Source: Halobacteria archaeon AArc-dxtr1 (GTDB lineage: Archaea > Halobacteriota > Halobacteria > Halobacteriales > Natrialbaceae). Taken from it: 64,000 nucleotides of DNA. The notes below the pieces were generated by a model. It ran no database searches and was not told the DNA's origin. It worked only from the letters and a program-made list of their open reading frames with translations. The stretch is from assembly GCA_025517425.1 (NCBI GenBank), contig JAOPJY010000003.1:81367-145366 (forward strand). Reading direction: 5' to 3'. This document shows, in pieces, positions 1 through 64,000 of the stretch. The number at the start of each line of letters is the position of its first letter. The stretch's first letter is position 1. Made by a program: the position numbers and the translations under genes.

Positions 1-630
1 TGGCGGTACGCGCTCGTGCCGCTGCTTGCGGCTCCGTTCGCCCTGCTAATCACCGTTCCAGCTGGAGTCGGGCTGGCACTTCTCGGGCTCGCCGTTCTGG
101 CGTTCTTTCGCGATCCGGAACGAACGACACCACCAGCAGGGACGGTTGCACCCGCCGACGGGAACGTCTCCGTCCTTCGAACCGAGGGCGATCGGACCCG
201 GCTCGGCATCTTCATGAACGTCTGGCACGTCCACGTCGTTCGCGCCCCGTTTTCTGGAACCGTCGTCGACGTCGAACACGTTTCGGGTGCGAACAAACCC
301 GCCTTCTCGAAGGACTCGGACCGAAACGAACGCGTCCACGTGACGGTCGACCTCGACGAACCCGGACGCCTGGGACCCGACGTTGCCGACGAGGCAACGG
401 TGACCTTCGTCGCCGGCGCGTTCGCCCGCCGAATTCACCCCTACGTCGAGTCGGGCAACCGACTCGCCCGTGGCGACCGACTCGGTCACATCGCGTTCGG
501 GAGCCGCGTCGACGTGCTCTTTCCGGCTGGCGTCTCGCCTGCGGACGTTGCTGTCGAGCGTGGGGAGGCGACAACCGCCGGCGAGACTGTGGTTCTCCCG
601 AACCAGAGAACACCCGCGAGGTCCGAGTGA
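1..630 (+). CDS. Archaetidylserine decarboxylase, 5' end outside the window
   Basis: This pyruvoyl-dependent decarboxylase turns archaetidylserine into archaetidylethanolamine at the membrane. The frame is open to base 1 (Trp-Arg-Tyr-Ala-Leu before the GTG at 16), so the true start lies upstream. An N-terminal hydrophobic hairpin is followed by the conserved core with NVWHVHVVRAPFSG and, near the C-terminus, FGSRVDVLFP. The Gly-Ser bond in the latter is the expected self-cleavage site that makes the pyruvoyl group. In Haloferax this lipid pathway is needed for archaeosortase A processing, and an artA gene lies at 43.8 kb in this window. The family call is firm; the symbol is withheld because the start is missing. 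Confidence 0.9.
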   Translation, partial: WRYALVPLLAAPFALLITVPAGVGLALLGLAVLAFFRDPERTTPPAGTVAPADGNVSVLRTEGDRTRLGIFMNVWHVHVVRAPFSGTVVDVEHVSGANKPAFSKDSDRNERVHVTVDLDEPGRLGPDVADEATVTFVAGAFARRIHPYVESGNRLARGDRLGHIAFGSRVDVLFPAGVSPADVAVERGEATTAGETVVLPNQRTPARSE

Positions 631-707
631 CGTCCTGTCTCGGAGACAACGTTATTTCCGTTCCGACCCTGAACCCGATGGGAGTTTCCATCGTAACTCC
701 TCGAATC

Positions 708-917
708 ATGACCCAGACCTCTGCTACAGATATCACTGCGGCGTTCGAACACGACCTCACAGATCTCGTCGCGACGGCGTTCGGTCGGGGTGCCGTCGTC
801 GAGGGCGAGTGGCGGGTTGGATTCCCCGTTTCGGGGACGCCCGAGTGGACGGTAACGATCCAAAAACACGAACCAGCCGACGCACCCAAATACGAACCCG
901 AATTCCTCAGCAAATGA
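708..917 (+). CDS. Small hypothetical haloarchaeal protein
   Basis: I recognise no family. The 69-residue product starts with MTQTSATD. The frame is open upstream to 627, but the extra 27 codons are not acidic and look untranslated, so the ATG at 708 is preferred. The protein has one helical segment (AFEHDLTDLVATAFGRG) followed by beta-like sequence (GEWRVGFPVSGTPEWTVTIQK). It is probably cytosolic because no membrane segment or signal is visible. It sits 78 bases behind the decarboxylase gene on the same strand and could be read from the same transcript. Confidence 0.55.
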   Translation: MTQTSATDITAAFEHDLTDLVATAFGRGAVVEGEWRVGFPVSGTPEWTVTIQKHEPADAPKYEPEFLSK

Positions 918-1068
918 CCGGTAATGGATCTGTACCATTTCATTTCCAGCCATATTCCGGCACAACAAAGGTTATACTGACGGGGGCCACACGTCCATCT
1001 GTACTCCGCTGAAGTCGCAATGTGAGACCCGTCGGTAGCAGCTCGCGTAGGTGCAGTACGGAGGAATA

Positions 1069-1422
1069 ATGAAGCCAGAAGCCCGAAATCCGCAGAATCC
1101 CGCGGTCGAGAGTCCGGAAATTACCCCCACGGAACTGTTCGCGACGCTGTCGTCGGATCGACGCCAGTACGCCCTGTCATATCTCGCACAGAAACCGGCT
1201 GCAATTCCCCTCGGCGATCTCGCCGAGTACCTCGCGGTGACAGAAAACCGGCGATCGTACGAGTGGTACCAGCGCATCCTCGTCGACTTACACCACCAAC
1301 ACTTGCCGTACTTGGCGGACGTCGGTCTCGTGCGGTACGACGACCAAACGGAACTCGTCGAGCTCGCAGTCGATCGAAGCGTCGTCGACCCGTATCTGCG
1401 ACTGGCGCGACGCGACCAGTAA
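1069..1422 (+). CDS. DUF7344-type winged-helix protein
   Basis: This 117-residue protein carries the haloarchaeal winged-helix domain that begins with ELFATLSSDRRQYALSYLA (about residues 21-40). It continues with a recognition region (ILVDLHHQHLPYLADVGLV) and a beta wing (VRYDDQTELVELA). Such domains are thought to bind DNA, but the targets are unknown. The ATG at 1069 is chosen because GGAGG stands 4 bases upstream (1060-1064); the earlier GTG at 1051 lacks such a site. The gene is monocistronic by spacing. The domain assignment is by pattern memory. Confidence 0.8.
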   Translation: MKPEARNPQNPAVESPEITPTELFATLSSDRRQYALSYLAQKPAAIPLGDLAEYLAVTENRRSYEWYQRILVDLHHQHLPYLADVGLVRYDDQTELVELAVDRSVVDPYLRLARRDQ

Positions 1423-1517
1423 GTCGCCTCGACCGGCCGGTGTGACCGATTCCGACTCGAAACACCTTCTGTACACTACTGAGACGAGTACCAACCCATC
1501 GAATCCCAGGATACGAG

Positions 1518-1670
1518 CTACGGTCCTCGCTCTCGGGTCGCGGCGTCGGTCACCGACTCGAACGCTGTCGACCCACACTGACAGCCCTGCGGGCTGCCGA
1601 TGGGGAGAATCTCTTCGTTTGCGGTCCTCCGCGCTGCAAACACGGAGCCACAGGCCGTACAGGTTGCCAT
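1518..1670 (-). CDS. Small zinc-ribbon-like protein
   Basis: The product is 50 residues and starts MATCTACGSVFAARR. It has a Cys-x2-Cys pair near the N-terminus and a Cys-x-Cys pair (GCQCGSTAFES) about 30 residues later, which suggests one zinc site. Isolated zinc-ribbon proteins of this size are common in haloarchaea, mostly with unknown roles. The frame extends 10 codons further upstream, but MATCTAC is the more usual opening. It lies between the DUF7344 gene and the CDC48 gene with no clear operon partner. Confidence 0.6.
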   Translation of the reverse strand: MATCTACGSVFAARRTANEEILPIGSPQGCQCGSTAFESVTDAATRERGP

Positions 1671-1809
1671 CAGTTTCTCTCCGTTCCCTCCTGCGTTCAC
1701 ACTCCCTGTACTTCCGACACCGCTATAGCCTGCGTGTCACGGTACCGTGACGGTCTCGTCGCCAGTTCAGTCTGGGCGCCGTTGCACTCCAACGTGTCCG
1801 GCTGACCGA

Positions 1810-4008
1810 TCAGGAGCCGCTGGGTTCGGTCTCGGCGATCGCGTCCTCGATGTGGCGGTGCTCGATGACGACCTCGTCGGCCTGGTCGTTCGCCACCTTC
1901 GGCCCGTGAGCCTCGGCAACCTCCCGGATGGCACGCATCGAGGCGTTTCGAACGATCGCTTCGAGATCCGCACCCGTGTACCCCTCCAGTTCGGCGGCTA
2001 CCTCCTCAACGTCGACGTCGTCGGCCAGGGGCTTGCCCCGGGCGTGGACCGAGAGAATCTTCGTTCTTGCTTCCCGGTCGGGTTCGGGGACGAGGACGTG
2101 CGTGTCGAGTCGGCCCGGTCGGAGCAGTGCCGGATCGAGGTACTCCTTGCGGTTCGTCGCGGCGAGTACCACCAGATTGGGGTTCTCGCGCATTCCGTCG
2201 AGTTCGGTGAGCAGCTGTGAGACGACCCGCTCGGTCACCTCGTGACTCTCGCCGCGCGCCCCGGCGATGGCGTCGATCTCGTCGAAGAAGACGATCGAGG
2301 GGGCCGCCTGGCGGGCACGCTCGAACACCTTCCGGACCGCCTTCTCGGACTCACCGACGTAGCGATCGATGATTTCGGCGCCGTCGACCCGGACGAAGTT
2401 GACGTCGGTCTCGCCGGCCAGCGCCCGCGCGAGCAACGTCTTCCCGGTCCCCGGCGGGCCGTACAGCAGGACGCCGGAGGGCGGTTGGGTGTTCGTCTCC
2501 TCGAAGAGCCGGTCGTAGGTCAGCGGCCACTCGACCGACTCCCGGAGGGTCTGTTTTGCGTCCTCGAGTCCGCCGACGTCGTCGAAGTCTGTCGTCGGCG
2601 ACTCCGCGACGTACTCGCGCATCGCCGAGGGCTCGACGGCCGCAAGCGCCGTGTCGAAGTGGGCTTTCGTCACCCGCGGATCGCGGTTCCACTCCGTACG
2701 TTCCTCGGCGTCAGCCGGGCGCTCCCGGATCGCGGCCATCGCCGCCTCGCTGGCCACCGCGTCGAGATCGGCCCCGACGAAGCCGTGCGTTCGCGCTGCG
2801 AGCGTCTCGACGCTGACGTCGTCGTCCAGAGGCATTCCGCGGGTGTGAACCTGGAGGATCTCGCGGCGCCCTTCCTCGTCGGGAACACCGATTTGGATTT
2901 CGCGATCGAATCGCCCGCCTCGGCGCAGGGCGGGGTCAATCGAGTCGACGCGGTTGGTCGCCCCGATGACGATGACCTCGCCACGAGCGTCGAGTCCGTC
3001 CATCAGCGTCAGCAGCTGGCCGACGATCCGGTTCTCGGCGTCGCCGTCGTCGTCGCGGGTACCGGCGATCGAGTCGATCTCGTCGAAGAAGACGATCGCT
3101 GGAGCGTTCGCCTCGGCTTCCTCGAAGACCTCGCGCAGTTGCTCTTCGGACTCGCCTTTGTACTTCGACATGATCTCCGGCCCGGAGATCGTCTCGAAGG
3201 TAGCGTCAACCTCGTTGGCCACCGCCCGGGCGATCAGCGTCTTCCCGGTGCCGGGCGGACCGTACAGCAGGACCCCGGAAGGCGGTTCGACGCCCATCCG
3301 TTGGAAGAGCTCCGGTTCGGAGAGCGGAAGCTCGATCATCTCTCGGACCTGCTCTAACTCCTCGTCCAGCCCACCGATGTCCTCGTAGGTGACTCCCGTC
3401 GTGGGCTGTTGATCGCCACTGGCTTCGGGTGGTGACGGTGGGGCAGCCTCTCCCGGGGCGTCAGACGCCTCCGCGTCCGCGTCACCCTGACTGGTTCCCG
3501 GCCTGACGAGTCGAATCTCGGTCGAGTTCGTAATTCTGACGTCGCTGCCCGGATCCGTGTCGGTGACGGTAAACGGCTCGGCGGCGACGCCCTCGATTCT
3601 GATCTGCTCGCCGGCTTTCACCGGTCGATTGCGAAGCTTCTGGGTCGCGACGCGCTCGGCCAGGCGACACTCCGCCTCCGACAGCGCCGCCGGTGCGGCG
3701 AGCGTGACCCGGTTGGCGCCGGGGATCGCCGTCGTATCGACCGCCCGCACGGAGACGGTATCGCCGACGTGGACACCGGCGTTGGCCCGCGTATCGCCGT
3801 CGATCTGAATCACGTTCTCGGGGACCGACGGATCCGCCGGCCACAGCTTCGCTACCGTCTCCTCTGCGCCCTCGATGGCGACGGAGTCGCCGCTCAGCAC
3901 GCCGAGCGTCCGTCGGGCGAGTTCGGGTATGCGCGCGACGCCTCGACCGGCGTCGCGTTTTTCGGCGGCGCGGACTGTCAGGCTCACCGCCGTCTCCGAC
4001 TGGCTCAT
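1810..4008 (-). CDS. CDC48/VAT-family two-ring AAA+ ATPase
   Basis: This ATP-driven unfoldase probably extracts and unfolds proteins for the proteasome. The 732-residue product has an N-terminal CDC48 double-psi barrel (about 5-165), an acidic Pro/Ala-rich linker (172-203) and two AAA modules. The first Walker A is GPPGTGKT at 250-257 with FFDEIDSIAG as Walker B. The second has the same GPPGTGKT with FFDEIDAIAG. The start is MSQSETAV at 4008; 48 upstream codons in the open frame are Arg/Thr-rich and unlike the rest. The linker and the C-terminal tail are shorter than in long VAT proteins. The gene is followed downstream by non-coding DNA and preceded by a separate two-gene unit. Confidence 0.95.
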   Translation of the reverse strand: MSQSETAVSLTVRAAEKRDAGRGVARIPELARRTLGVLSGDSVAIEGAEETVAKLWPADPSVPENVIQIDGDTRANAGVHVGDTVSVRAVDTTAIPGANRVTLAAPAALSEAECRLAERVATQKLRNRPVKAGEQIRIEGVAAEPFTVTDTDPGSDVRITNSTEIRLVRPGTSQGDADAEASDAPGEAAPPSPPEASGDQQPTTGVTYEDIGGLDEELEQVREMIELPLSEPELFQRMGVEPPSGVLLYGPPGTGKTLIARAVANEVDATFETISGPEIMSKYKGESEEQLREVFEEAEANAPAIVFFDEIDSIAGTRDDDGDAENRIVGQLLTLMDGLDARGEVIVIGATNRVDSIDPALRRGGRFDREIQIGVPDEEGRREILQVHTRGMPLDDDVSVETLAARTHGFVGADLDAVASEAAMAAIRERPADAEERTEWNRDPRVTKAHFDTALAAVEPSAMREYVAESPTTDFDDVGGLEDAKQTLRESVEWPLTYDRLFEETNTQPPSGVLLYGPPGTGKTLLARALAGETDVNFVRVDGAEIIDRYVGESEKAVRKVFERARQAAPSIVFFDEIDAIAGARGESHEVTERVVSQLLTELDGMRENPNLVVLAATNRKEYLDPALLRPGRLDTHVLVPEPDREARTKILSVHARGKPLADDVDVEEVAAELEGYTGADLEAIVRNASMRAIREVAEAHGPKVANDQADEVVIEHRHIEDAIAETEPSGS

Positions 4009-4054
4009 ACCCTCCGTTCCGTCCCTGCACCCTTGAGAATTTCCGTCCCGGCGC

Positions 4055-4303
4055 TCAGTCGAGGCGCGCTCGGTGTTCGGCCGCCAGCTCGGCGGCCCGC
4101 TCTCTCGTGTGAGCCGTCTCCCAGCGCACCTGCTCGCCGTCGTCGTACGCAAGTGCTGTCTTCAGTTCGTCTCGGAGGACGCCGGAGCCGACACTCTGGA
4201 CGACTCCCTCACCGTCTCCCAGTTCGTAGACACCGGGCCGGTCCGGTGCCCGAGCGACCGTCTCCCGATCCAGCGCTCGCCACTGCTTTCGGAGCGGCAT
4301 CAC
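4055..4303 (-). CDS. Small GIY-YIG-like protein (probably DUF7508)
   Basis: The 82-residue product contains PGVYELGDGEGVVQSVGSG, which resembles the first two strands of a GIY-YIG module, followed by an Arg/Glu-rich helix. Catalytic residues typical of GIY-YIG nucleases cannot be confirmed, so nuclease activity is not claimed. Its start codon overlaps the stop of the upstream gene (ATGA at 4300-4303), so the two are probably translationally coupled. The DUF number is from memory. Confidence 0.7.
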   Translation of the reverse strand: MMPLRKQWRALDRETVARAPDRPGVYELGDGEGVVQSVGSGVLRDELKTALAYDDGEQVRWETAHTRERAAELAAEHRARLD

Positions 4304-4806
4304 TCCTCACCCGATTCTGCCGCGTCCAGTTCGACCGGCTCCGTCTGGCCTCCGTCACCAGCCACGTCGTCGCTGGCATCGTCCTCGGGAACGATCTCGT
4401 AGGCGTGTTCGCTCATCTCGTCTTCCGCGAAGACGAACACCCGGCCCTCGACCGCGTCGTGGTCGACGTCAACTCGGACCGAATACCCCTCCGTCGAGAC
4501 GGTCACGCCGGGGAACAGCACTTCTTCGTCGTCGCCCTCGAGCAACACGCGACCGACGCCGGTCGACTCCAGAATCTCGTCGTGGGTGTCCCGATCGTTG
4601 ACGTAGGTCATGACGCCCTCGATCCCGTCCGGATCGGTGACGAGCACGTGGACGTGTTTCCCCGGCGGCGTCGTAATCGCCCCCGAGACCGGGTCGGGCG
4701 GGCCGTGGTAGAAGGTGTCCCGTCCGTCGAGATACTCGACGACCACGCCCCCCTCGACGAAGTCGACGCCGACGGTACTGGGTGCGACGTTCGAGCGGAA
4801 ACTCAT
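4300..4806 (-). CDS. DUF5796-type haloarchaeal protein
   Basis: This 168-residue acidic protein opens with MSFRSNVAPSTVGVDFVEGG and includes VVEYLDGRDTFYHGPPDPV, which I associate with the DUF5796 family. No function is known. The sequence is beta-rich with no membrane segment, and the last 30 residues are almost all Asp, Glu, Ala and Gly. It is the first gene of a two-gene unit with the GIY-YIG-like protein and is divergent from aroK, with 110 bases between the starts for both promoters. Confidence 0.8.
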   Translation of the reverse strand: MSFRSNVAPSTVGVDFVEGGVVVEYLDGRDTFYHGPPDPVSGAITTPPGKHVHVLVTDPDGIEGVMTYVNDRDTHDEILESTGVGRVLLEGDDEEVLFPGVTVSTEGYSVRVDVDHDAVEGRVFVFAEDEMSEHAYEIVPEDDASDDVAGDGGQTEPVELDAAESGEE

Positions 4807-4916
4807 ACCGGCGTCTTCGACCGGCGCGAGGAAAAGCGGTCGGGTTCGACCGTTCCCTCCCGGAGTTCCCGGCGCGGATCGCCAGCCGTAAGTAGTCGCT
4901 CCGAGAGACGTGGGGT

Positions 4917-5789
4917 ATGGACGGCCGCGCTGTCGCCCCTGCCGCCGGAACGGTTCTCAACGCCCTGGCGACGGGCACCGGATCCGCGTTTGCGATCGAC
5001 CTCGAGACCACGGCTACGGTCGAGTTGACCAACGACGGCGAGATCGAGGCGACGATCGACGGTCAGCCCGACGCCGACACAGCCTTGATCGAGCGATGTG
5101 TCGCGCTCACGCTCGCCGAATACGCCGACGACGCCGGTCTCGCCGAGTCGGCGGTCGGCGCCCAGGTGCGAACCGAGAGCGAGGTGCCGATGGCCTCCGG
5201 ACTCAAGAGTTCGAGCGCGGCGGCCAACGCGACGGTGCTTGCCACCCTCGATGCGCTAGAGTTGGTGGATGCCGTCGAGCGAATCGACGCCTGCCGCCTC
5301 GGCGTCCGGGCCGCCCGCGAGGCGGGCGTTACGGTCACCGGTGCATTCGACGACGCGAGCGCGAGCATGCTCGGCGGCGTCACGGTCACTGATAATACAG
5401 CTGACGAACTGCTCGCCCGCGAGCCAGTCGACTGGTCGGCGTTAGTCTACACGCCACCGGAGCAATCGTTCAGCGCCGACGCCGACGTCAGCGCTTGCGA
5501 GCGGATCGCACCAGTCGCGGCAGTCGTTTCCGAGCTCGCCCTCGCCGGCCGCTACGGCGAGGCGATGACCGTAAACGGGTTTGCCTTCTGTGGCGCACTC
5601 GGCTTCTCCACCGAGCCGATGCTCCAGGCGCTGCCCGACGTGACCGGCGTCTCGCTTTCCGGAACCGGGCCGAGCTACGTCGCGGTGGGCGAACGCGAGA
5701 CGCTCGAGACGGTCCAACAGCGGTGGGATGAGCGCGACGGAACGACACGATTACTGCAGACGCGAACCGACGGGGCACGAACGAGATGA
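4917..5789 (+). CDS. aroK: Shikimate kinase, archaeal GHMP type
   Basis: This enzyme phosphorylates shikimate with ATP in the route to chorismate. The 290-residue protein belongs to the GHMP kinase superfamily, not to the bacterial P-loop AroK family. The ATP loop PMASGLKSSSAAANA lies at residues 91-105, and the C-terminal motif LSGTGPSYVAVGE is also present. Codon usage and acidity match its neighbours. Its stop overlaps the start of aroQ by four bases (ATGA), which places the two shikimate-pathway steps in one operon. Confidence 0.95.
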   Translation: MDGRAVAPAAGTVLNALATGTGSAFAIDLETTATVELTNDGEIEATIDGQPDADTALIERCVALTLAEYADDAGLAESAVGAQVRTESEVPMASGLKSSSAAANATVLATLDALELVDAVERIDACRLGVRAAREAGVTVTGAFDDASASMLGGVTVTDNTADELLAREPVDWSALVYTPPEQSFSADADVSACERIAPVAAVVSELALAGRYGEAMTVNGFAFCGALGFSTEPMLQALPDVTGVSLSGTGPSYVAVGERETLETVQQRWDERDGTTRLLQTRTDGARTR

Positions 5790-6106
5790 CACCAGATACC
5801 AACGATTCGACCGGTAGCGAGCGGCGAACGCCCGAGGAGATGGATCTCGACGAGTTACGCGATGAGATCCGCTCGATCGATCGGGAGATCGTCGAACTGA
5901 TCGCCCAGCGAACCTACGTCGCTGACACGATCGCCGCGGTCAAAGACGAGAAGGATCTGCCGACGACCGACGAGCAACAGGAACAGCAGGTGATGGATCG
6001 CGCCGGTACCAACGCCGAGCAGTTCGACGTCGACGCGAATCTGGTGAAAGCGATCTTCCGGCTGCTGATCGAACTGAACAAGGTCGAGCAAAGGGAAAAT
6101 AGATAA
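5786..6106 (+). CDS. aroQ: Chorismate mutase, AroQ class
   Basis: This enzyme converts chorismate to prephenate. The 106-residue, all-helical protein has the AroQ pattern: DLDELRDEIRSIDREIVELI, an Arg in AQRTYVAD, the Lys of AAVKDEKDLP, and LVKAIFRLLIELNKVEQREN at the end. It is coupled to aroK by an ATGA overlap. The last eleven codons (LNKVEQRENR and stop) recur at 7075-7107 and 7880-7912 without the rest of the gene. That pattern marks the 3' end of aroQ as an insertion site. Confidence 0.93.
   Translation: MTPDTNDSTGSERRTPEEMDLDELRDEIRSIDREIVELIAQRTYVADTIAAVKDEKDLPTTDEQQEQQVMDRAGTNAEQFDVDANLVKAIFRLLIELNKVEQRENR
6074..6106 (+). repeat. aroQ 3'-end repeat, copy 1 (within aroQ)
   Basis: This copy encodes LNKVEQRENR and the TAA stop. 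It matches copy 3 at 27 of 33 bases and copy 2 at 25 of 33. Most of the differences are synonymous. Confidence 0.85.
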
Positions 6107-6393
6107 GCACTACACAGGTTTTCGAGGGCGTGTCCCACTTGATCAGCGATCAGAAATTTTCCGGTTGCTGTTGAGTTAGTTCGTATCGAATGATTTGAGC
6201 AGTAGACCGATCACCGGGGCCAGCGGACACTACATGTGCGAACTTTTTCTGCGTCGGGTTCGCCGCAGGCGAACCGCTCGCGCAAAAACTTCGATGAAAA
6301 AGGCCGCTCGCTCCCGTTGGTCGCTTGCGTGTGCAGCGTTTGTGGCTCGACCGTAGCGATAACGTCTCCACTATACTAGTCGTAGCAGATACT
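6107..6393. other. Non-coding stretch between aroQ and the mazF-like gene
   Basis: No convincing gene is visible in these 287 bases. They hold a structured segment at about 6240-6292. The core is a perfect inverted repeat (6257-6275, arms of 8 bases around GCA), flanked by outer complementary arms ACTTTTTCTGCG and CGCAAAAACTTC that pair imperfectly. The stretch belongs to the material inserted behind aroQ. Confidence 0.5.
6257..6275. repeat. Perfect inverted repeat, 8-base arms
   Basis: GGTTCGCC and GGCGAACC flank GCA. Outer arms (about 6240-6253 and 6281-6292) extend it into an imperfect cruciform of about 53 bases. It could be a terminator or a mobile palindromic repeat. Confidence 0.6.
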
Positions 6394-6747
6394 TCAGTCC
6401 AGTCCGAGGCTCAGTTTTAATGCTTCGTCCACTGTCTCCATCGTTTCCGTGTCGAGACCTCCAACCACCGAGTGAATCCGCTTTTCCATGGAGACGACAC
6501 GAATCTGGTCGAGACGGATCGAGGAATCTTTCTCGAAGGGCGACTCTGCTGCTTTGACAAGAACCTCGAACGGATAGCCTCGATACGTCCCAGTCGCAGG
6601 GGCAACGATAGTCGTACTGGCGTTTTTATTCCCGACATCGTTCTGAACGACTACTGCAGGACGGGTCTTTTTCATCTCGTGCCCTTCTGCTGGATCAAGG
6701 CGAACGATAACGACGTCACCGCGACGAACCTCCGTATCCTCGCTCAT
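6394..6747 (-). CDS. MazF/PemK-family toxin
   Basis: This probable endoribonuclease toxin of a type II toxin-antitoxin pair has 117 residues. It opens with RRGDVVIVRLDPAEGHEMKK and continues TRPAVVVQND, the signature MazF beta-barrel start, and later has ASTTIVAPATGTYRG. Its start overlaps the stop of the upstream antitoxin gene (ATGA, 6744-6747), the usual antitoxin-first arrangement. The module is bracketed by copies 1 and 2 of the aroQ 3' end, so it was probably acquired as a cassette. Confidence 0.88.
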   Translation of the reverse strand: MSEDTEVRRGDVVIVRLDPAEGHEMKKTRPAVVVQNDVGNKNASTTIVAPATGTYRGYPFEVLVKAAESPFEKDSSIRLDQIRVVSMEKRIHSVVGGLDTETMETVDEALKLSLGLD

Positions 6748-6983
6748 TCATCCAGCCCGCTCCACGCTTCGTCCGACGCTTCATCCCACTCGTCCGCAAG
6801 TTCTTCCGCGCTCTCAGAAGCCTCGCGATACGCGGCAGCCAGTTCGTCCTCGTCAGGATGATCAGATTCTACGTCGACGACAGCGACGGTTACACGCTTG
6901 TTCGCGTACTCCGTCCCGAGATAGATTCGGCCTCGGTCGTCAGTCTCGTTGGTCTGAAGGTCTCGCACATCCACTTTCGTCAT
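6744..6983 (-). CDS. Antitoxin of the MazF-like toxin
   Basis: The 79-residue product has an N-terminal AbrB-like or swapped-hairpin-like segment (DDRGRIYLGTEYANKRVTVA) for DNA binding. Its very acidic helical C-terminus (ESAEELADEWDEASDEAWSG) could wrap around the toxin. The family name is uncertain, but position and overlap with the mazF-like gene make the antitoxin role likely. A weak TATA-like stretch lies about 25-30 bases upstream of the ATG (near 7006-7012), suggesting a short leader or a leaderless transcript. Confidence 0.75.
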   Translation of the reverse strand: MTKVDVRDLQTNETDDRGRIYLGTEYANKRVTVAVVDVESDHPDEDELAAAYREASESAEELADEWDEASDEAWSGLDE

Positions 6984-7074
6984 GTTACTGGCTAGATTCT
7001 ACTACCGAATAAGACTTGCCCACTATTACCCACGGCAGATATTTTCGATGGATCCTACCATGGATTTCATCTAC

Positions 7075-7107
7075 TTGAACACGGTCGAGCAGCGTGAGAA
7101 TAGGTAG
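7075..7107 (+). repeat. aroQ 3'-end repeat, copy 2
   Basis: Read on the plus strand this copy encodes LNTVEQRENR and a TAG stop, matching the chorismate mutase terminus with one substitution (Lys to Thr). The preceding codons do not resemble aroQ. It abuts the stop codon of the vapC gene (7108-7110) and separates the two toxin-antitoxin modules. Confidence 0.8.
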
Positions 7108-7500
7108 TCAATAAGACCGTACGTCGAGGCTGTCGATACGCCCAAAGTGCTTGGTGTTTCTAGTGATAACCGGGTCATCGTTGAGAAGCGCCGTCGCAGC
7201 GATAACACAGTCCTCTCGCTCAATCCGTTCGCCGTCATCGATTAGCTCACCCGAGAGTTTTCCGGCTTTTCGCATCACGGTGTGGTCGGCACTCACGACG
7301 TGTTTCGTTTCCAGTATCTCGAGAATTCGCTCTCGCTTCGTCTCCGGCGTTTGAGACCGAGCAACGCCTTCGTAGAGTTCCAAAACCGTCACGGAGGACA
7401 CTTTTTGCGGCCGTGCTTCTTTTTCGACGATATCGAGAAGTCGTTTTGCGTTTTCGTCACCACGTAATAGGTCGATAATGAATGATGTGTCCTGAATCAT
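7108..7500 (-). CDS. vapC: VapC-type PIN-domain toxin
   Basis: This probable ribonuclease toxin is 130 residues long with the PIN acidic set visible: Asp4 in MIQDTSFIIDLL, Glu in VTVLELYEG, the pair in REDCVIAATALL, and a final acidic-side motif near ITRNTKHFGRI. Its start overlaps the stop of vapB by four bases. The gene ends exactly where aroQ repeat copy 2 begins. RNA targets cannot be predicted. Confidence 0.9.
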   Translation of the reverse strand: MIQDTSFIIDLLRGDENAKRLLDIVEKEARPQKVSSVTVLELYEGVARSQTPETKRERILEILETKHVVSADHTVMRKAGKLSGELIDDGERIEREDCVIAATALLNDDPVITRNTKHFGRIDSLDVRSY

Positions 7501-7757
7501 TCTGACGTCTCGTCGATTACGGCCTCGTCTAACTCCGCCGTAAGACGGTCACTTCGTTCTCTGGATTTCGTTCGTCCCTCCTCGATAGCGGTCTCGAGGT
7601 CTGCCGCCTCATCCTCGGAGAGAATTCCTGTAACCTCGTTCCACGATCGTTCTCCAGCAAGGCGCTTGACGGTTTCACTGAAGCTTTCCCCCTCTTTCTT
7701 TCGGGCCCTCAACCGCTCGTAGGCTTCCTCGTCGAGTGAAATCGTTTTTGTCGCCAT
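7497..7757 (-). CDS. vapB: VapB-type antitoxin
   Basis: The 86-residue antitoxin begins MATKTISLDEEAYERLRARK, a ribbon-helix-helix-like DNA-binding segment, followed by GESFSETVKRLAG and an acidic helical tail that would bind VapC. The ATG at 7757 is chosen because a 17-base palindrome lies two bases upstream and a TATA-like element about 27 bases upstream; the longer open frame to 7853 is hydrophobic and non-acidic. Autoregulation through the palindrome is inferred. The gene is coupled to vapC. Confidence 0.88.
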   Translation of the reverse strand: MATKTISLDEEAYERLRARKKEGESFSETVKRLAGERSWNEVTGILSEDEAADLETAIEEGRTKSRERSDRLTAELDEAVIDETSE

Positions 7758-7758
7758 T

Positions 7759-7775
7759 GTAGTACACAGTACTAC
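7759..7775. promoter_or_regulatory. Palindromic operator-like site at the vapB start
   Basis: This is a perfect inverted repeat (GTAGTAC, ACA, GTACTAC) beginning two bases upstream of the vapB ATG. With the TATA-like stretch at 7784-7790, the transcript would start at or next to the ATG, so a bound VapB dimer would sit on the initiation site. Confidence 0.7.
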
Positions 7776-7783
7776 ATGCACGC

Positions 7784-7790
7784 TTAAAAA
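7784..7790 (-). promoter_or_regulatory. TATA-like element of vapBC
   Basis: On the minus strand this reads TTTTTAAG-like and is centred about 30 bases upstream of the vapB ATG, the spacing expected for an archaeal leaderless promoter. Confidence 0.5.
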
Positions 7791-7879
7791 TACTGGCGCA
7801 AATCCCATCCCGAATTGGCTCGGTGCAACGTAGCGAAAACCGGCAAAGTACACGAAACAGTGTAACGTGAGCTAGAGAG

Positions 7880-7912
7880 CTGAACAAGGTCGTGCAGCGC
7901 GAAAATCGATAG
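7880..7912 (+). repeat. aroQ 3'-end repeat, copy 3
   Basis: This copy encodes LNKVVQRENR and a TAG stop, preceded by a Glu codon as in aroQ. It differs from the functional terminus at one amino acid (Glu to Val). It marks the distal edge of the inserted toxin-antitoxin region; the UbiA gene ends 30 bases further on. Confidence 0.85.
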
Positions 7913-7941
7913 TAGCGGTGGTGACGCCACGGCCTCTTCTC

Positions 7942-8808
7942 TCACCAAACGAGTGCGTTTAGCAACACCACGAGGATTGCCAGAAAGAGGTGCTCGCCGT
8001 CGACGACGAACCCGTAGTACAGCGCCCCCCGGTCGGACGTCGCGAAGGGAATGTACGCGCCGACGTAGGCGTTAAACGCGAGCAAGGCGAGAAATGGCGC
8101 CGACAGGAAACCGGCGAGGACGGCCCCGAGAACGACCGCGGCGGCGAAGAGGTTGATCGCCTGCGAGACGCGGCGAGTCGCCGCCGGCCCGTACCTGTTG
8201 GGAACCGTCTCGATTCCCCGGGCCAGATCGCCCACCATATCCTTGATGTCGAAGATAGCGGCTGCGACCGTCAGCATGACCGTGACGTAGCTGGCGAAAA
8301 ACAGGAGTTCTGGATCGGTGAGCACGCCATAGTAGGCACCCACGCCGAGGGGGATCGCGCCCCAGGCGATGCCGACAGTGAGGTTCTTGACGAGAAACGC
8401 TCGCTTCAGCCGCAGCCAGGAGTACGCGACCGCGACGAGAAGCGGCAGGGCCAAAAACGGCGTCCAGGGGCGCGCGGCGACGGCTGCGACCCCGACTGCG
8501 AGAAGGTATCCGAGGATCCCGAGTGCAAACCAGAACCGGCCGTACCGCCTGGTGAATGCAGCGCGTCCGGGGACGTTTCGCTCGTCTTCTTCGACGTCGG
8601 TGAGCCGGTTGACGCTGTAGACGAACAGCGTGACCGCGAAGACGACGAACAGCGGAATCGGATCGATCGGCAGTGAGAGCAACACCATCGTCGTGATCGC
8701 GACGCTCGTGGCGCCGGCCGAGATGAAGAGGTTGCTGTGGACGAGAGCCAGTAGAGCACGCTTTAGCACCGACGCCCCTCTCGGGACCGATCGGCGGTGG
8801 ATATCCAC
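7942..8808 (-). CDS. UbiA-family prenyltransferase
   Basis: This polytopic membrane enzyme should join an isoprenoid diphosphate to an acceptor. It shows about eight hydrophobic segments and the two Asp-rich motifs, NRLTDVEEDERN after the second helix and FDIKDMVGDLARG after the fifth. The substrate cannot be told from sequence; geranylgeranylglycerol phosphate, quinone-type or carotenoid-related acceptors all occur in archaea. The GTG at 8808 (VDIHRRSVPRG) is preferred because GGAG lies about 10 bases upstream and a TATA-like stretch near 8845. A longer open frame to 8904 exists. The gene is convergent with the inserted region behind aroQ. Confidence 0.82.
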   Translation of the reverse strand: MDIHRRSVPRGASVLKRALLALVHSNLFISAGATSVAITTMVLLSLPIDPIPLFVVFAVTLFVYSVNRLTDVEEDERNVPGRAAFTRRYGRFWFALGILGYLLAVGVAAVAARPWTPFLALPLLVAVAYSWLRLKRAFLVKNLTVGIAWGAIPLGVGAYYGVLTDPELLFFASYVTVMLTVAAAIFDIKDMVGDLARGIETVPNRYGPAATRRVSQAINLFAAAVVLGAVLAGFLSAPFLALLAFNAYVGAYIPFATSDRGALYYGFVVDGEHLFLAILVVLLNALVW

Positions 8809-9030
8809 GGTTCGTCTCCTCGCCTGCGGATTGGGACCTGAATTGTTTAACTCTTCTACCGTCGACTCGACCGCCAATGCGTCGATCGGACGAGCAGGCA
8901 CCACCCCGGCCGCAGGCTATGTCACGACGCTGCCGAGGTGTTTGTCAACTTTTATCGTGTGCAACGCGCTCGCTCGGACGTTTCGACACTACTAATTGCG
9001 CAGTTGCGAAAGTACGCGACGAACCCACAC

Positions 9031-10179
9031 ATGAAGCTTCACGAGTATCAGGCGAAGCAGGTCTTCGCTGACACGGGGATTCCGACCCCGCCGTCGCAGC
9101 TCGCTGACGACGTCGACGGCGTCTTGGCTGCAGCCAACGAGGTCGGATATCCGGTCGCGATCAAGGCGCAGGTACAGGTCGGTGGCCGCGGGAAGGCTGG
9201 CGGAATCGAGCTCGTCTCGAACGACGAGGAAGCCCGCGAGGCGGCCGATGCGATCCTCGGGATGGACCTCAAAGGCTACCACGTCGACCGCGTGCTCGTC
9301 GAGGGGGCCGTCGACTTTACCAACGAGCTCTACGTCGGGATCACGATGGACCGCGGCGAGGGCAAGCCCGTCGCGATGGTCTCGACGAAAGGCGGTGTCG
9401 ACATCGAGGCTGTCGCCGAGGAGACGCCCGGCGCGATCGCCCGCGAACACATCGACCCCGCGTTCGGCATGCACCCCTACCAGGCCCGGAAGGCCGTCTA
9501 CGACGCCGGTGTCGATCCCGCCATCGCGCGAGACGTCTCGAGCGTTCTCACGACGCTCTACCAGCTCTGGGAGAGCCGGGACGCCTCGGACGTCGAGATC
9601 AACCCCCTCATGGTCACCGGAGACGACGAGGTCGTCGCCGCAGACGCCGTCATGAACGTCGACGAGGACGCGCTGTTCCGCCAGCCCGAGCTGGCCGAAA
9701 TGGAAGCCGAGGCCGCAAGCGGCGACGCACTCGAGCAGAAAGCCGACGAGTACGACTTCGACTACGTCCGCCTTTCGGGCGACGTCGGCATCATCGGCAA
9801 CGGCGCCGGTCTCGTCATGACGACCCTCGACCTCGTCGACTACTACGGCGGCGAGCCCGCGAACTTCTTAGACGTCGGTGGCGGCGCGAAGGCCGACCGC
9901 ATCGCGAACGCCCTCGACATGGTGTTCTCCGACGACAACGTCGACTCGGTCGTCTTCAACATCTTCGGCGGGATCACCCGCGGCGACGAGGTCGCCAAGG
10001 GAATCAACGAGGCACTGGGGCAGTTCGACGAGATTCCCAAGCCGGTCGTCGTCCGACTGGCCGGGACCAACTGGGAAGAAGGGATGGAGATTCTAAACGA
10101 AGACCTCGTGACGGTCGAGCAGACCTTGGAGGATGCAGTACAGCGTGCCGTCGCGTACGCTGAGGAGGTGAACGCATGA
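9031..10179 (+). CDS. sucC: Succinate-CoA ligase, beta subunit
   Basis: This subunit binds the nucleotide in the ADP- or GDP-forming TCA-cycle step from succinyl-CoA to succinate. The 382-residue protein starts [20 protein letters not shown] and has the ATP-grasp core ([20 protein letters not shown]), followed by the C-terminal ligase domain with [13 protein letters not shown] and [14 protein letters not shown]. The ATG at 9031 is the family start. It overlaps sucD by four bases, so the two subunits are made from one transcript. Confidence 0.96.
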
Positions 10180-11048
10180 GCGTACTAGTCGACGACGAGA
10201 CGCGTGTCGTGGTACAGGGAATCACCGGCGGAGAAGGTAAGTTCCACGCCGAACAGATGATCGAGTACGGAACCAACGTCGTCGCCGGCGCGGTCCCCGG
10301 GAAGGGCGGCCAGGAAGCCGCTGGTGTCCCGGTCTACGACACCGTCGACCAGGCCGTCGAGGAGGAAGACGCCGACACGTCCGTCATCTTCGTGCCGCCG
10401 GCGTTCGCCGGCGACGCAATCTTCGAGGCCCTCGATACGGACCTCGACCTCGCGGTCGCGATCACCGAGGGCATCCCGACTCAGGACATGGCGCGGGTGA
10501 ACAAGCGTCTCTCGGAGACCGACACGCGACTCATCGGTCCGAACTGTCCCGGCCTCATCACGCCCGGCGAGGCGAAACTCGGCATCCTCCCCGGAAACAT
10601 CTTTTCGGAGGGGAACGTCGGCCTCGTCTCCCGATCCGGCACCTTGACCTACCAGGTCGTCGACAATCTCACCAACCGCGGCATTGGCCAGACCACCGCG
10701 ATCGGCATCGGTGGCGACCCAATCATCGGGACGGACTTCGTCGACGCTCTCGAGCTCTTCGAGAACGACCCCGACACCGACGCCATCGTCATGTGCGGTG
10801 AGATCGGCGGCGAGGACGAAGAGGAAGCCGCTGCGTTCATCGACGCGCACGTCGACACGCCCGTTGCCGGCTTCATCGCCGGTCGTACGGCGCCCCCAGG
10901 AAAGCGGATGGGTCACGCCGGCGCGATCGTCTCCGGCTCCGGTACGGGGACAGCAGAGAGCAAGATCAACGCACTGAACGACGCCGGCGTTCCCGTCGGT
11001 GACACGCCCGAAGAAGTCGCCGACCACGTCGAGTCGTTCCTCGAGTAA
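10176..11048 (+). CDS. sucD: Succinate-CoA ligase, alpha subunit
   Basis: The 290-residue alpha subunit has an N-terminal CoA-binding Rossmann domain ([18 protein letters not shown]) and carries the phosphohistidine in [18 protein letters not shown] near the C-terminus. It pairs with SucC to form the TCA-cycle enzyme. The start codon is inside the sucC stop (ATGA). A short T-rich run (about 11061-11065) after the stop could end the transcript. Confidence 0.96.
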
Positions 11049-11113
11049 GCAGTTCGGTCTCGGTTTTTCTTGCGACCGGCAACCGTCCGTAGCGGAGGTG
11101 GCCGTCCTTCCTC

Positions 11114-11680
11114 TCAGAACGGTAGTGCAGATCGCAGACGAGCGAAGACACCGCCGGAGCTGCTCTCCTCGACTGTGGTCGACCCGTCGGATTCGTTTTC
11201 GGTGGTCTGGCCGTCACCACTCTTGGCGGTCTGGCCGTCACCACTTTTGGCGGTCTGGCCGTCACCGCTCTTGGCGGTCTGGCCGTCACCGCTCTTGGCG
11301 GCTTGATCGTTACCGGCCGAGCTCGCATCTTCTGCGCCCTCATCAGTTCCTGCCTCACTAGCACCTGTCTCCTCGTCTGACGGGTCGTCAGTCACGCTCG
11401 CGTCTTCGGCCTCGTCGGAGTCTCGGGAGGCGCCAGCCTCACCGCCCTCGTCAGCAGGCGCTTCCGACGGCACAGCATCCCTTGTCCCCTGGGTGTCCCC
11501 TGGCGCTGACTCCGAATCCTCGACCCACTGGAACCCGTCGTCAGCCGAGCCACCTGTCTTCTCGCCGCCGTTTGCGTCGTCGTCCGTCTCGGTCCGCGTA
11601 CTGGACGGGTCGACGTAGCTAAAGCCGTTCGTGTCTCCCTCTTCCTCGCGGTCGTCCGGATCGTCGGTAGTGGTATCCAT
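11114..11680 (-). CDS. Acidic low-complexity protein with GDGQTAKS repeats
   Basis: I know no named family. The 188-residue product is mostly Asp, Glu, Ser, Thr, Gly and Ala, with no membrane segment. Residues about 128-160 are four tandem copies of an eight-residue unit (GDGQTAKS), encoded by exact or near-exact 24-base DNA repeats. A short FSYVDPSS segment near the N-terminus, FQWVEDSES in the middle and a less acidic C-terminus (GGVFARLRSALPF) may be peptide docking motifs flanking a disordered spacer. It is convergent with sucD and divergent from the bioF-like gene. Confidence 0.6.
   Translation of the reverse strand: MDTTTDDPDDREEEGDTNGFSYVDPSSTRTETDDDANGGEKTGGSADDGFQWVEDSESAPGDTQGTRDAVPSEAPADEGGEAGASRDSDEAEDASVTDDPSDEETGASEAGTDEGAEDASSAGNDQAAKSGDGQTAKSGDGQTAKSGDGQTAKSGDGQTTENESDGSTTVEESSSGGVFARLRSALPF
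11204..11299. repeat. 24-base tandem repeat, four units
   Basis: The units start at 11204, 11228, 11252 and 11276 and differ at only a few bases. They encode the GDGQTAKS repeats of the acidic protein. Low divergence suggests recent expansion or ongoing slippage. Confidence 0.9.
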
Positions 11681-11819
11681 CGGTGTCTTTCGATGCCAAC
11701 GGTGGCGTTGGTTGGCGTCTCACAGCGCATCGAGTTAAATTCTTGTGCTGCCTCGAGCGCTCGTCGCCACGAACGCGAACCGTGAGAGTAAAAACGGGGG
11801 ACAGACTCCCTTCAGGAGA

Positions 11820-13025
11820 ATGGAAGACCGCGGGTTCGACCTTGGATCGGCCGCCCTCCAGCAGCCGACACCCGACCGCAGACGCACGATTTCCCCGGCA
11901 GACCGGGTTGCCGAGCGGGGACGCTTCGCGCCACCCGCAGACGGCAGTCTCCCGGTTCTGGACGCCGACGAATCACTCGTATTCGCGTCGGACAACTATC
12001 TCGGATTGACTGCCGATGAGCGGATTCAGGATGCCGCCTGTCAGGCCGCAACAGCGGTCGGTACCGGTGCCGGAGCCAGCCGAACTGCGACCGGTGACAC
12101 CCTCGTTCACCACGACCTGGAGGATCGCCTCGCCGAGATCACGGACACCGAACGGGCACTCTCGTTTTCCTCGCGGTACACGGCAACCATCGGGACGATC
12201 ACGGCCCTCGACCCGGACGTCATCTTCACCGACGAGCGCAATCACGCAAGCATCGCCGACGGCTGTCGCCTCGCAGACGCCACAGTCGTCACCTACGCTC
12301 ACGGCGACGTGGACGCGCTCGACGCCGCCCTCGCTCAGCAGGCTGAACGCGCCGAGTGCGACGAGTCGTGGCTCATCGTCACGGAGACGGTTTTCGGTGC
12401 TGACGGCTCGGTCGCACCGCTTGCAGCGATCTGTGACGCTGCCGAGAGCTACGGCGCCTGGATCGTCGTCGACGAGTCTCACGCGGTCGGACTCTACGCC
12501 GCCGGCGGCGGCGTCGTTCAGGCGGAGACGCTCGCAGACCGTGTCGACGTCCAGCTGGGTGCCCTCTCGAACGCGCTGGCCAGCCAGGGCGGATACGTCG
12601 CGGGGACCGATACGCTGATTAGCCACCTCCTGTCTGAGTCGCGGCCGTTTACCGCCGTGGCCGGGCTCGCTCCGACCGCAGCCGCTGCGGCCAGCGAAGC
12701 GTTACACGTCGCCCGCCACGAGGATCTCCGGGAACAGCTATGGGAGAACGTCGCACACATGCGAGATGGGCTCGAGTCCCTTGGCCTCACCGTACTCGGC
12801 GACTCCCAGATCCTGTGTGTGTTGACCGGTGAGGAGCGCGATGCGTGTGCACTCGCAGACGGCCTCCGCGAACGGGGCATCGCTTCGCTGCCAATCTGCC
12901 CGCCAACTACCCCCACCGGTGCCAGCGGACTCCGACTCACGCCGATGGCGACCCACACTGAAGGCGATATTCGTGCCTGTCTCGAGGCCATACAGGCCGC
13001 CGGCTCGGAGATCGGCCTCTATTGA
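11820..13025 (+). CDS. BioF/KBL-family alpha-oxoamine synthase homologue without the PLP lysine
   Basis: The 401-residue protein follows the 8-amino-7-oxononanoate synthase family along its whole length: FASDNYLGL (55-63), GTGAGASRTATGDTLVHHDL (81-100), NHASIADGCRL (141-151) and VVDESHAVG (216-224). The motif that normally reads S-K-A-L is SNALASQGGY, so residue 251 is Asn (codon AAC at 12570-12572) where the Schiff-base lysine should be. If the base is correct, the enzyme cannot form the internal aldimine and is inactive or works differently. The frame is otherwise intact. The ATG at 11820 is preferred because the upstream codons are not acidic. No other biotin genes are in the window. Confidence 0.85.
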   Translation: MEDRGFDLGSAALQQPTPDRRRTISPADRVAERGRFAPPADGSLPVLDADESLVFASDNYLGLTADERIQDAACQAATAVGTGAGASRTATGDTLVHHDLEDRLAEITDTERALSFSSRYTATIGTITALDPDVIFTDERNHASIADGCRLADATVVTYAHGDVDALDAALAQQAERAECDESWLIVTETVFGADGSVAPLAAICDAAESYGAWIVVDESHAVGLYAAGGGVVQAETLADRVDVQLGALSNALASQGGYVAGTDTLISHLLSESRPFTAVAGLAPTAAAAASEALHVARHEDLREQLWENVAHMRDGLESLGLTVLGDSQILCVLTGEERDACALADGLRERGIASLPICPPTTPTGASGLRLTPMATHTEGDIRACLEAIQAAGSEIGLY

Positions 13026-13049
13026 TCTCGTCGACGGGGACGGCTTCGC

Positions 13050-14552
13050 TCAGAAGAACTCGTCTAGTCCCGACTGATCCTGGTCGGTCCCCTCTGCATC
13101 TCCCGTGGGGGATTCCTCGTCGCTGGTGCTCCGCTCGATTCCATCGTCGTCGTTCTCGGCCCCGTCTCCGTTGAGCATCGCCTGGCCCGACTCGCCGTCA
13201 GTCGCCTCACTATCCTCGAGATCCGCGTTTCCGCCACGCGTCGCGTTCTGGAAGGCGGTGCCCGAATTGTCGACTGCCGTCGTGAGCCGGCGTTCCTCGG
13301 CGTCCGCGACGATGGATTCGACCTTGTTCGTGGTCGCGCCGCTTCCCGTGACGAACGACACGTCGTCCTCGTCTAACTCGTAGGCCGCCGCCATCGACAC
13401 CGTCAGCTCGCGGTTGCGACAGTGGTGGGTCATCGCCGCGAGGTACGGCACGATCTCCCGGCGGGCGGTGGCGACGCTCGTCCCCTCGCGTTCAGCGATT
13501 CGCTCGGCTATCGCGTCGCGGGTGTCGCGTTTGCCCCGCGTGCGGCCGAGCTTCGACCAGTAGCTCGGCGGGCCGTAGCGGGTCCACCCGCCCTTTGGCT
13601 CCCGGCGCGAGGCGGCGACGCCAGCGGTCATGTTGTCCGTCGCGTAGCGCCAGTAAGAGTAGTTTTGCGTGGCCCGAACGCGGCCGAGCCACCGGTCGGC
13701 GTTCGCGAGGAACTCGTAGGCGTCTGCCAGTTCGGCACCTGCGTAGTCTTTCGGGACGTTGTCCTCGATCCAGTTTAGCAGCTCGTCGGGCGTCTCGTCG
13801 ACGTCGTAGGACGCCCGCAGCGCCCCCTCGGCGCCCTCCTCTTTGATCAAGGCGTCGAGGAAGTCGAAGATCCCCTCGGTGGTGTCGCGCTCGCTCGTGA
13901 CGACGTCCTCGACGGACAGCATTTCGGCCGTCTCGGCGACCGCTTGGAGGTCGTTGACCGCCGACCGGAGGTCCCCACTGGTCGACTCGGCGATCTTCTC
14001 TAAGGCTGCATCCTCGTACTCGATCCCCTCCTTGCGGCAGATGTCTCGGAGGACGGGGACGATCGATCGCTTCGAGACGTCGCGGAACTCGATCGTCTCG
14101 CAGGCGTTTCGTAGCCCCTGGCTCATGTCGTAGAACTCGTTGGCGACGAGGACGATCGGCTGGTTGGCCGACTTGACGACACGGGTGACCTCGCGGGCCC
14201 CGCCGTAGTCGGCGTTTCCGTGGAAGTTGTCCGCCTCGTCTAAGATCACGAGCCGCCGGCCGGCCTCGCCGCCGGTCAGCGTCCCGCTCTTTGCGGCTTC
14301 GCCCGCGACGCGTTCGATCACGTCCGCCTGGCGGTCGTCGCTGGCGTTTAACTCCATGACGGGCCAGCCCATGTCGGCGGCCAGCGCGTGGGCGGCCGAG
14401 GTTTTTCCGACACCAGGGCTACCGTGGACGATCACCGCCTCCCGGTGGTCGTCCCAGGACTCGGCCCACTCGCGGAGTTTGTCGCGGGCCTTGTTGTTGC
14501 CGCGTACCTCCGACAGCGTCGTCGGCCGGTAGGTTTCGGTCCAATCGCTCAT
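13050..14552 (-). CDS. rfcL: Replication factor C large subunit
   Basis: This is the clamp-loader subunit that, with small RFC subunits, opens PCNA and loads it on primed DNA. The 500-residue protein has an AAA+ module with Walker A GSPGVGKT near residue 45, Walker B LVILDEADN near 105, and the RFC-specific lid and collar helices. The C-terminal 100 residues are acidic and probably flexible, and end in QSGLDEFF, a PCNA-interacting PIP box. The start MSDWTETYRPTTL is the family norm. The gene converges with the bioF-like gene, 24 bases apart. Confidence 0.95.
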   Translation of the reverse strand: MSDWTETYRPTTLSEVRGNNKARDKLREWAESWDDHREAVIVHGSPGVGKTSAAHALAADMGWPVMELNASDDRQADVIERVAGEAAKSGTLTGGEAGRRLVILDEADNFHGNADYGGAREVTRVVKSANQPIVLVANEFYDMSQGLRNACETIEFRDVSKRSIVPVLRDICRKEGIEYEDAALEKIAESTSGDLRSAVNDLQAVAETAEMLSVEDVVTSERDTTEGIFDFLDALIKEEGAEGALRASYDVDETPDELLNWIEDNVPKDYAGAELADAYEFLANADRWLGRVRATQNYSYWRYATDNMTAGVAASRREPKGGWTRYGPPSYWSKLGRTRGKRDTRDAIAERIAEREGTSVATARREIVPYLAAMTHHCRNRELTVSMAAAYELDEDDVSFVTGSGATTNKVESIVADAEERRLTTAVDNSGTAFQNATRGGNADLEDSEATDGESGQAMLNGDGAENDDDGIERSTSDEESPTGDAEGTDQDQSGLDEFF

Positions 14553-14627
14553 TGGCGGTGGTTGGGCCGAGTCGCGTTTAGTGGTTCCGGAGCGTGAGCA
14601 TCAGGTCGACCGGTATCGGATTCCTAG

Positions 14628-14867
14628 TCACTCTCTGGGATGGCGTAATAGCGCGATCGTTGTCCACATCGACGCTGAGAAGACGTGTGCGAGGGCGCTC
14701 AGGTACAGCCCGAGCGAGGCGAACGTCCCCGAGAAGATAAATAAGATCATCCCAGTCGGAACGCTCGTTGAACGCGGCACCGTCGACTCAGGATTGATAA
14801 TCGTCGGCGTGAGCAATAGCGCCATCGTAAACCCACCGAGTGTGAATACGATGTCCTGCCAAATCAT
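14628..14867 (-). CDS. Small two-helix membrane protein
   Basis: The 79-residue product begins MIWQDIVFTLGGFTMALLL and has two hydrophobic segments (about 6-24 and 38-62) separated by a polar loop. I recall similar small haloarchaeal membrane proteins without a known role. It could lie in the same transcript as rfcL (75 bases apart, same strand). Confidence 0.6.
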   Translation of the reverse strand: MIWQDIVFTLGGFTMALLLTPTIINPESTVPRSTSVPTGMILFIFSGTFASLGLYLSALAHVFSASMWTTIALLRHPRE

Positions 14868-15070
14868 GGCAGATATTGCCGGAGATTGTATATAGTTGTG
14901 GCGGTCTCCCGAGAGACTAGCTTACTTGGCCGTTTGAACCCCTCCTTGGCTCAGAGAGACAGGGAGCTATCCGTCTCAGTAACGGGGTTTCAACAGAGCG
15001 AAATCTGTGTGTTTGTAACGACCGAACCCCAGTAGACAGCGTAGGGACGCTCCTGAAAAAAGAGCAGCAG
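14868..15070. other. Intergenic region between small membrane protein and sensor kinase
   Basis: No gene is seen here. A TATATA-like stretch at about 14888-14894 probably belongs to the promoter of the downstream membrane-protein gene on the minus strand. Confidence 0.4.
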
Positions 15071-17224
15071 TTAGTCAGCGCTACCATCAGTTGCCGGCAG
15101 TGTAAACGAGAATTCCGTCCCATCCCCGGGTTCGGATTCAACCCAGATGTCGCCGCCGTGGCGCTCGACGATCCGCTCGCAGAGCGCCAGACCGATGCCG
15201 GTTCCCTTCCGTTCTGTTGTGCCGTGTAGTCGCTGGAATACCTCGAAGATTCGGTCCTGATCGCCAGCGTCAATCCCAATTCCGTCGTCACGAACTGAGA
15301 TGACCCATTTTGTGCCGCGTCGCTGTGCAGTCAGGTGAATGAGTGGTCGACCATCACCGCTATACTCGATAGCGTTGTCCACCAAATTCTGAAACACCTG
15401 TCGCAGCTGGTCGGGGTCGCCCTTGACGCGGGGAAGTGAGTCTGTCGTGATTTGGGCATCGCTGTCCTCAATTTTCACCTGGAGGTCATTGTAGACATCT
15501 TCGACCACGTCATTCAACTCAATCGGTTCCAGCTGGTGGCCTTGTGTTTCGACGCGTGAATACTGAAGCAAGCCGTCGATCATCGTACGCATTCGGTCTG
15601 CCCCATCAACAGCGAAGTCTAGGAATTCTTGCCCTTCCTCGTCAAAGTCGTCCTCGTATCGACTTTCGAGCAGCCGAAGATACGAGGAGACCATCCGTAA
15701 GGGTTCTTGGAGGTCGTGGGAAGCCGCATATGCGAATTGCTCTAATCGCTCATTGGACGCTTCGAGGTCGGCAACCAACTGCTCGAGTTCCCGTTGATAC
15801 TGGTGGCGCTCAATTGCCTCTGCAAGGACGTTCGCAACGCTCTGGACGAACGAGACGTCCTCGTCCGAGAACTCCCGACGATCAGTGTCGTGTACACCGA
15901 GGATTCCCCATGGCCCGCCGAAGGGGCCGATGATCGTGCTAACCCCACTCAAGACGTTGTGAGACGTCAGTAGGTCCGGTCCGCTGAATCGGCTCTCAGT
16001 AGAGAGGTCAGAGACAACTACCGGCTCTTCGGATCGCAGCGTGTAGCCAGCTTGAGAGTCGTCCTCGTCTGCGCCGACGGTTGCGTTCCCGGCGATGCCG
16101 TCGTCCCAGCCGACACCCTGTCGAAGTAACAACTCGCGATCATCAGAATCAAGGTCAAGTACCTTGCAGTACTCGGCGTCTAATACTTCGGCCACTAGGC
16201 AGGTCGCTTCCTGCATGAGGTCGTCAAGATCATCAGTTTCGAGTGCAGTTTGGCCGAGATCGGCGACGGTCTGTTGTTGGGTAGCCCGGTGTGACAACTC
16301 ACTCTCGCGTTTTTTCCGATCAGTCACGTCTCGTCCGACCCCGACTAGCACTGTCTCTCCGTCAGGGTTTTCGATCGTTGAGGCAGCGAACTCGTACGGA
16401 ATGTGCGCCCCACCTTTGGTACACAGTTGCGCTTCAACCTGCGTGTTCCCCATTTCAAATCCCTCCTCAACTGCGTTCGCAATCGTCTGCTGAGATGGCT
16501 CGTCGAAAAAGTCCTGTGCAGACATTGATGCGATTTCCACATCGGAATAGCCCGAGACTTCACACAGCGTCTCGTTCCATCGCTGAAGGCTGCCGCTCAC
16601 GTCAAGCACGTAGAAGAGATCGTCGATGCCGTTCAGCATGTCGTTAGTGTATTTCTGATACCGTTCGAGTCGGTAGTTTGCCTGTTCGAGTCGATCCACC
16701 GTGTCTTCGAGCTCGATCTGTGTCTGGCGGAGAACGTCGTTACGCGCTTGGAGTTCATGGGCCCGTGTCTTTGCCCGGCTGTCGTGAACGCCCACGGCAA
16801 AGCCCGCAACACTGGCGAGCCCTGTGAGGATCGGCGGAGCCTGTGTGGAAACGCTCTCTCCAGGTTGGAGATGATACACGACGAGGAGGGTAGCCATGAG
16901 ACTGAATCCGGCGAGACACCAGCTGACGATACCGGGATAGTATTCAGGGGCGATATCGGTCCGTGAGAGTCGATATGCTCCGAAAACAAGGACGAGGCCC
17001 GGACCAGCAATCAATAGGCAGATAAGAAGGGTATTTACCACTGGTACGCCCTGGCCAGTCTCGGAAAAGAGCCATCCTGCACCAAACACAATGTATAGAC
17101 CGCCGAGAACGCCGAGAGCGCGCCTGGGGCCAACTGTAGACACGAGGCGCTTCCAAGAGAACACTTTATGTTCGTAAGGCAGATAGCCGCCTTGGGCTTT
17201 ACGATGACCATTGCCAATTCTCAC
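15071..17224 (-). CDS. Membrane sensor histidine kinase (PAS-GAF-HisKA-HATPase)
   Basis: The 717-residue protein has about four N-terminal membrane helices (38-55, 64-84, 97-118, 130-147), a coiled coil (150-190), a PAS domain (195-305), a GAF domain (320-475), a HisKA dimerisation helix with the phospho-accepting His503 in YAASHDLQEPLR, and an HATPase domain with FQNLVDNAIEYSGDG and GTGIGLALCERIVE. The loops probably report a small-molecule or redox signal from membrane or cytosol. No response regulator is adjacent, as is usual for haloarchaeal kinases. The GTG at 17224 overlaps the stop of a small upstream frame (GTGA), which argues for this start. GC content looks lower than the neighbours, a possible sign of transfer. 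Confidence 0.88.
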   Translation of the reverse strand: MRIGNGHRKAQGGYLPYEHKVFSWKRLVSTVGPRRALGVLGGLYIVFGAGWLFSETGQGVPVVNTLLICLLIAGPGLVLVFGAYRLSRTDIAPEYYPGIVSWCLAGFSLMATLLVVYHLQPGESVSTQAPPILTGLASVAGFAVGVHDSRAKTRAHELQARNDVLRQTQIELEDTVDRLEQANYRLERYQKYTNDMLNGIDDLFYVLDVSGSLQRWNETLCEVSGYSDVEIASMSAQDFFDEPSQQTIANAVEEGFEMGNTQVEAQLCTKGGAHIPYEFAASTIENPDGETVLVGVGRDVTDRKKRESELSHRATQQQTVADLGQTALETDDLDDLMQEATCLVAEVLDAEYCKVLDLDSDDRELLLRQGVGWDDGIAGNATVGADEDDSQAGYTLRSEEPVVVSDLSTESRFSGPDLLTSHNVLSGVSTIIGPFGGPWGILGVHDTDRREFSDEDVSFVQSVANVLAEAIERHQYQRELEQLVADLEASNERLEQFAYAASHDLQEPLRMVSSYLRLLESRYEDDFDEEGQEFLDFAVDGADRMRTMIDGLLQYSRVETQGHQLEPIELNDVVEDVYNDLQVKIEDSDAQITTDSLPRVKGDPDQLRQVFQNLVDNAIEYSGDGRPLIHLTAQRRGTKWVISVRDDGIGIDAGDQDRIFEVFQRLHGTTERKGTGIGLALCERIVERHGGDIWVESEPGDGTEFSFTLPATDGSAD

Positions 17225-17370
17225 TGGAGACGCAGCAGTAGGTATAGGATAGACTGATGCTCTTGAACGATGGTTAGTTCTTTCAGCCGGTCAAGTGCCC
17301 GATCGACAGGCCGATCTGGAAGACCAGTTTGCTGGTGAAAATCATCGCGAATAATTGAGCCACCGTACAT
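17221..17370 (-). CDS. Small protein coupled to the sensor kinase
   Basis: This 49-residue frame starts [20 protein letters not shown] and ends ILYLLLRLQ; its TGA overlaps the GTG of the kinase gene. The middle ([17 protein letters not shown]) looks like a DNA-binding or winged-helix-like helical pair, but a family is not recognised. The frame continues a few codons above the ATG before meeting a stop, so a truncated longer ancestor is possible. Overlap with the kinase start and protein-like composition support a real gene. Confidence 0.5.
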
Positions 17371-17475
17371 GAGGGTGTGCTGGTGGGCGATTCTGGGGAC
17401 GTTGTACTCTGTGCCTCACTCAGTTCCGAAGAAGTAACTTCTATACCTCCCCGGTCTAACCACCAACGTGAGTGT

Positions 17476-17904
17476 ATGAGTCAGTCTTACAATCGCGGTC
17501 TCATCGAGGACTTCGGCCGGTGGAAGGAGTTCTCGGCCGGGATGTGGGCGTGGATCTTCCACAAGTTCACCGGGTGGATGCTGATCGGCTACCTGTTTAC
17601 CCACATCGCGGTGTTGAGCACAGCAATCGGCGCGGCGAGTCAAGGTGATGCGACGATCGCAGCGGGGGAGGACGTCTACACGACGACGATCCAGGGGCTC
17701 GAGGGCCTGTTTATCGTCCGCGTGCTCGAGGTCGGCCTGCTGGCGGTCGCCGTCTTCCACATCCTTAACGGAGTCCGGCTGCTGATGATCGACCTCGGCA
17801 TCGGTCTCGACTCCCAGGACGCGAGCTTCTACGCCTCGCTGATCCTCACCGGGATGATCACCGTCGCGAGCGTTCCGACCTTCCTGCAGGGGGTGGGCTT
17901 CTAA
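17476..17904 (+). CDS. sdhC: Succinate dehydrogenase, cytochrome b556 membrane subunit
   Basis: This membrane anchor has 142 residues and three helices. It has [18 protein letters not shown] and [18 protein letters not shown], whose histidines could ligate haem b and whose pocket passes electrons to quinone. The start at 17476 ([14 protein letters not shown]) follows the family pattern; upstream codons are atypical. It is the first gene of the operon sdhCDBA and overlaps sdhD. Confidence 0.9.
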
Positions 17905-18269
17905 TGGCAGAGCGTTACTCATCCTTTACGCCCGGCGGAACCGGCTGGCTCCTTCAGCGCATCACGGCGGCATTTCTCGTCGTCGTCCTCGCCTTTCACT
18001 TCTTCCAGCTACACTTCGTCAACCACGCCGCAGACGTTACGTTCGCGGGCACCCAAGCCCGGATGGACCACGTCGGCTACTTCCTGGCCATGGTGTTGTT
18101 CCTGGTCACGGCCGCGTTCCACGGTATCAACGGCGTCTACAACGCGCTCGTAAATCAGGGGCTGTCGGGTACGCCCAAGAAGGTCATGCTGGTCGTACTC
18201 ACCGTCGCTGGCGTCGCGCTCGTCGCACAGGGAACGTACGTCGCGCTGGTCATGGCGGGGTGGATCTAA
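17904..18269 (+). CDS. sdhD: Succinate dehydrogenase, second membrane subunit
   Basis: The 121-residue protein has three helices with VLAFHFFQLHFVNH and AAFHGINGVYNAL, giving the second haem/quinone-side anchor of complex II. Its ATG shares bases with the sdhC stop (TAATG). It lies directly before sdhB with one base between. Confidence 0.9.
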   Translation: MAERYSSFTPGGTGWLLQRITAAFLVVVLAFHFFQLHFVNHAADVTFAGTQARMDHVGYFLAMVLFLVTAAFHGINGVYNALVNQGLSGTPKKVMLVVLTVAGVALVAQGTYVALVMAGWI

Positions 18270-18270
18270 C

Positions 18271-19152
18271 ATGAGCACGCAACAACAGAAACCACAGAGT
18301 CAGGAGGCACCGGAAGACCCCGAGATGAAAGGGGCCGAGTCGCCCCAGCAGGAGCGACTCGACAAAAAGGCCGAGCGGGCGAAGAGCCGCGAGGAGACCG
18401 CAGACGAATCCGAGACAGAGGGGGAGACGGTTCACCTGAAGGTGTTCCGGTACGACCCCGAAGTGGAGGCCAAACAGGAGCCACGCTTCGACGAGTTCCA
18501 CGTCCCCTTCTCGAAGGGGATGACCGTTCTCGACGCGCTGATCTACGCGCGAGACGAGTTCGACTCCTCGCTTACGTTCCGACACTCCTGTCGGCAGGCG
18601 ATCTGTGGCTCGGACGCCTTCTTCGTCAACGGCTCCCAGCGCCTGGGCTGTAAGACCCAGATCTCCGAGCTCGACCAGCCGGTGCGAGTCGAGCCGCTTC
18701 CCCACCAGGACGTCGTCAAGGACCTGGTCGTCGATATGGACCACTTCTACGAGCAGATGCACGCCGTCGAGCCGTACTTCCAGAGCGAGGAGACGCCCGA
18801 CGCGAGCGAGCTCGAAGAGCAGCGCCAGTCCAGGGAGAACCGCGAGAAGGTCAAGATGTCGACGCGGTGTATCTGGTGTGGCGCCTGCATGTCGAGCTGT
18901 AACATCGCCGCAGGGGACAACCAATACCTCGGACCGGCGGCGATCAACAAGGCCTACCGGTTCGCGATGGACGATCGGGAGGAAGCAGAGATCAAAGAGC
19001 ACCGACTCCGCATCATCGAGCAGGAACACGGCGTCTGGCGGTGTCAGACCCAGTTCTCCTGTACCGAGGTGTGTCCGAAGGACATCCCCCTCACCGAGCA
19101 CATTCAGGAGCTCAAGCGTGAGGCAGTGAAGAAGAACCTGAAGTTCTGGTAA
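18271..19152 (+). CDS. sdhB: Succinate dehydrogenase iron-sulfur subunit
   Basis: This subunit carries electrons from the flavoprotein to the membrane anchor. The 293-residue protein has the [2Fe-2S] cysteines in SCRQAICGSDAFFVNG and RLGC, the [4Fe-4S] set in CIWCGACMSSC, and the third cluster set around CQTQFSCTEVCPKDI. The first 45 residues are a charged, Gln/Glu-rich extension that haloarchaeal SdhB proteins often carry. It is tightly packed with sdhD and sdhA (two bases to sdhA). Confidence 0.95.
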   Translation: MSTQQQKPQSQEAPEDPEMKGAESPQQERLDKKAERAKSREETADESETEGETVHLKVFRYDPEVEAKQEPRFDEFHVPFSKGMTVLDALIYARDEFDSSLTFRHSCRQAICGSDAFFVNGSQRLGCKTQISELDQPVRVEPLPHQDVVKDLVVDMDHFYEQMHAVEPYFQSEETPDASELEEQRQSRENREKVKMSTRCIWCGACMSSCNIAAGDNQYLGPAAINKAYRFAMDDREEAEIKEHRLRIIEQEHGVWRCQTQFSCTEVCPKDIPLTEHIQELKREAVKKNLKFW

Positions 19153-19154
19153 CC

Positions 19155-20993
19155 ATGTACGAACACGACGTTATCGTGGTCGGCGCCGGCGGCGCCGGCC
19201 TCCGAGCCGCGATCGCAGCCCACGAGGCGGGAGCCGACGTGGCGATGGTGACGAAGCTCCACCCCGTCCGCAGCCACACCGGCGCGGCCGAGGGCGGCAT
19301 CAACGCCGCGCTGCGCGAGGGCGACGACTGGGAACTGCACGCCTACGACACGATGAAGGGATCGGACTACCTCGGCGACGCGCCGGCCATCGAGACGCTG
19401 GCCCAGGACGCGCCCGAGGACACGATCACCTTAGAACACTGGGGGATGCCGTTCTCCCGCGAAGAGGACGGCCGCGTCTCCCAGCGACCGTTCGGCGGGC
19501 TTTCCTACCCGCGAACGACCTACGCTGGGGCCGAGACGGGCCACCACCTGCTGCACGTAATGTACGAGCAGGTCGTCAAACGAGGCATCCAGGTCTACGA
19601 CGAGTGGTACGTGATGAATCTCGCGACCAGCGACGAACCCGACCCCAACGACCGGAGCTGTCACGGCGTCGTCGCCTACGACGTCCAGAGCGGCCAGATT
19701 CAGGGCTTCAAGGCGAATCAGGGCGTCATCCTCGCGACTGGCGGTCCCGGGCAGGCGTTCGACCACACCACCAACGCCGTCTCCTGTACCGGCGACGGGC
19801 AGGCGATGGCCTACCGCGCGGGCGTTCCGTTGGAGGACATGGAGTTCATCCAGTTCCACCCGACGACGCTGCCGAGTACGGGCGTCCTCATCTCCGAGGG
19901 GGTCCGGGGTGAGGGTGGTATCCTCTACAACGAGGAGGGCGAGCGGTTCATGTTCGAACATGGCTACGCGAAAAACGACGGCGAGCTCGCCTCCCGTGAC
20001 GTCGTCTCCCGGGCCGAACTCACTGAGGTCAACGAGGGTCGCGGCGTCGAGGACGAGTACGTTCACCTCGACATGCGCCACCTCGGAGCCGACCGCATTC
20101 TCGACCGACTCGAAAACATCCTCCACCTCGCGGAGGACTTCGAGGGCGTCGACGGGCTCGTCGAGCCGATGCCGGTCAAGCCCGGCCAGCACTACGCGAT
20201 GGGCGGCATCGAGACCGACGAGAACGGCGAGACGTGTATCTCCGGACTCTACGCCGCGGGCGAGTGTGCCTGCGTCTCCGTCCACGGCGCCAACCGACTG
20301 GGCGGCAACGCCCTCCCCGAACTCGTCGTCTTCGGCAAGCGCGCGGGCTACCACGCCGCGGGCGGCGATCTTGGCCCTGCCGAGATCGAAACCGGCTACG
20401 GTCCCGGCGTCGAGGACGAAAACTACGACCTACCGATCACACCCGGCGAGGCCGGCCTCGACCCCGCAGACGGCAGCATCGCCGCCGACGGCGGGCAGGT
20501 CGCCGACGCGGAGGGAGCGCTCGAACGCGCCGTCGAACGCGAACGCGAGCGCGTCGATCAGCTGATGGAGAAAGACGACGGCGTCCAGCACGCCGAGATT
20601 CGCTCGAAGCTCCAACGGGCGATGACCGACTACGTCAATGTCTTCCGGACCGAGGAGGGCGTCACGAACGCCTTAGAGATCATCCGCGAGTGTCGCGAGG
20701 AGTACCGCGACGTCTACGTCGACGATCCCTCGCGGACGTTCAACACTGACCTCCAGATGACCTACGAGACGCGCAACCTGATCGACGTCGCCGAGACGAT
20801 CGCGCTGGGTGCGCTCGTCAGAAACGAGTTCCGCGGCGCTCACTGGCGCCAGGAGAATCAGACCCGCGACGACGAGAACTGGCTCAAGCACACGCTCATC
20901 TCCTGGAACGGCGGGAAGCCGTCGATCTTCTACCGGCCCGTCATCTTAGAGGGTGAGGAGAAGACGTACGAGCCGAAAGTTCGCAGCTACTGA
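19155..20993 (+). CDS. sdhA: Succinate dehydrogenase flavoprotein subunit
   Basis: This catalytic subunit oxidises succinate to fumarate. The 612-residue protein begins with the FAD loop VIVVGAGGAGLRAAIAAHEA and has the covalent-FAD histidine in RSHTGAAEGGINAAL. The active-site regions GDGQAMAYRAG, EFIQFHPTTLPSTG and GGIETDENGETCISGLYAAG are also present. It completes the operon sdhCDBA. Confidence 0.96.
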   Translation: MYEHDVIVVGAGGAGLRAAIAAHEAGADVAMVTKLHPVRSHTGAAEGGINAALREGDDWELHAYDTMKGSDYLGDAPAIETLAQDAPEDTITLEHWGMPFSREEDGRVSQRPFGGLSYPRTTYAGAETGHHLLHVMYEQVVKRGIQVYDEWYVMNLATSDEPDPNDRSCHGVVAYDVQSGQIQGFKANQGVILATGGPGQAFDHTTNAVSCTGDGQAMAYRAGVPLEDMEFIQFHPTTLPSTGVLISEGVRGEGGILYNEEGERFMFEHGYAKNDGELASRDVVSRAELTEVNEGRGVEDEYVHLDMRHLGADRILDRLENILHLAEDFEGVDGLVEPMPVKPGQHYAMGGIETDENGETCISGLYAAGECACVSVHGANRLGGNALPELVVFGKRAGYHAAGGDLGPAEIETGYGPGVEDENYDLPITPGEAGLDPADGSIAADGGQVADAEGALERAVERERERVDQLMEKDDGVQHAEIRSKLQRAMTDYVNVFRTEEGVTNALEIIRECREEYRDVYVDDPSRTFNTDLQMTYETRNLIDVAETIALGALVRNEFRGAHWRQENQTRDDENWLKHTLISWNGGKPSIFYRPVILEGEEKTYEPKVRSY

Positions 20994-21217
20994 GCTGGCG
21001 CTTTAGTCGGACAGATCCGTTTTCTACCCACGGTCTCTACTCGCGCCCACACGCTCTCGCGAGCGTGCTCGGTGACGACCGTCTCGACTGGAGTACCCTC
21101 CTGACGCACCGCTACCGTATTGTCGACCGTCAGATCGTGGTATTGAGTCACAACGACAATTGTTACAACGGACGTTTCGACTCCAGAGTCGGTGTTGACG
21201 CCGAATCGGTCGGTCAT
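20987..21217 (-). CDS. Possible small protein opposite the sdhA end
   Basis: This 76-residue open frame (MTDRFGVNTDSGVETSVVTI at its start) overlaps the last seven bases of sdhA on the opposite strand. It reads like a beta-rich peptide (VVTQYHDLTVDNTVAVRQEG) with moderate GC at third positions. No family or ribosome site is recognised. Otherwise the interval 20994-21325 holds only the promoter of the next gene. Confidence 0.35.
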   Translation of the reverse strand: MTDRFGVNTDSGVETSVVTIVVVTQYHDLTVDNTVAVRQEGTPVETVVTEHARESVWARVETVGRKRICPTKAPAQ

Positions 21218-21315
21218 CGCCTATCGACCGGCCATCTGATCCCCCCTACTGGTGCCCGACACTGGTCGATTTTCGACGATCGTTGTAGGACGGGTTTATT
21301 ATCGTCGAAACACAC

Positions 21316-21321
21316 AGGAGG
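21316..21321 (+). promoter_or_regulatory. Ribosome-binding site of the small winged-helix gene
   Basis: AGGAGG stands four bases before the ATG at 21326 and fixes that start over the longer open frame reaching back to 21065. Confidence 0.7.
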
Positions 21322-21325
21322 ATGT

Positions 21326-21547
21326 ATGAGCGCGACGCAGGAACTCGACGTGTCGGTCCCGACGGACATCGAGTCCGCGCGAGGGAAACTGGTGTACCTC
21401 TACCTCGCGACCGCGGGGACCGCGACGGTTGATTCGCTTCACGACGACCTCGGCATCTCCAAGGGCACGGCTCTCTCGATCACCGGCGCACTCCGCGAAC
21501 GAGGGCATCTCCGACGCACGAACGGGCGGTACGAACTGGCCTGCTAG
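21326..21547 (+). CDS. Small TrmB-like winged-helix regulator
   Basis: The 73-residue protein starts MSATQELDVSVPTDIESARG and contains one winged-helix unit: KLVYLYLATAGTATVDSLHD, then LGISKGTALSITGALRERGH and a short wing (LRRTNGRYELAC). It is likely a DNA-binding regulator, with no separate sensor domain visible. The start is fixed by AGGAGG at 21316-21321. It converges with the HD-domain gene. Confidence 0.8.
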   Translation: MSATQELDVSVPTDIESARGKLVYLYLATAGTATVDSLHDDLGISKGTALSITGALRERGHLRRTNGRYELAC

Positions 21548-21563
21548 CGGGCCGGTTGGCGAC

Positions 21564-22379
21564 TTAGAGTTCGATACGCTCGACCAGTTGTTCCTCGTCC
21601 TCGTTTGTGTTTACGGCGACGATCCGAATCTCATCTTCGAGTCTCGATCCCTGTACCTTCGGCTTTAGCAAGTTATCGACCTGGTAGACACCCGCGGCGT
21701 TGGTCATCGCGATTTCGACCATCACTGGCGCCGTCTCTCCCTCACGAAGTGTGACACGCTTGATCGCCTGGCTCGAGAGCGTGTTGATTCCGCGCCCGCC
21801 GTGTTCGTACGGGATCCGCGAGCGACCCCGTTCCATGTCTAAGGCGTCGGCCACCCGGATGAGTCCCGCCTCGGTGGTGAGTGGCGTCTCCGCCCGGTGG
21901 TGACAGAGGATGGCGTGGAGAATCTCCCCTTTCATCCGAACCGTCTCCGAAAGGTCGTAGAACTCGGGGAGCAGCCGGTCCAAAATGTCCGCTGCGAGCG
22001 GAATCGAGTAGTAGGCGTGCTCGTCTCGATGGACGACGTGTCCGATGTCGTGTAGCGTCGCGGCCAGGCAGATGATGACCGACTCGTCGGCCTCCTCGAG
22101 TCCCTGCTGGCGTGCGCCGTTGAAGTCGACGTCGCTGGCCTTCAACAGATCGTACAGACACAGCGCCCGGTTGCGGACGATCTCGATGTGTTTGGTGCCG
22201 TGGTCGTTGTACTGCATCCGATCGACCGCGTTGATATTTTGGGCTTCGAGGTACGTCTCGATCTCGGCGTCTGACTGAATCGTCTCCAAAACGGCGTGAA
22301 GCTTCTCGTCGGGGAAGTTGTGGTTCGCGTCGGGGTCGTAGACACGCTGGGGATCTGTGTCGATAGGCGATTCGTTCAT
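21564..22379 (-). CDS. HD-domain phosphohydrolase-like protein
   Basis: The 271-residue protein has the HD metal set: His in NDHGTKHIEIV (about 59-69), the His-Asp pair in ATLHDIGHVVHRDE, further histidines in HAILCHHRAETPL, and Asp in VADALDMERGRSR. It should bind two metals and cleave a phosphoester or phosphoanhydride, possibly of a nucleotide; the substrate is not known. The C-terminal 70 residues form a separate beta-rich part. It converges with the small regulator and is divergent from nothing nearby. Confidence 0.85.
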   Translation of the reverse strand: MNESPIDTDPQRVYDPDANHNFPDEKLHAVLETIQSDAEIETYLEAQNINAVDRMQYNDHGTKHIEIVRNRALCLYDLLKASDVDFNGARQQGLEEADESVIICLAATLHDIGHVVHRDEHAYYSIPLAADILDRLLPEFYDLSETVRMKGEILHAILCHHRAETPLTTEAGLIRVADALDMERGRSRIPYEHGGRGINTLSSQAIKRVTLREGETAPVMVEIAMTNAAGVYQVDNLLKPKVQGSRLEDEIRIVAVNTNEDEEQLVERIEL

Positions 22380-22438
22380 AGGTGATGGTCAGTCGGGAAC
22401 TAAAAAAAGCCCTGCGACAAGAACGGAACGACCGGGAG

Positions 22439-22918
22439 TTACGCTGCTGCTTCGACTGCTTGCTCGACTTCGTCGTAGTCGGGTTCGACGCCGGGGTCGT
22501 CGCTAACCCACGCGTACGTAATCTCGCCGTCGCCGTCGACGACGAAGACGGATCGCTTGGCGACGCCGTACACTCCGAGGTCGTCGAAGTCCATCTCGAT
22601 GTCGTAGGCGTCGATGACCTCCTTGTTCAGGTCGCTGATGAGGCCGAACTCGAGATCGTTCTGCTCGCGGAACTCGTTTAGCGTAAACGGCGAGTCACGG
22701 CTGATTCCGTAGACAGTTGCGTCGAGAGCCTCGAACGCGCTGAGTCGATCCTGGAACGTACACATCTCGGTCGTGCAGACGCCGGTGAACGCGCCAGGGA
22801 AAAAGGCGAGCACGATCGGTGCGTCGCCGTCGACGCGTTCGTCGAGACTAAACGAGTCGACGTCGCCGTTTGCAAGCGGTGCGGTGAACGCTGGTGCTGA
22901 GTCGCCGGTGGTCGGCAT
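22439..22918 (-). CDS. Peroxiredoxin (AhpC/Bcp family)
   Basis: This thiol peroxidase reduces peroxides. The 159-residue protein has the peroxidatic cysteine in FFPGAFTGVCTTEMCTFQDR, five residues before a second cysteine that could resolve the sulfenic acid. The remaining thioredoxin fold follows, with VYGISRDSPFTLNEFREQ and RSVFVVDGDGEITYAW. The start MPTTGDSAPAFTAPL is standard. It is a single gene upstream of the HD gene on the same strand. Confidence 0.93.
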   Translation of the reverse strand: MPTTGDSAPAFTAPLANGDVDSFSLDERVDGDAPIVLAFFPGAFTGVCTTEMCTFQDRLSAFEALDATVYGISRDSPFTLNEFREQNDLEFGLISDLNKEVIDAYDIEMDFDDLGVYGVAKRSVFVVDGDGEITYAWVSDDPGVEPDYDEVEQAVEAAA

Positions 22919-23191
22919 GTGCGTCCCTTCTTGCGCGGCGGGAAAGACAGTTTCGTTCGCGGAGGGAATGGCACAGAGTGACAGGTGGGTGGGAAGTGGT
23001 CGTCGATAGAGCGCGCCACCTAGAGAGGTATACCTATCACGCTCGATCGAGTGGCGAGTAGTCCCTGCTTTTGGTCGAATTCGACCGGTAGCGGGCCGCT
23101 CCGTGACACACTCCGCCCATGACCATTGACTCGACGCTAGCTAAGTGGTCCAAAAAGGTTATAATTGCCAGCGGGTAAGCCACGCATAGAG

Positions 23192-23494
23192 ATGGTAGCC
23201 GAAATCGCACCGCTGTTCATCCCTGGTGCACCCGGGGGTCCGGAACTGCTGATCATCCTCTTCATCGCCATTCTGTTGTTCGGGGCAAATAAGATCCCGA
23301 AGCTGGCTCGGTCGACCGGTGAGGCCATGGGCGAGTTCCAGAAGGGTCGTGAGAAGGTCGAAACAGAACTTGAAGAGATGCGTGAGACGGGAGACTTCGA
23401 CGAGGACGACGAGACCGACTTCGTCGACACCGAGCCCGTCAGCGCTGAGAACGAGACGGTCACCGACGCCGAGACGGAGACCGAGACGAACTAA
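23192..23494 (+). CDS. tatA: Twin-arginine translocase protein TatA
   Basis: This small membrane subunit forms the Tat translocation pore. The 100-residue protein has one N-terminal helix (PELLIILFIAILLFGANKIP), the hinge Gly and an amphipathic helix (KLARSTGEAMGEFQKGREKV), followed by a very acidic tail. The ATG at 23192 is supported by the usual family opening. Its stop is followed by a T5 run (23499-23503) and a tRNA gene 15 bases later. Tat export is heavily used in haloarchaea; several Tat-type lipoproteins are in this window. Confidence 0.92.
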   Translation: MVAEIAPLFIPGAPGGPELLIILFIAILLFGANKIPKLARSTGEAMGEFQKGREKVETELEEMRETGDFDEDDETDFVDTEPVSAENETVTDAETETETN

Positions 23495-23509
23495 CACCTT
23501 TTTCGGGTG

Positions 23510-23582
23510 GGGCGTGTGGCCTAGCGGAGAGGGCAGAAGGTTCCTAACCTTCTGATCGCGGGTTCGAATCCCGTCACGCCCG
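23510..23582 (+). tRNA. tRNA-Arg (anticodon CCT)
   Basis: The cloverleaf is complete: acceptor GGGCGTG pairs with CACGCCC, anticodon stem GAAGG/CCTTC encloses TTCCTAA with anticodon CCT, and the T arm GCGGG TTCGAAT CCCGT follows. The discriminator base is G, and CCA is not encoded. Copies of its 3' end occur downstream. Confidence 0.95.
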
Positions 23583-23611
23583 TGCAGCGAGCCACGTAGT
23601 GGCGAGCGAAC

Positions 23612-23695
23612 CGGCATGACGGGATTCCTGAATCCTACCAGTCGCGCGCAGCGAAGCGAGCACGTCTGGGTTCGGTTCGAATCCCGTCACGCCCG
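23612..23695. repeat. Hairpin made from inverted and direct copies of the tRNA-Arg 3' end
   Basis: An inverted copy (TGACGGGATTC, about 23616-23626, with flanking GGC and a one-base mismatch) faces a direct 22-base exact copy of the tRNA-Arg 3' end at 23674-23695. The pair would form a stem of about 15 base pairs with a loop of about 50 bases. The loop includes CGCGCGCAGC at 23643 and AGCGAGCACGTCT ending at 23667, a segment also found behind the initiator tRNA at 51.6 kb. Confidence 0.8.
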
Positions 23696-23748
23696 CTCAC
23701 TTCGTTCGCGAGCGTGACGTAGCTCGCGAACGCGTTGCGTTCGCTCAC

Positions 23749-23762
23749 TCCCGTCACGCCCG
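23749..23762 (+). repeat. Short copy of the tRNA-Arg acceptor end
   Basis: TCCCGTCACGCCCG repeats the last 14 bases of the tRNA gene. Between it and the preceding copy, at 23700-23740, further palindromic sequence occurs (GCTCACTTCGTTCGCGAGCG and reverse-complement-like GCGTTGCGTTCGCTCAC). Confidence 0.75.
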
Positions 23763-23894
23763 TAATCTGTCGCGAGCAGCTGCTACGGCACTACGGGATT
23801 GCTGCACGCTACAGCCATCAGGTGTAACGACGACCGCCTCAGAGCCGTGAGATCGGGCTCGACTTTTTCAACGATCACGCGGCCAACCAGCGTA

Positions 23895-25883
23895 ATGGCC
23901 AGCAACGACGTTCCGTCGACCGAGAGCCGACTCTCGGCTGCCGTCGGAACCGCACAGACCCTCGGAGACCACCTCGACGCGCGGACCGTCGACGTGGACC
24001 CGAACGTCGACGAGGACGCCTTCTTTTCGACCGCCGACGGAATGCAGACGGTCGTCGGACGGGACGATCTCGAGCGGTGCATCCCGCCAGCCAAGAAGGA
24101 CTCGTTTCGAGAGATCGACCGCTACTGGGTCAACAAACCCTACGCATTCGTCGTTCTGTTCGACGCAGAAACTGCCCACGAAACCCGCTACTACGTCGTC
24201 GAACCGCACCTCGACGCCGTCGAATCGGAGCTACGAACGCGTCTCTCACGGACGCTTTCGGAGACGATCCCGTATGGCGAGGCTCACATCCGGGACGCAG
24301 ACGGTTTCGAAGCGCGTGCGGCCGTCGTCGAGGCAGCACTGGAGACGCTGATACGGCGGTACGGACTCCGCGAGCGAGAGCGCAGAAACGAAGCTGCCGG
24401 CCTGCTCGAGCGGCTTCGGTCCAGGCTACCGAACGTAGCGCCATCACTTCCGACAGATCGCGGCCTGCGTTCGAACGTAGATCGCACGGCAGCCACGCTC
24501 ACCGAGCGCCAGATCCGAAAGCTTCGGTACTATCTCATTCGCGATATCGTCGGCTACGATCGTATCGATCCGATCATGCGCGACGAGAACGTCGAGGATA
24601 TCTCCTGTGACGGCTACGGTGAGCCGGTTTTCGTTTACCACACGGCATGCGAGCAGATCGTCTCGAACGTGACTCACGGGACGGACGATCTCGACGACTT
24701 CGTCGTTTCACTCGCACAACGGTCGGGTAACGGAATCAGCAAGCGCGTTCCACAGGTGGATGCGACGCTTCCCGACGGCTCTCGAGCACAGCTCACGCTC
24801 GGGACCGACGTCGCAGACCACGGCACGAACTACACTATTCGGCAGTTCACCGACGTCCCGTTTACACCGATCGATCTCATCAACTGGCGTACATTCAGTC
24901 TCGATCAGATGGCCGTCCTCTGGCTGGCGATCGAGAACGGGCGCAGTCTGTTGCTGGCCGGCGGAACCGCCTCGGGGAAGACGACGAGCTTGAACGCCAT
25001 CTCGTTGTTCATCCCCTCGAGCGCGAAAATCGTCTCGATCGAAGACACCCGTGAGGTCGAACTCCCACAACGAAACTGGATTGCAAGCGTCACTCGCCCA
25101 TCGTTTGCAACCGACGAGCGTGGAGATATCGACGAGTTCGACCTGCTCGAGGCCGCCCTCCGACAGCGCCCGGAGTACCTCGTGATGGGCGAGACGCGAG
25201 GTGAAGAGGGTCGGACGTTGTTTCAGGTCACCTCGACCGGCCACACGACGCTGACGACATTTCACGCCGACTCCGTCGACGAGGTACTAAAGCGCTTTAC
25301 CACGGCACCGATCGACGTTCCGAAGTCGATGTTCGCCACACTCGATCTGGTCTCGGTGCAGACCCAGACAGATCTCGACGGACGGACCGTTCGCCGGAAC
25401 CGCTCGCTCACCGAAATCAACCACTACGATCCCGAACACGACGAGATCAACGTTCGTGATCTCTACCGCTGGCAGCCAGAGACCGACGACTTTCGCGAGA
25501 TTCGAGGATCGAATACGCTCGCCTCGATCCGCGATGACCGTGGCTGGAGCCAGAAGTGCCTCGAACGAGAGCTGTTCAAACGCCGGGTGGTACTCGCATA
25601 CCTCGTCGCGAACGGCTACCGTCGGTACGCAGAAGTCGCGACCACCATTCAGGCGTTTATGGCCGACTCGGAGACGATCCTCTCACTGCTCGCAGCGGGG
25701 ACGCTCGGACGTCGATTTGCCGATCTGCGGACGATGGAGAGCATCTCGATCAGGGGTGGCCAGGAATCTTCGTCACTCGATTCGCGTCCTATTCCCGGTG
25801 ACCGCGCCGTGGCCCGCGCCACCGAGATTCTCACGCAGGCCGATCGGTCGCTGTTCCCCCAGTACCGGACGCAGAGGAGCTGA
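23895..25883 (+). CDS. Type II/IV secretion ATPase (PilB/GspE-like)
   Basis: This hexameric ATPase would drive assembly of a pilus or secretion filament. The 662-residue protein has a variable N-terminal domain and the core: Walker A LLLAGGTASGKTTSLNAI, Asp box KIVSIEDTREVELPQ, Walker B EYLVMGETRGEE and His box STGHTTLTTFHADS. The ATG at 23895 (MASNDVPSTES) is chosen because the 32 upstream codons are not acidic. Its stop overlaps the ATG of the PilC-like gene (TGATG). Two cysteine-free regions replace the zinc motifs of bacterial GspE. Confidence 0.9.
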   Translation: MASNDVPSTESRLSAAVGTAQTLGDHLDARTVDVDPNVDEDAFFSTADGMQTVVGRDDLERCIPPAKKDSFREIDRYWVNKPYAFVVLFDAETAHETRYYVVEPHLDAVESELRTRLSRTLSETIPYGEAHIRDADGFEARAAVVEAALETLIRRYGLRERERRNEAAGLLERLRSRLPNVAPSLPTDRGLRSNVDRTAATLTERQIRKLRYYLIRDIVGYDRIDPIMRDENVEDISCDGYGEPVFVYHTACEQIVSNVTHGTDDLDDFVVSLAQRSGNGISKRVPQVDATLPDGSRAQLTLGTDVADHGTNYTIRQFTDVPFTPIDLINWRTFSLDQMAVLWLAIENGRSLLLAGGTASGKTTSLNAISLFIPSSAKIVSIEDTREVELPQRNWIASVTRPSFATDERGDIDEFDLLEAALRQRPEYLVMGETRGEEGRTLFQVTSTGHTTLTTFHADSVDEVLKRFTTAPIDVPKSMFATLDLVSVQTQTDLDGRTVRRNRSLTEINHYDPEHDEINVRDLYRWQPETDDFREIRGSNTLASIRDDRGWSQKCLERELFKRRVVLAYLVANGYRRYAEVATTIQAFMADSETILSLLAAGTLGRRFADLRTMESISIRGGQESSSLDSRPIPGDRAVARATEILTQADRSLFPQYRTQRS

Positions 25884-27913
25884 TGGGTCCCCAATGGACT
25901 CCACTCGATGACGGGGCTGAAGCGCGCTCACGAGCGGCGATTGCTCTCGGTGACGTGTGCTATCCCCTCGTCGACCGAGTACTCGATGACGAGGCGCGGC
26001 TGACTGTCAGTGTTGAGACCGTACTCGCACAGGCGCGAATTCCCACGCCCGCCAAACACTATCTCGCGACGGCACTCGGCACTGCTCTTCTCTCCGCGAT
26101 CGTATGTGGGCTTCTGGGGACGTGTCTCGGATACACGCTGGCCTCGACTGAGATCCGTCCAGGGTGGGTAGACTCCATCGTCGTTCCCGTTGGAAGAGCG
26201 TTTGCGGTATCCACGCTACTCGGCGCCACAGGATCGATACTCCTGTTCGGTCTGCTGTCCGGGATACTCGGGTTCGCTTTTGGGGGTACTGTTCCCATCG
26301 CTATTCCAGTCCTCCGAGCGAGGCGGCGAAAACGTGCTATCGATCTGTTGCTGGCTGACTCGGTTTCCTTTCTGTACGCCCTCTCGACCGGTTCGCTCGA
26401 CCACCTCGAACTGTTCGAGGCGATCGCTGGCGCGGAGGACGCCTACGGTGAGGTCGCCGCCGAGTTTCGCACTCTGTTGCTCGAAACGCGGTACACTGAC
26501 GCCGATTATCGGACAGCAATTGCGAACCGAGCGGCGGTCACACCCAGTGACGACTTCTCGAAGTTCCTAACCGACTTGCTCTCGACGATCGATAGCGGCG
26601 GCGACATTGAGCGATTTCTGGCAGACGAGACCGAACGCTACAGTCGAACTGCGAGACGCCGTCAGGAGCGAATCCTGGATTCACTCGACCTCGTGGGAGA
26701 GCTGTATCTAACCGTCTCACTGTTCCCGCTGTTCTTTCTCGTCATTATCGTCGTCGGCCAGCTGATTCCCGGTAGCGGTGTCCAGACTGAACTGCTCTAT
26801 CTGGCTGTATACGGGCTCACGCCGCTTGTTGGGATCGCGTTTCTCGTCCTCGTTTCGGCGGTGACGCCCGACGAACCAGGTGACGGATTCCTGTACCAGG
26901 ACAGAGAAGTCGGGTCACCCACTGGCGGGTGGCGCCGACGGCAGGGTCCCAGCCACGCTGAATCGTCGTTTCCAGACACCGAGATATTCGACCGAATTCG
27001 GCGCCGGGAGAGGATGCACCGACGCAAACGGCTGCTGGCTCGGCCACACCGTTTCGTTCTCGATCGACCGCTATCCACGCTCGTCGTGACTGTCCCGGCG
27101 TCGGTCGTACTCCTCGCATTCGCGGTCGCTCTCGGGTTCACACCGCGGTCGCTCTCTGGGCTCGTAGCCGAGCCGGTTCGGGGAACGGCCGTGTACGTGT
27201 ATACACCGCTCTATCTCATCCTCGTTCCGCTCGCAACCGTCTACGAGTGGAACGCTTGGCGCCGAAACGCAGTCACTGCCACACTGTCGACGGTCCTTCG
27301 GAACCTCTCGAGTGCAAACGAGACGGGGCTCACGTTCCTCGAGTCACTCCGGACCGTCTCGACACTGGAACGTGGCTTGCTCGCCCGCGAGCTCGACGTC
27401 GTAACCACGAAGGTCGCGTACGGAACCAGTCTCCGCCCCGCCCTTGTACAGTTCGCAAACACGTACCAGACACCGCGTCTCGCAAGAACCGTCCGGCTTC
27501 TGGGTCACGCACAGGAAGCCTCGAACAATCTCTCTGCCGTACTCCAGACCGCAGCACAGACGAGCGAGCGCCACGAGACGCTCGAACGGGACCGTGTCGC
27601 TCGCGCCCGAACGCAAATCGTCATCGTCTCTCTGACGTTCCTGACGGCTCTCGTCGTCTTCGCGATCCTCCAGACACAGTTTTTAGAGACGATGGGTGAG
27701 TTGGACCTCACACCCAACTCGACGGGTGCAGATCCCGATTCTCCGCTTGACGTAGATCGGCTTTCGTTGCTGTTTTTCCATACGTTGACCGTACAGGCGT
27801 TCGTCTCCGGGCTCATCTGTGGCTATCTCCGGGATGGCTGTCTCGCAAGCGGTCTCAAGTACGTTCTGTGTTTGGCCACCGTAGCACTCCTCACGTGGTC
27901 GGTTATCGCCTGA
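25883..27913 (+). CDS. Polytopic membrane platform protein (PilC/TadC-like)
   Basis: This would be the membrane platform on which the filament is built. The 676-residue protein has two T2SSF-like repeats, each with a cytosolic helical bundle (for example FLTDLLSTIDSGGDIERFLA in the first and ESLRTVSTLERGLLARELDV in the second) between pairs of membrane helices. A cytoplasmic Arg-rich loop (about 355-390) joins the halves. It is translationally coupled to the ATPase gene. Haloarchaeal PilC proteins have this double arrangement. Confidence 0.88.
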   Translation: MGPQWTPLDDGAEARSRAAIALGDVCYPLVDRVLDDEARLTVSVETVLAQARIPTPAKHYLATALGTALLSAIVCGLLGTCLGYTLASTEIRPGWVDSIVVPVGRAFAVSTLLGATGSILLFGLLSGILGFAFGGTVPIAIPVLRARRRKRAIDLLLADSVSFLYALSTGSLDHLELFEAIAGAEDAYGEVAAEFRTLLLETRYTDADYRTAIANRAAVTPSDDFSKFLTDLLSTIDSGGDIERFLADETERYSRTARRRQERILDSLDLVGELYLTVSLFPLFFLVIIVVGQLIPGSGVQTELLYLAVYGLTPLVGIAFLVLVSAVTPDEPGDGFLYQDREVGSPTGGWRRRQGPSHAESSFPDTEIFDRIRRRERMHRRKRLLARPHRFVLDRPLSTLVVTVPASVVLLAFAVALGFTPRSLSGLVAEPVRGTAVYVYTPLYLILVPLATVYEWNAWRRNAVTATLSTVLRNLSSANETGLTFLESLRTVSTLERGLLARELDVVTTKVAYGTSLRPALVQFANTYQTPRLARTVRLLGHAQEASNNLSAVLQTAAQTSERHETLERDRVARARTQIVIVSLTFLTALVVFAILQTQFLETMGELDLTPNSTGADPDSPLDVDRLSLLFFHTLTVQAFVSGLICGYLRDGCLASGLKYVLCLATVALLTWSVIA

Positions 27914-27981
27914 GGGTGTGGAGCGTCGACTCGGCATACCGCTGTTTGCGTCCAATCGACCCTGACTCGATAGCCCGACGT

Positions 27982-28806
27982 CTACGGTTCCCCTTCGACC
28001 GAAACGTCCAGCCGAACTGTCGGAACGTAGACCGCGCCCGTAACGGCCACACAGCGCAGTGTGTCGCGGTTTGTCGTCTGTTGTTGACATGTGGCGTTCG
28101 ATTCACTGGACTCGATGTAGTTGGCCCACAGATCAGCTCGGTCGGACCGTGTCTGTATCCGAATTTCGACCGCGTAGGTCTCCTCACCGTCCCACCGAAG
28201 CTGGCGTGACGAGGCTCGCTTGGTAGTGATTTCGCTTACCGTTGTGGCGTCCATCCAGGTCGTGTTCGTGCCTGTGGTTTCGATGAGGGGAATCATCGAG
28301 AACTCCGTGCTAACCCGTAATCTCGGTTCTCGGAGCCACTCGTTGCCAGCACCTCCTTCGCGGGAGACGGCGCCGTTTGCGTAGACAACTGCCGACTCGG
28401 CATTGGTGCCGCCAGATTCGGTCGGTGGTGTCGCTCCTGGGGGGATGTACGTGACCGGGTCGATCGTTCCGGTGTAGCTGTCTCCCGTAGCAAACGTTTC
28501 GGCGTGCAACTCGGCGTCGGGTTCGTGCTGTACAACCGTCACCTCGATGTGGGCTGTCCGGTCAAATCCGATCGCTCCCTCGCCGATCCCAACGGGAGTC
28601 GATCGTCGCTGAACACCCTGTGCTATGTGATCGTCGATGGTCATCGCAAGCTCCTCGAGCGTTTGCTGTCCGTTCTGGATCGCGCTGTCCTCGCGAACCT
28701 CGTCTAGCGACGTCGCTCCAACGAGAAACAGTGCGCTCGCAGAGAGAGTTATTAGCCCGAACAGGAGTGCGTACCCGAGCACCTCGCTCGTCGCTCGCTC
28801 AGGCAC
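27982..28806 (-). CDS. Pilin-like surface protein (likely DUF7289)
   Basis: The 274-residue product starts with MPERATSEVLGYALLFGLIT and has one N-terminal hydrophobic helix after a short charged leader, as in archaeal pilin-like proteins. The remainder is Ser/Thr-rich, extracellular-looking and lacks a second membrane segment. It is the last gene of a five-gene minus-strand operon and overlaps the previous gene by eight bases. The role is inferred from the helix and from the facing PilB/PilC genes. Confidence 0.72.
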   Translation of the reverse strand: MPERATSEVLGYALLFGLITLSASALFLVGATSLDEVREDSAIQNGQQTLEELAMTIDDHIAQGVQRRSTPVGIGEGAIGFDRTAHIEVTVVQHEPDAELHAETFATGDSYTGTIDPVTYIPPGATPPTESGGTNAESAVVYANGAVSREGGAGNEWLREPRLRVSTEFSMIPLIETTGTNTTWMDATTVSEITTKRASSRQLRWDGEETYAVEIRIQTRSDRADLWANYIESSESNATCQQQTTNRDTLRCVAVTGAVYVPTVRLDVSVEGEP

Positions 28807-29245
28807 GGCTGATCACCATCCGTTGATCGGAACTAGCGTCGACGGTCGTCATTACCGACCCACCGCGGACAGTGGTGAGTTCGATCGGAGTCGTCGTCGC
28901 GAGACCGCGTTCGACCGCACTGGAAGAGCGGTGCAGTTCGAACCGAAGGGAGGGTTGTTCGTCCACTACAGTGATCGTGATCGCGTACCGTTCAGTACCG
29001 ATTGTCTGTGGAAGCTCCGTTGCGACGGAGACGTTCGCCCCGTCTCCCTGCTGGGCCAGCCTGTCAGCCGTCTCGATATCGGCCGCCAGTTGCTCTGCGT
29101 ACACGCCGAGTTTTGCCTCGGTCGCTCGCTCCTGTTGGGTCTCGACCAGCCCGTTTGCAGCCATCGAGAGGCTGACCGCGAGGATCGCAACGACGACGAT
29201 TCCAATCGCGTATCCGACGACGGTCGAGACAGCGCGCTCAGCCAT
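28799..29245 (-). CDS. Pilin-like protein (likely DUF7266)
   Basis: The 148-residue protein begins MAERAVSTVVGYAIGIVVVA, a single N-terminal membrane helix preceded by a charged turn, followed by a soluble part with coiled-coil character (ETQQERATEAKLGVYAEQLA). The start at 29245 is preferred; the longer open frame to 29509 is basic and runs antisense to the upstream gene. It overlaps both neighbours by about eight bases. Confidence 0.72.
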   Translation of the reverse strand: MAERAVSTVVGYAIGIVVVAILAVSLSMAANGLVETQQERATEAKLGVYAEQLAADIETADRLAQQGDGANVSVATELPQTIGTERYAITITVVDEQPSLRFELHRSSSAVERGLATTTPIELTTVRGGSVMTTVDASSDQRMVISRA

Positions 29246-30155
29246 CGCCTGCCTCCAGAGTGGTAGTCGACGCGTACTGGAGCCGATAGCTCTCGTACCG
29301 AACCTCGAGGTCGACACCGGAGAGTACGTCACTCGTGTGCAATTTCTCCTCGTCACCACCGACGCCCGAAATTTCGGCCTCATCGTCGACGACGAGAGCG
29401 TACGTTCCACGGACCCGGTTTGCGTTCTCGTAACGAACGTCGTAGTCCCGGAGCCCATCGAGTAACTGTGCTGCCGGGTGATCGTCGCCATTGAGTGTTC
29501 CAGCGTCAAAATCGACGGTCACGCTGCCGTTGGTAGTCCACTCGTTGCCCTCGTGATCTGTGACGGTCGTGGACTCGCGTTCGTGGACCGACAGCCACCG
29601 AGATTCGTTTCGGTCCGATTCGACGAGCAGTCGAAATGCGCCCGTTCCTGACTCATCGATCTCGTCGATGGTCAGCGCGTACGCCACAGCGTTTGCCGCA
29701 GTCACGACGGTCCAGTTTCCCTCTCCGGTCGCACTCGTTACCGGTGCCGTCTCGTTTTGTCTGACCAGCGTTTCGTGAGCCGGGTCGCGATCAATTACGA
29801 CGTCGACGTACGCTCCGCGTGAGGCGTAGTGAGTACGTACCTGTTCGATCCACGCGTCGAGCGCCGTCGAGAATGCAGATACCTGTTGATCGACGCCGTC
29901 GTGTTCGTCGATCGCAGTCTGAAGCAGTGTCTGACTTTCGCGTTCGACGGCGGCGACGAACTCGAGCGCCGCAGACGCGTCGTGAGTGACCTCACTCCGA
30001 TGCTCGTCGACGACGCGGTCTACCTCGACGAGGGTGATCGCGAGTGCGAGCACAGCCATGGCAAGAACGATTCCGACGACGACGAACAGCTGAGCGCGCT
30101 CGCTCGTCGGATGCCGGAGATCACCGCCGTCCTTGCGGTGGGCTATCGGCGCCAT
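29238..30155 (-). CDS. Pilin-like protein (likely DUF7261)
   Basis: The 305-residue protein has a hydrophobic helix (AQLFVVVGIVLAMAVLALAI) after a basic N-terminus and a long, acidic, extracellular-looking body with DxD-rich and Thr/Ser-rich stretches. No catalytic motif is visible. It overlaps its upstream partner by 13 bases and its downstream partner by eight. Confidence 0.72.
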   Translation of the reverse strand: MAPIAHRKDGGDLRHPTSERAQLFVVVGIVLAMAVLALAITLVEVDRVVDEHRSEVTHDASAALEFVAAVERESQTLLQTAIDEHDGVDQQVSAFSTALDAWIEQVRTHYASRGAYVDVVIDRDPAHETLVRQNETAPVTSATGEGNWTVVTAANAVAYALTIDEIDESGTGAFRLLVESDRNESRWLSVHERESTTVTDHEGNEWTTNGSVTVDFDAGTLNGDDHPAAQLLDGLRDYDVRYENANRVRGTYALVVDDEAEISGVGGDEEKLHTSDVLSGVDLEVRYESYRLQYASTTTLEAGDG

Positions 30156-30799
30156 ATGTGGAGTTCCACCTCCAGGACCTGGTACACGGGACTGTGCTCG
30201 TCGGCGTTCACTGCAAAGAACGTCTGTGAGTTCGATAACGAGAGCGAGTCAGTGGTGAGTGGTTCGTCGTCGAACAGCGTGACGAGCTGCGTTGCCGTCA
30301 CCGCACTCTCACTTGGCGTGCCCTGGTCGACGAGGTGCTGTGTTCGGCGTGTTCCGTTTTCACCGACGTAATTGATCCGTACGTTGTATGCAACGTCGTC
30401 AGAGAACGTCGATTCGAGCGTCGATCCGAACGAGAGAACGGCGGCGTGATTCGTCTCAGAGGGTAAATCGATCTCTGAGGGTCGATCGGACCCCGTCTCT
30501 GGGTCGCCTGGAATGCCATCCGTATATCCCGTCTCGGTGGAGTAGCTTCCTTCGAACCGCCCCTCGCTTTCGTTCCAGAAGCGGACGACGGCAGAGAGGG
30601 TTCCGTCGGCACTCGCTGTTCGTAGCAGTTGGGTCCCGAGCTCTTCGTGAGTCTCTTGGCACTCGTGTTGGTCAGCGCCCGTCTCGAGCGTCGAGCCGGC
30701 GGTCAGCTGTAGTGCAAGAGCCAGGCTAGTGACGAGCAAGAGGGACGTGAGTGTGGCTTCGAGCGTCAGCGCCTGTCCTCGTGTATCCATCGTCACCAC
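30143..30799 (-). CDS. Pilin-like protein (likely DUF7288)
   Basis: The 218-residue product has an early helix (LEATLTSLLLVTSLALALQL) preceded by MDTRGQALT and an acidic body with three cysteine-free beta-rich segments. The ATG at 30799 or the ATG at 30790 could be used; both sit inside the upstream gene's 3' end. The tight packing shows one transcript. Confidence 0.7.
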   Translation of the reverse strand: MVTMDTRGQALTLEATLTSLLLVTSLALALQLTAGSTLETGADQHECQETHEELGTQLLRTASADGTLSAVVRFWNESEGRFEGSYSTETGYTDGIPGDPETGSDRPSEIDLPSETNHAAVLSFGSTLESTFSDDVAYNVRINYVGENGTRRTQHLVDQGTPSESAVTATQLVTLFDDEPLTTDSLSLSNSQTFFAVNADEHSPVYQVLEVELHIWRR

Positions 30800-31269
30800 A
30801 CCACGACGGAGAGCCAGTGGGCCGATTCGTTGTACTGAACGGCTCGAGCCGAGGTCGCCGTTCTACGGTCGTCGGGAATGGGGAGCCCGCGCTCGCCGAC
30901 GGTCGCTCCACCGTCGAGATCGGTCACGGAGACGTTGATTCGGTCGTGGTCTCCAGGAAGTTCGGTTCCGAGACGGTCGTCACGTCCATCGAAGAAGGCC
31001 ACAACGGCCTCCCGGTCGAGTGGTCGTTCGGCTCCGGGATCGGCGCTGAGATCTGCTACGAGGTGGTCAGCAATTCGGTCGCCAGTGAGTGATGTAGCGG
31101 GGGGTGTCGACCGTTCGTCTCCGGACGGGACGGTCAGTTGTGTCGCTGTCGCGAGGACGGAGATCGTAATCAGCAAAACGAGAGATGTACTGATCGCCAG
31201 ATCGAGCGTCGTCTGTCCGCGCTCGTGATTCCGATTCCCGTCTCGCCTTCGTCCAGTGGGATCCAGCAT
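30793..31269 (-). CDS. Pilin-like protein (likely DUF7287)
   Basis: The 158-residue protein opens with a basic segment (GRRRDGNRNHERGQTTLDLA) and a membrane helix (ISTSLVLLITISVLATA), the TadE/pilin-like arrangement. The soluble part is acidic. It is the first gene of the operon; the intergenic space to the lipoprotein gene (31270-31323) holds its promoter. A leader-peptidase site could lie near the Gly of RGQTTLD. Confidence 0.72.
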   Translation of the reverse strand: MLDPTGRRRDGNRNHERGQTTLDLAISTSLVLLITISVLATATQLTVPSGDERSTPPATSLTGDRIADHLVADLSADPGAERPLDREAVVAFFDGRDDRLGTELPGDHDRINVSVTDLDGGATVGERGLPIPDDRRTATSARAVQYNESAHWLSVVVW

Positions 31270-31323
31270 CGTCGAGGTGCTCCAATGCCGGGGTTCCCTC
31301 GTTCTCCAATAAAAATGTGGACG

Positions 31324-32097
31324 TCACTTGAGCCCGGGTGGCGGCTCGTCTCCGTCGTCGTCCAAGTCGACGTCGAGTCCCAGCTCCTCGCGCTGTTCGC
31401 GCAGTCGTTTCATCTGCCGATAGTAGTAGAGGGCCCCAGCGCCACCGAAGACGACGAGCACTCCCGCGACGCCAAGGAAGATCGCGACGTTTCCAGCCGT
31501 GTAGTACTGCAGCGAGATCGTGCTATCGAGCTGCTCCCAGGAGAGTCGCTCCTGGCTGTCGACGATCTCGCGATCGTAGCCACTCGGACTGGCGCTTCCG
31601 AACAGGAAGTTCGAGGTTCGCTGATCTTCGGGGAGATAGACGACGTACGACCCTTCGACGTACGCGGGTAGCTGGAAGCTGTTCCGATCCGACGGTCCGG
31701 AGATCGCGAGCGTTCCGTTCCCGTCTGGCACCACAACGTCCGTGCTGGTATCGCCCTGGTCGATCTCGAGCTCAGAGCCCGTCAGCTCCGTTCCGTTGTC
31801 TGGGTACCAGTAGCGAACGCTGTGGATATTGAGAGCGCTGTCGCTGTAGAACCCTTCCTGGTACATCGAGAGCTCGTCGGTCTCGTTTAGGTCGTACACG
31901 GCGCGAAACTCGCCGCTGCTCAGTATCCCGCCGCCCTCGATGTCGACGGCGACCGTCGCGTTCTCCTCGCGGAGATCGTCGTACTCCTGATCTCGGTCGA
32001 GATCCTCGTCGGAGATGCCGCTGAACAGCGCCGTACAGCCCGCGAGTCCGATCAGGGCAACGACAGCGACGGTAGCGAGTGCGAGTCGGCGATTCAT
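31324..32097 (-). CDS. DUF5803-type lipoprotein
   Basis: The 257-residue protein has a signal with lipobox LAGC (MNRRLALATVAVVALIGLAGC), an extracellular acidic domain and a C-terminal membrane helix (NVAIFLGVAGVLVVFGGAGA) followed by a basic cytosolic tail. It is the last gene in the group with DUF2110 and tfe. Function is unknown; conservation of the neighbourhood in haloarchaea is from memory. The ATG at 32097 is chosen because the signal starts there. Confidence 0.8.
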   Translation of the reverse strand: MNRRLALATVAVVALIGLAGCTALFSGISDEDLDRDQEYDDLREENATVAVDIEGGGILSSGEFRAVYDLNETDELSMYQEGFYSDSALNIHSVRYWYPDNGTELTGSELEIDQGDTSTDVVVPDGNGTLAISGPSDRNSFQLPAYVEGSYVVYLPEDQRTSNFLFGSASPSGYDREIVDSQERLSWEQLDSTISLQYYTAGNVAIFLGVAGVLVVFGGAGALYYYRQMKRLREQREELGLDVDLDDDGDEPPPGLK

Positions 32098-32102
32098 ACC
32101 GG

Positions 32103-32795
32103 TCAGGGGACGACACACCGCAGCTCTGCCGGCAGATACTCGCCGATGCTCGCGAGCAAGCCCGGTGGATCCGTATCTTCCGTGCAGATCACGCTCTGTT
32201 CTAACAGGCCGATCCGCTCGACGGTGACGTAGTCCTGGGCATGACCGGCGCGGTTGAGCGTCGCCCGTACCTCGGCGCGAGTGGCGCTGTTGACGTTCAG
32301 TCTGCCGTCACCTCGCGTCCATTCGTAGAGTCGGTCGCGCTCTTCGTCGGCGAGCCGGGAGGGTGCGCCGCCCTCGGCGTCCGCGTCGCCGTAGACGAAC
32401 CGCAGCGGCATGTGCTGGACCAGCCCGTACCGGTCGCGGATCTGAGTCGCCGATCCGGGACCGAGCTCGAGTTCGTCAGTTGAAATCCGGACGCCGTCGT
32501 CCTGTCCGGCGTCGAGAACGAAGCCGTCCTCGTCCCAGGACGCGAGCGTTCCGACGTAGGTCTCGCCCGGTTCGAGGTCCGGGACGATCTCGCCGAACGC
32601 CTCCCGAAGGACGTTGCGAGCGACCGTCGCGTCGTCGCCCTCGATCGTCACCGAGGGGAAGTCGTCGTGGCGGACGCCGATCTCGTAGGAGACGTCCAGC
32701 TCGCCGATCTCGTTGTCTACGAGCGAGCGAAGCGAGTCGAGCGTTCGCTCGCGGGCGTCGCCCTCGACGTAGACTTTGGTTGCGAGTACGACCAT
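32103..32795 (-). CDS. DUF2110 family protein
   Basis: The 230-residue cytosolic protein begins MVVLATKVYVEGDARERTLD. It includes a nucleic-acid-binding-like central part (YVGTLASWDEDGFVLDAGQD) and a C-terminal helical domain. The function is unknown. Its start is adjacent to the tfe stop (one base apart) and its stop is 5 bases before the lipoprotein start, so all three are probably cotranscribed. Confidence 0.82.
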   Translation of the reverse strand: MVVLATKVYVEGDARERTLDSLRSLVDNEIGELDVSYEIGVRHDDFPSVTIEGDDATVARNVLREAFGEIVPDLEPGETYVGTLASWDEDGFVLDAGQDDGVRISTDELELGPGSATQIRDRYGLVQHMPLRFVYGDADAEGGAPSRLADEERDRLYEWTRGDGRLNVNSATRAEVRATLNRAGHAQDYVTVERIGLLEQSVICTEDTDPPGLLASIGEYLPAELRCVVP

Positions 32796-33314
32796 CTAGG
32801 CGTCCACGTTGAGTTCGTCCTCGAGCTGTGCGAGACGGTCGTCCATCGAATCGACCAAGCGATTGTTGTCCATCGATTCGACGGGCGAGCCACACTCCGG
32901 ACACTCGAAACCAAAGTCCATCGCCTCGCCGAACTCGAACCGGATCGAGCAGATCTCACAGAGGTAGAACTCGTGATTTCGCTCGTACTCCCGGCGGTCC
33001 TCCAAAGCGTCGTGGAGCCGGTACATCTCCTCTTCTAGGTTCTCCGGAATGTTCTCGTATTCGAACGTCCAGAGGTAGGTGAGCCAGCCCGAGTCCTCGT
33101 CTCGCAGGCGTCGGTAGGTGGCGAGATCGTTCTCGTAGAGAATAAACAGGGCCCGCCGCACGTCGTTTAACTCGAGATCGAGCGACTCCGCAAGCTCCTC
33201 GTCGGTCACTTCCCCGTCCGGCGGTGCCGCCGCGACGGGCATCCCCGTGGGACCGACCAGCTCGTGTAAGTACTTCTGGATGACTGGATCTTCGAGCAGG
33301 TCCTCAAAAGCCAT
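32796..33314 (-). CDS. tfe: Transcription initiation factor E, alpha subunit
   Basis: TFE helps the archaeal RNA polymerase open promoters. The 172-residue protein has an N-terminal winged helix (MAFEDLLEDPVIQKYLHELV to about residue 85) and a zinc ribbon with LCEICSIRF and FECPECGSP near residues 118-140. The C-terminus is a short helical coiled coil. The start lies only 27 bases from the stop of the small frame upstream. Confidence 0.95.
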   Translation of the reverse strand: MAFEDLLEDPVIQKYLHELVGPTGMPVAAAPPDGEVTDEELAESLDLELNDVRRALFILYENDLATYRRLRDEDSGWLTYLWTFEYENIPENLEEEMYRLHDALEDRREYERNHEFYLCEICSIRFEFGEAMDFGFECPECGSPVESMDNNRLVDSMDDRLAQLEDELNVDA

Positions 33315-33340
33315 TACCTACGTGTAACGGCATCCGGCCA

Positions 33341-33454
33341 TTAAGTCTTTTGAGCGCGCTCGCGGTTGGCGTTGGCCATCACGTGGGCGGGAACCGAGAG
33401 CAGTTGCTCGTCAATGTTAGAGAGACGGGGTAGGTCCGTCAGCGGTGGCCACAC
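33341..33454 (-). CDS. Possible small protein upstream of tfe
   Basis: A 37-residue frame from a GTG reads VWPPLTDLPRLSNIDEQLL and ends RERAQKT. The codons look protein-like, and the frame is open further upstream to about 33530 without a good start. It could be a real small protein or the end of a decayed gene. No family is recognised. Confidence 0.3.
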   Translation of the reverse strand: MWPPLTDLPRLSNIDEQLLSVPAHVMANANRERAQKT

Positions 33455-33738
33455 GTGGAAACCACGTGGGCTGAAAGGTGCTGCCAGACCGTGCCGCCTA
33501 CCGTCACCTCTTCGCTACGGTGGTAAAAGGGCTCCGGTCGCCGGAAGGGTGGAGACCAACCTGTTACGCTGCGCTCGTTCGCTCGGTAAAAGCTGGACCA
33601 AAAGCAGGTCGTTCGAAACGGCCTTACCGTTTCGTGATGACTCCGACACCGACGTCCACGTTCGTCTCGAGATTCTGAGCCATATCTACGACACCCCATG
33701 GCCAGTTCCTGAAATCCACGACGGATCGGAAGTTAACG
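33455..33738. other. Structured intergenic region between tfe and the TFS-like gene
   Basis: No clear gene occupies this stretch. It has several perfect short inverted repeats: a 7-base-pair hairpin CACGTGG/CCACGTG (33453-33469), TCCGG/CCGGA (about 33533-33545), and CGAAACGG/CCGTTTCG (about 33614-33634). GGTAGG and CCTACC could close the first into a multi-stem fold. A structured RNA is possible. It does not show the conserved cores of RNase P RNA or of the SRP RNA. Confidence 0.35.
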
Positions 33739-33746
33739 CATATATT
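33739..33746 (+). promoter_or_regulatory. TATA-like element of the TFS-like gene
   Basis: CATATATT is centred about 28 bases before the ATG at 33772, consistent with a leaderless transcript. Confidence 0.55.
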
Positions 33747-33771
33747 CGACACCCGCGTATTCCTATTATAT

Positions 33772-34089
33772 ATGCAATTCTGTGGCGAGTGCGGTTCGAT
33801 CATGCACACGGAGGGCGACACGTGGGTGTGTCGCTCCTGTGAGAACGAGGAGCCGCGGGACTCGCAAGCAGAAGCGGCGATGGCGACCCGGGATGGACAG
33901 CGGGACGGCGGGGCACCGGCCGTAGCCGACGCGACCCAGGGCACCACCGAGACGATGCAGGAGCCCTGCCCGGCCGGGGACTGCGACGGCGACCGGGCCT
34001 ACTCCGAGATGATGCCGAAGCCGGGCGGCTCCTACGAGGTTCGGCTGTTCACCTGCGTCGAGTGTGGCCACAAGTGGCGCGAGTCTTGA
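33772..34089 (+). CDS. TFS/RPA12-like zinc protein lacking the cleavage-loop acids
   Basis: The 105-residue protein has two zinc ribbons (Cys4, 7, 20, 23 and Cys66, 71, 95, 98). It resembles archaeal TFS, the factor that restarts paused RNA polymerase by transcript cleavage. In TFS the second ribbon carries an Asp-Glu pair at the tip of its loop. Here the loop (residues 82-90) is PKPGGSYEV, with no such pair. It may bind the polymerase without cleavage activity, as does the inhibitory Sulfolobus paralogue TFS4. The second ribbon also has an unusual Cys-x4-Cys spacing. Confidence 0.8.
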   Translation: MQFCGECGSIMHTEGDTWVCRSCENEEPRDSQAEAAMATRDGQRDGGAPAVADATQGTTETMQEPCPAGDCDGDRAYSEMMPKPGGSYEVRLFTCVECGHKWRES

Positions 34090-34587
34090 CGGCGTATTTC
34101 GCCAAGCCCGCCGCTTACATCTGCACAGACCGCCACAGAAGACCCTCAACTCCCGGGATTACTCGGTCTCGAGGAGCCCACACATCGACTCCAAACCAAC
34201 TCCCACAACGTTCGTGAGGCTATTGACAACCGCTGTCACAAGAGCCGTTGTTGGAATGTTCATTCCCTGGTTATCGGTGCGGTTGTCGTTGGAACACTCG
34301 AGTTCCAGAAGCGGAACCGAAGACGGGGCAGTGGTCGGACTCCTCGGTAACCCAAACCACTCAATTCACAGGCTTGATGAACGCTGAACGGTCTCTCTGG
34401 TCTGGTAGGTATTCAGAAGATTGTTCTGAACACAGGGCGCGTATGTTCCATAGAGTTCTGGAGCCTGGGGAGCAACAACGCCGGCGAGACCGTCAGAGAC
34501 GCCACAGTGTGTTGCCAACTCAAACAAAGTCAGAATTGAGATGCTCAGTTCAGTAATTTCAATAAGAAACATATCTGATACACTGTC
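34090..34587. other. Intergenic region with possible decayed coding sequence
   Basis: No complete gene is visible. The frame of the preceding gene stays open for 86 more codons (34090-34350) after its TGA, with basic, cysteine-containing sequence (NRCHKSRCWNVHSLVIG) unlike haloarchaeal proteins. The region is poorer in GC than its surroundings. It may be transferred or decayed DNA. Confidence 0.35.
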
Positions 34588-34881
34588 ATGCTTGCCGAAT
34601 CGCCGATTGTAACAGGTGTCCTATTCGTGTTTGCGGTGACGGCACTCGTGGTCGTAACCGACAGATACCGGCGTCGTTCTTGGGAGGGCGACAATCGGGA
34701 CGTACCCTCTGGCGCTACTGACGTAACGGGCGTATTTGCTCTAACTGCGCTGGCTTTGCTGTGGTTTCTTGATGCGCTTGCGATGACTACTACCTCAATA
34801 GCTGCAATACTACTGATGGCGTCGGGTGTTGGAGTGCTTGCCACTATTGCCCTCAGCATCGCCCAGATTCGGGCTCAGTAA
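34588..34881 (+). CDS. Small membrane protein with three hydrophobic helices
   Basis: The 97-residue product begins MLAESPIVTGVLFVFAVTAL and has hydrophobic segments at about 7-25, 48-66 and 70-90. No family is recognised. Its start at 34588 is not supported by a ribosome site, so it may be leaderless. Composition is less GC-rich than the neighbours, like the region before it. Confidence 0.55.
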   Translation: MLAESPIVTGVLFVFAVTALVVVTDRYRRRSWEGDNRDVPSGATDVTGVFALTALALLWFLDALAMTTTSIAAILLMASGVGVLATIALSIAQIRAQ

Positions 34882-35042
34882 GACTCAGTGGCATGAAAAT
34901 GAACGCTGAACGAATGCTGCATCCAGACCTTAATTCAGTAACCGACTGTTAGCGGATCTCGGACAGATTGAGCGTCGCTTCGGCAACTGCGCTACCGATA
35001 ACCGATACGGAATCGGCGGCCGAGAACGGCCGTGAGAGCTGC

Positions 35043-36419
35043 TCAGACGACGCCCACGCTCGAGAGAATCCCGACGAGCACAACCAGCCCGAAAGCCACC
35101 AACCCAGCGAGCAGCGCCGGATTCTCCCGAACCTTCTCGTGGAGGGCCATCGCCTCGTACTCGGCCTGGAACGCCTCCCGATTGTCCTCGTCGTAGAAGT
35201 ACTTCGTCTTAAGCGCAAAGCGCTCGGTAACCGCACAGCCGGTACAGACCGGCTCACTCTCCAGGCGCTCGGTCCGGATGTGGTCCGCGCAGTTGATGCT
35301 CCCGCAGTTGTCGCAGTAGGTGTAGGTCGCGTCGCTATCGTCAGTCCCGCAGTGGACACAGCGTCGGATTCCGTCCTCGGTCGTCACCCGCGAGGGGCCC
35401 GCCGCGTAGTAGGCGTAGGGGTAGCGGTACTCACCTACCTCGACCGCCTGGCGAACCCGGGGGACGTAGACGGGAGTGATCGACTGGACGGAGACGTCGG
35501 ACTGGCGCGGCTCGCAGGTCTTGGTGTAGGTGACGTTGTTGTCGCCGGTGTAGGAGACGGTCGCCGTGTGGCGCTCGCGAAATCGGTCGACAGCCCACTC
35601 CTTGTACTCAGTCTCGGTGCGACCGAATCGGGTGACCGCCACGTCGTCGAAGATCTCGGCGAACCGGGACTCGTCGAGGTCGGTCGTCCGGTGGCGGTGT
35701 TCGGAGACGAGCCGGCGGACAGGGCCCCGAAGCACGGCCGGCTGTCCTCGCACGGCCCGGACGGCGACCGTCTCCGTCTCGTCGACCCGGTGGACGACGC
35801 CGACGGCGGTCTCGAAGACGGCGTCTACCTCAGCTGTGATCGTGACGACGGGCTCGAACGCGACGCTGGAGCGTGGCGACGGCAGCTCCACCGCAGCGTC
35901 GAGATTCTCGACGCCGCGAAACGCCTCCCGGACGGGGTCCGCGACCGATCCCGTGGGGTCGAGCGGGCGAAGCGTCTCCTCGCAGATGATCTCGATGCGT
36001 CCGTTGTAGAGGTCGAGACCGACCTCGTCGGCCAGTTCGCGCAGGTCGGTGCCGTCGACGAGTTCGATCGGATGCGGATCGCCTGCAGCCCGCAGATCGG
36101 CGGCGTACTCCCGGGCAGGGGCGGTAAACCGGCCGGTTGTCGCGACTATGCCGCGTTTCGGGCCGTCAAAGTCGTACGTCGCGACCGCAGAGTGGAGCTT
36201 CTGGACGACGGGGCGACTGACCGCGTCGGTGTGTTTGCACTCGACGACGACGGCCCGGTGGGTGCCGTCGACGACCTCCTCCATAACGATGTCCCGTCCC
36301 ATATCGGCCGTCCGCTCGGCCTGCCGAACGTTCTCGTAGCCGAGCTTTCTGAACACGTCTTCCATCACGTCCTCGAACTCGAACCCGGAGAGGTCGTCGA
36401 GCAGCGCCGCCTCGGTCAT
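35043..36419 (-). CDS. Mrr-like nuclease domain fused to zinc ribbons and a membrane helix
   Basis: The N-terminal 140 residues match restriction-endonuclease-like Mrr: FEFEDVMEDVFRKLGYENV, then DMGRDIVMEE with the metal Asp and AVVVECKH with the E-x-K motif. A beta-rich middle follows, then a cysteine-rich zinc region (CVHCGT, CDNCG, INCADH, CTGCAV) at about 365-420, and a C-terminal membrane helix (NPALLAGLVAFGLVVLVGIL). It would cleave DNA near the membrane, but target and trigger are unknown. Start 36419 is chosen because a TATA-like GTATTTA sits about 27 bases upstream; ATG 36431 is the alternative. No methyltransferase is adjacent. Confidence 0.8.
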   Translation of the reverse strand: MTEAALLDDLSGFEFEDVMEDVFRKLGYENVRQAERTADMGRDIVMEEVVDGTHRAVVVECKHTDAVSRPVVQKLHSAVATYDFDGPKRGIVATTGRFTAPAREYAADLRAAGDPHPIELVDGTDLRELADEVGLDLYNGRIEIICEETLRPLDPTGSVADPVREAFRGVENLDAAVELPSPRSSVAFEPVVTITAEVDAVFETAVGVVHRVDETETVAVRAVRGQPAVLRGPVRRLVSEHRHRTTDLDESRFAEIFDDVAVTRFGRTETEYKEWAVDRFRERHTATVSYTGDNNVTYTKTCEPRQSDVSVQSITPVYVPRVRQAVEVGEYRYPYAYYAAGPSRVTTEDGIRRCVHCGTDDSDATYTYCDNCGSINCADHIRTERLESEPVCTGCAVTERFALKTKYFYDEDNREAFQAEYEAMALHEKVRENPALLAGLVAFGLVVLVGILSSVGVV

Positions 36420-36442
36420 CGCTCTGATCATGTTGTGCGGGC

Positions 36443-36449
36443 GGTAAAT
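36443..36449 (-). promoter_or_regulatory. TATA-like element of the Mrr-like gene
   Basis: On the minus strand this reads GTATTTA and is spaced as expected for a leaderless start at 36419. Confidence 0.5.
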
Positions 36450-36611
36450 ACGTTGACGACTGGCAGGCAGATCCCAGCTGGCGACAGTTACACAGACCAC
36501 ATTCGACGATACTGGTCTAGCGGAGTGCGATCGTTCGAATCTGTAACGCGTACTGACGAATATTTGTTCGGAGCGATAGATTTACCACGATCTCCACCGA
36601 CGATCAGGTAG

Positions 36612-36770
36612 ATGTTGGACATTCCACTGCACGCCGGCACCGAACACCCGAATCTCGTCTGGGTCCTCGTTCCGAGCTATCTCGCGTTCGTCGCCGGACT
36701 TGGTATCGGCGTCTACTCCGATCGCGTTCGTAGCTGGCTGCGTTCACGGACCGCTGCCACGGGCGAGTAA
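36612..36770 (+). CDS. Small single-helix membrane protein
   Basis: The 52-residue product (MLDIPLHAGTEHPNLVWVLV) has one hydrophobic helix (about 16-36) followed by a positively charged tail (YSDRVRSWLRSRTAATGE). It is followed by the metallo-beta-lactamase gene, 68 bases away on the same strand. The frame and charge pattern suggest a real membrane protein of unknown role. Confidence 0.6.
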   Translation: MLDIPLHAGTEHPNLVWVLVPSYLAFVAGLGIGVYSDRVRSWLRSRTAATGE

Positions 36771-36838
36771 TCCGAGCTACGGCGTCGTTGCGGCCCTGGT
36801 ATCGGACCGATTATGGCGGTCGCTCGCGTGGTGCCAGC

Positions 36839-37840
36839 ATGGACCGCATCTCGCTGAACAGCGAGGCGTTCGAGGGCGAGAACAACGCGTACGTGGTCGA
36901 AGGGAGCGACGATCTCGCGCTCGTCGACACGGGAGTCGGCACCGACGACGTCCGCGATCAGCTCCGAGAGGGACTCACAGAGCGTGGCTACGCCTTCGCC
37001 GACGTCGACGCGATCGTCCTCACGCACTTTCACCCCGACCACGCCGGTCTCGCCGGCGAGATTCAGGCCGAGAGCGACGCCACCGTCTACGTCCACGAGG
37101 CCGACGCACCGCTCGTGGCCCGGGAAGCGGGTGACGTCGCGGCGTTCGACGAGCGCAGGCTGGCCGCGCTCGAGGCGTGGGGGGTTCCGGACGCAAAGCG
37201 AGACGAATTACTCGCCTTTCTCGAGGGAGCGAGCCGCATCCTCGGCGAGCCGGCGTCAGTGACACGGATTGCGGACGGAGACACCATCGATGTTGGCGGA
37301 CACGCGCTCGACGTAGTGCACGCGCCGGGCCACACGGCCGGGCTCTGTTGCTTCGAGATCGCCGACCGAAACGAGGCGTTCGTCGGCGACGCCATTCTCC
37401 CCGTCTACACGCCGAACGTCGGCGGCGCAGACGTCCGCGTCGAGCGCCCGCTCGCGACGTACATCGACTCGCTGCAGCGGATCGCCGACCGAGACTACGA
37501 CCGGCTCTGGCCCGGTCACCGTGACCCGATCGACGAGCCGACGGCCCGGATCCGCGAGATCGTCGACCACCACCGCGACCGAACCGAACGGGTAGTCGAC
37601 GTGCTCACCGAGTACGGTCCAGCCGACGCCTGGACAGTCAGCGCCCACCTCTTCGGTGATCTCGAGGGGATCCACATCAAACACGGACCCGGAGAGGCGT
37701 ACGCCCACCTCGACCACCTCGTCGCAGAAGACGTCGCGACGGTCGACGACGGGGAGTACCGGCTGCGTGGCGCGGATGAGATCGACCTCGAGACCCTGAT
37801 ACCGACGATTCGCGGGCCCGGCGAGTTACCACCATCCTAA
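36839..37840 (+). CDS. Metallo-beta-lactamase-fold hydrolase with C-terminal winged helix
   Basis: The 333-residue enzyme has the zinc signature LTHFHPDHAG (about 60-69), a later His in APGHTAGLCC and Asp in VGDAILP, and a final His in WPGHRDPI. The C-terminal 80 residues resemble a LACTB2-like winged helix (EYGPADAWTVSAHLFGDLEG). Probably a thioester or phosphodiester hydrolase; the substrate is unknown. The ATG at 36839 is preferred because upstream codons are Arg-rich. Confidence 0.88.
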   Translation: MDRISLNSEAFEGENNAYVVEGSDDLALVDTGVGTDDVRDQLREGLTERGYAFADVDAIVLTHFHPDHAGLAGEIQAESDATVYVHEADAPLVAREAGDVAAFDERRLAALEAWGVPDAKRDELLAFLEGASRILGEPASVTRIADGDTIDVGGHALDVVHAPGHTAGLCCFEIADRNEAFVGDAILPVYTPNVGGADVRVERPLATYIDSLQRIADRDYDRLWPGHRDPIDEPTARIREIVDHHRDRTERVVDVLTEYGPADAWTVSAHLFGDLEGIHIKHGPGEAYAHLDHLVAEDVATVDDGEYRLRGADEIDLETLIPTIRGPGELPPS

Positions 37841-38010
37841 CGGCTCTGCGCTCGTGTATCCTACCGGTCCCCCACTCGTTCAGTTCACGGACCGGCCCGA
37901 GACGCGAACCGTCTGAGACACCCGAAGAGGCGAGGGCAGAAAGTAGATCGTGACTGAATCGACGTGTGTACCACAACCGTTGTACCCGTGTGTTTCGTAG
38001 GACACAGTAG

Positions 38011-38595
38011 ATGCTCAAACGTCGAGGAACCCGAGTCACGCGGCGGACGCTACTGTGCGGGCTGGGCGCGAGCGCGAGTGGTGGCCTCGCCGGCTGTTTC
38101 GGCGACGACGACGGCGGGTCCGAGGACGACGACGGCAACGCCATCGATCCCGACCCGGTTGACGTCGCCGCGGACGCCACCTGGCGGACGGCAATGCTCG
38201 AAGACGTGACGGGCGACGCCGAGTTTCGAATCGACGAGTTCGATCGTCCGACCGTGGTACACACGTTCGCGATCGGCTGTGCGGTGTGTGCCTCCCAGCA
38301 CGATCAGTTCGCCGCGCTGTACGAGCAAGAGGACGTCGAAATCGTCGATCTGACGACCGATCCCTACGAGAGTCGTGAGGCGGTTCGCGATCACGCTGAC
38401 GAAGAGGGGTTCGACTGGCGATTCGGCATCGCACCGGACGCCGTCATCGGCAGCCTCGTCGGTGATTTCGACCAGGAAGTCACGTCAAGCGCCGCGTCGC
38501 CGGTGATCGTCGTCTGTCCTGGCGGCCAAACCTACCGCCTCGAGAAGGTCGTCGACGCCGAGGCGCTCGCCTCGGTTCTGACAGAGCACTGCTAA
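38011..38595 (+). CDS. Thioredoxin-fold lipoprotein (TlpA-like)
   Basis: This exported redox protein is 194 residues. It has a Tat-type signal with Arg-Arg (TRRTLLCGLGASASGG) and lipobox LAGC, an acidic linker and a thioredoxin domain with active-site Cys-Ala-Val-Cys in AIGCAVCASQHDQFA. It would sit on the outer face of the membrane. It precedes the CcdA-like gene by 21 bases, which would feed it electrons. The ATG at 38011 places the Arg pair correctly. Confidence 0.88.
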   Translation: MLKRRGTRVTRRTLLCGLGASASGGLAGCFGDDDGGSEDDDGNAIDPDPVDVAADATWRTAMLEDVTGDAEFRIDEFDRPTVVHTFAIGCAVCASQHDQFAALYEQEDVEIVDLTTDPYESREAVRDHADEEGFDWRFGIAPDAVIGSLVGDFDQEVTSSAASPVIVVCPGGQTYRLEKVVDAEALASVLTEHC

Positions 38596-38616
38596 GCGGT
38601 CTCGAAAGTCTTACAG

Positions 38617-39309
38617 ATGACGTCAACGACCGCCTCTCTGATCGAGTTCTTCTTGCTCGGCCTCGCCACGCCGCTGACGGCCTCGTGTGTCCTCCCGCTC
38701 TACCCGAGCTTTCTCGCATACTTGGCTGCGACCGGGGACCGATCTCGCAGTCCGTCAGTTGCTGTGCTCGGCGCGCTCGTCGTCGCTGGCGTCATCACGT
38801 TCATGGCGATCGTCGGTGTCCTGTGGACGACCGTCTTCCGGGGCGGCGTCTCGGGCGCCGTCACCCTGCTCTCACCGATCGCGTTCGCCGTGCTAGCGGT
38901 TGTCGGCGCGGCGCTCGTGATCGCACCCAACGGGTTCGCCAGGCTCCCGACCGTCGAGCCGCCTCACAGCCGGTATCCGACGTTGTCGGCGTTTGGGTAC
39001 GGCTTCTTTTTCGGTGCGATCGTCATCCCCTGCAACCCGGGGCTGATCGCACTGTTTCTCAGCCGCTCGACGGTCGCATTTCCCGCCTTCGACTCCCAGG
39101 TCGAGGTGCTGGCTGGCTTCCTCGCCTTCGGGTTGGGGATCGGCACACCCCTGCTGGCGTTCGCGGTGCTCGCCCAGCCCTACAGCCGCCGCGTCACCCG
39201 GACGCTCGCGCGGTACAGCGGTCCGATCAACCGGTTCGTCGGTGTCGTGCTGGTCGTGGTCTCGCTGTACTACCTGATCGTCGTCTTCGGCGTCGGTGCG
39301 CTGCTGTAA
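38617..39309 (+). CDS. ccdA: CcdA-like electron-carrier membrane protein
   Basis: The 230-residue protein has six helices and two conserved cysteines, in LTASCVLPLYPSF and VIPCNPGLIA, which pass reducing power across the membrane to thioredoxin-like partners. The TlpA-like lipoprotein gene directly upstream is a likely partner. The rest of a c-type cytochrome system is not seen here. Confidence 0.87.
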   Translation: MTSTTASLIEFFLLGLATPLTASCVLPLYPSFLAYLAATGDRSRSPSVAVLGALVVAGVITFMAIVGVLWTTVFRGGVSGAVTLLSPIAFAVLAVVGAALVIAPNGFARLPTVEPPHSRYPTLSAFGYGFFFGAIVIPCNPGLIALFLSRSTVAFPAFDSQVEVLAGFLAFGLGIGTPLLAFAVLAQPYSRRVTRTLARYSGPINRFVGVVLVVVSLYYLIVVFGVGALL

Positions 39310-39324
39310 GAGAACCGACCGTCC

Positions 39325-40122
39325 TCACAGCGACCGAAGCTGTTCCGGTGCGCCGGGATCGTGGCCACAGATCACCGTCGCGTTCTGCCGCCGTGCTATC
39401 TTTCTGACTCGCCGCAAACTCTCGAACCAGTCGCGCTTGCTCCAGAGCAGGTCGCCACCCATCGGGTGTTCGTCCTCGTAGTTCGCCCGGAGGAAGGCCT
39501 GATCGCCCGCGAGGACGACCGTGCCGGTACCGTCGAGTTCGAGGACGACCCCGAGGAGGCCGGGCGTGTGTCCGGGGAGGCGGACGAACTCGATCCCCTC
39601 GAAGGCGTGGGCGCGATCGCCATGGACGATCTTCCAGGCGAGGTCGCGGTCGAAGTCGCCGGCGAGGTACGCGGGATCGCCGTCTGCGGTGTCAGTTTTC
39701 GCGCTGTAGTAGGCGTACTTCAGCTCGCGTTCGTGGACGTAGATTGGCGTCTCAGTGCCCTCGAAGGCGTAGAGGCCGCCGGCGTGATCGAGGTGGAGAT
39801 GTGACTGGATTACGGCGTCGATGTCCGAGACTGAATAGCCCGCGTCCGCCAGGTCGTCTTCGAGCGGACGCAAGTCGGTGTGCTTGAAGGCGTCGTAGAG
39901 AGGGGCGGGCCAGTGGCCTGTGGCGGCGTCGGGATGGGAGCCGGTATCCCAGAGAATCGTCCCCGCTGGGTGGTCGATGACGACGTTGTACACCGGCGCC
40001 TCGAGCAGTTCGATCTCGGGGTTCGGCTCACTGGCAGTTCCTCTGGTGTGCCCCTCGAAGACGCCGTTCGCATCGGCGGAGACTGTCCCGCGTTCGACCG
40101 GGGTGAGGGTGGCCTCAACCAT
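39325..40122 (-). CDS. Metallo-beta-lactamase hydrolase, lactonase-like
   Basis: The 265-residue enzyme has SHLHLDHAGGL as the zinc signature, a later His in LPGHTPGLL, an Asp in LAGDQAFL and a final His in VICGHDPGAP. The arrangement resembles N-acyl-homoserine lactonases, but haloarchaeal members may act on other lactones or thioesters. Start 40122 (MVEATLTPVERG) is preferred over the longer frame. It converges with ccdA, 15 bases apart. Confidence 0.85.
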   Translation of the reverse strand: MVEATLTPVERGTVSADANGVFEGHTRGTASEPNPEIELLEAPVYNVVIDHPAGTILWDTGSHPDAATGHWPAPLYDAFKHTDLRPLEDDLADAGYSVSDIDAVIQSHLHLDHAGGLYAFEGTETPIYVHERELKYAYYSAKTDTADGDPAYLAGDFDRDLAWKIVHGDRAHAFEGIEFVRLPGHTPGLLGVVLELDGTGTVVLAGDQAFLRANYEDEHPMGGDLLWSKRDWFESLRRVRKIARRQNATVICGHDPGAPEQLRSL

Positions 40123-40289
40123 ATGTCGACGACGACGGCCCGAGGGAAATACCGTCGGGTGGCGACAAGAGAGAGTCAGCGTTGTTGCGTCCCGTTTCAC
40201 AGCACACAAAGAAGACTGTCTCCGCCGGGTCGGTCGAGAGCGACTGCCTTCCTCCGCGCAGTGGGGCCCAGAAGCTGCTGTCTGACCCC

Positions 40290-41348
40290 TTACTCGAAGT
40301 GAATTAACGGCTTGATGATGTCGTCTTCTTTTTCGTCCATCATTTCGAACGCCGCTTCGATCTCGTCGAACTCGAACTCGTGTGTCGTCATTTTCGTTGG
40401 GTCAAGGCGGTCGTTCTCCAGAAGTCGCAGGAGTCGCTTGATGCGCAATCGCCCCCCTGGGCAAAGATCAGTCACGATGTCTATTTCGGCCATTCCAACG
40501 CCCCACTCTTCGCGTGGAATATGTCGATACTCACCGTCACCGTGATAGCCGACGTTAGAGACAGTGCCACCTGGTTTTACGACCGTGATCGCATCCTGTA
40601 ACGTTTGATCGCTGCCGAGTGCTTCGATAGCAGCATCGACGCCCACGCCATCAGTTAGCTCCATAATCTCTTCGACTGAATCCGTCTGACTGAAATCGAC
40701 GACGTGGTCGGCACCGTACTCCCGAGCGAGTTCTTGTCGTTTTGGAACGGCCTCGACCGCGATGATCGTCCCTGCTCCCTGTAATGACGCCCCTTTCGTT
40801 GCCATCAATCCAACCGGCCCCTGCGCGAATACCGCGACTGTCCCACCGATTGGGATGGCTGCGTTTTCGGCCGCTGCGAATCCGGTAGTCATCATATCGG
40901 TCGTGTACAACGCCTCGTGATCGCTTACCCCATCGGGGATATGTGCAAGATTTCCATCGGCATCGTTCACGTGGACGTACTCCGCGAACGTTCCGTCTTT
41001 TACATTTGCGAACTTCCACCCGCCTAACGCGCCTTGTGACTGGGAGGGGTGACCGTCTTGTGCCGCTTCGGAGCTCCAATCCGGCGTAATTGCACCGACA
41101 GCCACGCGGTCTCCCGATTCAAAATCAGTGACTGCTTCTCCGACCTGATCGACGACACCGACGACTTCGTGTCCGAGGGTGAGGTTTTCGCGATCCCCGA
41201 TTGCACCGTGGACAGTGTGGCAGTCCGACGTACAAATGAGCCCTTTCGTAGGCTTGAGAATCGCGTCACTGGGCCCGAACTCGGGACGATCTTTTTCGGT
41301 TACGCCAGTTTCTCCGATCCCGTCCATTACGAACGCTTTCATCGACAT
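40290..41348 (-). CDS. Zinc-dependent NAD(P) alcohol dehydrogenase
   Basis: The 352-residue enzyme belongs to the medium-chain dehydrogenases close to Clostridium- and Thermoanaerobacter-type secondary alcohol dehydrogenases. It has the catalytic cysteine in LICTSDCHTVHG, GHEVVGVVDQVG, and the nucleotide motif AQGPVGLMATKGA. The product may act on secondary alcohols or ketones. The gene is richer in A/T at third positions than its neighbours, so transfer is likely. ATG 41348 or ATG 41342 is the start. Confidence 0.88.
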   Translation of the reverse strand: MSMKAFVMDGIGETGVTEKDRPEFGPSDAILKPTKGLICTSDCHTVHGAIGDRENLTLGHEVVGVVDQVGEAVTDFESGDRVAVGAITPDWSSEAAQDGHPSQSQGALGGWKFANVKDGTFAEYVHVNDADGNLAHIPDGVSDHEALYTTDMMTTGFAAAENAAIPIGGTVAVFAQGPVGLMATKGASLQGAGTIIAVEAVPKRQELAREYGADHVVDFSQTDSVEEIMELTDGVGVDAAIEALGSDQTLQDAITVVKPGGTVSNVGYHGDGEYRHIPREEWGVGMAEIDIVTDLCPGGRLRIKRLLRLLENDRLDPTKMTTHEFEFDEIEAAFEMMDEKEDDIIKPLIHFE

Positions 41349-41587
41349 GCATCACTGAGCACCATAGCCGACATGATAATACTTTCACAGGAATTTTTAT
41401 ACTTCGGTTCCTTTGTCTCTGTGAGACTGCTCCCGCCGAAAATCATCTGTACGGAACTCCTGTATTCTGTCGACGTCGGGTGGATAGACATGACATCCAA
41501 ACAGAACCCGTGATTCCAACGGCAGCCACGTATATCGGCTGTTCCTGCCGGCCCCAGCCTTACCCGTCGTCTCGGCGAACCCGTAGC

Positions 41588-41722
41588 ATGGTCAGACTCT
41601 CCACAGTCGTGATCCTCGCCGGTGTCGTCTTCCTGTTCATCCCCATTCCGCCCATCGCGACGATCGCGGGAATCCTTACCATTGCGGCCGGGATCGGGCT
41701 TCGGATATTCACCGATCACTGA
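41588..41722 (+). CDS. Small hydrophobic membrane protein
   Basis: The 44-residue product (MVRLSTVVILAGVVFLFIPI) is almost entirely two short hydrophobic helices separated by a Pro-rich bend (IPIPPIA). I have seen such small proteins in haloarchaea without a function. The start at 41588 is preferred because the preceding 36 codons of the open frame do not look translated. Confidence 0.5.
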   Translation: MVRLSTVVILAGVVFLFIPIPPIATIAGILTIAAGIGLRIFTDH

Positions 41723-41813
41723 CGCCCTTACGCGTCCGGAATGGGCGATAGTCAGTAGCAGGTCGTCCAGTGTTGGGTGTAGGACTTAGTAGGGTGCCTT
41801 CGAAGGCAGGATC

Positions 41814-43103
41814 ATGTCGGAAACGCCTTCGGTACTCGTGGTTGGCTCGGGGCTGGCCGGGCTTGTCGCCGCCCGACACCTCGCGGCGGCCGACGTGGAC
41901 GTGACCTGTCTCGAGCGCCGCGAGCGCGTCGGCGGTCGCGTCCGGACGGTCGAGCGCGACGGCTACCGGCTCGATCGCGGCTTTCAGGTGCTGTTTACCG
42001 GCTACCCGGCCGTCCGCCGAGAGCTCGATCTCGACAGCCTCTCCTTGCGAACGTTCGCACCTGGCGCGGTACTTGCGGGGCCCGGCCGTCGACGGATTCT
42101 CGGCGATCCGTTTCGGGATCCACGAACGGTTCCCGCCTCCGTTCTGGCGACCGAGATCACGCTCGCGGACAAGCTTCGCGTGCTCCGCCTGCGCGAAGAA
42201 CTCCGGCGTCGCCCCCTCGAGTTCGCGCCCGATCCAGACGAGACGGACGTCTCGATCGCGACGTACCTGCGCGAGCGGGGCTTCTCCGAGCGCTTTCTCG
42301 CGAACTTCGCGGCACCGTTCTATGGGGGTATCACGCTCGACCGGTCACTGTCGACCTCGGCACGCGTCTTCGAGTACACGTTCGGGGCGCTCGCCCGCGG
42401 AGAGATCGCGGTGCCAGAGGCAGGAATGGGAGCGATCACCCGCCAGCTCGCCGCAGCCGCACGGGCGGCCGGAGCCGAGATCGAGACGGGCATCGGCGTT
42501 GCCTCGATCGCAGAACGACGGGATGAGAGCACGGTGACGATCCGAACCGAGGACGGCGAGCGCCGATCTGCCGACGCCGTCGTCGTCGCGACCGATCCCC
42601 GTTCGGCTCGCGATCTGACTGGCGTCGCGTCGATTCCGACCGACGCACGATCCTGTGTCACCCAGTACTACCGGCTCCCTCCCGGCTCCGACCTCGGGGT
42701 TGGTCCGCGATTGCTCGTCAACACCCGACGGGACGGACCGAACCACGTCGTCCCGCACACGGCCGTAGCGCCGTCGTACGCACCCGAGGACGAGACGCTG
42801 TTGAGCGCGACCTACCTCGGTGAGCCAGAGGCCGACGATGCGACCCTCGCCGAGCAGACCAGAGAGAGCCTCGGCTGGTGGTTTCCCGAGCGCGGGTTCG
42901 ACGAACTTTCCGTGGTACACACGGACCGCATCCCGTTCGCACAGTTCGCCCAGCCGCCGGGTATCCACGAGACACTTCCGGACACCCGTGACGGAGGCGA
43001 GGGCGTCTACCTCGCCGGCGAGTACACTCGCTGGTCCTCGATTCAGGGCGCGATGGAGAGCGGCTGCCAGGCCGCTGGCGCAGTCCTCGCAGATCAGCAC
43101 TGA
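41814..43103 (+). CDS. FAD-dependent oxidoreductase, phytoene-desaturase/amine-oxidase fold
   Basis: The 429-residue enzyme opens with the FAD loop VLVVGSGLAGLVAARHLAAA and has GGRVRTVERDGYRLDRGFQV after it. The C-terminal FAD motif GVYLAGEYTRWSSIQGAMES is also present. The group includes carotenoid desaturases and amine oxidases; the substrate cannot be decided. The protein has no membrane segment. It is convergent with the phosphoesterase gene, four bases apart. Confidence 0.83.
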   Translation: MSETPSVLVVGSGLAGLVAARHLAAADVDVTCLERRERVGGRVRTVERDGYRLDRGFQVLFTGYPAVRRELDLDSLSLRTFAPGAVLAGPGRRRILGDPFRDPRTVPASVLATEITLADKLRVLRLREELRRRPLEFAPDPDETDVSIATYLRERGFSERFLANFAAPFYGGITLDRSLSTSARVFEYTFGALARGEIAVPEAGMGAITRQLAAAARAAGAEIETGIGVASIAERRDESTVTIRTEDGERRSADAVVVATDPRSARDLTGVASIPTDARSCVTQYYRLPPGSDLGVGPRLLVNTRRDGPNHVVPHTAVAPSYAPEDETLLSATYLGEPEADDATLAEQTRESLGWWFPERGFDELSVVHTDRIPFAQFAQPPGIHETLPDTRDGGEGVYLAGEYTRWSSIQGAMESGCQAAGAVLADQH

Positions 43104-43106
43104 ATC

Positions 43107-43826
43107 TCAGAGCAGGTCGCGACACTCCCCGAGCGGCGGAAACCACAGCGTCTCGCCTGTCTCCGGGTCGTAGACGCCGGGCCGAAAGCCGTCGATATCT
43201 CGAATCAGCGGTGACTGGAAGTCGCTGGTTCGACGTGCGTTTACCGTCGTCCCGCGGGCTACACGGGTGAACGTCGGGAGGACGATCACGTCGGCGCCCT
43301 CGTAGGCGCCGGGACCGTAGAGCACGCACGGACGCTTGCGCCCGTCGACCGACAGGGCAGGGTGGTCGTGCCCGATCACGTACCGTTCGGCATCCGCCTT
43401 GGGCAATTCGTGGCCGTGACAGACGGCCGTCTCGCCGTCTGCAAGGCAGTGTTCGGCGGGGGTCCGGCCGTCGAAGACCTCCTCGAGCAGAACGTCGTGG
43501 TTGCCGGGCGTCACCACGAGGTCCGCACCGGCGTCGGCGACGAGCGCCTGGATCGCCCGCAAATCATCGGTAACACCGCGTGGAACGTGGGAAAACGAGT
43601 GGAGCAGATCACCCGCGATGACGAGTTCCTGCGGGCCGAGATCGGAAAGGAGCCCTTCGAGACGCGCCGTCGCGTCCGTACCGTCGGCCAGGGGTGCCTC
43701 GACGGCCGAGGCTGTACCCTTCCCGAGATGGGGATCGGCGAGGACAAGGGTTCGGGCGTCCGGAAGCCAGACGCAGCGCTCCCGAGGCGAAACCTCCGGG
43801 CCAGGGCCGAACGCGGGGCCATCCAT
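43107..43826 (-). CDS. Calcineurin-type metallophosphoesterase
   Basis: The 239-residue enzyme has the five metal blocks: LADPHLGKG, IAGDLLHSFSHV, TPGNHDVLL, CHGHELPKA and VIGHDHPALSVDG. It is a member of the bacterial YbdA/archaeal phosphoesterase group that often lies next to a ligase or helicase; here its ATG is shared with the stop of artA (TGATG at 43826-43828), so it is translated from the artA transcript. Substrate unknown. Confidence 0.85.
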   Translation of the reverse strand: MDGPAFGPGPEVSPRERCVWLPDARTLVLADPHLGKGTASAVEAPLADGTDATARLEGLLSDLGPQELVIAGDLLHSFSHVPRGVTDDLRAIQALVADAGADLVVTPGNHDVLLEEVFDGRTPAEHCLADGETAVCHGHELPKADAERYVIGHDHPALSVDGRKRPCVLYGPGAYEGADVIVLPTFTRVARGTTVNARRTSDFQSPLIRDIDGFRPGVYDPETGETLWFPPLGECRDLL

Positions 43827-44866
43827 CAGTCTCCCGGCTCAGTGCTCCTGCCAGGAGCCGGCTCCCCAATCGCGCTCTCGAGGTCGTACTCGTTGCCGGT
43901 GAGGACGAACAGTACCTCCTCTAACGGCGCCAGAATCTCGGGCACGATCTTCACGAGGAGATAGGTGATCCCGAGCAGAGCCACCACTGCCAGCAGCTGC
44001 GAGATGTAGTTGTGTGCGACGACGTAGGAGACGCGGTTGGCCTCAGTGCCCAAATAGGTCGTCATAAACGAGACGAGCCAGTCCTGCTGGAACCAGCCCC
44101 ACGGTGAGGCGAGGCCGATGAAAACGTTACGGGTGAGGTTCAGAAACCAGATGACGCCGATCGCGAGCGCAAATGCGGATACCTTTCGCTTGAGCGGTGC
44201 GGAGACGGAGGCGATGAGTCCGCCAAAGATTGCCATACTTCCCAGACCCGTACACGCGAGGACGATGTAGGTCGTCCGCCCGGTGGCGGTCTCATCAGGG
44301 TCGAAATCGAAGCGACTCTCGTAGCCGTTCGCGCCCTCGTTGATCCCGGGACTGTGACCGAGCAGTTCCATCCCGTAGTGGGTCTGGACCGCCGTCGTTT
44401 CGATGAGCCACCGGCGGACGAACGGGATCGTCTCGGCGGGGAGGTATATCAGCCCCATGATCGCCACCGCCTTGGTGAGCAACAGCAGCGACTCCCGCCC
44501 CTGGACGAGCAGGTAGCCGGTGTAAGCACACAGCGGCAGCGCCGCCAGCGCCAGTACGGTCTGGAGGGGACTCTGGACGTCGTAGTGGTAGTACGGAGCC
44601 ATCGTCAGCCAGAAGACGCCAAAGAGCACCCAGGCCACCGCGGCGGTGTACCGCGCCGGGTCGGGCGCTCCGCGCCATTGGAGAGCGATCGCCAGCACGA
44701 AGATCAGAATCGATCCCCACGCGAGGGCGTCGGTCGCCCCAATCGCACTCACGACGGCGACGACCGGTCCTGCCCCACCCTCGAACGCGGCCGACGTGAG
44801 CACCGATGAGTCGACCGTGGACGCGACACTCGATCCGCCCGCGTCCGCGACCGAGGTGGAGGGCAT
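43826..44866 (-). CDS. artA: Archaeosortase A
   Basis: This membrane cysteine protease/transpeptidase removes the C-terminal PGF-CTERM tail of surface proteins, such as the S-layer glycoprotein, and enables lipid anchoring. The 346-residue protein has about eight helices and the catalytic triad: Cys205 in VLACTGLGSM, Arg246 in FLNLTRNVFIG and His285 in SYVVAHNYISQ. The start at 44866 (MPSTSVADAGG) is preferred. An archaetidylserine decarboxylase gene, from the pathway ArtA processing depends on in Haloferax, is at the left edge of the window. Confidence 0.92.
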   Translation of the reverse strand: MPSTSVADAGGSSVASTVDSSVLTSAAFEGGAGPVVAVVSAIGATDALAWGSILIFVLAIALQWRGAPDPARYTAAVAWVLFGVFWLTMAPYYHYDVQSPLQTVLALAALPLCAYTGYLLVQGRESLLLLTKAVAIMGLIYLPAETIPFVRRWLIETTAVQTHYGMELLGHSPGINEGANGYESRFDFDPDETATGRTTYIVLACTGLGSMAIFGGLIASVSAPLKRKVSAFALAIGVIWFLNLTRNVFIGLASPWGWFQQDWLVSFMTTYLGTEANRVSYVVAHNYISQLLAVVALLGITYLLVKIVPEILAPLEEVLFVLTGNEYDLESAIGEPAPGRSTEPGD

Positions 44867-45013
44867 GATGTTCACGTCGTGACGACGGACTCGCGTAGCA
44901 TCAACTTGACGCCTCGCATCGAACGTCGCAATTCGCTCCCTCACGAGGAGTGTGTGCGGATGACGGGGCCGCGGACCGCGCACCTTTTTGACGCCCACCC
45001 GAGAGGTATCGGT

Positions 45014-45793
45014 ATGGTCGACGTCCTCGATAGCAAGCGATCCGCGACTCGTTTTCGGATCTTAGTCCAGATCGCCCAGCGCCAGCCCGCGGTCAGCCAG
45101 GGGGAGATCGCAGACGAGGTCGGCGTGACGAGCCAGGCGGTCAGCGAGTACATCCGCGAACTCGTCGATGACGGACTCGTCGAGAAGGAGGGGCGATCGC
45201 GCTACCGAGTCACCAAGGAGGGCGTCGACTGGCTCTTCCAGGCAGCCGACGCAGTCCGGCGCTTTGCTGACCACGTCACCGAAGACGTCCTCGCGACGAT
45301 GAGCGAGGACGCTGCGATCGCTACCGACGACGTAACCGAGGGCGAGACTGTCTCCCTCTCGGTTCAAGATGGGCTGCTCCACGCTACTCCCGGCGAGGAG
45401 GGGCCCGCCACAGGCGTCGCGACGACCGACGCTGCTGCCGACACCGACGTCGGCGTCACGAGCTTCGAAGGCGTCATCGACCTCGAACCGGGTACTGTCA
45501 CCGTTCTTCAGGTGCCAGCGGTCAGAGCCGGCGGCAGCCGAGCGATCGACGACGACGCCGTCGCCACACACTGCGAGGACGCGGATCTCGTCGCCGCAAG
45601 CGGCATTGAGGCCATCGTCGCCTCTCGGCGAGCGGGCAGCGAGCCCGCAGTTACCTTCGGCGTTGGCGGTGTCGCGGCCGACGCCGCCGAGCGCGGGCTC
45701 TCAGTGACCGTGGTCGCGACGACCGACGTGGTCGGCCGAGTCACCGACGCGCTTCGGGACGCCGAGGTGGCCTACGAGGTTCTCGAGGGGTAA
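45014..45793 (+). CDS. MarR-like regulator with DUF7839-type C-terminal domain
   Basis: The 259-residue protein has an N-terminal winged helix (VDVLDSKRSATRFRILVQIA then EIADEVGVTSQAVSEYIREL) and a C-terminal domain of about 150 residues with Ala/Val/Gly-rich beta-alpha units that probably senses a ligand. It lies divergent to artA with 147 bases between the starts, so it may regulate artA or itself. The ATG at 45014 is preferred. The DUF number is from memory. Confidence 0.85.
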   Translation: MVDVLDSKRSATRFRILVQIAQRQPAVSQGEIADEVGVTSQAVSEYIRELVDDGLVEKEGRSRYRVTKEGVDWLFQAADAVRRFADHVTEDVLATMSEDAAIATDDVTEGETVSLSVQDGLLHATPGEEGPATGVATTDAAADTDVGVTSFEGVIDLEPGTVTVLQVPAVRAGGSRAIDDDAVATHCEDADLVAASGIEAIVASRRAGSEPAVTFGVGGVAADAAERGLSVTVVATTDVVGRVTDALRDAEVAYEVLEG

Positions 45794-46040
45794 TACGTCA
45801 CCAGCTGTCGAGGGTGAGTCGAGCAACCGTCGGTATGTTCTATGTCACGAACAGCGCTTGCCGAACCCAACACCAACTACTTCCGTACGCGCCCTGTTGT
45901 CTACTGTATCTTCGACCAGGTCGCGTGCTTGGGCGGCCAGGTCCCGTTCTCGTATCGATGCCGGGAGAGACAGACGACAGACGCCACGGCGCCTCAGCGC
46001 CGGTTCGACGACCCGACCGGATGCGGATAACAGACACACT

Positions 46041-46754
46041 ATGGAGACCAACGACGTACACCGACGATGGGCGGGCCGCTCGACTGCGTACTCACCGGAG
46101 TACTACGCGTACTACGGACCGAACGAGACGAGCGAGTTGCTCCGCTCACACCTCGAGGCGACCGTTGGAACGGACGCAACCGTCTTAGAGCCCGGTTGTA
46201 GCGCCGGACGCCACCTCGCACACTTACACGAGCATGGGTTCCGCGACCTCTCGGGAATCGACCTGAACGACGAGAGCTTCGACGTCCTTGCCGAGAACTA
46301 TCCGGGGCTGGCTACAGACGGATCGTTCTACGCCGACGCGATCGAAGCGATCGTCCCCGAGTTCGACGACGGCGCGTTCGACGCGGTCTACACCGTCGAG
46401 ACGCTCCAACACATCCCGCCGGAAAACGACGACGCGTTCGCAGAGCTAGCCCGGATCGCCGACGACACGATTGTGACGGTCGAGAACGAAGGCCACACCG
46501 ACGGCGAAGCCGGGAACGCTGACGACGAAGCCGGGAACGCCGACAACGACGTCGGGAGCTGCGATACTGAGACCGAGGACTCCGATAACGACGCCGGACA
46601 GCCCGTCGACGAACACGTCAGCTACGTCGACGACGGGATCCCACTCTACCACCGGCGCTGGGACCGCGTCTTCGAGACGTTAGGGTTCGTCGAGCGCGAG
46701 TCGCAGTCGCTAGAGCGGGATACCCTCAGGGTGTTCCGTCGACCGGAACGGTAG
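46041..46754 (+). CDS. Class I SAM-dependent methyltransferase with an acidic insert
   Basis: The 237-residue enzyme has motif I as TVLEPGCSAGRHLAHL (about 48-63), an acidic loop at LSGIDLNDESFDVLA, and FDAVYTVETLQHIPPE as post-I/II. Between strands near residues 155-195 it carries an acidic, low-complexity insert with EAGNADDEAGNADNDVG, encoded by a 21-base DNA repeat. The substrate is unknown. The ATG at 46041 is preferred; the upstream frame is Arg-rich. Confidence 0.83.
   Translation: METNDVHRRWAGRSTAYSPEYYAYYGPNETSELLRSHLEATVGTDATVLEPGCSAGRHLAHLHEHGFRDLSGIDLNDESFDVLAENYPGLATDGSFYADAIEAIVPEFDDGAFDAVYTVETLQHIPPENDDAFAELARIADDTIVTVENEGHTDGEAGNADDEAGNADNDVGSCDTETEDSDNDAGQPVDEHVSYVDDGIPLYHRRWDRVFETLGFVERESQSLERDTLRVFRRPER
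46506..46547 (+). repeat. 21-base tandem repeat in the methyltransferase insert
   Basis: Two units (46506-46526 and 46527-46547) differ at two bases and encode EAGNADD and EAGNADN. Confidence 0.85.
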
Positions 46755-46789
46755 CGTCGGCACGAAGCGAACAGGTTCGGATCGGCATC

Positions 46790-46837
46790 GATTCCAGATC
46801 GGCTCGATTCCAGATTGGTGCGATTCCGGGTCGGCAC
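46790..46837. repeat. Three imperfect 16-base tandem units after the methyltransferase gene
   Basis: The units begin GATTCC at 46790, 46806 and 46822. A T-run follows at 46840-46844. They may be part of a terminator or a microsatellite. Confidence 0.7.
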
Positions 46838-46907
46838 GGTTTTTCGCGAGCGAACGGCCTCCGACCGGCGGACGGTTCCCGGCCGCGAGCAGTTCCGCCC
46901 GAACGAG

Positions 46908-47078
46908 CTACGGCTCGTCGCGTCGGTGGCCCTCCGATGCCTCCTCGAGAGTTCGGTCTGCTTCGGCCGACCGTTTGTGCTGTGGCGAGGTGATCGCCTC
47001 GCCGGTGCCTTCGATGCGCTCCTCGGCGTCTTCGACGGCGATCCACTCCCGTACCCAGGCGATAGTCGATCGAAGCAT
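46908..47078 (-). CDS. Small hypothetical protein
   Basis: The 56-residue product begins MLRSTIAWVREWIAVEDAEE and continues RIEGTGEAITSPQHKRSAEA and ends GHRRDEP. The codons and the charge pattern fit a haloarchaeal protein, with a helical N-terminus and a flexible charged tail. No family is recognised. It lies in the otherwise non-coding space between the methyltransferase and PAC2 genes. Confidence 0.55.
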   Translation of the reverse strand: MLRSTIAWVREWIAVEDAEERIEGTGEAITSPQHKRSAEADRTLEEASEGHRRDEP

Positions 47079-47130
47079 ATCGCTACCGTAGACGCAGTCG
47101 GTGAAAATACTTCCACAGTGACAAGTCCAC

Positions 47131-47901
47131 TCAGCCGATGTATCGCAGATCCTCGTCCATCGGGACGTCCATTCCCTGTTGCTGTTGTTCCATCTCTTCT
47201 ATCTTCCCGATGACTTCCTCCATCTCCTCTGCGCGCTCGTCTAAACTCTCGTAGTCGATTTCGAAGCCGAGCACTTCCTCGAGCACTTCCAGAACGGCAC
47301 GGGCGCTTTTCGGATCGACGAGATACCCGCTGGTTTCGCCCATGAGGCAGGCAGCGTCGACACCCCGGCGGGCACCGAGGCCAAGCAGGAGTCCGGAGAC
47401 GCCGACGATCCCGCCTGCGGGCTCGTTCTCCCGGAACTCGACGCCAGCCTCCTCGAGTGGCTCACGCAGGGGGTCGTCGGTCACGGCGCCGACGACGGCG
47501 TACTCGTCGATCAGTTCGCCGGTCGGCACCCCGCCGAGAGCGTACGCTTCGGACGCGCCGAAGCTCTCGGCGATGTCGAGAAACGCACTCGTCAGCAGGT
47601 AGTGTCCGTCGTTCGTCTGGGCCTGGTGATCACCCGTAAGCACGAGTAAGTCCCGACCGTCCGAGGGCGTGATCGCGTGGACGGTCGCACACGTTAATGA
47701 CGCGACGCCGTCCTCAACGGTAACCTGCGGGGGGAACTCTCGCGAGTAGATCCGCCGAACGAGCGTGGCCTCGTCGGCGAACTCCTCGAGTATGTGATCG
47801 GCAACCAGCTTGCCGACGTGCCCGACACCGGGCAGCCCCTCAAGAAGAACGGGATCATCCAGTGTCACCTCGGCGACTGCGTCGATCTCGAGTTCGTCCA
47901 T
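47131..47901 (-). CDS. Proteasome assembly chaperone (PAC2) family protein
   Basis: The 256-residue protein has the PAC2 core: LLEGLPGVGHVGKLVADHIL, later PPQVTVEDGVASLTCATVHA, and YALGGVPTGELIDEYAVVG. Family members are thought to help proteasome or related complex assembly. The C-terminal coiled coil (ERAEEMEEVIGKIEEMEQQQ) may mediate self-association. It is the downstream member of the run of minus-strand genes that includes nop10. Confidence 0.9.
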   Translation of the reverse strand: MDELEIDAVAEVTLDDPVLLEGLPGVGHVGKLVADHILEEFADEATLVRRIYSREFPPQVTVEDGVASLTCATVHAITPSDGRDLLVLTGDHQAQTNDGHYLLTSAFLDIAESFGASEAYALGGVPTGELIDEYAVVGAVTDDPLREPLEEAGVEFRENEPAGGIVGVSGLLLGLGARRGVDAACLMGETSGYLVDPKSARAVLEVLEEVLGFEIDYESLDERAEEMEEVIGKIEEMEQQQQGMDVPMDEDLRYIG

Positions 47902-47970
47902 ACCGGATGGGTGACGGCGAGACGTAAGTGCGCATCGGTGTCACACCGAGAGATCGAGAATCGGGACCGG

Positions 47971-48147
47971 TTACTGGCGACGCTTGAGCGCGCGCCGGTA
48001 CTCACCGTGGGGATCTTCGGGATCAAACGGTGCAGGAGCACTGTTGACCGCCGGTTCGCCACACTCCGGACAGCTATCTGAGAGCGTATACACCGGGCGG
48101 TCGTGGACGTCCTGCCACGCCGAACAGATCCGAATGTCGGATTTCAT
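47971..48147 (-). CDS. nop10: H/ACA ribonucleoprotein protein Nop10
   Basis: Nop10 is the small zinc protein of the H/ACA guide-RNA pseudouridylation complex. The 58-residue product starts MKSDIRICSAWQDVHDRPVY, has a Cys-x2-Cys pair in SCPECGEP, and ends with the conserved FDPEDPHGEYRRALKRRQ. It sits 29 bases behind aIF2-alpha on the same strand, in the conserved archaeal cluster with S27e and L44e. Confidence 0.93.
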   Translation of the reverse strand: MKSDIRICSAWQDVHDRPVYTLSDSCPECGEPAVNSAPAPFDPEDPHGEYRRALKRRQ

Positions 48148-48176
48148 GTGCGAGATCGATGTCGCCTGCGGGCCGG

Positions 48177-48977
48177 TTACTCGTCGTCGCTGCGACGCTC
48201 GCGGTGGTACTCGCCGTCGCCGCCCTCTGACTCGACTGCGGCGATGGCCCGCTGTGCGCTCTCTTCGAGCTGGGCCTCGGCAGTCTTGTAGTTGGGAGCT
48301 TTCACTTTGATGCGGTACTCGGGGGCACCGACGTAGGTGACGTCGAGTTCGACCTCCTCGGGGACCTCGCCGTTGCCGGCGGCGGCCTCAAGCGCCTGGC
48401 GAATGCCGTCGACGCCGCTCGCAGAGGGATTCTCGAGGTCGACGTAGCCGGTGACGTTGACGTAGGGCACCGAGACGTTCTCGCGAGCGGTCTCGACGAC
48501 GGCCTCGATCTCCGCATCGTCGAGGTCCGTGCCGTCGATGGCCTCCGCCCCGTGGATCGCCGCCTGTTTGAACGCGGCGTACAGCGAGGGGTGCGTGGTG
48601 AGCAGTTCGTTCGCGATCGCGGTGTACTCCTCGTCGTCGATCTCCTCGCCGAAGGCGAGTTCCATCCAGTTGTCCGCTTTCTGCTCGTTTTTCCACTCCT
48701 GGATCTTATCGGAGCGCTGGTGGTCGTTGACGTCTTTCAGCGAGAGATCGATCTGCTGGGCGTCCTCGTCGACATCTAGAACCTTACAGACGACGATCTG
48801 GCCCTCGCGGACGTGGTCGCGGACGTTCTTGATCCAGCCGGAGGCAACCTCCGAGATGTGGATGAGCCCGCGCTTATCCTGGTACTCCTCTAGGTCGGCG
48901 AAGACGCCGAAGTCTTCGATCTCGTCGATCTTGCCGACGACGAGTTCGCCGGGGTCGGGCCAGCCGCTGTACTTCAT
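48177..48977 (-). CDS. Translation initiation factor aIF2, alpha subunit
   Basis: This subunit of the initiator-tRNA-binding factor has 266 residues. The N-terminal S1 domain ([20 protein letters not shown] onward) is followed by a helical middle and the alpha/beta C-terminal domain ([20 protein letters not shown]). The start at 48977 is the family start; the longer open frame is Arg-rich. It overlaps the S27e stop by four bases (ATGA). Confidence 0.95.
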
Positions 48978-49147
48978 CGTGATTCGACTGTCTCGACGAT
49001 CTCGTGGTCGATCTCGGCGTTGCCGCCGGTCGGCCGCGCGAGCGTCGTTCCGCAGACGGCGCAGGCGACCTCGGTCGACGCCTTGCCGAAGACGACCTGT
49101 TCGTTCTCGCAGTCCCCACAGCGGACGGAGTAGAAGTTTCCTGCCAT
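48974..49147 (-). CDS. rps27e: 30S ribosomal protein S27e
   Basis: The 57-residue zinc protein starts [20 protein letters not shown] and has Cys-x2-Cys pairs in CGDC and CAVC, the ribosomal S27e zinc ribbon. It lies five bases behind L44e and overlaps aIF2-alpha, so the three genes form one translation operon. Confidence 0.93.
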
Positions 49148-49152
49148 AGAAA

Positions 49153-49437
49153 TCACTCCTGGAACTCGAGTCGGCCAGCGCGCCATCCCTCGCGGAGGTG
49201 GGCCTTGCCACACTCGCTGCAGCGGTACTTGAGGTCGGTCTTCTTCGTCGGCTTGTTTCCACTGGGCACCTTCGAGAACTTCCCGGAGTTCCCGATGGAG
49301 GCGGTCTGGCGCTTGCGCTGGCGGTCAGCGACCTTCTTCATTCCCGTCGAACGGCCGGTTCGGACCTTCTCGACTTCGTGTTCGTGGTGTGCGTTACAGT
49401 GCGGGCAGTACGTGTTGAATCGGCGTGGCATCTGCAT
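49153..49437 (-). CDS. rpl44e: 50S ribosomal protein L44e
   Basis: The 94-residue protein starts [20 protein letters not shown] and ends [20 protein letters not shown], with two Cys-x2-Cys pairs for zinc. Haloarcula L44E has the same opening, so the first ATG is kept. It heads the operon L44e-S27e-aIF2a-Nop10. Confidence 0.96.
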
Positions 49438-49617
49438 GGGTAGTTCTCTTGGACGGGGCTACGATAGCCCCGCTTAAAACCCGTTTGGTTCGCAATCGAC
49501 GGCGGTTTCGCCCGCGGGTGAGGCCAAACCGGCCACAGTCGCGACGAAACCGGCACTTCTCGAGACCACACTCACCCCTTCGAAGCGTTTAATCCGGGGC
49601 CCGCCGAAGCCGACAGT

Positions 49618-49884
49618 ATGAAGCGGCTCATCATCCATGGCGATCCCGGCATCCGGAAAGGGGCGATCGTCGACGTCGACGGAGAGGAGCTGGTCTGTTT
49701 CGCCGTCAGCCGAAACGGCGAGTGGCACGGCCCCGAGGAGGTCCAGTTGTGGTGTACCGTCGGCGACGCCGACGAGTTCGAGGACTTCGAGCGCCAAGAT
49801 TACGTTCCGCATTTCCTCGATGTCGAGCGTGTCGACGCCGCGGACGTCGGTGTGGTCCGCGCAGCCGGCGAGCTGACAGTGTAA
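49618..49884 (+). CDS. HAH_0734 family protein
   Basis: The 88-residue product starts MKRLIIHGDPGIRKGAIVDV and continues with ELVCFAVSRNGEWHGPEEVQ, the family pattern as I remember it. It is a small cytosolic acidic protein of unknown function. It is divergent from L44e. Confidence 0.8.
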   Translation: MKRLIIHGDPGIRKGAIVDVDGEELVCFAVSRNGEWHGPEEVQLWCTVGDADEFEDFERQDYVPHFLDVERVDAADVGVVRAAGELTV

Positions 49885-49962
49885 GTTGCCACCCGAAAAT
49901 CCGTTTTCCACGCACCGGTCGACAGAACGTTTTTCACCTCGCAATGGGATCGATACGGACGA

Positions 49963-50736
49963 ATGACCCCGACGGTCGGTATCGTCGTCCCCGCATTTCG
50001 GCCCGACGTCGATGTTCTCGGCGCGTACGTCCGTGAGATCGACGACGCACTTGCTCCCGACACGATCCGGATCGAACTCGACGAGCCACGGGAGGGGACG
50101 GTCGAGTCGCTATCGGCTCTGCCGGCGATGGTCAACGCTGTTCCCGAGCGACGGGGAAAGGGCGCGGCGATCACGGCGGGGTTTTGCGCACTCGAAACCG
50201 ACGTCCTCGCGTTCGTGGATGCGGACGCCAGTACCCCAGTCGACTCCCTCGTGCGCGTCGTCGATCGGGTTCGAGGCGGCGAAACGGCGGTCGCGACTGG
50301 CTCCCGGCGCCACCCGGAGGCCGAGGTGACGACCCACCAGTCGCGGCTCCGGCGACGACTCGGCGACGGCTTTGCCTGGCTGGCCCGCCACGTCCTCAGC
50401 CTCTCGCTTTCTGACTACCAGTGTGGCGCGAAGGCGATCGACGCGACGGCCTGGGCGGACGTACGCGGCCACCTCCGCGAACCGGGGTTCGCCTGGGACG
50501 TCGAGTTCCTCGCCGTCGCCGACGCGCTCGGCTACCGGGTCGAGGACGTGCCGATTACGTGGGCCGACGCTCCCGAGTCGACGGTCTCGACGGTCGGAAC
50601 GGGGAGGGAACTCGTCACTGGACTGTTCGCGACGCGCCACCGTGTCAAACGACTTCGCGGTGATCGTATTCGCCTTCCGCTCCCCACACGACGGTCCGCG
50701 CCGGAACCGCTCGTCGATCGCGTCCGCAAGCGATGA
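49963..50736 (+). CDS. Family 2 glycosyltransferase
   Basis: The 257-residue protein has the GT2 fold with VGIVVPAFRPDVDVLGAYVR, a nucleotide-sugar Asp motif AFVDADASTP (DxD) and a later SDYQCGAKAIDATAW. It probably makes dolichyl-phosphate sugar or a similar lipid-linked sugar. It overlaps the GtrA gene by four bases (ATGA), an association also seen in glycan modification systems. Confidence 0.85.
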   Translation: MTPTVGIVVPAFRPDVDVLGAYVREIDDALAPDTIRIELDEPREGTVESLSALPAMVNAVPERRGKGAAITAGFCALETDVLAFVDADASTPVDSLVRVVDRVRGGETAVATGSRRHPEAEVTTHQSRLRRRLGDGFAWLARHVLSLSLSDYQCGAKAIDATAWADVRGHLREPGFAWDVEFLAVADALGYRVEDVPITWADAPESTVSTVGTGRELVTGLFATRHRVKRLRGDRIRLPLPTRRSAPEPLVDRVRKR

Positions 50737-51185
50737 TCGACTCGCTTGGGGAGTTCCTCGCGACGCGTCTGTCGGCGCTGCGCGCCCCGAAGCGATTCAC
50801 CCAGTTCGCCGGCGTCGGCTTCGTGGGTGCCGCCGTCGACAACGTCGTCCTCTTCGCGCTCGTTTCCGCGACCGCGCTCGGCCCCGTTGGCGGGAAGGTC
50901 GTGGCCTGGGTCGTTGCCATTGGCGTCATCTTCGCGATCAACGAACGCTGGACGTTCGCAGCCTACGGCTCCGTCGGGAGGCGTTCGCTGGGCTACCGGC
51001 TGCTGCGGTCGTACGTGGTCCGCTTTGGCGGCTTTCTGGTGACGCTTTCGGTGCTTACGATCCTCGTCTACTGGGCCGGAATCTGGTACATCGTGGCGAA
51101 CCTGATCGGGATCGGCGTCGGGTTCTTCGTCAACTACACCGCAGAGAGTCTCTACACCTGGCGGGTCCACCACGAGTCACCGTAG
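50733..51185 (+). CDS. GtrA-family membrane protein
   Basis: The 150-residue protein has four membrane helices and the family features FTQFAGVGFVGAAVDNVVLF, WVVAIGVIFAINERWTF and GIGVGFFVNYTAESLYTWR. GtrA-like proteins are proposed to flip lipid-linked sugars. The coupled glycosyltransferase gene supports that idea. A tRNA gene begins 65 bases after the stop. Confidence 0.85.
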   Translation: MIDSLGEFLATRLSALRAPKRFTQFAGVGFVGAAVDNVVLFALVSATALGPVGGKVVAWVVAIGVIFAINERWTFAAYGSVGRRSLGYRLLRSYVVRFGGFLVTLSVLTILVYWAGIWYIVANLIGIGVGFFVNYTAESLYTWRVHHESP

Positions 51186-51249
51186 CACGAAACCCGCATC
51201 AGGCGTCCGAATCACAACCCTTAACTGTGGAACCGGGTTACGATCTGGT

Positions 51250-51324
51250 AGCGGGATGGGATAGCCAGGAGATTCCGGCGGGCTCATAACCCGCAGATCG
51301 GTAGTTCAAATCTACCTCCCGCTA
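51250..51324 (+). tRNA. Initiator tRNA-Met (anticodon CAT)
   Basis: The 75-base gene has acceptor AGCGGGA/TCCCGCT, the anticodon stem GCGGG/CCCGC around CTCATAA and the T arm GGTAG TTCAAAT CTACC. The A1 start, the GGG/CCC pairs in the anticodon stem and the overall sequence fit archaeal initiator tRNA. CCA is not encoded. Confidence 0.93.
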
Positions 51325-51802
51325 TGTTTTGGCGCGAACAAGTTCGTGAGCGTCACCCATAGCACAGTGGTAGTTTGAACCAGGGAGCAGTTCTGCTGCG
51401 ACCGTGGTTCAAATCTACCTCCCGCTACTTTTCATGGATTCAAACGCGAGCGAGGAGTGAAACGACGAGTGAGTGCTGAATCCGTGAAAAGACGACGAGT
51501 GGATTTGAAGTAGACCACGAGCGGCCGAAGGGAGCGACGTGGGCATAGTTCAAATCTACCTCCCGCTATGTTTTGGCGCGAACAACTTCGTGAGCGCCAC
51601 CCATAGCACAGTGGTGATTTGAACGAGAGAAGACGCGCGCAGCAGAGCGAGCACGTCTTCGCGTCGTTCAAATCTACCCACACTGCTTCCATCCACTGTC
51701 AAACATCGAACGACGCGTCCAAAATCGGTACACTGGGACCGTAACTAAAACCGGTCCAACGTTGGCAACCGTTTATGTGCAATCGCTCCCTCTACTATTT
51801 CG
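51325..51802. other. Gene-free region behind the initiator tRNA
   Basis: Apart from the hairpin array listed separately (51368-51681), this region carries no gene. The promoter of the formamidase gene lies at its end; a TATA-like TTTATGTG is at about 51771-51778. Confidence 0.7.
51368..51681. repeat. Three hairpins built from the initiator tRNA 3' end
   Basis: Each unit has an inverted copy of the T-arm sequence (GGTAG-TTTGAAC type) followed by a spacer and a direct copy (GTTCAAATCTACC plus, in the first two, TCCCGCTA). Direct copies lie at 51407-51427, 51546-51568 and 51666-51678. The second extends downstream to repeat about 79 bases (51302-51380 with 51546-51624). The last spacer contains CGCGCGCAGC from 51634 and AGCGAGCACGTCT to 51658, shared with the tRNA-Arg locus. 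Confidence 0.85.
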
Positions 51803-52765
51803 ATGGCTACCGATCTCGTTATCGACCACCATATCTCCGCTACCGAGGGCGACTGCCACACGTCGTGGAGCCGGGACCACGACCCGGTTCGGACGGTCGA
51901 ACCCGGCGACGTCGTGCGCTTTGACTGCTTAGACGCGACGGGAGGTCAGTTGGATCCGGACGCGACGGTCGCAGACGTCGCCACAGTGGATACGGACCGG
52001 GTCCACACGCTGACCGGGCCGGTCGCGGTGGCAGGCGCCAGCCCGGGTGACGTACTCGAGGTGGAGATCCTCGATATCGAACACCGTGGGTGGGGATACA
52101 CGCTCGTCCTCCCCGGCGCGGCTGAGTTGGGGCTGCTAGCCGACGAGTTCCCGGAGCCGGCGCTGCACATCTGGGACGTCGAAGACGGCGCCGCTCAGTT
52201 CGTCGACGGGATCGAGGTGCCGGCAGCCCCGTTTCCCGGAACCGTCGGCGTCGCGCCGGAGGCGACTGGCGAGTTCGACACGCTTCCACCCCGGGCTACC
52301 GGCGGCAACCTGGACATCAAACACCTCACGGTGGGGTCGACTGTGTCCCTGCCCGTCGCGGTCGAGGGAGCGCTGTTTAGCACCGGCGACGGGCACATCA
52401 CACAGGGAGACGGCGAAGTCTGTGGAACAGCGATCGAGGCGCCGATGTCGATCACGTGTCGGATCGACGTGCGCTCGGACCGCTCGATCGACCAGCCGCA
52501 GTTCGAGACCGAAGGGCCGTTCACGCCGACCGGTCGCGACGAACCGATGTTCGCGACCACCGGCGTCGACGATGACGTGCGTGAGGCGGCTCGGCGAGCT
52601 GTGCGGGAGATGATCGACCATCTCCAGACCGAACGCGGGCTGTCGCGCGAGGAGGCGTACATCCTCTGCTCGGCGGCCGTCGACCTGAAGATCAACCAGC
52701 TCGCCAACGTGCCGAACTGGACGGTCTCCGCGTATCTTCCACGGGAGATCTTCCCGGCGGAGTGA
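51803..52765 (+). CDS. Acetamidase/formamidase family protein
   Basis: The 320-residue enzyme fits the FmdA/AmdA family, which hydrolyses short amides to acid and ammonia. It has GGNLDIKHLTVGSTVSLPVA, FSTGDGHITQGDGEVCGTAI and AYILCSAAVDLKINQLAN, where the His and Asp of the first two line the metal site. The protein is cytosolic. The gene stands alone; a nitrogen-scavenging role is inferred. Confidence 0.9.
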   Translation: MATDLVIDHHISATEGDCHTSWSRDHDPVRTVEPGDVVRFDCLDATGGQLDPDATVADVATVDTDRVHTLTGPVAVAGASPGDVLEVEILDIEHRGWGYTLVLPGAAELGLLADEFPEPALHIWDVEDGAAQFVDGIEVPAAPFPGTVGVAPEATGEFDTLPPRATGGNLDIKHLTVGSTVSLPVAVEGALFSTGDGHITQGDGEVCGTAIEAPMSITCRIDVRSDRSIDQPQFETEGPFTPTGRDEPMFATTGVDDDVREAARRAVREMIDHLQTERGLSREEAYILCSAAVDLKINQLANVPNWTVSAYLPREIFPAE

Positions 52766-52859
52766 GTCCCTCACTGTGACGAAAAGCGGCGACGCGTCGG
52801 CTGCCGGGTCCAGACGGGCAACGGATGCCGGCGGCAGATACCCCGACGAGTCACCTACC

Positions 52860-53978
52860 ATGACCAATCAGCCAGCGAACGACGACAGCACACGAGATGG
52901 CGAGCCAGTGCCGCCGGGACCGCTGGCTCGTCGTATCTTCGAGCGAAGCCCGACCAGCATCGCCGTAGTCGATTCGACGGGGACGATCGTGTTCGTGAAC
53001 GAGCGGGCGACGGAAACGTTCGGCCGGTCTCGGGAGTCGCTTACCGGCCGGCCCTATGATTCGCTCGAGTGGAACCTTTACGACGACAGTGCACCCGCAG
53101 CCACTGACGAGCATCCCATTGCCCGCGTCTTCGCGACGAACGAACCCGAGTTCGGCTTCGAACAGTGGCTCACGCACCCGGACGGCTCCGAACGGTGGGT
53201 GACGAGCAACGCCGCCCCGCTGGGGACAGAGAGCGGCGAGGCGGCGTACGTCGTCGTCACCTTCGAAGACGTGACCAGAGTGAAACGGCGAGAGGAGCGG
53301 CTCCTCAGCGACCACATGCGTCGTCTCGAGTTTCGGACCGACGAGTCCGCAGTGCCGCCGTCGCTTCGCGTCACCGGTGGCGAGCGGCGACTCGACGTCG
53401 AGTCGGTGGTCTCGCTTCCCGACGGCGCGACCATCCAGTATATGGGCACCAGCGATCTGTCGGCGAGCGAGTTCGTCACCGCGATCGAAGAGGTCCCCCA
53501 CTTCGTCGACGTGCGGTTGCTCAGCACGGCCGAGGGGTACAGCCGCATCGAAGCACGCGCGGAAGACGCCACGGTTGCAGAGGTGTTTCAGTCACTCGGC
53601 GGGCGTCCGCGCGGGATGGTCGTCAGCCGCGACGAGGTCCGGTTTTTTGGGGAACTTCCCGGCGACGCCGACCACCGCGCTGCAGCCGAGTGGATCGAGG
53701 AGTTTCACTCCGGCGTCGAACTCGTTTCCGAAGAGCTCGTCTACTCGCCGCACCTGCTGTACGACGTCGTCGCCGACGCGCTCACAGATCGCCAGCTGGC
53801 CGTACTGGATGCTGCCTACTTCAGCGGCTACTTCGACACGCCCAGAACCAGCACCGGCGACGAGCTCGCCGCCCGCTTTGACGTGACCAGACAGACGTTC
53901 AACCAGCATCTTCGGAAGGCCCAGCGGACAGTGCTTCGGTACCTCTTCGAAGAGTCCAGCGTCGGAAGCACTGACTAG
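52860..53978 (+). CDS. PAS-domain bacterio-opsin-activator-like regulator
   Basis: The 372-residue protein has a PAS domain (IFERSPTSIAVVDSTGTIVF to about residue 165), a middle bacterioopsin-activator region and a C-terminal HTH_10 domain (DRQLAVLDAAYFSGYFDTPR then RFDVTRQTFNQHLRKA). It probably senses light, redox state or a small molecule and regulates transcription. The ATG at 52860 is preferred. It lies 42 bases ahead of the HalOD1 gene on the same strand. Confidence 0.88.
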   Translation: MTNQPANDDSTRDGEPVPPGPLARRIFERSPTSIAVVDSTGTIVFVNERATETFGRSRESLTGRPYDSLEWNLYDDSAPAATDEHPIARVFATNEPEFGFEQWLTHPDGSERWVTSNAAPLGTESGEAAYVVVTFEDVTRVKRREERLLSDHMRRLEFRTDESAVPPSLRVTGGERRLDVESVVSLPDGATIQYMGTSDLSASEFVTAIEEVPHFVDVRLLSTAEGYSRIEARAEDATVAEVFQSLGGRPRGMVVSRDEVRFFGELPGDADHRAAAEWIEEFHSGVELVSEELVYSPHLLYDVVADALTDRQLAVLDAAYFSGYFDTPRTSTGDELAARFDVTRQTFNQHLRKAQRTVLRYLFEESSVGSTD

Positions 53979-54020
53979 TCAGCGTCCACCCTTACTGTAG
54001 CGCAGCTACTGCTACGAGGT

Positions 54021-54374
54021 ATGAGTGACGAGACAACCTACCCCGATACAGGCGGCTCCTGGACCTCCGGCTCCGGCCTCCGTGACGACAGTATCGCTCT
54101 TGATGACGAGCAGCCAAAGGGGTGTCCGCAAGCAACGTTCGGTCCGGACGACGATCCGATCGTGACTATCGTCGATCTCGTGGCCACCGTCACAGATCAA
54201 GATGTGACCAGCATGCCGCCCCTGTTCGAGCAGGTCGACCCCGAAGCGCTCGGAACCCTCGTGGACTCGTCCCGACCACAGGGACCGCCGGTCACGATCA
54301 CCTTCTCCTATCAGCGCTGTCGAATTACGGTTTCGAGTGCTGGTGACGTCGTCGTCGATCCGAGTCCGCAGTAA
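54021..54374 (+). CDS. HalOD1 output-domain protein
   Basis: The 117-residue protein has a central VTIVDLVATVTDQDVTSMPP and a C-terminal VTITFSYQRCRITVSSAGDV, the haloarchaeal output domain often found alone or in kinase genes. It may receive a signal from the adjacent PAS/Bat regulator. The molecular function is not known. Confidence 0.85.
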   Translation: MSDETTYPDTGGSWTSGSGLRDDSIALDDEQPKGCPQATFGPDDDPIVTIVDLVATVTDQDVTSMPPLFEQVDPEALGTLVDSSRPQGPPVTITFSYQRCRITVSSAGDVVVDPSPQ

Positions 54375-54423
54375 TCGCTCGGGATACCGCCACGATTGCG
54401 GCCGTCGAATTCGCGTTCGCAAC

Positions 54424-55860
54424 CTACTCGTTCTCTCCCGCATCGGCGCCACGCCCAGGGATCCTCCCCGGCAGCTCGTCGTCGTACCGTATGCAGGCGA
54501 TCTCGTGTCCGTCGTCGAGCGCTGTCGACGTCGGACGGTGGGTCACACACGGACTGGCGAACGTCGCCTCGAGGTGTGACAGCGCTGGCTCGATGCCCGA
54601 CTCGGACAGTCTCTCGATCGTCGCCGAAAGGGCCGACTCGGCTCGCGGGTCGGCGAGCGGTCGCGGGAGCGAAAACGCCGACCGAACCCGCCGGTCGAGT
54701 GTATCGACCGCAGGCGCGTCGATCCCATCAGCTGCGGACGTATCGGCCTCGTTAGCCGTGGACGTATCGATCCCGTCACCCACGAACGGGTCGATCTCGC
54801 TAGCCGAAACGACTGCCTCAATGCCCTCGGCACCGTCGAGCTGCCGCCACAGGGCGAGCAACGATTGCCAGGTGTCGGCGGAAATGTCGTACTCCGCCGG
54901 CGCGACAGCACGTGGACAGCGAGTGTGAAACCGACAGCCAGACGGCGGATCGACCGGCGACGGGACCGTTCCAGAAAGCCGGATCCGCTCGCCGTCCCAG
55001 CGCGGATCCGGTTCGGGAATCGCCGAGAGTAACGCCTCAGTGTACGGATGATGGGGCGCCGCGAAGACGTCTTCCGTCCGCCCCTGCTCGACGATCTCGC
55101 CGAGATACATCACCGCGATCCGATCTGCGACGTGCTCGACGACACGCAGATCGTGGGCGATGACGACGTAGGAGAGCCCGTGGGAGGCCTGTAGATCCGC
55201 GAGCAAGTTTACGATCTGGGCCTGCGTGGAGACGTCGAGTCCGCTGACGGGTTCGTCACAGACGATCACCGACGGCTCGACCGCGAGCGCGCGGGCGATC
55301 CCGATCCGGCGACGCTGGCCGCCGGAGAACTCGTGGGGATACCGGGCGGCGTGGTCCGGATCGAGCCCGACCGTCTCAAGGAGATCGCGGACGCGGTCAG
55401 TTCGGGCGGTACCGTCTGCGATGTCGTGAATCTCGAGCGGTTCACCGACGATTTCACCGACGGTGAGCCGCGGATTCAGACTCGCCGATGGGTCCTGAAA
55501 GACGTACTGAAGCTCCGTCCGAAGATCGCGAAGACGGGAGTTCGAAACGGCGGTCAGATCGACCGTGTGATCTACCGACTCCGGATGGGACCCGTCTCTG
55601 GGCCGGTAGGCGACGGTCCCCGCGGTCGGCTCGACGAGACGAAGCAGCGCCCGGCCGAGCGTCGTCTTGCCACTGCCCGACTCGCCGACGATGCCGAGGG
55701 TCTCGCCGGGATAGAGTTCGAGGTCGACTCCCTCGAGCGCCCGGACCGGGACAGAACGGCCGAGCAGGGAGTCGAGAACCCCCTGGTTGGATTCGTAGTG
55801 TTTGGTCAGCCCCTCGGCGCTGAGGATCGGCTCCGCGTCGGTCGGGCGGTCGTCAGTCAT
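54424..55860 (-). CDS. ABC transporter ATPase, second subunit, with a long C-terminal extension
   Basis: The 478-residue ATPase has Walker [15 protein letters not shown], the signature [14 protein letters not shown], and Walker [13 protein letters not shown], like OppF/DppF. A cysteine pattern ([10 protein letters not shown]) in the peptide-family C-terminal domain follows. It ends with about 150 extra residues, including the repetitive acidic stretch [20 protein letters not shown] (about 370-390). It is the last of five minus-strand genes and overlaps its partner by eight bases. Confidence 0.9.
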
Positions 55861-56938
55861 CGTCTCCCTCCTCGCGGCGTGTCGGCGGATTTCGGCCGGT
55901 CTCCGCCGCCGGCTCCCGAACCCTGACCGTGTAGTCGAGTCCGTCGTCGAGCTCGCCGGCGTACTCGAGACACGCTGCGGCCCGACGGGCGCCCGGTGGC
56001 GCCTCAGCGCCGGTCTCGGGATCGAGCAGCGGTGGCTCGCGCTCGGTGCAGGCTGGCTCGGCGTACGGACACCGCGGATGGAATCGACAGCCCGTGGGCA
56101 GGTCGGCGGGCGCTGGCATCGTTCCGGGGATCGTCCGGAGTCGGTCGGTCGCGTCGCCGAGGCGAGGAGTCGAACTCAACAGTCCGACCGTGTAGGGGTG
56201 TTTCGGGTTGTAAAAGAGGTCCTCGACCGGGGCGGTCTCGACGGCCGTTCCCGCGTACATGACTACCACGCGCTCACAGAGCTGTGCGACGACGCTTACG
56301 TCGTGCGTGATGAGCTGAACGGCGGTGTTCGACTCGGCTGCGATCTCCGCAAGCAGATCGAGGATCTGGGCCTGAACCGTCACGTCGAGCCCCGTCGTGG
56401 GCTCGTCACAGACCAGTAGCTCCGGATCACAGGCGAGGGCCATCGCGATCATCGCCCGCTGGAGCATCCCGCCGGAGAACTGGTGGGGGTACTGCTCGAA
56501 GCGCGTTTCGGCTTCGGCGATCCCGACCCGCCGGAGGAGCGAGATCGTTCGGTCGCGAGCCGCCGTCTCGTCGTACGCGAGGTGGTGTCTGATCCCCTCG
56601 GCGATCTGTTCGCCGACCGTGTAGGAAGGGTTGAACGCGGCCGCCGGCTCCTGAAAGACCATCCCGATTCGGTTGCCACGGACGTCACGGAGGTCGCGCT
56701 CGGAGCGCTCGAGAAGGTTCTCGCCGTCGAGACGGATCTCTCCGCCCTCGATCTGACCGGGGCACTCGACGAGATCGAGCAGCGCACGCGCGGCGACGCT
56801 CTTGCCAGCACCGCTCTCGCCGACGATACCGACCGTCTCGCCGCGCTCGATGCTATAGGAGAAGTCATCGACCGCGCGCACTGGGCCCTCCGCCGCGGGA
56901 AACGAAACCGAGAGCCCCTCGACCTCGAGCAGGGCCAT
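55853..56938 (-). CDS. ABC transporter ATPase, first subunit
   Basis: The 361-residue ATPase has Walker [15 protein letters not shown], signature [14 protein letters not shown] and Walker [13 protein letters not shown], like OppD/DppD. The C-terminal part has [14 protein letters not shown], typical of peptide-importer ATPases. It shares one base with the stop of the upstream permease gene. Confidence 0.93.
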
Positions 56939-58074
56939 CAGCCGCCACCTCCACGACGACTCTCATCCGGAACCCGCGCGTCCAGGGCGTCCGAAATCCC
57001 GTCCCCGACCAGATTCGTCGCCAGCACGAACAGGAAGATCGCTGCGCCGGGGAAGACCGTCGCCCACCACGGGATCGCGCCGCCCCCGCCGATGAGGGTC
57101 TCCCGAGTGTCGTCGAGCATCGTCCCCCACTCCGGCGTTCCGGGCTCCATCCCGATTCCGAGGAAGCCGAGCGCGGCGACGCCGATGACGACGGTCCCGA
57201 TCGAGAGCGAGGCCTGGACGAGCAGCGGTGCGACGGCGTTCGGCACTACGTGTCGAACGATGACCGTGCGGTCGCGCGCGCCGATCGCTCGCGCGGCGAG
57301 GACGTACTCGTTCTCTTTGACCGCCAGGACCTCGCCGCGGATCAGTCGGGCGTACGTCGCCCACCCCACGAGGGAGAAGGCGGCGACCAGCTGCCAGTAG
57401 CCACCGCCGAGCATCGCCACGAGCAACAGTGCCAGAACGAGCGAGGGGAACGCGAAGATCACGTCGACGACGCGCATCATGATCTCGTCGAGCCAGCCGC
57501 CGTAGTAGCCCGCGATGCTGCCGTAGATCATCCCGACGCTCGCGGTCAGCGCGACGACGACGACGCCGATCGAGATGCTGTAGCGCCCGCCGTAGATGAC
57601 CCGCGAGAAGACGTCGCGGCCGGAGCCGTCGGTTCCCATCGGATGGGCGAGCGAGGGCGGATCGTACCGCCCGACGTCGGTGTACCCCTCTTGCAGATAG
57701 AGGATCGCCGTCGGATCGTGTGGCGCGATCGAGAACGGCTGAACGGGCACACCGAAGAGCACGATCGGTCGCGCGAAGATCGCCAGCAGGGACATCCCGA
57801 CGACGACGATCAGCCCGAACATCGCGCTGCGATTGCGGCAAAATCGCCGAAGTGCGCGTCGGCGTCGGCTCGTGGAGCCTCCCCGTGTCGCGCTCGCAGC
57901 GGGTTCCCGGTGTTCGGACAGTGGCTCGCGTCGCTCGACCCGGCGTGGATCGAAGCCGACGATCTCGAGGCGGCCGCGACGGGTCGCGGTCGACTGGTGA
58001 CCGCTCCTCGATTGGGCTCGCTCACTGGCCGTCGGGCGGGAATCGCTGGTCGGTCGATCAGGTCCGTTCGTCAT
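56938..58074 (-). CDS. ABC transporter permease, DppC/OppC-like
   Basis: The 378-residue permease has an N-terminal disordered, basic segment of about 85 residues, then five to six helices with the coupling EAA-like loop ARAIGARDRTVIVRHVVPNA. The start at 58074 gives the long N-terminus; a shorter start is possible but not evident. It forms the channel with the DppB-like protein. Confidence 0.9.
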   Translation of the reverse strand: MTNGPDRPTSDSRPTASERAQSRSGHQSTATRRGRLEIVGFDPRRVERREPLSEHREPAASATRGGSTSRRRRALRRFCRNRSAMFGLIVVVGMSLLAIFARPIVLFGVPVQPFSIAPHDPTAILYLQEGYTDVGRYDPPSLAHPMGTDGSGRDVFSRVIYGGRYSISIGVVVVALTASVGMIYGSIAGYYGGWLDEIMMRVVDVIFAFPSLVLALLLVAMLGGGYWQLVAAFSLVGWATYARLIRGEVLAVKENEYVLAARAIGARDRTVIVRHVVPNAVAPLLVQASLSIGTVVIGVAALGFLGIGMEPGTPEWGTMLDDTRETLIGGGGAIPWWATVFPGAAIFLFVLATNLVGDGISDALDARVPDESRRGGGG

Positions 58075-58183
58075 CGCTCACCTTCGGTTCGCGTCTCGGC
58101 TGAGGAGTTGCACTCGGGACATATGATTGTGGGCGTCTCGGATACGGGGACGGGTGTCGGCCAGACACAGCTATAGATCGGGG

Positions 58184-59137
58184 TCACTCGTGGCGGATCC
58201 GCGGATCGAGAACCGCGTAGACGATGTCCGCGAGCAGATTCGCCAGGACGATGGCGACGCCGGTAAACAGCGTGATCGCCATGATGAGATTGATCTCTCG
58301 AGCGTGGATCGCCTCGACGAACTCCCGGCCAAGTCCCGGCCAGTTGAACACGTACTCGACGACGACCGCGCCAGAGACGATACTCGCCGTCAGAAACGCA
58401 GCGACCGTAACCACGGAGACGAGGGCGTTCCGGAGCGCGTGCTTGCAGACGACCGTCCGCTCCGGGAGGCCTCGCGCTCTGGCAGCGGTCACGTACTCCT
58501 CGTTCAGCTCCTCGGCGAGCGACGAGCGGACGATTCGCATCAAGATCGCCGCCGAGGCCGTCCCGATCGTGAGCCCCGGCAGGAGGAGGTGCCAGAGCAT
58601 CTCGGGGTGGTACAGCGGTTGACGGGGCGCGAGCACGCTCCAGAGGTCGAGCCAGAGCGCGAAGACGAGGATTAACACCAGCCCAAGCCAGAAGTTCGGC
58701 ACCGAGATGCCAGAGAGCGCAACGAGTCGGCTGACGTGATCGCCGAGTTCGTTGCGGTGGACTGCCGCGTAGATGCCGGTCGGAATCGCAATGATGAGCC
58801 CGAACGCCCAGCCGAAGAGGCCGAGGGCGACTGTCTCGGGGAGGCGCGCGATCACGACCGCACTCACGTCGCGGTTCGTTCCGACGACCTGCCCGAAATC
58901 GCCGGTCAGGACGGTTCCCATCCAGGTTAGATACTGCTCCCAGACGGGACCGTCGAGCCCGTACCGGGAGCGCAGCGCGGCCTCGTCGGCGGCGGTGATG
59001 TCGGGGTTAAGTCCGACCAGTCGAGTGACGGGATCGCCCGGCGTGAGAAAGACCAGGGCGAACGTGATCAGAGAGACGCCGACGAGCGTGGGGACGGCCG
59101 TGAGCAGACGCCACAGGAGGAATCGGCGAAGGCTCAT
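58184..59137 (-). CDS. ABC transporter permease, DppB/OppB-like
   Basis: The 317-residue permease starts MSLRRFLLWRLLTAVPTLVG and has six helices with the EAA loop TAARARGLPERTVVCKHALR and the family LTPGDPVTRLVGLNPDI. It is separated from the second permease gene by 109 bases without a visible gene. Confidence 0.92.
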   Translation of the reverse strand: MSLRRFLLWRLLTAVPTLVGVSLITFALVFLTPGDPVTRLVGLNPDITAADEAALRSRYGLDGPVWEQYLTWMGTVLTGDFGQVVGTNRDVSAVVIARLPETVALGLFGWAFGLIIAIPTGIYAAVHRNELGDHVSRLVALSGISVPNFWLGLVLILVFALWLDLWSVLAPRQPLYHPEMLWHLLLPGLTIGTASAAILMRIVRSSLAEELNEEYVTAARARGLPERTVVCKHALRNALVSVVTVAAFLTASIVSGAVVVEYVFNWPGLGREFVEAIHAREINLIMAITLFTGVAIVLANLLADIVYAVLDPRIRHE

Positions 59138-59224
59138 CGTGACGGTTGCGTTCGTGATCGTCCGAGCGGTGCGTACGTGCGGTCGGTCATGGTCGGCTGG
59201 GTGGGACGTGACGAGCGATCGCGG

Positions 59225-61156
59225 TCAGTCCTCACCGTCGAGATACGTGAGCTGTCGGTCCATCGGTGCGTAGAGACCGTAGCGCAGCATCGATTCCGGG
59301 AACGGGTAGGCGTTGAACCCCCGAACGTCGTCGGCGACGACGGCCGACTCGACGCTGAGTTCGAGGTAGGAGTTTGCGTTGTGCTCCTGGACCAATCGCC
59401 AGATCTCGTCGTAGCGCTCGGCGCGGAGGTCGTCGTCGTTTGCGACGTCCGTTCCGTACTGTGCGGCCTCCATCGCCTCGGTGAGTTCGTCGATATCGAC
59501 GTTCTGGTAGTTACAACACTCGGTGAACTGCTCGGGATGGTGGGTCGACTCGACGAAGCTGTGGGGGTTGAACGTCCCCGAGAGCCAGATGACTGGCAAC
59601 CGACCCCGTTCGTGGTACTCGGGGTCCATCACCCGGGGTAAGAACGTTCCCCACTCGTAGGTGACGATGGACGTCTCGAAGAGCCCCGACTGGTCCATCG
59701 CCTCGGCGATCAGTTCGACCATCCGAACCCGGTCTTCGGTCTCGGAGTTCGTCTCTATGGTCACGTCGATCGGCGTAGAGACGCCAGCCTCGGAGAGCAA
59801 CTCCTCGGCGCGGTCGGGGTCGTACTCGTTGTACTCGCGTAGCTCCTCGATCAAGGCGTCGTAGTCGGCCGACCCCTGCTCGGCGGCCATCTCCGGCAGC
59901 GGCGCCCACGACTCCATCGCCCAGCCCGAGAAGATGTTCTCGACGATCTGTTCGCGCGGGACGAGGTGATTGACGGCCCGACGCACCCGCGCATCGTCCC
60001 AGGGAGCGACCGTCACCGGGAACTGGAGGAACGTAAAGCCGCCAGCCGGTGTGGCGGTGACGCGGTAGTCGGCAGACTGCTGAAAGTCCGTTCGCGCGTC
60101 GGCAGTGAGTCCGTAGGCGACGTCGACGTCGTCGTCTTGCAGCGCCGCAGAACGCGTCGCGTCGTCCGGGACGATCGACATGTCGATCTCGTCGATTACG
60201 GGACCGTCCGGCCAGTCGGCCGGGCCGTCCCACCACTCCGTCTGTTCTATGTCGAACCAGTAGTCCTCGTTGCGGGTGAGGACGACGTAGTTCTCGTCTT
60301 CGAACTCCGCGAGCTCGTACGGTCCCGTTCCAACCGGCGTGACGCCCTCTCGGGGGTCAAGTCCGCCCGGATCGAGATCGACCTGCTCGTCGGGAAAGAC
60401 GTACACCGGGAGGTCGCGCTCGGCGCCGGCGTCCGGGATCTGTGCGTAGAGGTCGACCGTGTACTCGTCGACCGCCTCGGCGTAGAGGAACTGGTCGAAC
60501 ACCTGTCCGGCCATATGCGACCCCTCGTAGCGCTCGTAGGACCGGACGACGTGTTCGGCGGTTAGCTCCTCGCCGTTGGTGAACTCGACTCCCTCGTGGA
60601 GGTCGTAGCGAAACTGCATCCCGTAGACGCCGTCGGCGACGGCGTCGCCGGTTTGGTCGACCGTCAGGTACCGCCCCTCGTCGGCCGACGAGTCCGTCTC
60701 TGGGTGTGTGACGACCACCTGAGCGTCGGTCTCGGGAACGCCGTTCTCGCCGTGGGAGATGTCGACCATGTACTCGTCGTAGGCCGCCCGATCGATATCC
60801 TGTGTGTCTCGGAGTTCGTAGCTCTCGGCGAGCCAGGGATAGAGATTGCCCTCGGCGTCGGTCGCGGTCAGGCTCTCCCAGATGAGATTCTGGACGATCA
60901 CCGAGGCCGTGTCGACGCCGTAGGGCGGATCGAACGAGGAGACGATCTCGTTTAGCGCGACGCGCAGGGTCCCCCCGCGCCGAATGTCGTCGACCTCGAC
61001 TGTCGCTCGTTCGAACGCGGCGCCGAGGTTGGCGACGTCGCCACTATCCCCCCAGCTGAGACAGCCTGCGGCGCCCACCACGCCTGTGGCTGCCATCCCA
61101 CGTAACACGTCCCGCCGGTCGAGGGCGGGCCCCGACCGGTCCTGTTCCCACACCAT
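59225..61156 (-). CDS. ABC transporter substrate-binding lipoprotein, peptide type
   Basis: The 643-residue binding protein has a Tat-type signal with Arg-Arg (LDRRDVLRGMAATGVVGAAG) and a lipobox cysteine next to it. It belongs to the SBP_5 family, with WLAESYELRDTQDIDRAAYD, EFTNGEELTAEHVVRSYERY and YWFDIEQTEWWDGPADWPDG. Ligands in the family are peptides, nickel or sugars; the exact one is not clear. The start at 61156 places the signal correctly. It is the first gene of the transporter operon. Confidence 0.92.
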   Translation of the reverse strand: MVWEQDRSGPALDRRDVLRGMAATGVVGAAGCLSWGDSGDVANLGAAFERATVEVDDIRRGGTLRVALNEIVSSFDPPYGVDTASVIVQNLIWESLTATDAEGNLYPWLAESYELRDTQDIDRAAYDEYMVDISHGENGVPETDAQVVVTHPETDSSADEGRYLTVDQTGDAVADGVYGMQFRYDLHEGVEFTNGEELTAEHVVRSYERYEGSHMAGQVFDQFLYAEAVDEYTVDLYAQIPDAGAERDLPVYVFPDEQVDLDPGGLDPREGVTPVGTGPYELAEFEDENYVVLTRNEDYWFDIEQTEWWDGPADWPDGPVIDEIDMSIVPDDATRSAALQDDDVDVAYGLTADARTDFQQSADYRVTATPAGGFTFLQFPVTVAPWDDARVRRAVNHLVPREQIVENIFSGWAMESWAPLPEMAAEQGSADYDALIEELREYNEYDPDRAEELLSEAGVSTPIDVTIETNSETEDRVRMVELIAEAMDQSGLFETSIVTYEWGTFLPRVMDPEYHERGRLPVIWLSGTFNPHSFVESTHHPEQFTECCNYQNVDIDELTEAMEAAQYGTDVANDDDLRAERYDEIWRLVQEHNANSYLELSVESAVVADDVRGFNAYPFPESMLRYGLYAPMDRQLTYLDGED

Positions 61157-61318
61157 GGTCTCCGATTGTGAGTCGAGCACATATAGGTTATTGGACGCTC
61201 CGCGCGCCATCGCAGAATCGCCATCGAAAAGATCCAGTCGAATTACTGACGGTTCAGGGGAAACGGGATCGAAATCGGTACCGGAAGTGACGGCTGAGAT
61301 GCGGCGGCTCCGCTAGCG

Positions 61319-61888
61319 CTAATCGTCGCCGGTTTCGTCGACGATGACGACCTCGCCGTCGACGACGTCGACGTTGATCAGTGTCTTCACGTCGTAGTCG
61401 GCGTCTGCCACGGCGTTCTCGCCGCCGACCTTCTTGATGACGGCGACGGTGTCGACGACGTCGGCGCCGATCGAATCGAGGGCCTCGAGCACCGAGGCCA
61501 GCGTGCCGCCGGTCGAGAGCACGTCGTCGAGCACGAGGACGCGCTCGCCCTCGTGGACGTCGTTGATGTACATCTCGTTCTCGGAGTAGCCCGTCTCCTG
61601 GGAGATGGCAACCTCGCCCTCGAGGCCGTACTCGCGCTTTCGGATGACCGTCAGCGGGATGTCGGTCATCAGCGAGACGGCAGTCGAGATGTGGATGCCC
61701 ATCGCCGCGGGCGTGACGATCTTGTCGACATCCTCGAGTCGCGCCTTGCGGATGATCCGGATGACGATCTCGCGCAGCAGCGTCGGGTCGAGCTCCGGGA
61801 CGCCGTCGCTGATCGGGTGGACGAAGTAGTGGTAGTCGTTCTTCTCGATAATCGGGGCCTCGAGCAGCGACCGCTGAAGCTGATCCAT
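61319..61888 (-). CDS. hpt: Hypoxanthine/guanine phosphoribosyltransferase
   Basis: This salvage enzyme makes IMP or GMP from free bases and PRPP. The 189-residue protein has the PRPP loop [20 protein letters not shown] near residues 120-139 and starts [20 protein letters not shown]. The start at 61888 is the family start. It is next to coaBC on the same strand. Confidence 0.92.
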
Positions 61889-61979
61889 GTCGTGGGTGGG
61901 TCGGTGTCCGAGTAAAAGTTGACGATCCAGTTGCTCACCGGAGCGGTCGATCAGTGAACAGAGCGTGCGGACGGTTCGG

Positions 61980-63185
61980 TCACTCCACGGTCGCATTCAC
62001 GACGACCGCGACGGAGTCGGCGATCTCGCCGGCCAGCCCCGCCTTTGATCCCTCGAACCGAGCGACGTCTTCGCCGTGGACGAGCAGCGCCCGGGTCCGA
62101 TCTGCGCCCATCACCGAGGCGTCGTTGGCGACGACGAACGCGAGTCCCGCGCGATCGATTAGCTGCCCCGCAGCCTCGATCATGGCACGCTCGTCGCCGC
62201 TCGCCTCGGTCTTGAAGCCGACGATGGGGAGGTCCGCGTCTCGGTCGCGAACCGCATCGATCAGCTTCGACGTCGGCTCCAACTCGAGCGTTCGCGGCTC
62301 CCCGGAGCGCAACTTCTCCGGGCTCGGGTCGGTGGTGTAGTCGCCGATCGCGGCCGCCGAGACGAACGCGTCGGCGTCCGCGCAGGCCCCAAGCGTTACC
62401 TCGCGCATCTCCGCTGCGCTCTCGACCTGCCGAACGTCGACCATCTCACCGGGGAGGCCCGGCTCCGCCGCGTCAGCCAACGATTGCGCTCCAACGAGGC
62501 CGTGGACGAGCGTGACGTCGGCGCCCCGAACCGCACAGGCCGTCGCGACCGCCCGCCCCATCTTCCCCGACGAACGGTTCGAAAGCACCCGAACCGGGTC
62601 GATCGCCTCGGCGGTCGCCCCTGCGGTGACGACGACATGTTGGCCCGCGAGCGGGCGATCCCCGGCCGCGCGGGCCGTCGCGGCGACGATCGCCTCCTCG
62701 GACGCGATCTTCGCTTTCCCCTCCTCGATCCGCGGCTCGACGAACTCCACTCCCCACCCCTCGACGGTTCCGATCGCGGAGAGCACGCCGGGGTGGTCGT
62801 ACATCGGCTCGTGCATCGCGGGCGCGATGACGACCGGCGTGTCGGCGCCGAGCGCGGTCGTCGCACACGTCGTCACCGTCGTGTCGTCGACCGCGCCGGC
62901 GATCTTCCCGACCGTGTTCGCCGTCGCCGGCGCGATCAGGAGCACGTCGGCCCAGCCATCGTACCCGCAGAGCTCGACGTGTTCGACGCTACCGGTGATC
63001 TCCGTGACGACGTCGTTGTCGGTGGCGAACTCGACCGCCCAGGGGTGGACGATTCCCTGTGCGCTGCCCGTCATCACGCCTCGAACCGACGCGCCGCGCC
63101 GTCGCAGCTCGTGGGCCAGTTCGACCGTCTTGACGGCCGCGATCGACCCCGTCACCCCGAGTGCGACGTTGACTCCCTCGAGCAT
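61980..63185 (-). CDS. coaBC: Phosphopantothenoylcysteine decarboxylase / phosphopantothenate-cysteine ligase
   Basis: This bifunctional enzyme of coenzyme A synthesis has 401 residues. The N-terminal flavoprotein part has [20 protein letters not shown], the catalytic His69 in [14 protein letters not shown] and [18 protein letters not shown]. The C-terminal ligase part starts at [20 protein letters not shown] with [11 protein letters not shown] and FKTEASGDE. It is the standard archaeal CoaBC arrangement. Confidence 0.94.
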
Positions 63186-63259
63186 TCGGCTGCTAGTCTC
63201 TCTCGAAGTGTGTTAAGGGTAGCGAGGATCGACGCCGGTCGCTATCGACGCACAGCTCG

Positions 63260-64000
63260 TTACCCGTTACGCACGTCGTCGTGGTGTCCGAGCGTGCCCA
63301 GCCTGACCCGCGAGTCTTCGCTCGATCCGTCCACGTCCGCGTCGATCGCGTACAGCGTCTCCCCACCACCAATGTAGACCGTTCCATCGACCACGGTCGG
63401 TGACGAGTAGGCGATCCGTTCCAGTTCGGTGAACGCCCACTCCTCCTCGCCGGTTTCGGCGTCCACCGCGTACAGCGTCTCCCACGAACCGACGTAGACG
63501 GTTCCGTTCGCGACCGTCGGTGAGGAGTCGACCGCTTCCGACGGTTCGGTGAACGCCCACTCCTCCTCGCCGGTTTCGGCGTCCACCGCGTACAGCGTCT
63601 CGTCGCCGGCGCCGACGTAGACCGTGCCGTCCGCGACCGTCGGCGACGAGTAGATCGGGTCGGGCGACTCGTCGAACGTCCACCCCTCATCTCCCGTTGT
63701 CGCGTCTACCGCGTGCAGGGCTCCATCGTCCGATCCGACGTAGACGAGGCCGTCTGCGACCGTCGGAGACGACTGCGTAATCCCCCCCGGAACGGTGTAT
63801 GCCCACTCCTCTTCGCCACTGTCCGCATTCACCGCGTACAACGTCCCATCTACCGATCCAACGTAGACGAGGCCGTCGACAACCGTCGACGCCGACTGAT
63901 TGATCGACTCGGGGTCGGTGAACGCCCACTCTTGGTCGCCAGTTTCGGCGTCCATCGCGTACAGCGTCCCATCTATCGATCCGGCGTAGACGGTACCGTT
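63260..64000 (-). CDS. PQQ-type beta-propeller repeat protein, 5' end outside the window
   Basis: The visible 246 residues are six or more repeats with the pattern SSPTVADGTVYVGSGDETLY followed by AVDAETGEEEWAFT-like units. This is the PQQ-repeat propeller seen in extracellular or membrane-bound haloarchaeal proteins. The frame continues past base 64000 (a plus-strand reading of the last codons gives NGTVYAGSIDG), so signal and start are missing. Two neighbouring repeats are identical over 57 bases. Enzymatic activity cannot be claimed. Confidence 0.85.
   Translation of the reverse strand, partial: NGTVYAGSIDGTLYAMDAETGDQEWAFTDPESINQSASTVVDGLVYVGSVDGTLYAVNADSGEEEWAYTVPGGITQSSPTVADGLVYVGSDDGALHAVDATTGDEGWTFDESPDPIYSSPTVADGTVYVGAGDETLYAVDAETGEEEWAFTEPSEAVDSSPTVANGTVYVGSWETLYAVDAETGEEEWAFTELERIAYSSPTVVDGTVYIGGGETLYAIDADVDGSSEDSRVRLGTLGHHDDVRNG
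63424..63600. repeat. 120-base DNA repeat inside the propeller gene
   Basis: Bases 63424-63480 and 63544-63600 are identical over 57 bases. The offset of 120 bases equals one propeller repeat, which points to recent duplication or gene conversion. Confidence 0.85.

Follow-up and report, generated by a model that had tools for sequence, protein, structure and literature searches.

We identified a short palindromic cassette that is non-coding, lies directly 3' of tRNA genes, matches the tRNA that it adjoins, and is found nearly throughout the class Halobacteria. It resembles att and attC sites yet belongs to none of the families against which it was tested, and it appears to be a module for recombination (or for the 3' end) that is linked to tRNA genes and has so far not been described. 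Because the cassette has no match in Rfam and no description in the open literature, and because the nearest known kinds of element either fail on a tested feature or differ from it in their generally known properties, we regard it as a new type of element, with its novelty judged on the open literature and its mechanism being one that we infer. In the Rfam scans, which covered five loci, the tRNA alone was matched, except that the window (i.e., the whole 64,000-nt stretch of DNA that was analyzed) gave the tRNA plus a sub-threshold upstream match. The literature search was made among open-access papers.

A longer example of the cassette is found in the window behind the gene for tRNA-Met(CAT), which has the GGG/CCC anticodon stem and the A1-T72 of an initiator tRNA (iMet). 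This tRNA is followed by three tandem units, which measure 103, 141, and about 110 nt. A unit opens with a stem-loop (SL1) and a short linker; next come an inverted T-arm copy, which is the 5' arm of a second stem-loop (SL2), a loop particular to the unit, and a direct copy of tRNA nt 53-73. The source of the copies is nt 53-73 of the initiator tRNA (51304-51324, GTTCAAATCTACCTCCCGCTA). The features of the locus are as follows, where R1 is a covariance model of SL2.

51250..51324, + strand, initiator tRNA-Met(CAT) (ARAGORN, 51249-51325; Rfam RF00005, 51250-51324)
51330..51355, + strand, unit 1 SL1 (TGGCGC..GCGTCA) with a tandem G-A mismatch, directly 3' of the tRNA
51369..51380, - strand, unit 1 inverted T-arm copy (GGTAGTTTGAAC), the 5' arm of SL2
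51367..51419, + strand, unit 1 SL2, loop class A (CAGGGAG..CGACCGTG); R1 E value of 2e-9, training member of R1
51407..51427, + strand, direct copy 1 of tRNA nt 53-73, complete
51428..51491, + strand, unit 2 SL1, long type (CTTTTCATGGATTCA..TGAATCCGTGAAAAG), with a relative in Natrinema (L162)
51499..51510, - strand, unit 2 inverted T-arm copy (GTGGATTTGAAG)
51497..51560, + strand, unit 2 SL2, loop class B; R1 E value of 1.8e-12, training member
51548..51568, + strand, direct copy 2 of tRNA nt 53-73, complete
51574..51599, + strand, unit 3 SL1, a near-copy of unit 1 SL1 with two differences (family D1, 93%)
51611..51624, - strand, unit 3 inverted T-arm copy (GTGGTGATTTGAAC)
51611..51678, + strand, unit 3 SL2, loop class B; R1 E value of 4.8e-11, training member
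51666..51678, + strand, direct copy 3, truncated after tRNA nt 65

The first-pass annotation had described three hairpins behind tRNA-Met(CAT) that combine inverted and direct T-arm copies, and these are present. The sequence GTTCAAATC is repeated at 51407, 51548, and 51666, in addition to the tRNA's own copy at 51304, and GATTTGAAC occurs five times in the window, always at the iMet locus (0.23 occurrences expected). The last direct copy is truncated, as had been noted, and ends after GTTCAAATCTACC. A reported duplication of 79 bases was likewise confirmed, with 93% identity between the 85-nt segments 51302-51386 and 51546-51630. As a minor correction, the units are not all alike; the tail, SL1, and inverted arm, but not the loop, are common to units 1 and 3, and unit 2 has a different SL1. 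Folding of the region had been proposed as a check, and the folding energy of the array lies far beyond that of 100 shuffled sequences both as DNA (z score of -7.9) and as RNA (z score of -10.6), with 0 of 100 shuffles folding as well.

The array is not special to the initiator tRNA; it is an extended case of a general feature. The genome of the same organism was covered by searches and by individual sequence stretches. We read the 3' flanks of 41 of its tRNA genes, and many of these contain, within 150 nt, an exact or near-exact copy of the tRNA's own nt 53-73, with the same two hairpins between the tRNA and the direct copy. The copy is ungapped at 18 tRNAs, and 13 of these 18 also have an inverted 8-mer (≤1 mismatch). 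The covariance model R1, which was built from an alignment of 22 SL2 hairpins, gave 27 matches at an E value of ≤0.1 in this genome, located at 23 different tRNA genes of about 43. The matched genes include the intron-bearing tRNA-Trp and tRNA-Pro(CGG), both of which are absent from the tRNA list, and the whole genome contains no match away from tRNA genes at this threshold. The second tRNA of the window also has a unit, which lies outside the training set of R1 and ends in a complete cognate direct copy (about 23675-23695).

23510..23582, + strand, tRNA-Arg(CCT)
23618..23687, + strand, SL2 of the tRNA-Arg(CCT) unit, more degenerate; R1 E value of 1.4e-4

In an even draw from the class, R1 matched at least 286 of 292 Halobacteria genomes and at least 75 of 76 genera at an E value of ≤1e-4; the tally of 286 is a lower bound, with 17 candidates scored per genome. 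A draw of 197 genomes from the phylum included 32 with R1 matches, all of them Halobacteria, and none of the non-Halobacteria genomes in this draw was matched. The genome of the window itself probably belongs to Natrialbaceae, as it falls into one family with G070, in which the iMet region is identical to that of Halovivax asiaticus. The top foreign loci that were fetched (29 of 29) all lie immediately behind a tRNA that is encoded on the same strand. These results lend good support to the suggestion that a dedicated family of palindromic repeats captures the ends of tRNAs, given that the same architecture is found at 23 tRNA genes of one genome and across nearly all genomes of the class, always beside a tRNA where this was checked.

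The units are uniform in size (median, 118 nt; cassette range, about 100 to 145 bp) and contain no gene. SL1 starts at the discriminator base and has a tandem G-A mismatch, according to our reading of the sequences. SL2 is found with two classes of loop, i.e., class A (arm-N-A-GGGAG...CGACC-G-T-N'-GTTC) and class B (arm-N-A-GA-stem...stem-NC-G-T-N'-GTTC). In both patterns, N and N' (alignment columns 15 and 74) covary as C-G, T-A, A-T, and G-C, and the 3' arm carries an unpaired G (column 72). The covariation score of SL2 in the R1 alignment is 0.304, compared with 0.175 (standard deviation, 0.015) in shuffles, and it falls when the structure is slid along the alignment. Changes on both sides of a pair were observed in 47 cells of the SL2 alignment, versus 21.3 in shuffles.

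Both the direct copy and the inverted arm follow the sequence of the adjacent tRNA. Across 121 units from many tRNAs and genomes, the identity of the direct copy to this tRNA is 0.96 to 1.00 at nt 53-65 and 0.87 to 0.94 at nt 66-73. Outside the copy, it is 0.17 to 0.67 upstream of position 52 and 0.22 to 0.60 downstream, where it fades over about ten positions; the value of 0.79 at position 52 itself probably reflects a G that is common on both sides. All copies found are cognate, and no cassette was seen to have moved between different tRNAs. The foreign loci within the set of 121 units were picked by R1, and unbiased figures therefore come from iMet loci picked by their tRNA alone. A direct copy is present in 61 of these 114 loci and missing from the other 53. 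An inverted T-loop (≤1 mismatch, within 110 nt) occurs in 47 of the 61 loci with a copy, compared with 6 of the 53 without one and 4% of dinucleotide shuffles, so the idea that the inverted copies are chance matches fails.

Pairing between the inverted arm and the copy averages 3.57 of 5 T-stem positions, versus 2.69 (standard deviation, 0.07) when arms are permuted among units. This tracking persists within isoacceptors (3.59 versus 3.34; 0/5000 permutations), and the match of the pairing to the cognate tRNA is conserved across species. We also considered a direct rather than inverted duplication of the 5' strand of the T-stem. At positions where the two T-stem strands of the tRNA itself form a wobble or a mismatch, we counted 19 cases of an arm complementary to the copy, 12 of an arm equal to the tRNA 5' strand, and 10 of neither kind (indels in the arm account for some of these 10), which speaks mostly, not cleanly, against a direct duplication. 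The arm thus behaves mostly as an inverted copy. In the T-stem region, G-T opposites exceed A-C opposites (28/106 versus 44/377; p = 3e-4), and a T stands opposite G53 in 64 of 115 units, suggesting that folding takes place in the tRNA-sense strand, which would fit RNA as well as single-stranded DNA.

Comparison of iMet loci revealed that units come and go. In a clean pair of filled and empty sites, the sequence immediately downstream of the tRNA at the locus that lacks a given unit aligns, from its very first base, with the sequence immediately downstream of the direct copy at the other locus. Such pairs were found in Haloferax (L004 and L134 versus L190 and L171; L118 and L176 versus L193) and in Halorubrum (L161 versus L167 and L203), and a less clean one was found in Natrialba (L117 versus L210). 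In both comparisons of a two-unit with a one-unit array, the extra unit is the tRNA-proximal one, such multi-unit comparisons being few. Two strains of Haloferax gibbonsii, each with a flank that matches L190, have different units at iMet, namely, alpha in L004 and beta in L134. Alpha is 98% identical to unit 1 of L118 and beta is 95% identical to its unit 2. The second iMet locus in Haloferax carries either alpha-beta (L118 and L176) or beta alone (L193), and identities between the loci are 98 to 100% for copies of alpha and 93 to 96% for copies of beta. Since alpha and beta are combined differently at the two iMet loci, we conclude that units move, at the least from one locus of a tRNA to another locus of that tRNA. 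These comparisons prove a turnover of units, short of a gain from outside. The pattern of presence and absence at Halorubrum iMet looks like repeated losses, and the exact loss of a unit can come about by homologous recombination between the 21-nt repeats. Across genomes, SL1 similarity is above the cut in 7.9% of pairs of units with the same tRNA, compared with 0.8% of pairs with different tRNAs. A spread of loop sequences mainly within a genome was also considered and was dropped, as there is no same-genome excess.

We favor, at somewhat less than even confidence, a mechanism in which a gene-free, tRNA-cognate cassette is acquired and removed through recombination at the T-loop. Our reasons for this reading are that the copies begin sharply at G53, that the tRNA stays intact, that units turn over, and that the hairpin is structured. 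Crossover would take place at the T-loop, from G53 onward. The incoming cassette would supply nt 53-73 and leave the tRNA intact, and the old tRNA 3' end would be pushed downstream and become the direct copy. The recombination site would be SL2, which, like attC in integrons, is an imperfect hairpin and whose 3' arm has an unpaired G. Cassettes would pass from one locus to another of the same tRNA, since the tRNA would go on working only with a cognate 3' end. Repeated insertion and excision at the T arm had been put forward in the first-pass annotation. The sharply bounded copies of nt 53-73 and the clean filled and empty sites fit this proposal, but the exact losses could be plain homologous recombination of the 21-nt repeats. 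Taken together with the repeat-family alternative, the first-pass interpretation is partly supported.

The same hairpins could instead work at the RNA level, with SL1 and SL2 being transcribed and serving in termination, 3' processing, or protection of read-through transcripts, and with selection on RNA pairing keeping the inverted arm in match with the copied 3' end. The position of the unit downstream of the tRNA and on its strand at every locus checked, the start of SL1 at the discriminator with T-rich sequence, and the stability of the RNA fold (z score of -10.6) are in keeping with such an element, and the excess of G-T over A-C together with the T that faces G53 would suit it as well, although the excess is a modest one that base composition may account for. 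No unit is present at nearly half of the tRNA genes, and no copy at 53 of the 114 iMet loci, and the unit is therefore dispensable. An RNA element also leaves unexplained the tandem arrays and the exact copy of the acceptor part, where SL2 pairing is partial, and we consider it rather unlikely. We likewise regard as unlikely an explanation that does without a dedicated system, in which an old duplication of the tRNA 3' end is kept by homologous recombination; unequal crossover would resize the arrays, gene conversion by the tRNA would keep the direct copy exact, and hairpin-templated (quasi-palindrome) correction would keep the arm complementary. Haloarchaea are polyploid and recombine freely, units of the same tRNA share SL1 across genomes at the rates given above, and exact unit loss fits repeats of 21 nt, all of which counts for this explanation. 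Conversion tracts should end raggedly, however, whereas the boundary at nt 53 is sharp across many tRNAs. Both loop classes have features that are conserved across tRNAs (CAGGGAG..CGACCGTG in class A; the unpaired G of the 3' arm), and a restriction to one class combined with near ubiquity is hard to understand unless there is a function or an agent dedicated to the unit.

Integration typically leaves copies of tRNA 3' ends behind, and archaeal integrases favor these ends (PMC8371274), so the units could also be scars of integrated viruses or plasmids, with the direct copy representing an attR left after the loss of the element body. The uniform size of the units and the recurrence of the same two hairpins at 23 tRNAs of one genome make this origin highly improbable. 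No element body or integrase adjoins the units; none of the units in this genome has an integrase gene beside it, and 0 of its 6 Phage_integrase (PF00589) genes are near a tRNA or a unit. In searches of limited sensitivity, no units were recognized in viral contigs or phage records. In phage records, the array matched only tRNA-Met genes or tRNA-like stretches. Viral contigs were searched with the exact class A loop pattern, which had 12 matches in IMG/VR. None of these has T-arm copies, those that were read into are bacterial-phage-type coding sequence, and we take the matches to be due to chance.

For recombination at the T-loop, which remains our preferred reading, an enzyme would be needed, and archaeal tyrosine recombinases are known to target both T-stem loops and the 3' ends of tRNAs, with a preference for the latter (PMC8371274). 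One tyrosine recombinase of 345 amino acids (G000:C1:789012-790046; L316) was found in 59 of the 59 Halobacteria genomes searched, usually as a single copy with 57 to 71% identity (45% in one genome), including genomes without a detected unit. The search for phage relatives returned one remote match and no close one. This universal recombinase may be an ordinary chromosomal Xer enzyme, and it is only a candidate for the cassette enzyme. Counting against the preferred reading are the lack of an integrase gene beside any unit in this genome, the absence of recognized units from viral contigs and phage records in searches of limited sensitivity, and the finding of cognate copies alone. More speculative, and in our judgment doubtful, is a class-wide integron-like system in which a host recombinase, possibly this one, would recognize the fold of single-stranded T-arm hairpins and move cassettes into and out of T-loops, thereby restoring the 3' ends of tRNAs and perhaps protecting tRNA genes against integrating viruses.

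Among known systems, integrons share with the cassette an imperfect hairpin that is conserved in structure and has an unpaired base on one arm. Integron cassette arrays contain one imperfect palindrome per unit, with conservation of its arms instead of its sequence, and the same is true of the array described here. The tRNA-proximal position of the extra unit, seen in the few pairs that can be compared, is a further likeness. The core of the cassette is GTTCRAATC, not the GTTRRRY of attC, and its arms, unlike those of attC, match the neighboring tRNA. In addition, the cassette lacks an open reading frame, and no integrase, which an integron would have in cis together with attI, was found beside the units. 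Another parallel is Escherichia coli tyrT, which is followed by tandem 178-bp repeats that end in 19 bp of the tRNA-Tyr 3' end and are associated with RtT RNA. There, too, tandem units behind a tRNA each end in a copy of its 3' end. To our knowledge, this repeat is confined to one locus of one tRNA and has no inverted copy, and RtT was not matched in the loci scanned with Rfam.

With the att repeats in tRNA genes (SSV, SNJ2, and pNOB8 types), the cassette has in common the exact downstream copy of the 3' end, the intact tRNA, and the T-stem loop or 3' end as target (PMC8371274), and its copy has a sharp 5' limit inside the tRNA (the nt 53-73 plateau in 121 units), as in att scars. It differs from them in being a gene-free unit of ~118 nt with no element body or integrase beside it, in the paired inverted copy within a conserved hairpin, in its tandem arrays, and in its presence at about half of the tRNAs of one genome. 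REP and BIME palindromes and the MITE, PATE, and SMR elements of haloarchaea (PMC3119063) resemble the cassette in that they are short, non-coding palindromic repeats. Such small mobile repeats are dispersed, whereas all matches in this genome (E value of ≤0.1) adjoin tRNA genes. The arms of the cassette are tRNA-specific, and no terminal inverted repeats or link to a transposase was seen. A REP element has a fixed foot that its copies share and a RAYT transposase; the foot of the cassette is a tRNA-specific T-stem.

If our description of the cassette is true, then, throughout an entire archaeal class, about every second tRNA gene has a feature that had escaped notice. It raises the questions of what copies the tRNA 3' ends, which enzyme moves the cassettes, and whether tRNA ends and viral integration at tRNA genes are affected. 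Even if plain homologous recombination were to account for the units, they would be an unusual natural example of a gene and a palindrome that evolve in concert. The model R1 makes the cassette easy to annotate.

Several minor features were observed at these loci. Many SL1 and SL2 loops contain GCGAGCGAAGCGAGC stretches, which are frequent in haloarchaea and fold into stems that contain tandem G-A mismatches and enclose a GAA loop. These stems recall the d(GCGAAGC) mini-hairpin, which is very stable, and the likeness is a possible hint at single-stranded DNA. Behind tRNA-Gly(CCC), locus L008 has a small array of another kind, in which two copies of the tRNA end (~20 nt; TTCTGCTTCCGGACGGCGCA) stand head to tail and hairpins are lacking. 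One inserted T-loop base is found at the same place in direct copies of the Lys, Phe, Thr, Trp, and Pro tRNAs, which read GTTCA[C/T]AATC or GTTCGTAATC. These copies (at L015, L016, L020, L067, L068, L265, L291, and L307) are for the most part otherwise perfect or near-perfect, and the same T-loop insertion is found for Lys, Phe, and Thr in other genomes.
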